A DNA stretch of 38,365 bases from Gammaproteobacteria bacterium (GTDB lineage: Bacteria > Pseudomonadota > Gammaproteobacteria > Pseudomonadales > Azotimanducaceae). Where the stretch lies: contig VXSY01000110.1 of NCBI GenBank assembly GCA_009837725.1, positions 1 to 38,365 on the forward strand, read 5' to 3'. Shown one piece after another: positions 1 to 38,365 of this stretch. The notes beneath the pieces were generated by a model. That model made no database searches. It was given only the letters and a program-made list of their open reading frames with translations, and was not told the origin of the DNA. Every line of letters begins with the position of its first letter. The stretch's first letter is position 1. The translations under genes and the position numbers were made by a program.

Positions 1-39
1 AGAAACGACGCGATCGCGCCTTTCCTCCGGCGCAACTTT

Positions 40-1092
40 CTAGCGACCATCGCCGTGCAGTGCGACGAGGCGTTGTGCCTCCGCGAGCAGGGCGCGGCCG
101 TCATGCCCCATCGCATCCACCTTCGCCACCCAGCCGGCGACCACGGACGCGGAGGCCTTGCGCCACCGGGAGCGCTCCGCCGCATCGAGGGCCAGGATGG
201 AGTGGCCCTGCTGCGCGGCGATGTCGCGACCCGGTCGTTCGTCGTCCTGCCACAGCCGGCCGAGCCGCTTCGCGAGCGGCATTCCGGTCGTGTCGTCCAG
301 CACGTCCCTGACATCGCGCGGCAGGCCCTCGTAGCGAGCCCGGTTCATCACCAGCACGAAGGGCGTGCAGGAAAGCCCCACCTCGGTGTGGTGACGGGTG
401 ACTTCGTGCAGCCGGAACGGTCGCATGATGGTCCAGGGAATCAAGGCACCGTCCACTACCCCGCGGGAGAGCGCCTCGTACGCTTGGGGAATCGGCATGC
501 CCACCGGGATCCCGCCGAGCGCCTCGACAATGGCCGCGGCGGTCTGGGATGCAGCGCGCACCTCGAGCCCGCGCAGGTCCTCGAGCCTCTGAACCTGCCG
601 CTCCACCGTGTGAAGGTGGCCTGGCGCCGTGGCATGGAACACCAGCGGACGCGTGTCGCCGTACTCGTCGCGCATCCACTGCCGATGGAACGCAGTCAAC
701 GCCGCGCTGGTCGCCGCTGCGTCGGAGCATACGAACGGCAGCTCGAACACCTCGGTCAGCGGAAACCGGCCGGGGGAGTAGCCCGGGAGGGTCCAGGCGA
801 TGTCGACCACCCCGTCCCGCGCCTGGCCGTAGAGGTCGCCGGGTCTGCCGCCAAGCTGCATGGCCGGATACACCTGGATCGTGATGCGTCCGCCGGACCT
901 CGCAGAGACCTCGCTGGCCCAAGGCAGCAGGAACTCGGTCACGGCGATGGATTTCGGGGAGTTGAACGTGTGCAGGCGCAGTGCCACCGGCTCTGCCGCC
1001 GAACCCCACGCCGCCCAGAGGAGCCACCCGGACACGCAAGCCCCGACTGCCGATCTCGCAATCCAGTGCAAGGGCGCTCCACAACCTGACAT
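40..1092 (-). CDS. TRAP transporter substrate-binding protein, DctP family
   Basis: Periplasmic binding protein of a tripartite ATP-independent periplasmic (TRAP) carrier, which delivers a carboxylate-type ligand to a sodium-driven membrane pair. The 350-residue length is normal. A signal peptide spans about residues 1-33 (hydrophobic stretch GWLLWAAWGSAA). Family signatures follow: LRLHTFNSPKS at the mature start, ITIQVYPAMQLGG near 73-85, and LEVRAASQTAAAIVEALGG then VDGALIPW in the middle, the region that carries the ligand-binding arginine in this family. No membrane subunits lie in the window; on this strand they would fall beyond base 1, where a GGAGGAAAG ribosome-site-like string sits at 23-31. 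The ligand cannot be told from sequence. Confidence 0.93.
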   Translation of the reverse strand: MSGCGAPLHWIARSAVGACVSGWLLWAAWGSAAEPVALRLHTFNSPKSIAVTEFLLPWASEVSARSGGRITIQVYPAMQLGGRPGDLYGQARDGVVDIAWTLPGYSPGRFPLTEVFELPFVCSDAAATSAALTAFHRQWMRDEYGDTRPLVFHATAPGHLHTVERQVQRLEDLRGLEVRAASQTAAAIVEALGGIPVGMPIPQAYEALSRGVVDGALIPWTIMRPFRLHEVTRHHTEVGLSCTPFVLVMNRARYEGLPRDVRDVLDDTTGMPLAKRLGRLWQDDERPGRDIAAQQGHSILALDAAERSRWRKASASVVAGWVAKVDAMGHDGRALLAEAQRLVALHGDGR

Positions 1093-1216
1093 CCTGCCGT
1101 ATGTTCGCCGACGGGCACGATCCTTGGCAACGGTCCGAGCCCGGCAGCGCCAGACACCGCATGCATTCCCGCCGCCGAAGGCCGTTGGATGCGCCGTTGG
1201 CCAGGGAGTGACTTGG

Positions 1217-2038
1217 CTACATGCGGGCTAGGTAGTCGGTGGCTTGCTCGCGAATCTCTGGGCGGTCGTTGCCTTGGGCGAGTTGTGCCGCGGCCCAGGC
1301 GTATTCCCGAATGTAGAAGGCGGTGAGCGTTCCATGGAAGTGTCGGGAGGAGGGTGGGGGCGCGCCGATGGCTTCGCTCCAGGCGTGAACGCACGTCCAG
1401 GTCGCGTCTTGGTCCCATTCGAGGCAGGTGCAAAGGCCCAGCACGTCGAACAGCGGGTCGTTGTCGCCGGCGTGCTCCCAGTCCAGCGTGCGCCAGCCGC
1501 CCGGTGTGGACAGGACGTTCCACGGATTGAGGTCGTTGTGGCACCCCTTGATGCGCGAAGGTTGCCACGCCAGGCGTTGAAGCGCCGTTGCCGCACGGGC
1601 GTCGAGGCAGCCGGCGTCCTTCGCGGCGTGGAAGTAGGCGGCGATCACCGCATGGACGTCATAGCGCTGGATGCCGGCCGGAATCTCGCCGTGCAGGCGA
1701 GCGATGCCCATGCCGGTTTCCTCGGCGGAGGTCGGAGCCTGGGCAAGGGTCGGCGCGTCGATCCATTCGGTGATGAGGTGGCCTCTCGCCTCGTCGAACG
1801 CCACCACCGCCGGCGCCGAAGGCAATGCGAGATAGGTCGCCTCGGCGGGTCGCGGGCCGAGATTCCTTACCACGCGCACGGCATAGTTGCGTCCGTCGAC
1901 GGCAAAGCGCCAGTTGCGATTGGTGTAGCCACCGGTTAGCCAATGCATGGCGTCGAGCGGTTGCTTCTGCCAAGCCGGCACCAAGGATCGAATCACCTGC
2001 CGGGCGTGTTCCGCGTGCGCGTCGTGCTCTTCATCCAC
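1217..2038 (-). CDS. Phosphotransferase of the choline/aminoglycoside kinase fold
   Basis: Predicted cytoplasmic small-molecule kinase (APH/choline-kinase family), about 273 residues from the GTG at 2038. The Brenner motif HNDLNPWNVL (about 167-176) supplies the catalytic Asp, and LDWEHAGDNDP (about 185-195) is the metal-binding DFG-like loop. The N-terminal lobe has a TGGYTNRNWRF nucleotide loop and the strand YAVRVV, although the usual Lys is Arg. The frame stays open to 2128, but those 30 extra residues look non-coding and overlap the leader of the divergent VWA gene, so I chose the later GTG. The pattern of choline, ethanolamine or thiamine kinase-like proteins fits better than antibiotic resistance; the substrate is unknown. 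Confidence 0.85.
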   Translation of the reverse strand: MDEEHDAHAEHARQVIRSLVPAWQKQPLDAMHWLTGGYTNRNWRFAVDGRNYAVRVVRNLGPRPAEATYLALPSAPAVVAFDEARGHLITEWIDAPTLAQAPTSAEETGMGIARLHGEIPAGIQRYDVHAVIAAYFHAAKDAGCLDARAATALQRLAWQPSRIKGCHNDLNPWNVLSTPGGWRTLDWEHAGDNDPLFDVLGLCTCLEWDQDATWTCVHAWSEAIGAPPPSSRHFHGTLTAFYIREYAWAAAQLAQGNDRPEIREQATDYLARM

Positions 2039-2147
2039 GGTGCCATCATCGCCGCCAAGCCCGGCGATGCGCAAACGGGTACACTGCCAGCTTGCCCCTT
2101 GGGACGGCGCGAAGCGCCTGGTTGCCAAGGCGCGAGGTCATGGAACG

Positions 2148-2200
2148 GTTGGGGGCTGGGGCCAGCCCACTGGCGTGAGCGAGGGGGTTGGCGGCGTGGA
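2148..2200 (+). repeat. Fragment of dispersed repeat family 1, running into a start codon
   Basis: These 53 bases align without gaps to 13050-13102, sharing GGGGGCTGGGGCCAG and then GCGAGGGGGTTGGCGGCG. The right end contains the GTG at 2196 taken as the start of the VWA gene. The copy is on the plus strand here, while the copy at 13 kb is part of a longer element lying upstream of the minus-strand tctC. Confidence 0.75.
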
Positions 2201-3548
2201 CATCACCTTCACCCGCTTCGTCTCCGCGCTCAGAAACGCCGATGTCCGGGCATCGCCGGCGGAAACTCTGGTGGCCTTTGATGCCTTGCGGCAAGTGGGA
2301 GTGCGCGATCCAGAGCTCTTGCGCGATGCGCTCTCGCTGACCCTCGCCAAGACCCGCGCCGAAAAGCAACGCTTCGCGGAGACCTTCGAGCGCTTCTTCC
2401 ACCAGCTTGCCTTTCGCGAGCCGGCCAAGCGCACTTTCCTGCGTGGCGCGAATCCCGATGCCCTCTTGGCCAAGCTCGACGGGCATGTCTCGCCGGGGCT
2501 CCTTGCCACCATCGAAGACGTGCTGCGCGACGAACGTGACGACTTGGCGGCGCGGGTGCAGCAGGCCGGGGAGGCGGCCGGCGTACACGCGATTCGCACG
2601 CTGCGAGAGAAGGCCGGCGTTGCCGACGCCATCGGCCGGGCGCTGGCGCTCGACGAACTCGATGGCGCGGTGGCGGCCGGCGGCGGCCTCGATGGCAACG
2701 AGGAGACCTTGCTGCGCTACCTGCGGCAGTACTTCCGCCAGCAGATTCGCGACTACGTCGATGCCCAATACCGCCTGCATGTGGACCCCACCGGCAAACG
2801 GGCGTTGGTTGACGCCGCGCTCAAGTCGAACCTCGACCAGCTACCCATGGCGTATCGCGACGACGTGCGTCGCGTCGTCGAGAAGCTGGCGGAACGCCTT
2901 GCCCGCGACCATCGCAAGCGGCGCAAGCGAGCACAGCGAGGGACTCTCGACATCAAGCGCACCATCCGCAGCAATGTTGCCTACGACGGCGCGATCTTCG
3001 ACCTGCGCTGGCGTCGGGTGGTGCGCGAGAAGCCAACCGTGTTCGTGCTGTGCGACGTGAGCAACTCGGTGGCGAGAGTTGCGCGCTTTCTGCTCTTGCT
3101 GCTCTATGAACTCACGGACTTGCTGCCCAACATCCGCGCCTTCGCCTTCTCCAGCCACCTCGGCGAGGTGACGGACGTGTTCACGGATCGGCCCTCGGAA
3201 GAGGCGATCGCGGAGGCGCTGTTCCTCTGGGGCAAGGGCAACACGGACTACGCCCGCGCCTTCCTCGACTTTCGCGAACTGTGTGGCGCCGAACTCAGCC
3301 GCCGCAGCACCCTGATCGTGCTCGGCGACGGTCGCAACAACTACTACGATCCCCGACCCGACCTGCTGGAAGAGCTCTCGCGGCGTTGCCGCCAAACCTT
3401 CTGGCTGAATCCGGAGACGCGTGACCAATGGCGCGAGGGCGACTCCGAAATGCGCCGCTACGCCCCCCACTGCACCACCGTCGCCACCTGCAACAAGCTG
3501 CGCGACCTCGAACGCTTCGCCGACCGGTTACTCGCAACGACGCTGTAG
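2196..3548 (+). CDS. VWA domain protein of the CoxE type
   Basis: About 450 residues. The C-terminal half is a von Willebrand A domain with a metal-ion-dependent adhesion site: FVLCDVSNSV (D-x-S-x-S) near residue 285, followed by the FAFSSHLGEVTDVF strand-loop and the LIVLGDGRNNY segment. The N-terminal half is helical and charged, as in CoxE-like proteins, which usually work beside a MoxR/CoxD AAA+ ATPase in metal-cofactor or protein-complex maturation. No such ATPase is in this window, so the partner is unlinked or lost. The GTG at 2196 was chosen because the preceding frame back to 1947 is antisense to the phosphotransferase and then repeat DNA. The gene ends at TAG just before a hairpin array. 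Confidence 0.88.
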   Translation: MDITFTRFVSALRNADVRASPAETLVAFDALRQVGVRDPELLRDALSLTLAKTRAEKQRFAETFERFFHQLAFREPAKRTFLRGANPDALLAKLDGHVSPGLLATIEDVLRDERDDLAARVQQAGEAAGVHAIRTLREKAGVADAIGRALALDELDGAVAAGGGLDGNEETLLRYLRQYFRQQIRDYVDAQYRLHVDPTGKRALVDAALKSNLDQLPMAYRDDVRRVVEKLAERLARDHRKRRKRAQRGTLDIKRTIRSNVAYDGAIFDLRWRRVVREKPTVFVLCDVSNSVARVARFLLLLLYELTDLLPNIRAFAFSSHLGEVTDVFTDRPSEEAIAEALFLWGKGNTDYARAFLDFRELCGAELSRRSTLIVLGDGRNNYYDPRPDLLEELSRRCRQTFWLNPETRDQWREGDSEMRRYAPHCTTVATCNKLRDLERFADRLLATTL

Positions 3549-3560
3549 GCCCCTGGGCCA

Positions 3561-3707
3561 GCAGTTGCTTCGCAACTGCCGACGCGCCCGCAAGGGCGCG
3601 CTAGGAGGTAAGCGCCGTAGAAAACCATCGAGTCGAAGAAGGAAGCGAGCTTCCTTTCGCAGTTTTTCGCGCAAGCGAATAGCTGCCAGAGCGCCGCGAA
3701 GCGGCGC
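3561..3707. repeat. Array of five short hairpins between convergent genes
   Basis: The 160-base gap between the VWA gene and the SIR2 gene is a string of perfect short palindromes: 3561-3579 (8-bp stem GCAGTTGC), 3583-3600 (7-bp stem CGCGCCC, GCAA loop), 3639-3656 (8-bp stem AAGGAAGC), 3666-3679 (5-bp stem TTCGC, GCAA loop) and 3691-3707 (7-bp stem GCGCCGC, GAA loop). The last stem touches the stop codon of the SIR2 gene. The first two stems recur in inverted order at 8259-8298. No T-tract follows, so these are REP-like elements or RNA-stabilising structures rather than classic terminators. Confidence 0.8.
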
Positions 3708-4468
3708 TAGTTCACGCCTGTGACGTATCCCATCGTCGGCCCGATCTCCTCGTGCAGCACGAGGTCCGCGATGTTGTCGAGCGGCGTCGGCTCCCGGTTG
3801 AGGATGACGAGGCGGGCACCGCGACGACTGGCGTACTCGGGGAAGGCGGCGGCGGGATACACAACCAGCGACGAGCCGATGACGATGAAGAGGTCGCTGG
3901 CGTTGGTCATCTGTTGGGCACGGTGCATCGCCTCTTCCGGCATGGCCTGGCCGAAGGAGATGGTGGCAGTCTTGATGATGCCGCCGCAGCGGTCGCAAGG
4001 GTCGATGCGGCCGCGGGCGAGGAACTGCGCCTTGAGGTCGGCAAGCTCAAATCGTGCCTGGCAGGAAAGGCAGGCGGCGTAGCGGGAGTTGCCGTGCAGT
4101 TCGACGATGTGCTCGTCCGGGACGCCGGAATCCTGATGCAGGTTGTCCACGTTCTGGGTGATGACGCCGATGCACTTGCCCTGTTCCACCAGCTCGGCAA
4201 CGCCCAAGTGGCCTCGGTTGGGCTTGGCGTCGTCCCAGGTGGAGTCGCGGGACTCGAAGCGGCGCCGCCACGATTCCTGACGCACCTCTTCGGATGCCAC
4301 GAAGTCCTGGAACTCAATGGGCTTGATCTTGTTCCAGAGCCCCGTGCCGGGGCTGCGGAAGTCGGGAATGCCGGATTCGGTGCTGATGCCGGCGCCGGTG
4401 AAGGCGACGATTCGCGACGCATCCCGAATCATCGAGGCAAAGCGGTCGAGGTCTTGCGGACTTGCCAT
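3707..4468 (-). CDS. SIR2 family NAD-dependent protein deacylase
   Basis: Sirtuin of 253 residues that removes acyl groups from lysines using NAD. Every hallmark is visible: GAGIST (25-30) and GIPDFR (33-38) for NAD binding, TQNVDNLH (104-111), the catalytic His in ELHGN (125), two zinc pairs CLSC (133-136) and CDRC (158-161), and VIGSSLVVYPAA (197-208). I start at the ATG at 4468, preceded by GGAGGG, rather than the ATG 24 bases upstream. It is divergent from the isomerase gene at 4533 with only 64 bases between, so the two probably share a control region. The 3' end abuts a hairpin array. Confidence 0.96.
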   Translation of the reverse strand: MASPQDLDRFASMIRDASRIVAFTGAGISTESGIPDFRSPGTGLWNKIKPIEFQDFVASEEVRQESWRRRFESRDSTWDDAKPNRGHLGVAELVEQGKCIGVITQNVDNLHQDSGVPDEHIVELHGNSRYAACLSCQARFELADLKAQFLARGRIDPCDRCGGIIKTATISFGQAMPEEAMHRAQQMTNASDLFIVIGSSLVVYPAAAFPEYASRRGARLVILNREPTPLDNIADLVLHEEIGPTMGYVTGVN

Positions 4469-4532
4469 CGTGTACCCTCCGTCCAAACGCATCCTCGCAC
4501 CGTAGGCGGTGCGCCGGGCTAAAGGGAAGCAT

Positions 4533-5165
4533 ATGCAATCCGTCGAGTTCTTTTTCGACTGCAGCAGTCCGTGGACGTATCTCGGCTTCGAGCAGATTCA
4601 GCGCACGCTTGCGCCTGGAGTCGAGAGCGGCGCGGTGGAACTGGTGTGGCGGCCGTTCTTGGTGGGCGGCGTCTTCAATACCGTCAACCCGAGCGTGTAC
4701 GAGGGGCGGGCAAAGCCGGTGCCGGTAAAGGCACGGCACTACGCGAAGGACCTCGCCGACTGGGCCCGCTACGTCGGCATCCGCATCGGCTCGCCGCCGG
4801 TGTTCCCGGTGAACAGCGTCAAGGCGATGCGGGGGGCATTCTTTGCCGAGGAGCAGGGCCTGCTGGTGCCGTATGCGCGACGGGTGTTCGAGAGGTATTG
4901 GGGCGACTTGGCGGACGTCTCGCAGGACGACGTGCTCGAGGGGATCGTCGGCGAGGTGGGCCTGGAGGCAACCGCCTTCTTCGCGGCCATTCGCTCGGAC
5001 GGTTACAAGGCCCGCCTGCGCGCCAACACGGACGAGCTGATCGAACGCGGCGGCTACGGCTCGCCGACGATGTTCATCGACGGCAGCGACATGTACTTCG
5101 GCAACGACCGCATCCCGCTCGTGGCGCACCGGCTCGGACTGGCGCCGCCAGAGGGCGTTGGCTGA
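4533..5165 (+). CDS. 2-hydroxychromene-2-carboxylate isomerase-like, DsbA-fold protein
   Basis: 210 residues with the thioredoxin/DsbA fold of the HCCA isomerase-glutathione transferase kappa group. The N-terminal FFFDCSSPWTYLGFEQI carries the S-P-W-T-Y-L-G signature, with Ser where oxidoreductases have a CxxC. The C-terminal GSPTMFIDG provides the cis-proline loop, followed by MYFGNDRIPL, the family's F-G-N-D-R motif. Such proteins use glutathione to isomerise naphthalene-pathway or related intermediates; no aromatic pathway genes are nearby, so the true substrate is open. I start at the ATG at 4533, preceded by AAAGGGAAG, not the GTG at 4509. Confidence 0.88.
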   Translation: MQSVEFFFDCSSPWTYLGFEQIQRTLAPGVESGAVELVWRPFLVGGVFNTVNPSVYEGRAKPVPVKARHYAKDLADWARYVGIRIGSPPVFPVNSVKAMRGAFFAEEQGLLVPYARRVFERYWGDLADVSQDDVLEGIVGEVGLEATAFFAAIRSDGYKARLRANTDELIERGGYGSPTMFIDGSDMYFGNDRIPLVAHRLGLAPPEGVG

Positions 5166-5218
5166 TTGGGCAACATCTGCGCAAGTCCTCTCGAGGACAA
5201 GCCACGGCAAGTGTTTTC

Positions 5219-5860
5219 TCAGGACTCCCGTAGGCGGTCGAAAGCGCAGGGTTTGGGCGGGGTTCGTTCCGCCGCGAGGATCGACTCGGCGCATTGGCGC
5301 GGGGACATGGTGCCGGTGTTTACCTCCACGTCGTAGATGCAACCGGCATGCACGCCGTGCATGTGCAGGACGGCGGTGCCGGGGAAGCGGCCCGGGCGTT
5401 CGGTTTCGCGTTGGTTGAGGGTGGCCGCGTCGCAGTGGATGGCGGCGAATGTCACGCCGATGCCGGCTAGGGCTGCCAGGTAGTCGCTGAGGTAGTTGTG
5501 GTCGAGCCGCATGTCGTCCACCACCACGTCGTTGCCGACCTTGGCGAACGCGGCGATGGCGTGGCGCATTCCGGTGAGCATTCTTAAGCCCACGTCGCCG
5601 AAGTGGATCGCGGTGCCGGACACTTCGGGCTCGCTCGGTCCTCCCGGGGCGTGTACCGGCACTACGTTCAGGCCGCGGGCCCCCGGTGTGCCCTCCGGGG
5701 AGTTCAGGCCGCGGAACCGATCTGGCAGGCCGTCACGGAACTGGTCGAGGGCGACGTGCTGGATGGGCTCCGGGCGCAGTTGCTGGATCATCCGTGCGAC
5801 CGTCGTCTTGCCGGCGCTCGACGTGCCGTTCAAGAGAATGACGCGGCCGCAATCTCTCAC
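5219..5860 (-). CDS. P-loop kinase of the chloramphenicol phosphotransferase-like family
   Basis: About 213 residues from a GTG at 5860, which overlaps the stop of the PfkB gene (GTGA), so the two are translationally coupled. A Walker A loop lies near the start (LLNGTSSAGKTTVARMI, about 8-24). VVVDDMRLDH near 97-106 looks like the catalytic Asp/Walker B strand of CPT-like kinases. The fold phosphorylates small hydroxylated compounds; resistance to chloramphenicol should not be assumed. Coupling to a sugar/nucleoside kinase, and the divergent nucleoside transporter, suggest a salvage or modification step on a related substrate. Confidence 0.82.
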   Translation of the reverse strand: MRDCGRVILLNGTSSAGKTTVARMIQQLRPEPIQHVALDQFRDGLPDRFRGLNSPEGTPGARGLNVVPVHAPGGPSEPEVSGTAIHFGDVGLRMLTGMRHAIAAFAKVGNDVVVDDMRLDHNYLSDYLAALAGIGVTFAAIHCDAATLNQRETERPGRFPGTAVLHMHGVHAGCIYDVEVNTGTMSPRQCAESILAAERTPPKPCAFDRLRES

Positions 5861-6795
5861 CGTGCCAGCCACGCTGGCCGTTCCCCCCAGGCATTGGCGT
5901 AGCGCGCCGCGTAATCGTCGAAGGAATGCCGCTGCGGCCCCGGTGTCGTCAGGCTGATGGCCGCGGTCAGGGCGCCGGCGCGCATGGCGTCCGGCATCTC
6001 GGCGCCGCGCAGGCGCGCATCCACGAACCCGGCACGGAAGGCGTCGCCGCAACCCGTGGGGTCCGTTACGTCGTCGATTGCCACTACCGGCACCCGTCCG
6101 GCCTCGTGTCCGCGCTCGAACCAGAGGGCTCCGGCACTCCCCAACGTGACGATCAGGCAATCGAGCGTGGCGAGCGCTCCACCCACGTGGCTTTGCAACG
6201 TGCGGTGCTCGTACTCGTTGAGGATGACGCTCGAGGACAGCTCGGTCAGCCTTTCGCTGTCGCTCGGCTGGAAGTCGGTGAGCCCCTGGCCTGGGTCACA
6301 GAGGAAGGGGATGCCGAGCTCGACCATCACCCGGGCGGCATCGACCATGTTCTCCGGCACATCCGGGGCCAGCACGGCGTAGTCAAAGCCGCGCTCCGCA
6401 AACGCGCGCAGTCGCGGCAGGAAGTCGTGGCTCCGTGCCGGGCCGGGATAGAAGCCTGTGAACTGGTTCTGGTTTGCGTCGGTGATGACGAAGGCGTGCG
6501 ACGAGTGGGCTTCCTCCAGCATCGTGACGCCGCTCGTGTCCATTCCGAGCGCTCGTAGGTGGCAGGCAAAGTCCGGCTCGTAGTCGGCCCCTACGAACGC
6601 GAACGGCGACGGCTGCTGACCCAGCAGGGCAAGGCTGTAGGCGATGTTCATGGCGCAGCCGCCAAAGTCGCGCCGGATGTGGCTCAAGTGAATCGAAAGG
6701 TTGATGCCGTCATGGCGAGGCAAGCCGGCGAAGGTGCGCGGGTACTTAGCCGCGTAGTCGATGGCGAGTGTGCCGGTCACCAATATACGTGCCAT
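5857..6795 (-). CDS. PfkB family carbohydrate/nucleoside kinase
   Basis: Ribokinase-fold sugar kinase of 312 residues, starting at MARILVTGTLAIDY. It shows the first PfkB signature region (RDFGGCAMNIAYSLALLG, the glycine pair near residues 46-47) and the second signature DVTDPTGCGDAFRAGF near 245-260, which carries the anion hole and catalytic Asp. The N-terminal TGTLAIDY and the overall form resemble adenosine-kinase-like members. An upstream ATG at 6816 is possible, but the family begins with this strand. It is divergent from the NupC-type transporter at 6970 and overlaps the downstream P-loop kinase, making a likely nucleoside salvage unit. Confidence 0.9.
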   Translation of the reverse strand: MARILVTGTLAIDYAAKYPRTFAGLPRHDGINLSIHLSHIRRDFGGCAMNIAYSLALLGQQPSPFAFVGADYEPDFACHLRALGMDTSGVTMLEEAHSSHAFVITDANQNQFTGFYPGPARSHDFLPRLRAFAERGFDYAVLAPDVPENMVDAARVMVELGIPFLCDPGQGLTDFQPSDSERLTELSSSVILNEYEHRTLQSHVGGALATLDCLIVTLGSAGALWFERGHEAGRVPVVAIDDVTDPTGCGDAFRAGFVDARLRGAEMPDAMRAGALTAAISLTTPGPQRHSFDDYAARYANAWGERPAWLAR

Positions 6796-6969
6796 GCGGC
6801 GATGGTAGCAGGCCAACGTTCAAGGAGTGGGTAGCTCGGCCGACAGCGAGTCGGTGCACGCCGAATGCGAAGCGCCGGGCGGCATTGGGCGCGTTGATGA
6901 CGCATCGGGGCGCAGCCTGTACATTGCGGTGTTTCCGTGTCGCGGGCTTGGTGCCCGTCTGGGGGGACG

Positions 6970-8196
6970 GTGCAGGGGCTTGTGGGTCTGGTGGTCATTC
7001 TTGGGCTGGCGTGGCTCTTCTCCGAGCGGCGGCGGGAAGTGCGTGTGCTGGAGGTGGCAGTGGGTTCGGCGCTGCTATTTGCCGTGGGCTTCGTGCTCCT
7101 GAAGGTGCCGCTCATCTCCGACTCGATTCTGCTCTTGAATGCGCTGGTCGTGGCACTCGACCGTGCCACGATGGCCGGGACCGAGCTCGTGTTCGGCTAT
7201 CTCGGCAGCGATACGCATCCGTTCTATCCGGAACGGTCCATGCCGGTGATCTTCGCCTTTCGGGTGTTGCCGCAGATCCTGGTGTTCAGCGTTGTGGTGG
7301 CAATCCTCTGGTACTGGCGCGTGTTGCCGCTCGTGATTCGTGGCTTTGCCTGGGCCCTGCGCCGCGTCTTGCGCGTGGGCGGTGCTGTGGGCGTGGCTGC
7401 GGCGTCGAGCGTGTTCCTCGGCATGGTGGAAGCGCCGCTGGCGATTCGCGCCTATCTCAACCACCTGTCGCGCTCGGAGTTCTTCGTGGTGATGACCTGC
7501 GGCATGTCCACCGTTGCCGGCTCCATCATGGTGGTGTACGCGACCATTCTTGGGCCCGTGCTCGACGGTGCGCTGGGGCACATCTTCGTCGCTTCGATCA
7601 TGAGCGTTGTGGGCGCGGTGGTGATCGCGCGCATCATGATTCCCGAAACCCGGGAGGCCACGGCCGGAGACATGGCCGACTCGCTCAAGTACGACAACAT
7701 GATGGACGCGATCTCGCGGGGCACCACGGACGGCCTGCGGCTCGTTGCCTATGTCGCCTCCACCGTCATCGTGCTGGTGGCCTTGGTTGCGCTCGTCAAC
7801 CACTTGCTCGGCCAGTTCGAGGTGCTCGGGGAGCCGCTGACGGCGCAACGCATCCTCGGCTGGGCGCTGGCACCGCTGGCGTGGAGCATGGGGATTCCCT
7901 GGCAGGACGCGCCGGAGGCCGGCGCACTGCTCGGCACCAAGGTGATCCTGAACGAGCTCTTCGCCTACTTCGACTTCGCCGCCATTGCCGAGACCCTGGC
8001 GCCAGAGTCCCGCCTGATCCTTACCTATGCACTGTGCGGATTCGCCAACTTCGGCAGCGTCGGCATCCTGATCGGCGGCATCGGCGCCTTGGTGCCCGAG
8101 CGGCGCGGCGAGATGCTGGCGTTGGCGCCACGCTCGATCGTTTCCGGAACGCTGGTGGCCTGCCTGACCGGAGTGGTGGTGGGGTTAATTGGCTAG
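6970..8196 (+). CDS. NupC-type concentrative nucleoside transporter
   Basis: Inner-membrane nucleoside:cation symporter of about 408 residues. The N-terminal helices are hydrophobic (LVGLVVILGLAWLF; LLFAVGFVLLKVPL). Family motifs follow: VFGYLG and PFYPERSMPVIFAFRVLP, the gate segment SSVFLGMVEAPLAIRAYL, VMTCGMSTVAGSIMV, and the C-terminal YALCGFANFGSVGILIGG. These match the CNT core. The GTG at 6970 follows a GGGGGG string; a GTG at 6937 is an alternative. The gene is divergent from the PfkB kinase, so uptake and phosphorylation of nucleosides are probably linked. A small terminator follows. Confidence 0.92.
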   Translation: MQGLVGLVVILGLAWLFSERRREVRVLEVAVGSALLFAVGFVLLKVPLISDSILLLNALVVALDRATMAGTELVFGYLGSDTHPFYPERSMPVIFAFRVLPQILVFSVVVAILWYWRVLPLVIRGFAWALRRVLRVGGAVGVAAASSVFLGMVEAPLAIRAYLNHLSRSEFFVVMTCGMSTVAGSIMVVYATILGPVLDGALGHIFVASIMSVVGAVVIARIMIPETREATAGDMADSLKYDNMMDAISRGTTDGLRLVAYVASTVIVLVALVALVNHLLGQFEVLGEPLTAQRILGWALAPLAWSMGIPWQDAPEAGALLGTKVILNELFAYFDFAAIAETLAPESRLILTYALCGFANFGSVGILIGGIGALVPERRGEMLALAPRSIVSGTLVACLTGVVVGLIG

Positions 8197-8206
8197 GCAG
8201 GTCGTG

Positions 8207-8229
8207 CAACCCAATGGTTGTGATTTTTT
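8207..8229 (+). terminator. Short Rho-independent terminator after the nucleoside transporter
   Basis: A CAACC/GGTTG stem with a CAAT loop is followed by TGATTTTTT, eleven bases after the stop codon of the transporter gene. The stem is only 5 bp, so efficiency may be modest. Confidence 0.5.
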
Positions 8230-8237
8230 CCGTAGGG

Positions 8238-8344
8238 GACGGGCTTGTCCAGTCCCGGCGCGCCCTGACGGGCGCGTTGGCAGTTGCTGCGCAACTGCTT
8301 CGGACCACGCGCTGAACTCGGTCCGGGGCGGGGACAAGCCCGTC
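8238..8344. repeat. Palindromic MITE-like element with nested hairpins
   Basis: About 107 bases bounded by a perfect 13-bp inverted repeat (GACGGGCTTGTCC at 8238-8250; complement at 8332-8344). Inside are a CGCGCCC stem (8259-8276), a GCAGTTGC stem with TGC loop (8280-8298) and CGGACC/GGTCCG. The two inner stems are the same pair as at 3561-3600, in opposite order. It fills the gap between convergent genes and encodes nothing visible. Confidence 0.8.
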
Positions 8345-8376
8345 GCTGCAGCCGCAAACTCCGAAGCGCTCCTTGT

Positions 8377-9375
8377 CTATCCCTCGAGCAGGACAGAGGC
8401 AGCGCCGGCTGCGCGTTCGATGTCGGCGTCATCGACGTCGAGGTGTACCACCCAGCGGGATCCGCTGACGAGCACGCCGGCAGCGTCCATCACCTGCACC
8501 ATGCGTGCGGTGGGCACATCCTCGACGAAGACCATGTTGGTGTGACAGGTCACGTTCAGTCCGTGCGATGCCAGGGCACTCGCAAGCGCTCGCGCGCGCT
8601 GATGATCCTCGCCCAGGCGCTCGACGTTGTGTTGGAGCGCATGCAAACCGGCGGCCGCCAGCACTCCGGCTTGGCGCATCCCGCCGCCGAGCACCTTGCG
8701 CCAGCGGCGGGCTTCGTCGATGAAGGCGGCGCTGCCGCACAGCACCGATCCGACCGGTGCCCCGAGGCCCTTCGACAGGCACACCGAGACCGTGTTGAAG
8801 TGTCCGGCAATCTCTGCTGCCGGAACTCCCTCGGCGATGGCAGCGTTGAACAGGCGCGCGCCGTCGAGATGCAGCGCGAGGCCCTCGCGCTCTGCGAATA
8901 CCGCGGCGCGGGCGAGATAGGGCAGGGGTAGGGCCTTGCCGGCTTGGGTGTTCTCCAGGCACAGGAGCCGGGTGCGGGCAAAGTGGAAGTCGTCCGGCTT
9001 GATCGCCGCAGCGACCGCCTCGAGATCCAACGTGCCGTCGTCCTCGAACGGCACCGGCTGCGGCTGGATGCCGCCGAAGACCGCGGCGCCGCCGCCCTCG
9101 AAGCGGTAGGTGTGTGCCATCTGGCCGGCGATGTACTCGTCGCCTCGGCCGCAGTGGGTGAGGAGCGCGGCGAGGTTCGATTGGGTGCCACTCGCAACGA
9201 AGAGCCCGGCTTCGAAGCCGAGCCGCTCGGCGCAGGCGTTTTCGAGGCGGTTTACGGTGGGGTCTTCGCCATAGACATCATCGCCCACCTCGGCCGCCGC
9301 CATGGCGTGGCGCATGGCGGCGCACGGCCGGGTGACCGTGTCCGAGCGCAGGTCGACGACCTTGGTCGTCGACAA
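8377..9375 (-). CDS. ltaE: Low-specificity L-threonine aldolase
   Basis: PLP-dependent cytoplasmic enzyme cleaving L-threonine or allo-threonine to glycine and acetaldehyde; 332 residues, normal length. The protein begins with VDLRSDTVTRPC, the family hallmark. VGDDVYGEDPTVNRLE, SGTQSNLAAL and the CLSKGLGAPVGSVLCG segment with the PLP lysine are all present, as is LHLDGARLFNA. The start is a TTG (9375) preceded by AGGAT; no ATG fits before the conserved N-terminus. The gene sits alone, convergent with the nucleoside transporter across a palindromic element. Confidence 0.94.
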   Translation of the reverse strand: MSTTKVVDLRSDTVTRPCAAMRHAMAAAEVGDDVYGEDPTVNRLENACAERLGFEAGLFVASGTQSNLAALLTHCGRGDEYIAGQMAHTYRFEGGGAAVFGGIQPQPVPFEDDGTLDLEAVAAAIKPDDFHFARTRLLCLENTQAGKALPLPYLARAAVFAEREGLALHLDGARLFNAAIAEGVPAAEIAGHFNTVSVCLSKGLGAPVGSVLCGSAAFIDEARRWRKVLGGGMRQAGVLAAAGLHALQHNVERLGEDHQRARALASALASHGLNVTCHTNMVFVEDVPTARMVQVMDAAGVLVSGSRWVVHLDVDDADIERAAGAASVLLEG

Positions 9376-9410
9376 CGACAGCTATCCTGAGGGTGTGGCC
9401 GGAACCCGCG

Positions 9411-9824
9411 TCAATTGCCTGCGGCTAACGAGACGTTGTACACACCCGCCTGCCGTGCCGAGTCCATGATATGGATCATCTTCTCGGTGGTGGATTCCGG
9501 GTGCGGCTGGATGATGACCGGAGCCTCCGGGTTTTCCGCGTGCAGCCGTTCGATGTTGGCGCGCACGGAGCGAACGTCCACATCGCGTTGGGCGATGATG
9601 ATGCGGTCGCGGCTGGTGATGCGCACGACGATGCTCTTCTTGTCCGGGTCCACCGTCTTCGGCTTGTCGTCCTCCGGCTGGTTGACATCGAGGCCAACCT
9701 CCTTGACGAACGTGGCGGTGACGATGAAGAAGATCAGCATGATGAAGACGACATCCAGCATGGGCGTCAGGTTGATCTTCTCTTCGCCCCCGTCTTCGCC
9801 GTGTCGCTTGAACCCTTTGCGCAC
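9411..9824 (-). CDS. ExbD/TolR family biopolymer transport protein
   Basis: 137-residue inner-membrane protein with a single N-terminal transmembrane helix. The helix region INLTPMLDVVFIMLIFFIV contains the essential membrane Asp, followed by a periplasmic domain with QPHPESTTEKMIHIMD. Such proteins pair with ExbB/TolQ to use the proton gradient for outer-membrane transport. No ExbB, TonB or receptor gene is beside it, so this is an orphan ExbD. It could serve an ExbB encoded elsewhere. Confidence 0.93.
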   Translation of the reverse strand: MRKGFKRHGEDGGEEKINLTPMLDVVFIMLIFFIVTATFVKEVGLDVNQPEDDKPKTVDPDKKSIVVRITSRDRIIIAQRDVDVRSVRANIERLHAENPEAPVIIQPHPESTTEKMIHIMDSARQAGVYNVSLAAGN

Positions 9825-9951
9825 CGCATCCTCCCCGCAGGCTCGTTGGTGTTCCCCAAGGGCGCGTAGTGTAGGGGCATTCCGCGCAGTTCGCTAGTGT
9901 CGCGCACCGGCAATGCGGGCGCCGGCTCCTGGGCGGCAATCCACGGGCCGG

Positions 9952-11448
9952 TTAGGTGCGCCGACGCGATGCGTTGCGTGACCGCAGTGCGCCGAGCAGG
10001 CGTGTTGCCGGCACGGCCCAGACCAGGAAGCAGGCCGCGAGGAGGGCGATGGTCAAGGGTGCGCCAACAAAGACGCCGAGGGTGCCGTCGGAGAGCAGGA
10101 GAGTGCGGCGCAGGTTCTCTTCGAGCATCGGGCTCAGGATGAAGCCGAGCAGCAGCGGCGCCATCGGGAAGCCGTTCAGGCGCAGGGCACAGGCGGCGAT
10201 GGCGAAGCCGAGCATGAGGAAGACATCGAACGGGTTGAGCGAAGTGAGATAGACGCCGAGCAGCGAGAAGGCCACCACGAACGGAATCAGCACGCGGCGC
10301 TTGAGGTGGATGATGCGCGACAGCCACGGGATGAGCGGCAGGTTCAACGCCAGCAGCACGAGGTTGCCGAGATACATCGACACGATCACGCCCCAGAACA
10401 CCGCTGGTTCCGTTTCCAGCAGGCGCGGTCCCGGTTGGATGCCGTAGCTCAACATCACGCCGAGGAGCACGGCGGTGGTGCCGGAGCCGGGGATGCCGAG
10501 GGTGAGCAATGGCACGAAAGAACCCGTGCAGGCGGCGTTGTTGGCGGACTCCGGTGCCGCCACGCCGCGTGCCGCGTCGGCCTCGTCGCCGCGTCGGAAG
10601 CGCTTTTGCAGGTCGTAGGCGAAGAAGCTTGCGAGGGTTGCTCCCGCGCCCGGCAATACCCCGACGAGGAAGCCGAGCACGGAACTTCGCCCCACGGTGG
10701 GGGCAATGGCGCGGGCGTCGCCGGCATGGAGCCGAACCCGCTTGCCGACGCGATCCGGCACCGGTTCCGAGTCTCCCCGCACCAGCATGTGGAATGCCTC
10801 AGCCAAAGCGAAAGTGGCCATCGCCAGCAGCACGAAGCCGATGCCGTCGGCAAGGTCCGCACGGCCAAAGGTGAATCGCTGGATGCCCGCCGAAGGATCT
10901 GTGCCCACGGTTCCGAGCATCAGGCCGGCGAGTGCAGAAATGAGCGAGGCCAGCACCTTGCCGCGCTCGGCGAAGGCGGCGATGCTCGACAGCGCAAACA
11001 CCAGCACGAGGGTGTATTCCGGAGACTGGAACTGCATCGCCAGGCTCGCGAGCGAAGTGGCGAACAGCATCAGCGCCAATGCCCCGAAAGTGCCGCCGCC
11101 GAAAGAAGCAAATGCGGCCAGCGCGAGAGCGCGGCCGGCCTGGCCTCGTCGCGCCATGGGGTAGCCGTCGAACGAGGTTGCCACCGTCGATGCCACGCCG
11201 GGGGCATTGATCAGAATGGACGATGTGGAACCGCCGAACACCGCGCCGTAGTACACGCCAGCCATCATGATGAGGCCCGCCGCCGGTTCCATCGAATAGC
11301 TCACCGGAATCATCAAGGCGATGGCCGTGATGGGGCCGAGCCCCGGCATCATGCCGATGAAGGTGCCGGCGAGGCAGCCGAACGCCACCCAGGCGAGATT
11401 GCCCGGATCGAGTGCCGTGGCCAAGCCAGTGATGATCCCTTCCCACAT
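9952..11448 (-). CDS. tctA: Tripartite tricarboxylate transporter large membrane subunit (TctA)
   Basis: Large integral membrane permease of a TTT system, 498 residues from the ATG at 11448 (MWEGIITGLATALD), with many hydrophobic helices. Signature segments are GTFIGMMPGLGPITAIALM near 30-48, YYGAVFGGSTSSILIN near 67-82, GVLPGAGATLASFFAY, and TLGIPGSGTTAVLLG in the second half, the repeated proline/glycine-rich motifs of the family. It is the last gene of the unit binding protein, small subunit, large subunit. The frame stays open well upstream, but those residues lie over the small-subunit gene. Confidence 0.95.
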   Translation of the reverse strand: MWEGIITGLATALDPGNLAWVAFGCLAGTFIGMMPGLGPITAIALMIPVSYSMEPAAGLIMMAGVYYGAVFGGSTSSILINAPGVASTVATSFDGYPMARRGQAGRALALAAFASFGGGTFGALALMLFATSLASLAMQFQSPEYTLVLVFALSSIAAFAERGKVLASLISALAGLMLGTVGTDPSAGIQRFTFGRADLADGIGFVLLAMATFALAEAFHMLVRGDSEPVPDRVGKRVRLHAGDARAIAPTVGRSSVLGFLVGVLPGAGATLASFFAYDLQKRFRRGDEADAARGVAAPESANNAACTGSFVPLLTLGIPGSGTTAVLLGVMLSYGIQPGPRLLETEPAVFWGVIVSMYLGNLVLLALNLPLIPWLSRIIHLKRRVLIPFVVAFSLLGVYLTSLNPFDVFLMLGFAIAACALRLNGFPMAPLLLGFILSPMLEENLRRTLLLSDGTLGVFVGAPLTIALLAACFLVWAVPATRLLGALRSRNASRRRT

Positions 11449-11471
11449 GGGCCTTGCAGACGTGCTACGGC

Positions 11472-11936
11472 TCAGTCGAACCAGAGACCGGGATCGAGAT
11501 AGACGCCGAGCAGCTTCTCCACCACGAGCCAGCCAAGGAGGGCCAGAGCAGCGGGAGCGCCCAGCACCACCACCCAGCGGCGTTCGCCAGTGGCGAGCAG
11601 GGATGCCACCAAGAGCAGGACCGTGGACGGCCACAGCCCGGCGAAGGGAATCAAGAGGCCGAAACCCACCACGGCGGTGGCGATTACGCCGGCGGTGCGC
11701 CAGCCGCGCCAGTCTCGCCGGTTCGGAGGATCCCCAGCGGCGTTGCCTTGCACCTGCATTCCCCGCACCAAGAGCGGCACGCACAAGAGCGCGAGCAACA
11801 CGGCAAAGATGACGGGGAGGGTGCGGGCGTTGAGGGCTTCCGCCGCCGACCAGGGATCGAGTTCGATGCGGTTCGCCATCCAGCCGTAGGCGATGGCCAA
11901 GACGAGAAAGGCAAGCGGCGCGATCCGCCGCGTCAT
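11472..11936 (-). CDS. tctB: Tripartite tricarboxylate transporter small membrane subunit (TctB)
   Basis: 154 residues with about four hydrophobic helices (APLAFLVLAIAYGWMA; LPVIFAVLLALLCVPLLV; AGVIATAVVGFGLLIPFA; VVVLGAPAALALLGWLV). Size, topology and position between the binding protein and TctA identify it; the subunit family is poorly conserved. Its ATG at 11936 overlaps the binding-protein stop (ATGA), and it ends 23 bases before tctA, so the three are one operon with translational coupling. Confidence 0.9.
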   Translation of the reverse strand: MTRRIAPLAFLVLAIAYGWMANRIELDPWSAAEALNARTLPVIFAVLLALLCVPLLVRGMQVQGNAAGDPPNRRDWRGWRTAGVIATAVVGFGLLIPFAGLWPSTVLLLVASLLATGERRWVVVLGAPAALALLGWLVVEKLLGVYLDPGLWFD

Positions 11937-12916
11937 CGGACGAAGCCCAGCGCCTGCATGGTCGTGCGGAGCTGTTCCTCCTGCTGTTCGAGAAAGCGCG
12001 TGTAGTCCTCGCCGTCGTGGTCGAGGGTTGCCCAGCCACGCCGTGCAAGCACTTCCTGCCACTCCCGCGACGCGCGCAGCGACCGGAACCAATCGATGGC
12101 ACGGCTGCGATCTTCGGCCGGCATCTCCCGGGCACCGAACATGCCGCGCCAATTGGCGAAGGCGACGGGATAACCGAGTTCCGTGAGGGTGGGCGTGTCG
12201 AGGCCAGGGATGCGTTCCGGCGAGGTCACCGCAAGTGGCCACACCTCGCCGGCTTCAATGAAGGGCATGGTCTCGCCGAGGCCGGTAGAAAGCATGGCCA
12301 CTTCGCCGCCAAGCAATGCCAGCATCGCCTTGCCGCCGCCGTCGTAGGGCAGGTAGCGCACCTGGCGTGGATCGATGCCACCCGCTTCGAGCGCGAGCGC
12401 AAGCACGATGTGATCGAGGCTGCCGCGCACGGAGCCGCCACCGACGACGATCGCGCGGGGATCCTCGCGCAGTCGGGCGAGCGTGGCTTCCCAGCCTGTC
12501 TTCGGCGCATCGGCGGCGACCACGAAGACGCCGTAGTCGGCGATCAGCGCTGCCACCGGGGTTAGGTCACGAAAGCTGTAGGGGAACAGGCCATGCAGGC
12601 TTCGAACGATGAGCGGCGACGAATTAACCAGCAGCGGGAAATCGTGGCGACCGGCGTTCTCCATGAACCATCCCATTGCGCGCCCGCCACCGCCGCCGGA
12701 GAGGTTCTCGAAAGAGACGGATTCGACGAGGCCCAGGTCTCTGAGGACCCGGCCAGACTCGCGCGCCGTGCCGTCAAGGCCACCGCCTGGACCGGCCGGG
12801 ATGACGACGTGAATCGCTTCTGCCCCGACGGAAAGGGCACCTGCCAAGGTAAGCCCAGCCAAGAACCCCTGCACTCTCCGTAGGGAACGCTTCAGGGCCG
12901 ACGCCGTGCCTTCCAT
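11933..12916 (-). CDS. tctC: Tripartite tricarboxylate transporter substrate-binding protein (TctC)
   Basis: Periplasmic binding protein of 327 residues with a signal peptide (VQGFLAGLTLAGALSVGAEA, about 14-33). Family motifs are IHVVIPAGPGGGLDGTAR at the mature start, ENLSGGGGGRAMGWF, VVGGGSVRGSLDHIVLAL, YDGGGKAMLALLGG and WRGMFGAREMP. The ligand is a carboxylate not readable from sequence. The ATG at 12916 sits in TTCCATGGAA, exactly at the end of a dispersed repeat; a second repeat copy has the same ten bases at 35351-35360. The promoter must therefore lie in or beyond repeat DNA. Confidence 0.94.
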   Translation of the reverse strand: MEGTASALKRSLRRVQGFLAGLTLAGALSVGAEAIHVVIPAGPGGGLDGTARESGRVLRDLGLVESVSFENLSGGGGGRAMGWFMENAGRHDFPLLVNSSPLIVRSLHGLFPYSFRDLTPVAALIADYGVFVVAADAPKTGWEATLARLREDPRAIVVGGGSVRGSLDHIVLALALEAGGIDPRQVRYLPYDGGGKAMLALLGGEVAMLSTGLGETMPFIEAGEVWPLAVTSPERIPGLDTPTLTELGYPVAFANWRGMFGAREMPAEDRSRAIDWFRSLRASREWQEVLARRGWATLDHDGEDYTRFLEQQEEQLRTTMQALGFVR

Positions 12917-13345
12917 GGAACAAAAACACCCAACACGTTGATTCTTTGGCGATTCGACTCGAAGTCGAGTCAACACCAACGTGCCGGCCAAGAGCTTCGC
13001 GTCGCAGAAGGTCACGAAGGGACGTTCTGCGACGCAAAGCTCTTGGCTAGGTGGGGGCTGGGGCCAGACCCCGAGCGCAAGCGAGGGGGTTGGCGGCGCG
13101 GATGGCGCCGTGAGAAGCGCATCGGAGCGAGGGCCTGTCACGCTCCTCCCGCCGAAGGCGAAGCAACCAAAGGCCCGAAGCAGGAGCCAGCCTCCTCTCC
13201 GCGAGACGGGCCCCGTCAGACGGCGAGGTAGCCCTGTTCCCTGCCGTCTGCGGCCCGGTATCCCCACCGGGATGGGGACTTGCATGCAACAAAATGCACG
13301 GGCCTGTCGGTGGCGGGGAAGCGGCCTTGTTTCCTGCCTTCCACG
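12911..13345 (-). repeat. Dispersed repeat family 1, long copy upstream of tctC
   Basis: Read on the minus strand, this block matches the tandem copies at 35145-35598. The shared order is TTCCCCGCCACCGACAGGCC, CCCGTCTCGCG, a GCTTCGGGCC segment, CTTCGCCTTCGGCGGGAGGA, GGCCCTCGCTCCGA, GCCGGCACGTTGGTGTTGAC and CAACGTGTT. It carries an insertion absent from those copies, including a long hairpin (12986-13047) and the 53-base piece also found at 2148-2200. It occupies the whole gap between tctC and the SMP-30 gene and has no convincing gene. Confidence 0.8.
12986..13047. repeat. 23-bp inverted repeat inside the tctC-upstream repeat
   Basis: Arms at 12986-13008 and 13025-13047 pair over 23 positions with one mismatch (left arm begins GCCAAGAGCTTCGCG), around a 16-base loop. 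Next to it, GACTCGA-AG-TCGAGTC forms a second small palindrome near 12955-12970. The hairpin is absent from the copies at 35 kb, so it looks like an insertion. Confidence 0.75.
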
Positions 13346-13362
13346 TGATGGCATCGTCAGGA

Positions 13363-14289
13363 TCAGACGTTCAAGTGGTTGAGGGGTGCCCCAGGCGTGT
13401 CCCACGGCATCGCCACCAGCTGACCGGTGGAGGAGAGCGTGATGTAGGCGGTGGTCAGGTCCTCGCCGCCGAAGCAGACGTTGGTCGTCAGCCGATCGGG
13501 CATGGGGACGAACTTCGGCTTGCGTTCGTCGGGGTAGACCGTGGTGATGCCGCCGTCAATGATGGTGGCAATGCAGACGCCACCATCCGCCGCCACCGCC
13601 AGCGAGTCGAACAGGAAGTAGCCTTGGCGACCGCGCAGAAGCCGGCCGCCGTCGGGTCGGTCGGCACGTTCACCGGCGAGTTGGCCGGGGCCGGCGAGAG
13701 GCCATGCCCACAGCCTGCCAGTTGGCGTTTCCGCAACATACAACTCGTCGCCATTGGGGGATAGGCCTACGCCGTTGGGCGCTTCGAGCGGGAAGATGAC
13801 CTCCTCGATGTGGGAGCCATCCGCCTTGGCATAGAAGACGCCGGTGCGATCACGGTCTCTCGGCCGGTTCTTGCCGTGGTCGGTGAACCAGAAGCCACCG
13901 TGGGCGTCGAACACCAGGTCGTTCGGGCCGCAAAGGCGAACGCCGCCCGCCGCTTCGTAGATCGTCTCCACAGCGCCCGTTGCGAGGTTGACGCGCTCGA
14001 TCCGCCCGCCGGTGTAATCCGCTGCCTGATCGCCGGGATAGATGCGTCCACGCCGCTCCACCCAATCGAAGCCGCCGTTGTTGCAGATGTAGCAATGCCC
14101 GTCCGGGCCAATGGCGGCGCCGTTGGGGCCGCCGCCTGTTTCCGCAACTACCTCGACCCTGCCACCCGGTTCCACCCGCGAAAGGGTGCCTCGGGCGATC
14201 TCGACGAGGAGCACGGAACCGTCGGGCATGGCGATCGGACCCTCCGGAAACTTGAGGCCGGTGGCGACGACAATCAGTTCCTGATTCAC
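13363..14289 (-). CDS. SMP-30/gluconolactonase/LRE family protein
   Basis: Six-bladed beta-propeller hydrolase, about 308 residues, predicted to open sugar lactones or related esters with a divalent metal. Motifs are GLKFPEGPIAMPDGSVLLVE at the N-terminus (the metal-binding Glu in PEGP), GGPNGAAIGPDG, GPNDLVFDAHGGFWFTDHG (the metal Asn and the blade loop), and APNGVGLSPNGDELYVAET. I prefer the GTG at 14289, preceded by AAGGAAGG, over one nine codons upstream. No signal peptide is seen. It is separated from tctC by repeat DNA, so it is probably its own unit. Confidence 0.9.
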   Translation of the reverse strand: MNQELIVVATGLKFPEGPIAMPDGSVLLVEIARGTLSRVEPGGRVEVVAETGGGPNGAAIGPDGHCYICNNGGFDWVERRGRIYPGDQAADYTGGRIERVNLATGAVETIYEAAGGVRLCGPNDLVFDAHGGFWFTDHGKNRPRDRDRTGVFYAKADGSHIEEVIFPLEAPNGVGLSPNGDELYVAETPTGRLWAWPLAGPGQLAGERADRPDGGRLLRGRQGYFLFDSLAVAADGGVCIATIIDGGITTVYPDERKPKFVPMPDRLTTNVCFGGEDLTTAYITLSSTGQLVAMPWDTPGAPLNHLNV

Positions 14290-14524
14290 TTTCCTTCCTT
14301 GCTGGCTACGCTTCACTTGCCTGCTGCGTTTCGCGGACTGTTACGCTTGTACCTTCGCGCTGCTTGGGTGGCTAAGGGCGCGTCAGCGCCACGGAAACCG
14401 TTGCCTTCGGACAACGCTTCTTGCCCCGGCCCAAGCCGTCCTATCATCCTGTCGGACTTCCGGGCGGTTTGCGCCGTTCGGAATTCCGACAAGCTGTCAG
14501 TCTAATGCAATCCGAGGAGTTCCC

Positions 14525-14857
14525 ATGTCCTGCGTCCGTCAACCACTCGGGCTTGGCGCAACCGTCGCGCTGGCTTTGCTGGTTCTCGTTGGCGGCTGCA
14601 ACACCTATCTCGACGATGCCGCAAACCGCACGCCGGGCGAGGTAACCGATGATGTAGCCATCCACACCATCCTCAAGACCCGCCTCCTGCGCGACCCCGA
14701 GGTAGCCGGAATGCGCGTCAACGTGGAGGTGGAGAAGGGAGTGGTTCGCCTCTACGGCTATGTCGTTTCGGAAGCGGCACGAGACCGCGCGCAAACCCTG
14801 GCAGCCGAGATCCGAGGCGTGCAGCGGGTCGAGAATCGCTTGCAAGTCAAACCTTGA
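14525..14857 (+). CDS. BON domain lipoprotein
   Basis: 110-residue envelope lipoprotein. A lipoprotein signal peptide ends in LVLVGGC (Cys near 25), followed by one BON domain (about 40-108): VAIHTILKTRLLRDPEV, GVVRLYGYVVSEAARDRA and IRGVQRVENRLQV. BON domains bind phospholipid surfaces in OsmY-like proteins that protect the envelope. The ATG is preceded by GAGGAGTTCCC, a clear ribosome site. It is the last ordinary gene before the integrase. Confidence 0.93.
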   Translation: MSCVRQPLGLGATVALALLVLVGGCNTYLDDAANRTPGEVTDDVAIHTILKTRLLRDPEVAGMRVNVEVEKGVVRLYGYVVSEAARDRAQTLAAEIRGVQRVENRLQVKP

Positions 14858-15275
14858 CAAAATGCATTCACGTTGCATCTCAAAGCGTTGAAATAGGAAT
14901 CTTTTATCTACCTCCTTTTGAGCCCCCTTGAAGGGGCAAGGCACCCTCCTGTGGAGCGAACTGCAGCGCACCCTCCGAAGGAGGCTTCGCGCTAGCCGCG
15001 CCCGTCGGAGCGCGCCGGGACGGGACAAGCCCGGACCCGTACACTTCCGCGAGAGTGCCCCATCCAGAAACGACCAAGAGGCGTCACTGGCGTGCAATTG
15101 TCTGATATTCCTTACCATTATGCTACGACACCCCACGCTCGCAGACGATCAGGCGTCCTCATCGCATTGTACGTCGTCTTACCGTTTTGGTGGGAACCTT
15201 GGTTTCCGTCCCGTTTTGCGCTAGGGTGCTTCCCTCCCTGTGCGCCGCGAGGCGCATTGTACAGACGGACACGCC
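14858..15275. other. Intergenic region between core genes and the integrase
   Basis: About 420 bases without a gene. The 14925-15055 part is another patchwork of small hairpins (CCCCT-TGA-AGGGG, CCTCC-GAA-GGAGG, CGGGACAAGCCCG) with words shared with 8238-8344 (GGGACAAGCCCG). Nearer the integrase, CGCATTGTAC occurs twice, at 15163-15172 and 15253-15262, the second next to a GTGCGCC/GGCGCAT stem. I see no tRNA gene that could be the attachment site. Confidence 0.6.
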
Positions 15276-16442
15276 ATGCCCCGCATCGTCAGGAACCAGC
15301 TCTCCGCCGCCGCCGTCCGCGCCGCCGGCCCGGGCCGCTACACCGACGGCAACGGCCTGATGCTCTACGTGAAGCAGTCCGGCGCCCGCTCGTGGGTGCA
15401 GCGCCTGCGCCTGTTCGGCGAGCGGGTCGACCTGGGCCTGGGCTCCGCCGACAGGGACAGCGCCGATTACGTGAGCCTGGCGCAGGCACGCAGGACCGCG
15501 CTCGAGAACCGCCGCATGGTGCGCGACGGGGTCGATCCGCGTCGCACCCGAACGCCGAGCTTCGCCGAGGCGCAGCGCGCCGCATACGCCGAGCTGCTCC
15601 CGCAGTGGAAGGAGAGCAGCCGCTTCGCCGAGAAGTGGGTCAGCACGATGGAGCGCTACGTGCTGCCCAGGATCGGCGCGGTGCCGGTGGACCGCATCGA
15701 GGCGCGGCACGTCAAGCGCGCCCTCGCGCCCATAGCCGCCGCCGGCAAGGCCGACACGGTCCGCCGAACCGGGGGGCGCATCAGGGCGACGCTCGAATGG
15801 GCGCGCATCGAGGGACACTACGACGCGCCGGACCCGGTGGACGCCGTGGTCAGGGCGCTGCGCGTCGCGAAGGTGGAGCGCACCCGGATGGCGGCGCTTC
15901 CGCATCGCGATGTAAGTGGCGCGCTGGAAGCGGTCGAGACCGCGAAGCGCACGGTTCCCGTCACCCGCCATGCGTTCCGCTTCATGGTGCTGACGGCTGC
16001 GCGCGGCATGGAAGTGCGCAGGATGGAGTGGCGCGACGTGGATCTGGACGCCGCGACCTGGAACCGTCCGGCGGACAAGATGAAGGCCGGCAAGGCGCAC
16101 CGCGTGCCCCTCTCGCGCCAGGCGCTCGACGTTCTCGAGGCCGCGCGGGGCTTCGGCGGCGCCGCCGGCCTTGTGTTCCCGGCGCAGGGGCGTCGCGGCC
16201 AGATGCTGCCGGACAACGCGATCCGCCGGCTCGTCTCGCGGGTCTGCGACGGCGCGACGGCGCATGGCTTCCGCTCCAGCTTCCGCGACTGGGCCGGCGA
16301 GACCGGCGTCGAGCGCGAAGTCGCCGAGCTCTGTCTCGCGCACGTCGTCGGCGACTCGAACGAGCGTGCCTACGCGCGCAGCGACCTGCTGGAACGGCGC
16401 CGTCCGGTCATGCAGCGATGGGGAGACTACGTCGCGTCGTGA
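15276..16442 (+). CDS. P4-type tyrosine recombinase/integrase
   Basis: Site-specific recombinase of 388 residues that would integrate and excise the island. The N-terminal arm-binding domain (ARYTDGN-like: GPGRYTDGNGLMLYVKQSG, about 18-36) is of the DUF4102 type, the core-binding domain follows, and the C-terminal catalytic domain has LTAARGMEVRRMEW (first Arg), a Lys in the turn, HGFRSSFRDWAGE (His and second Arg), LAHVVG and AYARSDLLERRR (Tyr). All catalytic residues are present, so it appears intact. I chose the ATG at 15276; an upstream GTG at 15240 is less likely. It faces the three nuclease-like genes. Confidence 0.93.
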   Translation: MPRIVRNQLSAAAVRAAGPGRYTDGNGLMLYVKQSGARSWVQRLRLFGERVDLGLGSADRDSADYVSLAQARRTALENRRMVRDGVDPRRTRTPSFAEAQRAAYAELLPQWKESSRFAEKWVSTMERYVLPRIGAVPVDRIEARHVKRALAPIAAAGKADTVRRTGGRIRATLEWARIEGHYDAPDPVDAVVRALRVAKVERTRMAALPHRDVSGALEAVETAKRTVPVTRHAFRFMVLTAARGMEVRRMEWRDVDLDAATWNRPADKMKAGKAHRVPLSRQALDVLEAARGFGGAAGLVFPAQGRRGQMLPDNAIRRLVSRVCDGATAHGFRSSFRDWAGETGVEREVAELCLAHVVGDSNERAYARSDLLERRRPVMQRWGDYVAS

Positions 16443-16725
16443 CGCGGAGAGCGCCGTGACAGGCTAGTTCCCGCCGCCAGTCCGGTTTCAGGACACTCTC
16501 CGCACCGCCCGGGAGGGAGACCCGCACCGCGTCCAGCCTTTCCGGCTGCTATGGCCTGATCGGATCAGCGCGGCGCCGTCGCGAAATGAGTCGCCCTAGG
16601 ATGTCGGAGGCGAGCGCGTGTGCGGAGGGTAGCGCGCGAGATCGTGCGCGGTTCGGTGGAAACCCAGCCCCGACATGGATGTCCCAGGACGTGTCCCTGG
16701 TTGCGCTTTGTAGGTTGGCGAGTGT

Positions 16726-16742
16726 AAGGAGGTATATTCTTG
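16726..16742 (+). promoter_or_regulatory. Strong ribosome-binding site with an out-of-frame TTG
   Basis: AAGGAGGT at 16726-16733 is the best ribosome site in this part of the window, and a TTG follows at ideal distance (16740). That TTG opens a 66-codon frame ending at 16940, which overlaps the first nuclease-like gene in another frame. It may be a leader peptide, or the sign of a small indel at the true start of that gene. The rest of the gap 16443-16725 shows no gene. Confidence 0.45.
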
Positions 16743-16780
16743 GCGCTGGCAGATGCAACGGGATTAGTGTGGGAAACCAT

Positions 16781-17530
16781 ATGCCGACCCTGTTCGATGG
16801 GACATGTGGCATTGGCGACATCGTTGAAATCCTCGACCGAATGGACGCGAACTGTCCGCGGCCTTCTTCGACTTCCAAGGAGCTTTGGCGGCTTCGGTGC
16901 ACGAAGAAAGGCCGTCTTCGCGGCAACGAGACGCTCTTAGAGAGGGCCGTAGCGATGCTGGCGGACAACGACCATATACCTGGATGGTTCAATCAGTGTC
17001 CGGCAGCGTCCGGAATAGGGGACTCCTTTAGAAACAGGAGGAGGAACGTCGATCTCGTTCACTGGTGCGCCGAGGACGGTCGGTTGACGCTTGTTGAACT
17101 GAAATGGGGCCGCGGCGCCCCCACGCACGCGGTACAGCAGATTCTCCGCTATGGGGCGGCGTATTTATTGTGTCGAATGCACCGGGACAGGCTGCCCGTC
17201 GGGAATCGTCCGGTGATGTCAGCCATGCACGTTGCGCTCCGAGTCGCCGCGCCGATCCGGGACTATCGCGACGACGGCCTTCGGGACTGCCTCTTCCGGG
17301 CGCAGGAAAGCCTTGGCCGCGTTCCGGGAAGAACGGGACTGGCGGGACTGTCGATGTCGCTGGACGTACTGGCCTTCCCCGAGTGGTTCGATCACCTGCC
17401 GTTCACCGATGGCGCGGAAGTCCGCGACTCGTGTGACAGGCCGGAGTTGACGGAGGAGGGCCGCATCATCGTTGATGCCTTCGATGGCTTGGCCTTGGTA
17501 CACCTCGACCGCGATGGGACGAAGGGGTGA
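16781..17530 (+). CDS. PD-(D/E)XK nuclease-like protein, first of three
   Basis: 249 residues from the ATG at 16781; I do not recognise a named family. The nuclease core is readable: helix NETLLERAVAMLA (49-61, acidic residue E54), strand NVDLVHWC (Asp91), strand LTLVELKWG (Glu106-x-Lys108) and helix AVQQILRYGAAYLLC (117-131), which resembles the Q-x-x-x-Y helix of exonuclease-like members. The C-terminal 100 residues are unassigned. It lies 340 bases after the integrase and overlaps the next gene by GTGA. The frame is open upstream to 16586, but without a better start. Function in DNA restriction or defence is inference from fold and place. Confidence 0.72.
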   Translation: MPTLFDGTCGIGDIVEILDRMDANCPRPSSTSKELWRLRCTKKGRLRGNETLLERAVAMLADNDHIPGWFNQCPAASGIGDSFRNRRRNVDLVHWCAEDGRLTLVELKWGRGAPTHAVQQILRYGAAYLLCRMHRDRLPVGNRPVMSAMHVALRVAAPIRDYRDDGLRDCLFRAQESLGRVPGRTGLAGLSMSLDVLAFPEWFDHLPFTDGAEVRDSCDRPELTEEGRIIVDAFDGLALVHLDRDGTKG

Positions 17531-18285
17531 ACGGAAGATTCCTGCCTGGGGTGCCGGGAGCGGAGATCGAGAGAATCCTCAACGCTGCCCCCGGCAACGA
17601 GATCACCAGCGGCAAGTTTGACAGCCCCGAGTCGTCATCGGCGTTAGTCGCCAATGCGTTCGGTTTCTACCTTCACCGGGCGGTCGACCTTCCAGTGCTG
17701 CCTGGTTGCGAAGAGGAGGTCTGGCCCGCACGGTCCCTGTCTATGGAGGCCAAGCTCCGGTTTCCGTGGCGCGGCGGGCGTCATCCCTTTCTGGATTGTC
17801 TGGTGGAGACGCCATCGGCGCTTATCGGCATCGAGTCGAAGCGCTTCGAGCCGTATCGTTCCTCGCTGAGCGATGCGTTCTGGCGACCAGTCTGGGGCGA
17901 ACACATGGGTGGATACGAGGGCGTCCGGGACCGGCTACGAGACAATCCCGCCGGAGGATTCGCCCACCTGGATGCAGCGCAGTTGTTCAAGCACGCCCTA
18001 GCGCTGCGGAGCGAGGTCTATCGGCGTGAGCCGTGCAAGCTCAAGCCCATCCTGTTCTATCTCTACGCCGAGCCCGAAGTCTGGCCGAGGAACGGCGAAG
18101 CCGTCGATGAACAGGCGAAGGCCCGACATCGGGAAGAGATCGAGGCATTCGGCAAAGCCGTCGGTGATGACGAGGTGAGCTTCGTGTGGTGCCCGTGGCG
18201 CAACCTCCTTGACACGTGGGCGAGCCAACGCGACAGTCGGACTCGCGCTCACGCGCAAGCTGTGAGGGATCGATTCTTACCGTAG
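17527..18285 (+). CDS. PD-(D/E)XK nuclease-like protein, second of three
   Basis: 252 residues, starting at a GTG that overlaps the previous stop (GTGA), so it is translationally coupled. Predicted core: KFDSPESSSALVANAFGFYL (30-49, a helix after a Ser-rich turn), the strand pair around MEAKLRFPW and HPFLDCLVE (Asp90), then LIGIESKRFEPY (Glu103-x-Lys105). The SPESSSALVAN segment and this order remind me of the PGN_0703 group of putative restriction endonucleases, an assignment from memory only. The C-terminal half contains a strand FYLYAEPEVW and a helical tail. No methyltransferase or helicase gene accompanies it. Confidence 0.72.
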   Translation: MNGRFLPGVPGAEIERILNAAPGNEITSGKFDSPESSSALVANAFGFYLHRAVDLPVLPGCEEEVWPARSLSMEAKLRFPWRGGRHPFLDCLVETPSALIGIESKRFEPYRSSLSDAFWRPVWGEHMGGYEGVRDRLRDNPAGGFAHLDAAQLFKHALALRSEVYRREPCKLKPILFYLYAEPEVWPRNGEAVDEQAKARHREEIEAFGKAVGDDEVSFVWCPWRNLLDTWASQRDSRTRAHAQAVRDRFLP

Positions 18286-18354
18286 CTGGACCAACACAGG
18301 AGAGGTTGGCCAAGATCCGAGCGTACCTTGGTCATGGCGACTGGAGTGGCTGCA

Positions 18355-18942
18355 ATGTTCGATGACGCGATGGACACTATTCTCTTTGACTTCGCCGCAT
18401 TGCTGGAGACCCGCGTCGGTCACGACGTTTGGACTACGGAAGATTCGGTACGGTACACGCTGTTTGCCGCCATGTTGCGCAACATGGTGGAGGCCCACGA
18501 GGTGATCCAGGAGTTCCCGCATCGCTTGCTTGGTGGAGAGAAGAGGGTCGATACATGGATGCCAGACTTCCACGGGAAGGACGTTGCCGTCGAGTTCAAG
18601 TACGACCCAGATTCGCGCAGCGGCGCGACCCTAAACGAGACGCAAAGAGCAGGGGCCGTATTCGAGGATTTGCGTCGGCTGCAACTCCTTAGTGACGACG
18701 CCGTTTGCTATTTCGTGTATGTCACGATGAAGGGGATGGACCGCCATTTCCACAATCGTCATAGGGAACTGTATGGGCTGGTGCAGGGAGAGTCCTTTGA
18801 GATAAGGCGAAGCTACTTCGCCGACAAGCCACGGACCTTCATGGGCAAAGTTGACGGCGTGTTCGAGGCGACCGTTACTTGCGTAGTGAACCAGCGCTTC
18901 TTGGATCACAACCTTAGGGTTTACAACATCGCAAAGGCATGA
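18355..18942 (+). CDS. PD-(D/E)XK nuclease-like protein, third of three
   Basis: 195 residues from the ATG at 18355, preceded by GGAG; an ATG at 18334 is also possible. Predicted core: TTEDSVRYTLFAAML (27-41, acidic Glu29), KRVDTWMPDF (Asp66), VAVEFKYDPDS (Glu80-x-Lys82), then a helix with NETQRAGAVFEDLRRLQLL, a pattern I associate with small uncharacterised nuclease-fold proteins. It is unlike the two upstream proteins beyond the core motifs. It lies 69 bases downstream of the second gene in the same direction. The end of the gene is 35 bases from an inverted integrase relic. Confidence 0.72.
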   Translation: MFDDAMDTILFDFAALLETRVGHDVWTTEDSVRYTLFAAMLRNMVEAHEVIQEFPHRLLGGEKRVDTWMPDFHGKDVAVEFKYDPDSRSGATLNETQRAGAVFEDLRRLQLLSDDAVCYFVYVTMKGMDRHFHNRHRELYGLVQGESFEIRRSYFADKPRTFMGKVDGVFEATVTCVVNQRFLDHNLRVYNIAKA

Positions 18943-18976
18943 CGGCGGGCAGATTGTGCGTCGAAGTCCCCTGACT

Positions 18977-19057
18977 TCATGGTTGGCCCGTCAAGTAGTC
19001 GGCCCAATGCTGCATGAGGGTCCGGCGGCGCTCGAACAGATCGCTACGCCGGTGCCC
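18977..19057 (-). pseudogene. C-terminal relic of a second P4-type integrase
   Basis: Minus-strand codons read RRSDLFERRRTLMQHWADY before a stop at 18977. They match the C-terminus of the intact integrase (RSDLLERRRPVMQRWGDY). The residue at the catalytic tyrosine position is His (GHRRSD), and nothing upstream on this strand continues the homology. The remnant is inverted relative to the intact integrase, and the three nuclease-like genes lie between the two. Confidence 0.75.
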
Positions 19058-19365
19058 GAACCGAGCGCCGCCTACTGGAGTCCGCTCCCAGACCCGGAGC
19101 CGCGCGAGGAATGCGAGTGGGCGAAGTCGATCCACGACGACGGTCGCAGGTTCCATCGCCACTGATCCCGCTCTCCCGCCGGGGCGAGCGGCTCCGCAGT
19201 CGCGCGCCCGGTTCATCAACCCATCGGGAACCGAACCATGGACGACAGTCGCCACAGCCGGCCCGAGTCGATCGACGACCGGATGGAGCGGCTGGAGATC
19301 GAGGGTACATGGAGCGTCGGGTGCGTTCGCCCTCCCGCAGGATCGCCGCACCTGGCCGAACAGCG

Positions 19366-20228
19366 CTATCCGCAGTACCGACGCACGATCTCCAGGCGTC
19401 CGTGGCCGAGCTCGCGGGAGATCCGCAGCCGCGCGGCGGCGTCGATGCGCCGCTCCCCCTCCCCAGCTCGCTCCGCGCCGGCCCGCCCGCCGCCGGAGCC
19501 TTCCAGCCCGTCAGGCCCTCGTACCGGTCCAGCGCGTAGGCGTGCCGCAGCCCGTGGCTGCGGTCCAGCCCCGCCGCCCGGGTCTGGGCCTCGTACACCC
19601 TGCGCTGCTCCGCGTAGTTGCGCCCCGGCGGGATCAGCGCACCGCCGCCCGCCAGACCGCGCGCCTCGTCGAGCAGCCGGCGCTGGGCAGCCGTCCGCAC
19701 CGGCACCTCGCGCGGCCGGCCGCCCTTGGCCGTCGACGCCTTCACCGCGATCCGGTCGCCGCGGTCGGCATGGGACGGCGAAAACTTGATGGCCTCCTCG
19801 CGGCGCAGCCCGAACGCCGCCTGCAGCCGCAGCGCCATGCGCACGTGATCGTCCCTCACCTGCGCCAGCCTCTCCGCGTCCAGGTCGCGCCGCCTCGTGC
19901 CGTCGGAGACGTGGCTGCGCGGGCGCATGCCGTAGTCGGCGTTCGGCATCACCATGCCCGACTTGCCGACGCGCTCGGCCCACCAGCGCAGGTGCGCCAT
20001 GCGGTTCATCATGGTGGCGTCGGACAGGCCGCCGTCGCGCCAGTGGCGCACCAGCGCCTCGACGTGCCTCGGCTTCAGCCCCTCGGCGCGCAGGCCGCGG
20101 TGGCCGAGGTCGTGCAGCGCGTTCGCCATCTGCGCCAGCGCGTACGAGCGGTCGTGGCGGGTGCCGTGGGAGCCGGCCTCGCCGGAGCGACGCTGGAGCT
20201 GCAGCAGGTCCCAGTTCAGGTCCCGCAC
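19366..20228 (-). pseudogene. Integrase of the Integrase_1/SAM-like family, frameshifted
   Basis: A second recombinase family, starting at a GTG (20228; protein begins RDLNWDLLQLQRR). The SAM-like N-terminal domain runs to about residue 90 (GLSDATMMNRMAHLRWWAE), followed by the catalytic domain with AAFGLRREEAIKF (first Arg), HGLRHAYALDRYE (His-x-x-Arg) and LTGWKAPAAGGP. Near 19455-19480 the homology moves to another frame, which finishes with LRISRELGHGRLEIVRRYCG (last His and Tyr) and stops at 19366. All catalytic residues exist across the two frames, so one indel disables it, unless it is a sequencing error. Such integrases are common on integrative elements. Confidence 0.8.
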
Positions 20229-20539
20229 GGAGACCCGACGCCGTAGCTCGCGTTGTCCTTCCGGACGATGCCCGGCTTGCCGATCCTGCGCGCCAGCCAG
20301 CGCAGGTGCGCAAGGCGGTTCTTCACCGTTCCGTCCGACAGCCCCTGCCGGCGCCACTCCGCCACCAGCGCGTCGACGTGCCGGCCCTTGAACCCGCGCG
20401 CCCTCAGGCCCCGGTAGCCGAGGCCGTGCAGGGTCTCCGCCGCCTGCGCCAGCGCGAAGCGCCGGGCGCGGCGCGTGGCGTGCGAGCCGCGTCGGTCGTC
20501 CTCCAGCAGCCGCAGCAGGTCGAAGTGCAGTTGGCGCAT
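20216..20539 (-). pseudogene. N-terminal domain of a paralogous Integrase_1-type recombinase, truncated
   Basis: 107 residues from the ATG at 20539 (MRQLHFDLLRLLEDDRRGSH) that align along their whole length with the N-terminus of the following integrase: GYRGLRARGFKGRHVDALV against GHRGLRAEGLKPRHVEALV, and GLSDGTVKNRLAHLRWLA against GLSDATMMNRMAHLRWWA. It stops at 20216, thirteen bases inside the next gene, with no catalytic domain. It looks like one of two tandem paralogues cut off by a deletion joining it to its neighbour. It might still bind DNA, but I treat it as a remnant. Confidence 0.75.
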
Positions 20540-20569
20540 CGTTGCCGATCTCCACCCCGTGGGGTGCAA

Positions 20570-21472
20570 TGTCCGGCTCGAAGCTAGAGAGGGCGTCCGC
20601 CGGCGTCAACGACGGCGTGCTCACCGGATCGGTAAGCGCCGCCTGCCAGAACGGCAGGGACGGCAGGCATCGCCGAAGGGCAGCTCAAGTCGTGGGGGCC
20701 TCGAATGACCGCGGCGTCGGCGCGTCGGACGCGCCCCGCGGCCGCGCGGGCGCGGCCGGGAGCGAGTGTGGTTCGTTCAGTTCTGATGGGCGACCCGGCA
20801 CCCGTCAGGGTGTCCGGACCCCGCACCTTCGTGCGGAAATGCCCGTCGACGCGTCTTCCCTCGCCGTCTCCTGCGGCGGCCGCGGCGTGTCCTGCGACAA
20901 CTGGCCCGCCAGCCCTTCGGCACGCGCCGCGCCGCGCGGAGCCATTCGGCATGACGGAGTTCTCCGTCCCGCGCGATGCGTCGCACCACGTCCAGGTTCG
21001 CCGCACCGGTTTCCCGGCGGTGCGCGTCTCCGCGCCATGCGGCCTCTCCTGCCGTCGGTGGTTCGCCCCTGTCCGCGCGCTACCGCGAACATGGCGGACC
21101 GTGCCTTGCGATGCGTCGACCGCCAAATGCTGCGCCTGCAGCTCGGCACATTGCGCCGCCGTTCGGCGACGCCGTCATGCAGGGCTCTCCGGCCCTGCCA
21201 TGTCGCGCGATGGCGACAGATTGACGCCGGGCACTCTAGCACCGCATCACCACGCCGGCACCAGCTTTCTTCTTACCGGAGCGCTTGCCGCCGCTGGCCC
21301 GAACCCCGCATCTGCGCCCCGTCACTACCGGAACTCCGCCGCCGCCTAGAGGCGCCGGCGGAGGTAGTGACGGGGCGCAACATGCGGTCCGTCGCCACAA
21401 TGCTCCATTACTGGGCCTCAGTCACTTCGTAACCACCTGCGAGGCACGCTGCTGCTTGGCATTCGCGACACG
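20570..21472. other. About 900 bases with no supported gene
   Basis: Very G+C-rich sequence that is open in several frames on both strands, none with recognisable motifs or a good ribosome site. Amino acid content (Arg/Ala/Pro runs) is typical of spurious frames. The only distinct structure is the long hairpin at 21313-21379. Confidence 0.6.
21313..21379. repeat. Strong 67-base hairpin
   Basis: TGCGCCCCGTCACTACC at 21313-21329 pairs perfectly with 21363-21379. Inside, after a GGAA bulge, CTCCGCCGCCGCC pairs with GGCGCCGGCGGAG with one mismatch around a TAGA loop. The stem is about 29 bp. No T-tract follows. It stands between the integrase relics and the next gene, and could be an attachment or transfer site, a structured RNA or the scar of an element. 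Confidence 0.8.
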
Positions 21473-22084
21473 TCATGCCCGTGGGTTCCAATCCGGATTC
21501 GTGTACCACAGGAATTGCTCGTCCGGCCTCCATACAAGCCCATCTTCAACGTGATAGGCAGCCGGGCCCTTCCCGCGGAAGTCGATGAAGTCGGGGCTCT
21601 GCCCGCAGTAAACCTGACGCACTTTCTCCTGATTCACGGTCCCAGATGCAACGACCGCGTCGGGCACGCCCGTACCGTGAGCCAGGGCACCCTGTACTAC
21701 CTCCAAGACCTCGCGTCGGCCAACGACCCCGAAGAAGACAGCGTTGTGCCAGCCTCGTTCTTGATGCTGTTCGCCATGGCTGCTGTTGACACTCGGGGAT
21801 GGCCCCGTGCTGTACATGTACACCGTGGCAACCCTGTCCCCGTTGTCGGCTGCATATCTGCCAAGTGCGTGTTCAATGAAGACCGACCAGTTCGAGTACG
21901 CCAACCAAAAACTGTCCTCGTCGAGTTCGATCGTCTCGAGCGGCTGCGTAACCCGTCTGATCCCGAGGTACCCCTTCACCGATCGATCGTACGACTCGGA
22001 CATTTTCCTGGCCGCATCAAAGTGTCCCTTCGACTCGAACCGCCTTTCCATTTCCTCTGCGTTCAACAGCACCCTACCTTCCAC
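21473..22084 (-). CDS. Hypothetical protein
   Basis: 203 residues, not recognised. The composition is that of a soluble globular protein, with no signal peptide or membrane helix. Notable segments are SFWLAYSNWSVFIEHALGRY (aromatic-rich, about 58-77), RGWHNAVFFGVVGRREVLEV and a C-terminal WRPDEQFLWYTNPDWNPRA rich in Trp. It begins at a GTG at 22084; a GTG at 22072 after GGAAGG is an alternative. Codon choice looks like normal coding sequence for the window. It has no obvious operon partner and lies between mobile-element relics and the large secreted protein. Confidence 0.6.
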   Translation of the reverse strand: MEGRVLLNAEEMERRFESKGHFDAARKMSESYDRSVKGYLGIRRVTQPLETIELDEDSFWLAYSNWSVFIEHALGRYAADNGDRVATVYMYSTGPSPSVNSSHGEQHQERGWHNAVFFGVVGRREVLEVVQGALAHGTGVPDAVVASGTVNQEKVRQVYCGQSPDFIDFRGKGPAAYHVEDGLVWRPDEQFLWYTNPDWNPRA

Positions 22085-22406
22085 CCTCGCCGATCACGGA
22101 TCACACCCGAGCACCGCTGCCGAACAATAACATCCTCGATTTCGCAAAAGCAGCTACCGTGGTGCAGCCTAGCGGCCATCTACGGCGTCGTGCCACTGCC
22201 TGTTCGCCCGCGCGCGGCCCCTGTATCCCTTCGGCGAAGGGGGTACACGCCGATACCGAGGCAACGCTCCACGTAGGACGTGTCGGCCGTGACAGAGTTG
22301 TCGCCGCAGTGCGCGACAGCGGCACCCGATGACGCATCACTGTGCACCGCAGGCACCGTCCACACCGCAGACTCTAGGTCGAACTCGTCGAGCCTGCGGC
22401 GCCCGC
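22085..22406. other. Gap with possible decayed coding on the minus strand
   Basis: No intact gene. On the minus strand a frame around 22250-22395 reads like protein (for example AAVAHCGDNSVTADTSYVER), but it has no start, no recognised homology and follows directly on the end of the large secreted gene in another frame. It may be a broken remnant. Confidence 0.4.
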
Positions 22407-25400
22407 TCAACGAACCTGCGCGTGGGGGCCGGCTGGGAGACCAACGTCGTTGTCGAGCAGCAGGCTGCCGCCGGCATTGCGGATGCGTACGGCGTGTACC
22501 CCGCGAGCCTGCATGGGGACGCGCACGGCCCATGTCCCGGCACGGCCTGCCGACGCGCCGATGTCCGCGGCGGCGAGGGGTTGGCGGTACATCTCCATGC
22601 CCGAGTCGTCGTGGAGCGTGAGGACGAAATCGCCGGGTGCATCGATCCGTGGCGGCGATGTGCTGGTGGCGGCGGAGAACAGGGTCCAGAAACCGTGTTC
22701 GTCCACCGACCCCGAAAGCGCGAGGCTGCGAACGATGGCGGGTGCGTTGCCAACCCGACCTTCCACTGCGGCTGCGTGCCCGCCCTGACCGCCAAGGTGG
22801 CTCCTGACATTCGGCACCTGCATCGCGGCTCCGTTACGTTCCGCCGCTTCGCTCGCCTCGTCGCCCCACGCCACGGCCTTCTGGTAGCTGTACGTGGAGA
22901 TGTGCTGCGGCGCGCAGCCCGACATCAGGTCGTAATAGTTCTCGCTGGCCGTGATGAACCGCTGCTCGAGGAACGAGTAGCTCCCCTCGGCGCCGATGCC
23001 GGCGTGCGGGAACGCCGCGTCACCCAACGCCTGACAGGGCACAGACCGCAGACCCATGCCCCATCCGAGTCCGAACGCAACCCGTTCGGCGGCGTCCGAG
23101 TCGCCCACTACCACCTGATTGGCGCCCCCATAGACGTGGTTGGAGTCGGATTCCCACCCCGGCGGCATTGCCGCGACGGCAATGTGAAATTCGTCCGCCG
23201 CACCCTCCTCGTTGGCCAATTGCACCACTCGGTCGAAGAGCCGATCCGCATCTACCTGCTGGCCGCTTCGCTCCTCGGCGGAGAGTTCATAGACGAGCGC
23301 GGCTCTCACCCGTGCGCTCACGCGAGCAATCGGCAACAGGCTTCGCGCCACCCCGAGGAGGGCGTCGGCGGTCACGGTCGGCGTCGTGTCAACGACCTGA
23401 ATAGGCACGAACACCGGTTTCAGCGCCGGCAGCGTTCTCGGCGTGAGCGAGGCGAAGTTCAATCGCGGTGTCGCGATGACATCGGCGTCCAACTGCGCAT
23501 TGGGGTCGGCCACGAGGTCAAGCCCGTTTCCTTGCACGAACTGCCGGCCTTGCACGGGCATGGTGTAGCTCGACACCCACTTTCTGCCGCGTCGCATGGA
23601 TCCCGCGGGCTCGGCATCCAAGGGCGCCGCGACTCCCGCGACATGTACGTCGGCAGCGAGCGGCGGCGTTGCCGCAGACTCGTGCTCGACGTGCACCCGC
23701 ACGACGCTTTGGCGGTTGGCGATGGCGTCCACGCGTCCGGTTGCGCCTTCCAAGGCGAATCGGCCCGCGAGGGGCCTTGAAAGACCTCCACTTCCCTCAC
23801 GCGAATCACGCCGTCTCGACAGAGCACGTCCCAGGCCACGGGCACGCGGGTGTTCTTCACGCGAATCGTCAGCCGCACATTGGCGGTTCCACCTGCCCTG
23901 CAGGTCATCCGCAGGTTGTTGGTGATGCTCTGGCCGCGCCGTACAAGGCCACTGGCGCGGCCAATGAGGACGTCCGGGTGACTTGCCTCCACCGCAAAGG
24001 ACGTCCGCGGTTGCCCTGCCCATGTGGATGTGGCCTGCCAAGTCAGGCTCGACCTGGCGGCTTGGGCCGGTGAACCGAGCGCTGCGGCGGGCGCCGCCTC
24101 AACCCGGATCTGCACCGGCGTGGTGGAGATGTCCGCAGCGCTTCCGTCCACTCGCCGTGTGCTGCTGTCGCCCACGGCGTTGTGTACGAGCGATGCCTCG
24201 TTGCCGGCCAGGTCCGTGATCGCGCCGCCTTCGAGCCGCAGCGCGTCGGCCGGAATCGCGAGCCCGTTCGCATCGGCATCGGCACGCGAAACCACGTAGC
24301 TAAACCGCAGCCCGTCGGCGCCTGAGTTGCCGTCGAACGAGGCAAGACGGGTGTCGTCGCCAATGACGATCGCCAGTTGCTCGGAACCGGTGGCAACCAC
24401 CGGCTCGCTGAATCGGACCACAACGGAAACGACGGCACCGGCGCCGTAGGTACCGTTCGCTGCCGGTGAGGCAATGCTCACGCCTTCGATGCGGGGAGCC
24501 CTGGTGTCGACGCTGAAGGGCTCGATCGTTTCTGCGTAGGCAGAGAGATCCCCGCTTACGGCATTGCCTTCGTCATCCTCGATGGAGGTGGCGAGCAGGC
24601 GAAACGCTCCTCTTGCCAACTCCAGGTCCGTCACGTTCTCGCCCGTGGCAATGACGCGACTGCAAACGAAATGGCGGTCGCGCCCGTTTCTTGGCGCACA
24701 GGGCAGTTCGCGGACCCCGACCTTCAGTCTGGCGGCGCCGCCGACGTTCACCGGTTCCGGAAAGACGACATGAAAGGCAAGGGTTTGCCCCTCGCCGAAG
24801 CGGGTGCCGCCATCGGCCGGCGGCTCGAGGACAACGCCGTGGAAGTTCGAACCGATGCGGACGCGTCCCGAAGGAGGCAACGCAACGGAATCCACTTCGA
24901 CCGCACGGCCCCGCGCGTCGAGGATCAATACGTCGGCCCAGCCTTCCGGCGGCAGTTGAAAGCCGACCAAGTCAAAGTCGTCCTCTCCGACGCCCGGAGC
25001 GCCATAGTCGATGTGCCACAGATTTCTGTCCTTGTCCACGAAGGAGTGCACCGGCTCCCGGAAGCGGGTGGCGCGGCGCTTGCCGGCCAACACAAACTCG
25101 GGCGTCCCCCGCGCCACAACCATGCCGTCGAAGGACAACCGGCCGCCGCCGAAGGTCAATCTGGACCCCACTTGCCGGGGGCGAGCTGCCGCAACTCGCG
25201 TTCCGTCGACTTTGTGGTCCGCCGCCGTGAAGGGCGTGAACGCCATCGACTCGCCATCGATGGCGTTCCCGACTGCGTCCTGAACCGGGCCCACGTTTAC
25301 GGCACCGGCAAGGGACACGCCGTCGGCGTCGACGTCGGCCTCGGTTACCAGATACGTAAAGGTCGCCGACGTTGCCCCAGCGCGGATCCAGGTCCCAAGC

Positions 25401-26848
25401 GTTTTGGTGCCGGACTCCAGCAAGAGGTCCGTCGTTGCCCAGCTGCCCCCTCGGGACATTTGCAGCGGCTCTGTGAACAGGACTCGCACGGCAAGCGCCT
25501 CGCCACGACCATAGGTCGCGCCCAAGGGCCTCGACGCGATCGTCGCGGAATGCACAGCCGGCGGCGCGGTGTCTGGCTGGCTGCCGTCCATCGGTGCGTC
25601 GTGCCACTGATTGGCCTGGCTGTATTCCGTGCTCGCCGCGTTGCCGGCTCGGTCCTGAATGGACGGCCATTGCTCGGCGAGTCTCACCGGTCGAGCAAGT
25701 GGGCCCGCGCCAAAGAAGATCCTCCTCACGGTGTCTTGCGCCAGGACGTTGAAGCGAAACACGATGGAACGCTGCCGGCTCTCCGCCGCGGTTGCGGCTC
25801 TCTCCCCGCCGCCGCCCATCTGGGTGCTTTCCACCTGGGGCAATCCACCGACTGGCATGGCTGCAAATCCCGTGAGGTACACCTCCTCGTCGAAACTCAC
25901 CTCGATCTCGACCATGTCGCCTTCGCGGTACACGCTGCCAGACGGCGGCCTCGAAACCACACTGAGGCCAACGACTTGCGGACCGACGGCGTCAACGCGA
26001 TGGCGCCGCTGCCGGCCAGGTGCCGAGTAGTCCGTCTGCGCGACGTTGCCGTCGGCGTCGCGGATGCCCGCCCCGCCGGCAAGGCCGCTTTCCGGCAGCA
26101 CGACACCGCCGGCAGCAAGGTCGCCCTGCCAGATCCTCGTCGTGAACGTGAGTCTGTTGCTGCCGCTGCCGTCGCGATAGGGCGCCTCGCGGGCCTCGTT
26201 TCCGACTTCGATAGCGAGCGTGGGCAAGCCTTCGACGAACACGGGTTCGTCGAACTCCGCCGTCACCTCGATCACGTCGCCGCTGCTGTAGGTGTCGTCG
26301 ACGCCGGGGATGGAGGTAACGGACACCGAGACGATGCTTGGCGACCAGGCGCCCGCACCGTCCACCCGGTGTCCAGGTGCGTTGACGATGCCGTGGCCAC
26401 GAAGAGAGAGCGCAGCGGCGTCGCCGCCAGGCCCAGCGATGCTCCCGCCGGCGAGCTTGATTGCGCCGGCTTTGATGCTGATCCCGTCCGGATCGTTGTC
26501 GGCGGCGCGTACCGTGTAGCCGAAGTGCAGACGACTGCCACCGTGCATCCACATCGGTGCGCGGCGCGCGGTGCCGCCGACGTCGATCTCAAGCACGGGC
26601 GTCCCGGCAACCTCCACCAAGGCATCGAACCGCACCGTAACGCTGATGCGGTCGCCGGCGGAGTAAGTGGTGTCCAGCCCTGGGGTCGAGCCGATCGTGA
26701 CCTGCCGAACCTCGGCGGCGCCGGCCGCGGTGGCGAAGCAAATGGCCAACGCGAGAGCCGACAACCACAGAGGCCAAGGTCGCCAATTGCCAACCGTCTG
26801 CCAATGGCTACGTCCAGCGGCGAGGGCCCGCGTCCTCTTTGGATTCAT
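22407..26848 (-). pseudogene. Giant secreted Ig-like-repeat protein with pseudo-metallopeptidase C-terminus, frameshifted
   Basis: About 1480 codons from the ATG at 26848. A signal peptide (PLWLSALALAICFATAAGAA, about 29-48) is followed by about six beta-sandwich repeats of 110-150 residues, each opening with variants of TYSAGDRISVTVRFD, DTYSSGDVIEVTAEFDEPV or GTYGAGAVVSVVVRFSEPV (SwmB/Ig-like). The C-terminal third has VREVEVFQG, QSVVRVHVEH, then AFGLGWGMGLRSVPC and YYDLMSGCAPQHISTYSY. The last two match a zinc-metallopeptidase family of secreted Ig-repeat proteins, except that the HExxH ligands are replaced. Coding moves between frames near 23770-23790 at GGCCCC; both flanks are clearly coding. 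It ends at 22407. The frameshift makes it a probable pseudogene, or a sequencing error. Confidence 0.78.
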
Positions 26849-27015
26849 AGCGCTTGCCGCCTCCGCACGCCGAACAGGCTCGCAGAAGCCCGGGGCGGTG
26901 CAGTATAGCCGCGCCACACCGTACCCTCTAGTTTTTCCCCGAGGGCAAGCGCTCGTCATTGTGCCGTCGTTTGGTCTGGCTTCAGCCCGTCCCTTTTTGC
27001 AGCCCCGCACAGGCC

Positions 27016-27458
27016 TCAGCCTTGACGCAAGGGTCCGTCCCAAGCCGCCACACAAAACAACCAACAAAGGACATCGCGGCCCTTGGTGGTGAAGTCTCTC
27101 GCTCTGCCCGTCCCCACCACATTGCGGACGACTGGCTGGGCGTCCGGCACGACCAGCCGTCCGTTTTCGCGGCAGTACGTATGCCAAGCCACGGGCGTAA
27201 CGTGCTCGCACCGCCACGGCCTCAACGTTGGAACCGTCGGGTTTCGCCCGCACCAGACCGATACCACCTAGTCGTACACGTCCGAGCCAATACCGCCACG
27301 AGGGAATGCCGAATAGCGCACCTCGACGCCTCCTCTTCGACGTGGCCATGAAACTCGCGGCAGGAGCCGCAGGTGTCCGTGAACACGTCGATCACTACGT
27401 CGGCGTCATCGGGCCGGTAGGTGATCGTGGTCGCGGCATCGAGCGACTCTAGCTTGAG
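27016..27458 (-). pseudogene. Decayed DsbC/DsbG-like disulfide isomerase
   Basis: Minus-strand codons from 27458 read LDAATTITYRPDDADVVIDV then FTDTCGSCREFHGHV, the thioredoxin-fold active site of periplasmic disulfide isomerases (CxxC at 27360-27371). Homology then moves to another frame as VEVRYSAFPRGGIGSDVYD, reaches a TAG at 27268-27270, and resumes with VVSVWCGRNP. These three blocks are in the order of DsbC (active site, R-Y-x-A-F-P-R-x-G-x-x-S, then V-W-C). Beyond that the sequence drifts and ends at 27016. The N-terminal dimerisation domain is missing, and a stop lies just upstream. One frameshift, one stop and two truncations mark a dead gene. Confidence 0.75.
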
Positions 27459-27511
27459 CTAGGAGGTCGTCCTTCCGGTCACCGCTCGCACGGCTGTCCA
27501 TCGGCGATCCC

Positions 27512-27652
27512 ATGGCGGAAAACGAGTTTCGGACTCTCAGCGACTACGACCTCCGCAGGGAGGAGTTCCACAAGACCGTCAGTAGCGCGGTCGCCGCGTG
27601 GCCGATTCGCTACACACCAGAAGCGACAATTGCTTCCGCGTGTTTCGTGTAG
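27512..27652 (+). CDS. Possible 46-residue ORF
   Basis: The ATG at 27512 opens a short frame (MAENEFRTLSDYDLRREEFH at its start) ending at a TAG at 27650-27652. The composition is protein-like rather than Arg/Ala noise, with a charged N-terminal helix. There is no clear ribosome site and no homology that I recognise. It may be the N-terminal stub of a lost gene. Confidence 0.3.
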   Translation: MAENEFRTLSDYDLRREEFHKTVSSAVAAWPIRYTPEATIASACFV

Positions 27653-27703
27653 AAGATAAGGCCAGAAGACGCAAAACAAGCCTTCGGCTAGTCAGAGAAG
27701 AAT

Positions 27704-27757
27704 GTCGGGTGCTACCTTGCGGCGACACCCGACACACCTCGGGCTAGAAACTAGCCC
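27704..27757 (-). terminator. Two hairpins at the end of a small secreted-protein gene
   Basis: GGGCTAG (27741-27747) and CTAGCCC (27751-27757) form a perfect 7-bp stem with an AAA/TTT loop, and the stop codon of the minus-strand gene lies in the stem. Just beyond, GTCGGGTG (27704-27711) pairs with CACCCGAC (27726-27733). There is no strong T-tract, so termination is likely but not certain. Confidence 0.5.
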
Positions 27758-27999
27758 CAGCCGTCGTCGCCATCGTTCGGCGGGTCAGGATCATCGGGGC
27801 AAGTGGGCCCAACGCATTCGCCGGGGTTGGGTGCGTAGTCGCCATCGAAATCATCAGGGACCAACATGCACTCAGTACTCCCGGTCGACGGGTCGGTCCA
27901 GCAGACCAACTCGTCGCCGATGGCGTTACCACTCCAAAGCAGTAGAAATGCGAAGATCGCAGGAACACGGCGCAAGCGCCGGATCTTGTTTCCGCTCAT
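27751..27999 (-). CDS. Small secreted acidic protein
   Basis: 82 residues from the ATG at 27999, which follows GGAGG at a slightly long distance; an ATG at 28017 is the alternative. A clear signal peptide (RRLRRVPAIFAFLLLWSGNAIG) precedes a mature part of about 53 residues with three Cys (VCW, ECM and ECVGPTCP) and a strongly acidic tail, PDDPDPPNDGDDGW. Asp/Pro-rich tails of this kind can bind calcium, but no motif proves it. I do not recognise the family. It is flanked by decayed genes and ends in a hairpin containing its stop codon. Confidence 0.6.
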   Translation of the reverse strand: MSGNKIRRLRRVPAIFAFLLLWSGNAIGDELVCWTDPSTGSTECMLVPDDFDGDYAPNPGECVGPTCPDDPDPPNDGDDGWG

Positions 28000-28017
28000 A
28001 GTCTCAGGAACCTCCAT

Positions 28018-28604
28018 TAGGATTGTTAATTTCGCCCAATCGTGCTATGTGACCGCGATAAATGGCAACAGGGTGACCTGTTCGGATCGCATGCTGTCCA
28101 AAAGCGCTGCGCACAGCTAAGGGGCGATGCGCACCTTACGAGATACGATCGGTCTTGCGAGGGTTGCGTTAGGCTACGCCGTTTGTTAGTGGCACCCTTT
28201 TTTCCTCTCGATCTCCTAGAGCGTGCAATGCAAGTGCCCGTTGTACAGGTCGAGGGTGCCACGAGGCTCAGCGGCGGACTGTAGGTCGCGGGGGCGGGCC
28301 AACAGCGGATGTTCCAAACCAGCACGGTCCTGAAGCAGCCAGCGCGAAACCGTGGTGCCATCGATTGTCGGCGCTGAATCGAGACTGAGAGGTCCTATCG
28401 GAAGTTTGCAGGTCCGCGCCTTCACCGTAACACCACCAAAACGCGCGGGCCCTCGCTCGAACCTGGGTCGACGGCGGCGAGGCCCAGTTTCGAGAAACTC
28501 CTGCAAGGCGCGAGAACGCCCCTGCATGTCCTGTCGCCCCGGAAAGCACCAGTGGAACAGACTGCATCGAGCCTACAACGACACCGCCCCGGTCGAGTAC
28601 CGGC
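28018..28604. other. Non-coding stretch upstream of a transposase scrap
   Basis: About 590 bases with no gene that I can support. It includes the promoter side of the small secreted-protein gene. A minus-strand frame at 28216-28527 has a protein-like end (TIDGTTVSRWLLQDRAGLEH), but no start or known homology. Confidence 0.45.
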
Positions 28605-28766
28605 ACCTCTACCGCGGCAATCTCGCCGCGCCAACGTCAGCGGCAACTCGCCGGCTACCTCCGCTTCTTCAACACCGTCAGACCCCACCGAAGATTCGAC
28701 GGGCACCCCATGGAACCGTCAGGCCGCCGGACCCAACAGCGGTTCTCTTGCGTCCGCACAATGTAG
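28605..28766 (+). pseudogene. C-terminal fragment of a DDE (IS481-like) transposase
   Basis: Plus-strand codons read RQLAGYLRFFNTVRPHRRFD then GHPMEPSGRRTQQ, ending at a TAG (28764-28766). The Y-L-R-F-F-N-x-x-R-P-H-x-x-x-x-G-x-x-P pattern is the C-terminal end of rve-type transposases, most like IS481. The catalytic domain and both insertion-sequence ends are absent, so it is an old fragment. Confidence 0.65.
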
Positions 28767-28897
28767 CGAATGCTCCCGTCAAGGCGGTATGATTGGGGAA
28801 GTCCAAATGGCCTTCGGTTACCGACATTGCGATGATCGCAAGTGGACGGGGCTCTCGGCATGGACGAGGATGTTTTGGAGCGGGACAGGAGTAGCTC

Positions 28898-29590
28898 GTG
28901 GGATGGGAGATGTTCGCAACGCGCTCGGGATGCGGTTACTTGCGCAAGCGTAGATGGACCGTGGCTGGCGCAGTGCTCCTGGGGATGATGCTAGCCCAAG
29001 GATTCGGGACGTGGGCCACCGAGATTGAGGCTGACGAAGAGGTAGTGGTCAAGGCGCCGCCACTTGAAACGGATGCGGAAGCGGTCGCGAATCGGATGCT
29101 GGACACGTACCTCTCCAGGGAGCGAGGTCGTCGCCTGTACCTCCAACATCGCTACGCCGAGGCGGTTCCGTATCTTCTGGCGGCCGCGAAGCGGGGATTC
29201 AAGATGTCGCAAGCGAGGCTTGGCGAGATATACGTCCTCGGCCTCGACGACGTGCCCCAGGACATCGCGGCCGGGATGGGCTGGCTGGGCGTGGCCGCCT
29301 CCGGCACGACCATGCCGTCGATTCGCAATCGCTTCAAGGAACTGCGCTCGCATGTGCCACCACCGCTCCAGCCACGTCTCGAGACAATCGTCGCGGCCTT
29401 TGCGGCAAAGTACGGCAGCGAGGCAACCGGGGTAACGTGCACTCGCGACAAGCTGCTTGGCACGAATACGACCAAGCTGGACTGTTTCTTCGGCGACGAG
29501 TGGAAGTACGTGAGGTACTTCGGCGTTGACGCCGATGAATCACTTGATTCCATGGGGCTCGTCGGAACGCGTTTCGTGCGAGGCCGCTAG
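28898..29590 (+). CDS. Secreted Sel1-like repeat protein
   Basis: 230 residues. The GTG at 28898 follows AGGAG at ideal spacing. A signal peptide or anchor covers about 17-41 (RRWTVAGAVLLGMMLAQGFGTWA). The central part, YAEAVPYLLAAAKRGFKMSQ followed by ARLGEIYVLGLDDVPQDIAA and GMGWLGVAASG, is a Sel1-type helical repeat pair, a fold for protein-protein contacts. The C-terminal 70 residues (GVTCTRDKLL, DCFFGDEWKYVRYFG) are unassigned and carry two Cys. A periplasmic or surface adaptor role is inference. It is not in an operon with its neighbours. Confidence 0.75.
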   Translation: MGWEMFATRSGCGYLRKRRWTVAGAVLLGMMLAQGFGTWATEIEADEEVVVKAPPLETDAEAVANRMLDTYLSRERGRRLYLQHRYAEAVPYLLAAAKRGFKMSQARLGEIYVLGLDDVPQDIAAGMGWLGVAASGTTMPSIRNRFKELRSHVPPPLQPRLETIVAAFAAKYGSEATGVTCTRDKLLGTNTTKLDCFFGDEWKYVRYFGVDADESLDSMGLVGTRFVRGR

Positions 29591-29899
29591 TGCCGGCCTC
29601 GCCAGATCACCGCTGCGCGGGTGGTCGCCTGTGGGTCGAACTGCCAGTACTCGGTGACTACCTAGACGTTGGCAGAGGACTCGTTGATCCGACCGCTCGT
29701 GCACCTATGCCCACTACCTCGTCCGCTGACAGCGACGTGCCATCAGAGCGGTCTTCCTCATGCTTCGACTCTGCCTTCAACCTCTTCTTCTCCTTCGCTC
29801 GCCGACTCGCTCGCTGAGGCCCCGCACAAGGACCTCCTCAGTACGTAAAGCCCACATCGCCTGCAGTCACGTTCCCCTCCTCCCCGGCGTCCGTGCCGC
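29591..29899. other. Gap without a supported gene
   Basis: No gene seen. A highly charged minus-strand frame (around 29680-29826, with RRAKEKKRLKAESKHEEDR) has no start codon in reach and may be a decayed C-terminus. Confidence 0.4.
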
Positions 29900-30808
29900 C
29901 TATCCGGACTTGACGCGCTTGCCGATTTCATACGTCCTCGGCGAGTTCTGTCGCACCTGCTTCACGCCGCGCGCCTTCAGGAAGGGCCACAGCTCACTTG
30001 CGAGAAAGTGCCCGCAGCGCTGCGTGCTCTGTGCGGCGCCGTGCCCGGGCCAGTGACGCTTGATGACTGCCATCGCCTGCTGCGCCTTGAACGTACCGCT
30101 TAGCTCCGCCACAAGCCGGTCGGCAATCGCCTCGTTTTCCGGCTTCGCCGGCTTGCCCCTGGACCGCTTCGAGGCCGCGGCCTTCTTTGGTGCCGCCGAC
30201 TTCCCGGCCTTTCCTTTCGGTGCCGGCGGTCCTGCCGGTTCGTCGATCTCCCAGCGCATGTCTCCGGCGACAAACCGCGCCATGTCTACCGAGATTCCGC
30301 TGCCGTTGCCGACCGTGATCCACAGGAACGGCGACGGCCTGCGTTCCGCGGCCAGGCCCCGGATCTTCGAGAACAGGGCCGCGAAGTCACTGTCGTTGCT
30401 CACCACCGCGACGTGCGCGACGTCGCCGGTGACGTAGTCGCAGATCGCATCTACGGCGATCGCAATGTCGGCGGCATTCTTCGACGCCTGGCGCGTAAAC
30501 CGCTGGACACCGTGCACCCGTCGCCTCAGGCACTGGAACTCCGCCTCGCCCCACAGCTCCCACAGCTCGGCCTTCTCGGCAGGCACGTACAGGGAGAGCC
30601 TGCCTATCGGCGGGCAGTGCTCCGGCCATCGCCGCACAACCGCCGCGACGACCCGTTGCGCGGTCTCCAGGTCCGCCAAGTTCTCGATGTCCACGTAGAC
30701 CCCCGCGCGCAGCGCCGCAGGCTCGACCGGACCCGTCCCTTTCGTGCCTGACACCGAACCGCTTCCGGCGCTATCGCCTGCGTGGGCGGCGTTCTCCCCG
30801 CTCTTCAC
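29900..30808 (-). CDS. NYN (PIN-like) domain protein with basic linker and C-terminal helical domain
   Basis: About 302 residues from the GTG at 30808. The NYN ribonuclease-like domain spans about 35-190: AGVYVDIENLADL (first Asp), SKNAADIAIAVDAICD (second acidic cluster) and VAVVSNDSDFAALFSKIR (third acidic cluster), so the metal-binding acidic residues are complete. A linker of Lys/Ala/Pro (for example KGKAGKSAAPKKAAASKRSR) resembles histone H1-type nucleic-acid-binding tails. It leads to a C-terminal domain of about 75 residues (AIADRLVAELSGTFKAQQAM, FLASELWPFLKARGVKQV) that may be a winged helix of the OST-HTH kind. The frame is open to 30997, but that part looks non-coding. A role in RNA processing or defence is likely in general terms only. 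Confidence 0.75.
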   Translation of the reverse strand: MKSGENAAHAGDSAGSGSVSGTKGTGPVEPAALRAGVYVDIENLADLETAQRVVAAVVRRWPEHCPPIGRLSLYVPAEKAELWELWGEAEFQCLRRRVHGVQRFTRQASKNAADIAIAVDAICDYVTGDVAHVAVVSNDSDFAALFSKIRGLAAERRPSPFLWITVGNGSGISVDMARFVAGDMRWEIDEPAGPPAPKGKAGKSAAPKKAAASKRSRGKPAKPENEAIADRLVAELSGTFKAQQAMAVIKRHWPGHGAAQSTQRCGHFLASELWPFLKARGVKQVRQNSPRTYEIGKRVKSG

Positions 30809-31197
30809 GCCGGACCGTCGTCGGACTCGCCCGCTTCCAGAGCTGCCACCGCCGATGCGCTCACCTTGTCGCAACCGTCCTGCGGCACGGCCACCCGGAG
30901 CCACCGTCAGCGAGCCCCGCAGGCACCCCGGGGCCTGACTTCCGCTGAGGTGCCCATTCCAAAAACCGCGTGCGGTCGACCCGCTGCAGGCGGGCACCCT
31001 TCGAATTCACAAGCGGCCGGTTGTCCGGCTGCTTCCTCTCCCTAGACAAATCCGTTCTCCATCCGTAGTTTTCGACCATCCCTCCCCGGCGAATTGAGGA
31101 TCGTGGACTGTGCACGACCCTCAAGGGCCGGACCCTTGCCGGCCGCCCAAATCATTCTCCAGGCGGCGTGAGCCAGTTCTTAAAATACTATTGCACG

Positions 31198-31527
31198 ATG
31201 CCTGCCACCGACACCTGCCCGGAATGCGGTCAGCGCTTCAGCGACCCGCTCTACTCCCTGACCACGGGGGAGCCCGTCAACCCGCACGAATGCGAAGGCA
31301 AGATCATCGTATGCAACTGCGGCGTCCTGCTCGCCGTCGCCGGATTCGACGCCGATGACCGCCGCTTCCTCCGCGTTGCCACCGAAGGCGACCTCGAAGC
31401 GCAGTCGATCAACGACCGCCGGCGCTTCAAGGTGGCAAGCCGAGTGATCCCGCAGGCATCGGACGGACTCACGGCGATGCAGCTGCACGCGCTCATCACC
31501 GACGCGTTCGACGACGCCGGGATATGA
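31198..31527 (+). CDS. Small zinc-ribbon-like hypothetical protein
   Basis: 109 residues from the ATG at 31198; a GTG at 31168 with a better upstream AGGCGG is an alternative. The N-terminus has CPECGQRF and later HECEGKIIVCNCGVLLAV, a set of Cys pairs that could hold one zinc. The C-terminal part is charged and helical (EAQSINDRRRFKVASRVIPQ). I do not recognise the family. It is followed 128 bases later by the RRM gene in the same direction. Confidence 0.55.
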   Translation: MPATDTCPECGQRFSDPLYSLTTGEPVNPHECEGKIIVCNCGVLLAVAGFDADDRRFLRVATEGDLEAQSINDRRRFKVASRVIPQASDGLTAMQLHALITDAFDDAGI

Positions 31528-31655
31528 AGGACCACGGCACCGCACGTTGCCGTCCGCCATCCCTGGCGCGCCAGAAAACTGACTCCGCGTCGCGGCGGCC
31601 TGTGAAGTCCCCTACACTGGACGACCTTTCTGCCATCCCATCACTGGAGCGCCCC

Positions 31656-31932
31656 TTGGACATCTACGTCGGCAACCTGCCCTACGACACCACCGAAGAC
31701 GACCTGCACAGCCACTTCGCCCCTCATGCCGAGGTCGCCTCCGTGCGCCTGGTCACCGACCGCGACACGGGGGAGGCCGCGGGGCTTCGCCTTCGTCACC
31801 ATCGAGTCCGACAGCGCCTCCCGGAACGCCATCCGCACGCTCGACGGCCAGCCGATGGACGGTCGCCCCCTGCGCATCAACGAGGCGCAGGAGCGCCGTC
31901 CGGCACGTTCGCTGGGACGGGACCGACGCTGA
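31656..31932 (+). pseudogene. RNA-recognition-motif (RRM) protein, frameshifted in a G-run
   Basis: Starts at a TTG (31656) placed six bases after GGAG, as DIYVGNLPYDTTEDDLHSHF, which contains RNP2 (IYVGNLP). RNP1 (RGFAFVTI) lies in another frame after five G at 31769-31773. Removing one G restores DRDTGRPRGFAFVTIESDSA, then MDGRPLRINEAQERRP and a stop at 31932, giving a normal RRM protein of about 91 residues. Small single-RRM proteins bind RNA and are often cold-induced. The extra G could be a true loss, phase variation or a sequencing error. Confidence 0.82.
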
Positions 31933-31935
31933 CCT

Positions 31936-32366
31936 CTACCCGAACCGGTTCCCACCGTTCACCACGCCCCGAAAGCCTGCAAATGACCCCTCCCGCCCAT
32001 GGCCTCCATGGGGGGATGACCCGTCCCACCCATCAAGAACTGGGTTCGCCATCCCACGCCGCCGGTACTCCTCGGGAATCAGCTTCCCAACATAGCGGCG
32101 GGCGATATCGTCGGCCAACTGCCTCCGTCAAACTCGAAACGTCCTGGTTCCCTCCCGGACGGCTTCCACCGATGTACCGCGAACACCCCCTTGCAGACAC
32201 CGTCCACAACGCCAACGACGCAATCTGCCTCTTGCGCCCGGGCCGGGTCAATCCTCCACGCCTAGCGAACAGCCTCGTAGAGGCTTCCCTCCCTGTCCAC
32301 GATCGTTTGCGCACGTACCTTGATGTAGAGGAGCCTATGGCTCGGATGCAGCACCATGGTCTCCAT
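31936..32366 (-). pseudogene. Decayed small GIY-YIG-like (LEM-3-like) gene
   Basis: The ATG at 32366, after GAGGGA, begins METMVLHPSHRLLYIKVRAQ then LYEAVR, followed by a TAG at 32262-32264. Directly after the stop the same frame continues AWRIDPARAQEADCVVGVVD, GVCKGVFAVHRWKPSG and GRFEFDGG, then near 32112-32118 it shifts to QLADDIARRYVGKLIPEEYR and RGMANPVLDGW. The blocks R-x-x-W-R, A-D-x-V-x-x-V-x-x-G, R-W-x-P, R-x-x-F-x-G, R-Y-V-G-K and N-P form a domain I associate with LEM-3-like GIY-YIG proteins. That assignment is from memory; the disrupted coding itself is directly visible. Confidence 0.65.
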
Positions 32367-32941
32367 GCGGATTCCCTCAACTGGACGGCAAGCTGGAACA
32401 CCGATGATCCCACGGTCCCGCGACAAGCTCGCTCGGGTCGTCAACCCCAACCCATGGCGTCTCGGACGCGAGACCGCTGACCCTACGAGCCCACCGAAGC
32501 AGTCCGATTCCCGGTAGCCGGCCACGCTCCACCTCCGCGAAGCCATCCCGACGGCGGGCAGGCACCCAAACCTGACACGCGACGACCGGCTGCAACACCG
32601 CTCGGGATGCCGAGCACGGATTCCTCCCAGATCGGCGATGCCACTTTGCCGGCAATGTCCCCGCTCTGTACCCATCCCTACCTATGCGCCGGCTTGTCAG
32701 TTTCGGCGGGAGGGCTCGAGTTCGTCGAGGCTGTCTGGCCCAACTACGGGCTCCCGCGCCTCCGCCGCTCCGCCCTCCGCCCCATCCGCTTCTCTGAGCC
32801 TATACTCCACCAGCGCCACCATAGGTGGTAGGAACGCGAAGATTTCGGACAAAGCGTATTTGGAATAACGTCAGTGATTTACGCTCGAAATGCCCGGAGT
32901 AAGCCCGTCTCCTGCGAACCGCGCACTACGGCGCTTCTCTC
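32367..32941. other. Gap of about 575 bases without a supported gene
   Basis: No convincing coding frame on either strand; frames are Arg/Ser/Pro-rich and lack motifs. It separates the decayed accessory genes from hemF. Confidence 0.55.
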
Positions 32942-33874
32942 CTAGTCCGGACCATCGCCTCCCAACCAATCCCGCGCTCGCAGGAATCCCTTGAGCGCCG
33001 CCTCCGGCGAACCCTCCTCCGGCCGGTGGTCGTGCACCCAGGCCGCTCGAGGTGGCAGCGATGCCAGCACCGACTCCACCCGGCGCCCCGATTGCAGGCC
33101 ATAGCGCGTGCCGCGGTCCAGGGCAAGGTTGAACTCCGCGTAGCGCCCCCGCCGGATGAGCTGCCAACGCTCCTCGCGCTCGCCCCACGGCGTGTCGAGC
33201 CGACGCCGCAAGATCGGCAGGTATGCATCGACAAAAGCGTTGCCGATGGCCTTGGCAAGCGCAAAGCTGGCTTCGAATCCGCCCTCGCGCCAGTCGTCGA
33301 AGAAGAGGCCGCCGACGCCGCGGGTTTCGCCACGGTGCGGCAGGTAGAAGTACTCGTCGCACGCTTGCTTCATCGCCTCGTAGTGCTCGCCGGCAGCATC
33401 CCGGGCCACCCGGTGCCAATGGAGCACATCCGCAAGGAAGGCGTAACAGGGCGTCAGGTCGAACCCGCCGCCGAAGTGCCAGTGCGCCCCCGCCGTTGAA
33501 GCATCGCCTGTATCGACAAGGAAAAACCGAAGGTTCATGTGTGCGGTGGGCGCGTACGGGGTGCGCGGATGCACGATGACCGAAACCGCAACCGCCTGAA
33601 ACGGCCGTCCCGCCAGATGTGGATTGCGTTCCGTGGCAGCCGGCGGCAGGGCGGCGCCAACGCTGTGGGTGAATTGCACGGCTGCCTTCTCCAGGCGTTC
33701 GCCGCCTTGCAGGACTCGGGGTCGGGACTTCCCGCCACCCGGGAGCCCTAGCTCTTCGCCGATGAACTTCGCGGCGCCGTCGACGGCCTCAAGGTCGCGA
33801 ACGAGCCCGGTCTGCAAGCCTTGGAGGAAGGCGCGCACCGGCGCGATGTCCGGTGGGGCAGGGCGCAGGCTCAT
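32942..33874 (-). CDS. hemF: Oxygen-dependent coproporphyrinogen III oxidase
   Basis: Cytoplasmic haem-synthesis enzyme that decarboxylates two propionates of coproporphyrinogen III with O2, giving protoporphyrinogen IX. 310 residues, normal length. Signatures are HMNLRFF, HFGGGFDLTPCYAF near 132-145 (active-site region), CDEYFYLPHRGETRGVGGLF and RRGRYAEFNLALDRGTRYGL near 242-261. Its ATG overlaps the stop of the CoA-transferase gene (ATGA), so the two are translationally coupled although the pathways differ. Its presence implies an aerobic or facultative organism. Confidence 0.97.
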   Translation of the reverse strand: MSLRPAPPDIAPVRAFLQGLQTGLVRDLEAVDGAAKFIGEELGLPGGGKSRPRVLQGGERLEKAAVQFTHSVGAALPPAATERNPHLAGRPFQAVAVSVIVHPRTPYAPTAHMNLRFFLVDTGDASTAGAHWHFGGGFDLTPCYAFLADVLHWHRVARDAAGEHYEAMKQACDEYFYLPHRGETRGVGGLFFDDWREGGFEASFALAKAIGNAFVDAYLPILRRRLDTPWGEREERWQLIRRGRYAEFNLALDRGTRYGLQSGRRVESVLASLPPRAAWVHDHRPEEGSPEAALKGFLRARDWLGGDGPD

Positions 33875-35052
33875 ACCACCCGCGCCGCCCGCAGCTCGTC
33901 GATGGCGGCGTCGTCATAGCCGAGTTCGGCGAGGATTTCGCGTGTGTGCTCGCCAAGGGTCGGTGCCCGCAGGCGAATCGGTGTGTCCGCCTTGCCGAAG
34001 TCCACCGGCATCCGCCCGACCGGTGCAGGCTTCGGCAGCCCTGGGTAATCCGTGGGAACGAGAAAGCCGCGATCAACAATCTGCTCGTTCGCAAGCGCCT
34101 CGGCAGGGGAGAGGACTTCCCCGCAGGGAATGCGCGCGTGTTCAAGTTCTGCCACCACCTGCGCCGTGGGGCGCGTCGCACACCACTCGCTCATGCGGTC
34201 GCTGATGTCGGCGGCGTTGTCGCCACGGGTCTCGTCCGTGGCATAGCGCGGGTCGGTGAGCCAACGTTCTTCGCCCATCAGCCGCGCCCAGCGCTCGAAC
34301 AGGGGATTGCCGACGATCTGCACCAGAATCCAGCCATCGGCGGTCTCGAATGCGTCCGACGGCGCCGAGGTTTGGCCGCGATTGCCGCTGGCGACCCGGC
34401 CCTTGCCGAGCAGCGCCTCCTCGATCAGCGTGCCGTTGGCGATGGTGAGGGCAGAGGCGAGCAGGCAACCCTCCACCTGCTGGCCTTCGCCGGTGTTGGC
34501 GCGATGGATCAGGGCAGCAAGGGTGGCGAAGGCGTTGAGCGTGCCTGTGGTGTAGTCCACATAGGGGAAGTAGTTCTTCATCGGCTCGTCGGCATGGCCG
34601 GTGAGATGCATGTTGCCCGACATGGCTTGCGCCACGCCGTCGAAGCCGACGCGGGTGCCATAGGGGCCGCCGGAGCCAAACGCGGTGCTGGTGGTGAGGA
34701 TGATGTCCGGCTTGATCTCGGTGAGGGAGGCGTAGTCGAGACCCATGGAGGCAAGGGTATCCGGCGGCAAGTTGGCGATCACGACATCGGCGGTCGCCAC
34801 CAGCTTTTTCAGGACCTTGGCACCTTCCGGCTTGCGAGGATTCAGGGTGAAGCCGCGCTTGTTGCGGTTCAGCGCAAGGAAACCGGCACCCTGTTCGTCT
34901 TCGGTGACGGGGGAGGTGTAGCGATCTTCGCTGCCGGCAACCTTCTCGATGCGAATGACGTCGGCGCCCAAGTCGCCAAGCAAGGCGCCGCAGAACGGCC
35001 CGGCGATGTAGCGCCCGAAATCCAGCACCCGCGTCCCGACCAGAATGGACAT
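33871..35052 (-). CDS. CaiB/BaiF family CoA-transferase (family III)
   Basis: 393 residues of the formyl-CoA/carnitine-CoA transferase family, which moves CoA between acyl-CoA and free acids. The N-terminal Rossmann part has VLDFGRYIAGPFCGALLGDL, GADVIRIEK and LNRNKRGFTLNPRKPEG. The middle has TTSTAFGSGGPYG, GFDGVAQAMSG and then the GHADEPMKNY region, where the catalytic Asp of the family is expected. The C-terminal part has EVLSPAEALANEQIVDRGF. The donor and acceptor are unknown. The gene is coupled to hemF and divergent, across a repeat pair, from an acyl-CoA dehydrogenase. Confidence 0.94.
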   Translation of the reverse strand: MSILVGTRVLDFGRYIAGPFCGALLGDLGADVIRIEKVAGSEDRYTSPVTEDEQGAGFLALNRNKRGFTLNPRKPEGAKVLKKLVATADVVIANLPPDTLASMGLDYASLTEIKPDIILTTSTAFGSGGPYGTRVGFDGVAQAMSGNMHLTGHADEPMKNYFPYVDYTTGTLNAFATLAALIHRANTGEGQQVEGCLLASALTIANGTLIEEALLGKGRVASGNRGQTSAPSDAFETADGWILVQIVGNPLFERWARLMGEERWLTDPRYATDETRGDNAADISDRMSEWCATRPTAQVVAELEHARIPCGEVLSPAEALANEQIVDRGFLVPTDYPGLPKPAPVGRMPVDFGKADTPIRLRAPTLGEHTREILAELGYDDAAIDELRAARVV

Positions 35053-35144
35053 ACCAACGCCTCCCCAAGCGAAAGCGGCGCATTATGCTCCCTTTGGGGC
35101 TTTGGAGTTCCCAGCCTGCCGGGTCGCAGGTGGCCGGACAGCAA

Positions 35145-35343
35145 GGCGGCTTCCCCGCCACCGACATGGCCCGTCTCGCGGGGAGGGGGCTGGTTGCAGC
35201 TTCCGGCCCTTGGTTTCTTCGCCTTCGGCGGGAGGAGCGTGATGGGCCCTCGCTCCGAAAGGCGTGTGGGACCGCGCCGTCCGGCCGGCACGTTGGTGTT
35301 GATTCCGCTTCGAGGCATATTGTTGGTTTTTCAACGTGTTGCG
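35145..35343 (+). repeat. Dispersed repeat family 1, tandem copy A
   Basis: About 199 bases nearly identical to 35400-35598, at a period of 255 bases. Conserved words are CCCGTCTCGCGGGGAGGGGG, CTTCGCCTTCGGCGGGAGGA, GCGTGATGGGCCCTCGCTCC, GCCGGCACGTTGGTGTTG and TTTTTCAACGTGTTGCG. It is followed by GTTCCATGGAA, the same string that holds the tctC start at 12911-12920. Confidence 0.88.
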
Positions 35344-35399
35344 GGATTCGTTCCATGGAAGTTTCCACCGGGGGGAGGCCGGGCCGGACGCCAGGAAAC

Positions 35400-35598
35400 A
35401 GGGCGCCTCCCCGCCGCCGACAGGCCCGTCTCGCGGGGAGGGGGCTGGTTGCAGCTTCCGGCCCTTGATTTCTTCGCCTTCGGCGGGAGGAGCGTGATGG
35501 GCCCTCGCTCCGAAAGGCGTGTGGGACCGCGCCGTCCGGCCGGCACGTTGGTGTTGACTCCGCTTCGAGGCACATTGGCGGTTTTTCAACGTGTTGCG
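35400..35598 (+). repeat. Dispersed repeat family 1, tandem copy B
   Basis: The second unit of the tandem pair, differing from copy A at a few bases (for example GATTTC for GGTTTC, TTGACT for TTGATT). It ends 78 bases before the start of the acyl-CoA dehydrogenase gene and has the same orientation toward that gene as the long copy has toward tctC. TTGACT could act as a -35 box, but no convincing -10 follows. Confidence 0.88.
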
Positions 35599-35675
35599 CA
35601 TTTTGTGCCATGCATGGGAATGCGCCCTGCCTTCCCTCGAAAGGGCCCAGCGACGATAGCCTTTACAATTGCGGC

Positions 35676-37271
35676 ATGGACGATGCCAGAGACGCAGTCG
35701 AGCGTGCGGCCCGACTCGTGGGGGAGGGTGCGCGGCACCTTGCGGGGACGGACCCCGACGCCGCGCAGATGGAGATCTTTGACCTTGCGCTGTCCCACGC
35801 GGAACTGAGCGGCGCCCAGGAGTTCCTGCGCTATGCCGGATTGGATGCGTCGCCGGCCGAGGCGGCATTCAAGCGTGGCCTGGCAGAGCTTTTCTGCGCC
35901 GATGCCGTGAACAGCTTGTACCAGCGGCTGCGGGCGCGCCCGGCCGCCTTTGGCCTGACCCCTGCCGATGTCGGCGATGCCCACCTCGGCTTCACGGGGA
36001 GAGCGCTCGATCCTGCTGTGCTGGCGCGGCTCGGCGAGGCGGTGCGCGAACGGCAAGGGCGTTTGCCGGCCGATCACCTCGACAACGAGAAGGCCATCAT
36101 GCGCGACACGTTCCGCCAGTTTGCGGACGAGCAGGTGGCGCCGTTGGCGGAGGCCATCCACCGCCAAGACCTGACCATTCCCGCAAGCATAATCAACGGT
36201 TTGCGAGAGCTTGGCTGTTTCGGCCTGTCGGTGCCGGAACGCTACGGCGGACTGAAGCCAGACGAGAATGAGGACAGCCTCGGCATGGTGGTGGTCACCG
36301 AAGAGCTGTCGCGTGGCTCGCTCGGTGCCGCCGGCAGCCTGATCACGCGCCCGGAGATCATGGCCAGAGCCCTGCTAGAGGGCGGCACCGAGGCACAGCG
36401 GTCGCGTTGGCTGCCGGGACTGGCCGCAGGCGTTCCACTCTGCGCGATTTCGGTCACGGAACCCGGCACCGGGTCGGATGTCGCCTCGGTGGCGCTCCGT
36501 GCCACTAAGGCCGAAGATGGCTGGCGCCTGAACGGCAGCAAGACGTGGTGTACGTTTGCCGGCATGGCCGGTGCAATCCTCGTGCTGGCGCGCACCGATC
36601 CGGATGTTCGCCCACGACATCGGGGCCTGTCGCTGTTCGTGGTCGAGAAGCCGGGCACCGACGGCCATGACTTCAGCGTCGAGAGCGGTGGCGGCCGCAT
36701 GACCGGCCGTGCCATTCCCACCATCGGCTATCGCGGCATGCACTCGTTCGAAATGGCATACGACGACTTCCTCGTGCCCGACGACGCTCTGGTAGGCGAA
36801 GATGGCGGCCGGGGCAGGGGCTTCTACTACACCATGCGTGGCTTCTCCGGCGGCCGCCTGCAAACCGCCGCACGCGCTTGCGGACTCATGCGCGCCGCCT
36901 TCGAGAAGGCGCTGACGTATGCCGAGGATCGCGAGGTGTTCGACCGACCCGTAGCTTCCTATCCGCTCACCCTGCAAAAGCTCGCCCGCATGGCCGCGAA
37001 CATCGTCGCCTGCCAGCAGTTCACCTATGCTGCCGCCCGCGCCATGGACGCCGGTGACGGCCAACTCGAAGCGAGCCTGGTCAAGCTCCTCTCCTGCCGC
37101 GCCGCCGAATGGCTAACTCGCGAGGCCCTGCAAATCCACGGTGGCATGGGCTACGCCGAAGAATCCGACGTAAGCCGCTACTTCGCCGACGCCCGAGTCC
37201 TTTCGATCTTCGAGGGAGCGGAGGAGACGCTGGCATTGAAGGTGGTAGGTAGGGCCCTTCTTGGCACATAG
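35676..37271 (+). CDS. Acyl-CoA dehydrogenase, (2S)-methylsuccinyl-CoA dehydrogenase-like
   Basis: FAD-dependent dehydrogenase of 531 residues. The first 120 or so residues are an extra helical domain (MDDARDAVERAARLVGEGAR), followed by the standard fold from LPADHLDNEKAIMRDTFRQF. Motifs are ISVTEPGTGSDVAS and GWRLNGSKTWCTFA (FAD and substrate contacts), GYRGMHSFEMAYDDFLVP, FSGGRLQTAARACGLMRAAF, and C-terminal LQIHGGMGYAEESDVSRYF and FEGAEETLALKVVGRALL. The N-terminal extension and the G-Y-R-G-M and R-x-Q-T-A-A-R-A segments match the Mcd type of the ethylmalonyl-CoA pathway. No other gene of that pathway is in the window, so the substrate is inferred. The upstream frame to 35610 is repeat-adjacent. 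Confidence 0.9.
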   Translation: MDDARDAVERAARLVGEGARHLAGTDPDAAQMEIFDLALSHAELSGAQEFLRYAGLDASPAEAAFKRGLAELFCADAVNSLYQRLRARPAAFGLTPADVGDAHLGFTGRALDPAVLARLGEAVRERQGRLPADHLDNEKAIMRDTFRQFADEQVAPLAEAIHRQDLTIPASIINGLRELGCFGLSVPERYGGLKPDENEDSLGMVVVTEELSRGSLGAAGSLITRPEIMARALLEGGTEAQRSRWLPGLAAGVPLCAISVTEPGTGSDVASVALRATKAEDGWRLNGSKTWCTFAGMAGAILVLARTDPDVRPRHRGLSLFVVEKPGTDGHDFSVESGGGRMTGRAIPTIGYRGMHSFEMAYDDFLVPDDALVGEDGGRGRGFYYTMRGFSGGRLQTAARACGLMRAAFEKALTYAEDREVFDRPVASYPLTLQKLARMAANIVACQQFTYAAARAMDAGDGQLEASLVKLLSCRAAEWLTREALQIHGGMGYAEESDVSRYFADARVLSIFEGAEETLALKVVGRALLGT

Positions 37272-37576
37272 TGCGGAATAGCATCAACGACTTGATACGA
37301 GGCAAGGACGTGACGAAGGGGATCAAAATCGAGTGGCACTACCCAGGAACGGAGAGGATCTCAGAAATCGAGCATCTTTACGGCATCGATGTCGACAACC
37401 TAGCGGAAGTCCCAAGCATAAACGCCGTGCCGAGCTATTGGCCCAAAGAGGACAAGATTGTCGAGTACAACGTCGAGGTTGATCGCGAGTGTCGGCCACG
37501 CTGGCGCTTCGAGGATTTCGAGAAAGACAACTCGCCTAGCTCAACTCGGGGGATGACCGGGGCTGACGGGCACTGA
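37271..37576 (+). CDS. Small hypothetical protein
   Basis: 101 residues beginning at a GTG that shares its G with the preceding stop (TAGTG); a GTG at 37310 after AAGGAC is an alternative. The sequence is soluble and acidic/aromatic (GIKIEWHYPGTERISEIEHL, PSYWPKEDKIVEYNVEVDRE). I do not recognise it, and there is no ribosome site at the first GTG. It may be a genuine small gene or the remains of one. Confidence 0.45.
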   Translation: MRNSINDLIRGKDVTKGIKIEWHYPGTERISEIEHLYGIDVDNLAEVPSINAVPSYWPKEDKIVEYNVEVDRECRPRWRFEDFEKDNSPSSTRGMTGADGH

Positions 37577-37614
37577 CCTGCACGACCTTTGTCAGGAAAG
37601 GGGCTCGCGGCCGC

Positions 37615-38019
37615 ATGATGCTCGCGGTCGACGCGAGGTCGACAGCGCTCGACATCGGCTCGGACGGATACGACGGCAACCTGAGCGTCCAGATGACGTT
37701 CGAACGCTTGGTGCCTTACGCGGGGATCGGCTGGAGCACCGGCCGCGGCAAGCGGGGCATCGGCGTGGTGATCGATGTAGGTGTGGTGTTTCAAGGTGTT
37801 CCCGTAGTGACGGTCGAGGGGATCGCCTACAGCTCGGAAGGGGAGGCATGCAGCTTCCGAGTGGCAGGCGACAGCTCGACCTCCCTAACGGGCGCTGCCT
37901 GCGTCGCACTGGACGACTTGCAGCAGGACGCGAGCCACGAGCATGAGGAACTCATGGACGCGCTGGCGGATTTCGAGATCTATCCCGTGGCGTCGGCGGG
38001 GCTTGTGTACCGGTTCTGA
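37615..38019 (+). pseudogene. 5'-truncated outer-membrane beta-barrel protein
   Basis: 134 residues that match only the C-terminal strands of a barrel: FERLVPYAGIGWSTGRGKRG, IGVVIDVGVVFQGVPVVTVE, a polar helix-like LDDLQQDASHEHEELMDALA, and DFEIYPVASAGLVYRF ending in the terminal Phe used for barrel assembly. Alternating hydrophobic residues are clear. The signal peptide and the first strands of this family (usually over 200 residues) are absent, although AGGAAAGGGG precedes the ATG. It is most likely a remnant of a deleted gene. Confidence 0.7.
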
Positions 38020-38114
38020 CCCGTCTGGCTAAGTCGATGTAACGACGGTGCAGTGGAGCACGCGACGTTTAGAGGAATGCGTGCCAACAGGGCGAGATGT
38101 TTGTGTGTCGGGCG

Positions 38115-38365
38115 TCAGGCTCGGCGTACCAACCTGCGGTCGGGGTTGTCGAAGTACTCACAGTCCACGAGCAGGTCCCCGGCCTTCCCGCCTTCCTCGG
38201 CAATCTCTATGTGGTGGCGAACGACGGGCTTGTACGACGGGTATGTGCGCACCGGGAACTCGAGCAGGTGCTCGGTTGAGGTCGTAGTGTGACGTCGCCT
38301 CCACGAAGCGCAACACGAACGCCGATCTTCGGGGCAACGGCCCCTCCCCAAACGGCATTCTGCAG
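38115..38365 (-). pseudogene. Partial, frameshifted gene of unknown function at the window edge
   Basis: On the minus strand one frame enters from the right edge with SAFVLRFVEATSHYDLN, and near 38270-38279 protein-like sequence moves to another frame, EHLLEFPVRTYPSYKPVVRH then IEIAEEGGKAGDLLVDCEYF, which ends at 38115. Both pieces look coding. The family is not recognised, and the 5' part lies outside the window. Confidence 0.5.

What the first reader, a model, noticed from the sequence alone, without database searches (positions are those of the whole stretch)
16781..18942. Three consecutive, unrelated PD-(D/E)XK-like genes on an integrase island: candidate undescribed defence system
Seen: three same-strand genes directly after an intact P4-type integrase, the first two overlapping by GTGA and the third 69 bases on, each with its own acidic helix, Asp and E-x-K core (D91/E106-x-K108; D90/E103-x-K105; D66/E80-x-K82). 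Known: the PD-(D/E)XK fold is the usual restriction endonuclease fold, and P4-type integrase islands often carry defence cargo. Inferred: the three act together. What is odd is the absence of any methyltransferase, helicase, ATPase or specificity gene; either self/non-self choice is made differently, or two of the three are regulatory or inactive relatives.
Basis: partly seen in the sequence, partly recalled or inferred. Interest (0 to 1): 0.82.

Follow-up and report, generated by a model that had tools for sequence, protein, structure and literature searches.

The report
Two-nuclease defence-like gene pair
Two overlapping genes that encode unrelated, predicted DNA-cutting enzymes travel together between distant bacteria, sometimes fused into one protein, and look like a small undescribed anti-invader module; the third gene of the reported trio is a separate neighbour.

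Summary
In detail: three same-strand genes follow a P4-type integrase, with the stated GTGA overlap, 69-base gap and D...ExK residues. The trio reading is only partly right. P1 (16781-17530) and P2 (17527-18285) form a unit: P1 lies directly upstream of P2, or fused to it, in 10 of 80 P2 loci fetched and in 7 of 9 P1-bearing genomes. Two genomes carry natural fusions, the two proteins' divergences correlate (Mantel r 0.92), and active-site residues are invariant or nearly so. The two P1 copies without P2 have decayed. P3 does not belong to it: its relatives (two more genomes of the genus, one fragment elsewhere) do not adjoin P1 or P2. P2's family is not unknown: its relatives match Pfam REase-ARP (PF22558) and elsewhere sit in McrBC operons or beside ADP-ribosylglycohydrolase-phosphatase, AIPR, GmrSD or AbiEii genes. 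P1 matched no library used. Fold matches are consistent with PD-(D/E)XK but weak; P3 was not folded. Best reading: a two-subunit PD-(D/E)XK endonuclease module with no methyltransferase found beside it, probably anti-invader; how it tells self from non-self is unknown. The P1-P2 architecture was not found in the papers searched. No activity is shown.

The parts
15240..16442 (+). P4-type tyrosine integrase, full length, directly upstream of the pair
   Evidence: (three Pfam domains above cut-off); a C-terminal remnant of a close relative (86.8% DNA identity) lies in the same contig stretch as the fused P1-P2 gene in G1082
16781..17530 (+). P1: PD-(D/E)XK-like protein, first subunit; E50, E54, D91, E106, K108 invariant in 11 of 11
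17527..18285 (+). P2: PD-(D/E)XK-like protein of the REase-ARP (PF22558) family, second subunit; D90, E103, K105
18355..18942 (+). P3: separate PD-(D/E)XK-like ORF (motif only), G+C 55.3% against 65.9% for the window; adjacent but not part of the conserved unit
19044..20624 (-). Integrase_1 / Phage_int_SAM_2 recombinase ORF, overlapped by a second ORF (20216-20569, minus) with the same N-terminal domain; far side of the island
   Evidence: similar recombinase near fused P1-P2 in G1082 (L122) and near P3 in G002 (L017)

Best explanation
P1 and P2 are the two subunits of a compact, mobile PD-(D/E)XK endonuclease module. Shown: translational overlap in the window, conserved order, natural fusions, correlated divergence, near-invariant active-site residues, defence-rich contexts of P2's wider family. 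Inferred: the two proteins assemble and each supplies one active site, so that the complex makes double-strand breaks, much as heterodimeric restriction endonucleases do. Because no methyltransferase was found beside the pair in relatives, self/non-self choice is inferred to come from recognising something on invader DNA (a modified base, as in Type IV restriction) or from triggered activation that also damages the host. P2, which in most fetched loci occurs without P1, is the effector that can work alone or with other partners; P1, found so far intact only with P2, depends on it. P3 is a separate neighbour in the island.
For: P1 directly upstream of or fused to P2 in 10 of 80 P2 loci and every P1 match in those 80 loci is that neighbour; P2 start within -8 to +19 bases of the P1 stop in the 9 unfused intact pairs measured, window included. 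P1-led searches: 9 distinct genomes with P1, P2 adjacent in 7. Four of the 9 (G000, G048, G764, G765) were rows of the query alignment; of the 5 others, 3 (G003, G907, G1082) have P2 adjacent. Fusions: G048/L041 and G1082. Mantel r 0.92 between P1 and P2 distances over 12 pairs, 0 of 10000 permutations as high. The two P1 copies without P2 anywhere in the genome (G844, G1007) are decayed: D91 replaced by Y in G844, reading frame split in G1007. Window P1 and P2 are closer to a Bryobacterales MAG (58/66%) than to the fused proteins of their own family (38-42/59-61%), which suggests transfer as a pair. P2 family contexts: McrC in 8 of 80 loci, ADP-ribosylglycohydrolase-phosphatase in 7 of 80, AIPR, GmrSD_N and AbiEii in single loci. 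AlphaFold2: P1 pLDDT 80, P2 pLDDT 95; Foldseek best PDB matches are BamHI (P1) and McrBC chains (P2).
Against: Foldseek matches are weak: 0 at E <= 0.001 in each of three searches, and P1's PDB list is mixed with unrelated folds. Among neighbours of the 10 P1-P2 loci defence genes are few: 9 PADLOC models matched in 59 ORFs at E <= 1e-8, and several pairs sit between metabolic genes. P2 lies near trigger factor in 10 of 80 loci, which looks like stable chromosomal inheritance. Eight of the 10 P1-P2 loci are from MAGs, so contig assignment may err. In L044 the P2 frame is split, and in G003 both genes are broken, so the module is lost at times. No biochemical or phage data.
Confidence: 0.6

Rival explanations
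1. Effector plus regulator: P2 is the nuclease and P1, though PD-(D/E)XK-like, is a specificity, sensor or antitoxin-like partner whose own catalysis is not needed.
For: In most fetched loci P2 occurs without a detectable P1 (70 of 80), so P2 can act without it; P1 always comes first where paired; G139 (L022) and L036 have a different upstream ORF with a D...ExK-like stretch, by eye and without any Pfam match, as if the partner were exchangeable.
Against: P1's E50, E54, D91, E106, K108 are invariant in 11 of 11 aligned copies, and the catalytic Asp is lost in a copy without P2.
Confidence: 0.25
2. All three genes form one system, as first proposed.
For: Same strand, close spacing; all three in one integrase-bounded stretch.
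Against: P3 relatives occur without P1/P2 (G002, G012) and the P1-P2 pair occurs without P3; P3 has a lower G+C (55.3% against 61.9% and 62.8%).
Confidence: 0.05
3. A DNA-repair, housekeeping or selfish-element function rather than defence.
For: P2 near trigger factor in 10 of 80 loci and within a valine-degradation-like operon in G413 (identified by eye); P1-P2 pairs often inserted between metabolic genes.
Against: Patchy presence (P2 in 4 of 349 genomes of the phylum; P1 in 1 of 349), apparent transfer between phyla, defence neighbours of other P2 copies.
Confidence: 0.1

Closest known systems
REase-ARP family (Pfam PF22558) and the ADP-ribosylglycohydrolase (ARG)-centred systems of PMC9503650 (section 3.8 read)
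   Same: P2's relatives match the profile (73 of 76 at E <= 1); [quoted passage not shown] That this REase and PF22558 are the same is my inference; the paper's supplement was not readable.
   Different: The P1-P2 loci have no such ARG gene; the described systems have regulators, phosphatases and chaperones, none of which I saw here; a second PD-(D/E)XK partner or fusion is not mentioned in that section.
McrBC Type IV restriction
   Same: P2 relatives are encoded between an AAA ATPase gene and mcrC in 5 of 80 loci, with McrC further off in 3 more; P2's best PDB Foldseek matches are chains of McrBC entries.
   Different: The window's P1-P2 unit shows no AAA/GTPase gene between or next to its genes; Foldseek E-values are only 0.008-0.017.
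Heterodimeric Type II endonucleases (BbvCI, BspD6I, BtsI; abstracts seen in the listing)
   Same: Two different subunits, each with (or contributing to) one catalytic site, in adjacent genes or complexes; BspD6I chains appear in P2's Foldseek list.
   Different: No methyltransferase found beside the pair in relatives; no sequence relation tested or seen; recognition site unknown.

Membership tests
PD-(D/E)XK nuclease superfamily (P1, P2) | Conserved D...(E/D)xK on a mixed alpha/beta core | tested here: met
   Residues. Core order helix-strand-strand-helix-strand in the models. Foldseek support is consistent but weak: P1 best BamHI E 0.064 prob 0.28; P2 best McrBC chain E 0.0077 prob 0.75; 12 of the top 50 viral matches of P1 bear nuclease or restriction names.
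PD-(D/E)XK nuclease superfamily (P3) | D...ExK on the same core fold | tested here: inconclusive
   D75, E89, K91 kept in 3 of 3 relatives; no library match; no structure was predicted, both jobs having gone to P1 and P2.
REase-ARP (PF22558) | Profile match above the curated cut-off (27 bits) | tested here: inconclusive
   Window P2 itself: no match even at E <= 10. Relatives: 73 of 76 at E <= 1; 7 of 8 scanned one by one above 27 bits (29.4-52.9), L026 below at 21.4. L053, 64% identical to window P2, scores 30.9 bits. So a diverged member by relationship, not by direct score.
ARG-centred system | ADP-ribosylglycohydrolase gene in the neighbourhood | tested here: not met
   No homologue of the L081 ARG-phosphatase in the window or in the 10 P1-P2 loci; the genome's own ARG genes lie on other contigs than the window's C237.
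McrBC | McrB-type ATPase and McrC in the same unit | tested here: not met
   McrC_L078 and AAA_L078 queries hit neither the window nor any of the 10 P1-P2 loci.
Type II restriction-modification, heterodimeric (Type IIT) | Cognate DNA methyltransferase(s) | tested here: inconclusive
   None of 9 PADLOC models matched in 59 neighbour ORFs of the 10 loci is named a methyltransferase, but what the mad2/mad3/mad8 models stand for was not looked up, the Pfam scan showed 25 of 75 families, gene calls were crude, and the whole window was not scanned.
Type II restriction-modification, heterodimeric (Type IIT) | Two subunits that assemble, one catalytic site each | not testable with these tools
   No complex prediction was available; fusions and motifs are indirect support.

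The most novel reading that the evidence does not exclude
A minimal, methyltransferase-free restriction module made of two unrelated PD-(D/E)XK proteins that work as one heteromeric (repeatedly fused) enzyme, spread between distant phyla, with discrimination built into the nuclease pair itself and with P2 as an exchangeable nuclease that McrBC, ARG-phosphatase and P1 systems each recruit.
Probability: 0.4. Interest if true: 0.7.

Novelty: new variant of a known kind. Interest (0 to 1): 0.5.

Why it matters
It gives a catalogued but uncharacterised nuclease family (REase-ARP) a specific, testable partner, and a very small candidate defence module (about 1.5 kb) in which two active sites from unrelated families would have to cooperate without a methyltransferase, helicase or ATPase. 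It also shows one nuclease family moving between McrBC operons, ARG-phosphatase systems and a two-nuclease unit.

Tried and rejected
Library look-ups of P1, P2, P3 in Pfam, NCBIfam, PADLOC and PDB sequences gave nothing relevant. Plasmid and phage collections: P2 in 3 plasmids and 1 phage record, P3 in neither, P1 in no plasmid (P1 was not searched in the phage collection); P1 of L063 in no plasmid. Five viral-contig scans found no relative of P1, P2 or P3. Aligning P1-only and P2-only proteins to the fused protein failed, the P1 rows landing on the P2 part, so P1 and P2 were folded apart and the fused protein was not. P3 was not folded. The trio as one system was rejected for lack of co-occurrence. 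ARG-system membership of the window pair was rejected. Paper searches for PGN_0703 with restriction endonuclease, REase-ARP, PF22558 and a two-nuclease defence phrase set returned 0 papers each; other listings were. Of PMC9503650 I saw passages and the whole of section 3.8; of PMC11090510 passages only; other papers as listings. Preprints and most subscription papers are not in that library.

Full report
Observation. The window (G+C 65.9%) holds a complete P4-type integrase at 15240-16442, then three plus-strand ORFs: P1 16781-17530, P2 17527-18285 (GTGA overlap) and P3 18355-18942 (69 bases on). The quoted residues are present. As a motif this is little: D-x(8-20)-E-x-K appears in 90 of 460 control genes, and a stricter form in 31 of 460. 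Conservation in relatives is the real evidence: P1 11 of 11 for D91, E106, K108; P2 76 of 76, 75 of 76 and 75 of 76 for D90, E103, K105 (the exception is L100); P3 3 of 3.

What the proteins are. P1, P2 and P3 matched no Pfam, NCBIfam, PADLOC or PDB sequence family of relevance. They are not related to each other by profile comparison (hhalign probabilities 0.2%, 1.2%, 0.1%), although the short segments aligned for P1-P2 and P3-P1 bring the D and ExK columns together. AlphaFold2 gives P1 a mean pLDDT of 80 from 11 rows (low at residues 27-44 and 75-86) and P2 95 from 76 rows. Foldseek against PDB: P1's best is BamHI (E 0.064, probability 0.28), in a list that also holds unrelated folds; P2's best three are chains of McrBC entries (E 0.0077-0.017, probability 0.57-0.91), with AF1548, BspD6I and Can2 further down. 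That those McrBC chains are McrC is my inference. P1 against viral models: 12 of the top 50 carry nuclease or restriction names, best E 0.0031. None of the three searches has a match at E <= 0.001. P3 was not folded.

P2's family. Window P2 itself scores nothing in Pfam, but 73 of the 76 sequences in alignment A7 match PF22558 REase-ARP at E <= 1, and 7 of 8 scanned singly are above its 27-bit cut-off, L026 being below. A genome scan with the P2 alignment found 225 relatives, of which the best 80 were kept (L026-L105); some are near-duplicates. Contexts among these 80, by BLAST with chosen neighbours: P1 adjacent or fused 10; McrC 8 (5 directly downstream, 3 about 5 kb off); ADP-ribosylglycohydrolase-phosphatase 7 (6 downstream, 1 upstream on the other strand); trigger factor nearby 10; WYL regulator 11 (one distant and weak). 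Pfam confirmed McrC in L078 and L088, the ARG-phosphatase in L081, AIPR in L097, GmrSD_N in L092, AbiEii in L087 and WYL in L058. In L078 the order is AAA ATPase, P2 relative, McrC, WYL, and a helicase that matches PADLOC DruE models. On a Qipengyuania plasmid the P2 relative precedes HEPN and DUF3883 genes. A window-like integrase lies in 4 of the 80 loci (L033, L074, L077, L087); in L033 it is next to the P1-P2 pair.

P1 and P2 are a unit. In 10 of 80 loci P1 is directly upstream of P2 or fused to it, and no P1 match in the 80 lies elsewhere. By record title these are Bryobacterales (two), Desulfurellaceae, Nitrospira, Gammaproteobacteria (three), Sphingobium, Erythrobacteraceae and Phenylobacterium; eight of the ten are MAGs. 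P2's start lies between -8 and +19 bases from P1's stop in the nine unfused pairs measured, window included. In L044 the P2 frame is split. P1-led searches, free of the bias of starting from P2, covered 97, 349, 246 and 200 genomes (the sets overlap) and gave nine distinct genomes. Seven have P2 adjacent: G000, G003 (both genes broken), G048 and G1082 (both fused, 623- and 608-residue open frames), G764, G765, G907. G000, G048, G764 and G765 were themselves rows of the query, so the independent score is 3 of 5. The two without P2 anywhere (G844, G1007) carry decayed P1: Asp91 replaced by Tyr, and a split frame; G844's copy is also cut by a contig end. Pairwise distances of P1 and P2 over 12 pairs (L044 dropped because its P2 is split) correlate at r 0.92, 0 of 10000 permutations as high; shared ancestry is not corrected for, and L063 and L065 are near-identical. 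Window P1/P2 are nearer to a Bryobacterales pair (58/66%) than to the fused proteins of its own family (38-42/59-61%), as expected if the pair moves as one.

The island. In G1082, of another genus of the same family, the fused gene lies between a remnant of an integrase 86.8% identical in DNA to the window's and a recombinase like that at window 19044-20624. The window's far side holds that Integrase_1-type recombinase ORF, overlapped by a second ORF with the same N-terminal domain.

P3. P3 relatives: 3 of 97 and 3 of 200 genomes, the same three (G000, G002, G012); 1 of 321 in the class, the own genome; and a 68-residue fragment on another contig in 1 of 23 P2-bearing genomes. P1-bearing and P3-bearing genomes of the family overlap only in the window's own. 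In G002, P3 is followed by a recombinase like the one beside P3 here, so P3 looks like separate cargo of the same kind of element.

Mechanism. Best supported: P1 and P2 assemble into one endonuclease with two PD-(D/E)XK sites. Order, overlap, fusion and correlated divergence are shown; assembly, cutting and defence are inferred. About 0.9 for a conserved two-gene unit, 0.7 for anti-invader function, 0.5 for a two-active-site heteromer, 0.3 for modified-DNA recognition. No ARG, McrB or McrC homologue lies with the P1-P2 pairs, and none of 9 PADLOC models found in 59 neighbour ORFs is named a methyltransferase. I did not scan the whole window for methyltransferases.

Against. Defence genes around the ten pairs are few, several pairs sit among metabolic genes, P2 sits stably near trigger factor in 10 of 80 loci, and the fold matches are weak.

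Known and new. [quoted passage not shown] P2's family is therefore described; P1, the P1-P2 pairing and the fusions were not found in section 3.8 or in the searches named. I rate it a new variant of a known kind.

Noticed in passing
L078 4675-11035 (also L088, L089, L093, L094): A P2 relative is encoded between an AAA ATPase gene and mcrC with overlapping ends, followed by a WYL regulator: a McrBC-like operon with an extra PD-(D/E)XK gene.
   Followed up: partly
L022 9632-10627 (minus) and L036 6912-7982: Other ORFs directly upstream of P2 relatives carry a D...ExK-like stretch (by eye) but have no Pfam match: possibly alternative partners in place of P1.
   Followed up: partly
L013 about 5000-5920, L074 2051-2914, L077 955-1890: A gene directly upstream of P2 relatives, annotated phosphoribosyltransferase in L013, near P4-type integrases in Sphingomonadales.
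   Followed up: no
L122 13337-15000: Beside the fused P1-P2 island of G1082 lies an ATPase gene followed by an ORF that by eye resembles RloB (recalled, not tested).
   Followed up: no
window 35149-35357, 35405-35612, inverted at 13122-13293: About 209-base direct repeat (94%) with a more diverged inverted relative (80%) near 13.1 kb.
   Followed up: no
window 18977-19040, minus: By eye, a remnant of the C-terminal end of a second P4-type integrase (no Pfam match for the ORF), in inverted orientation to the intact one.
   Followed up: partly
window 19951-20175 and 20265-20489: 74% direct repeat inside the recombinase region: two related recombinase N-terminal parts in tandem.
   Followed up: no
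L014 4436-5509 (MT836914.1): A phage-labelled human faecal contig encodes a REase-ARP protein (52.9 bits), 24% identical to P2.
   Followed up: no
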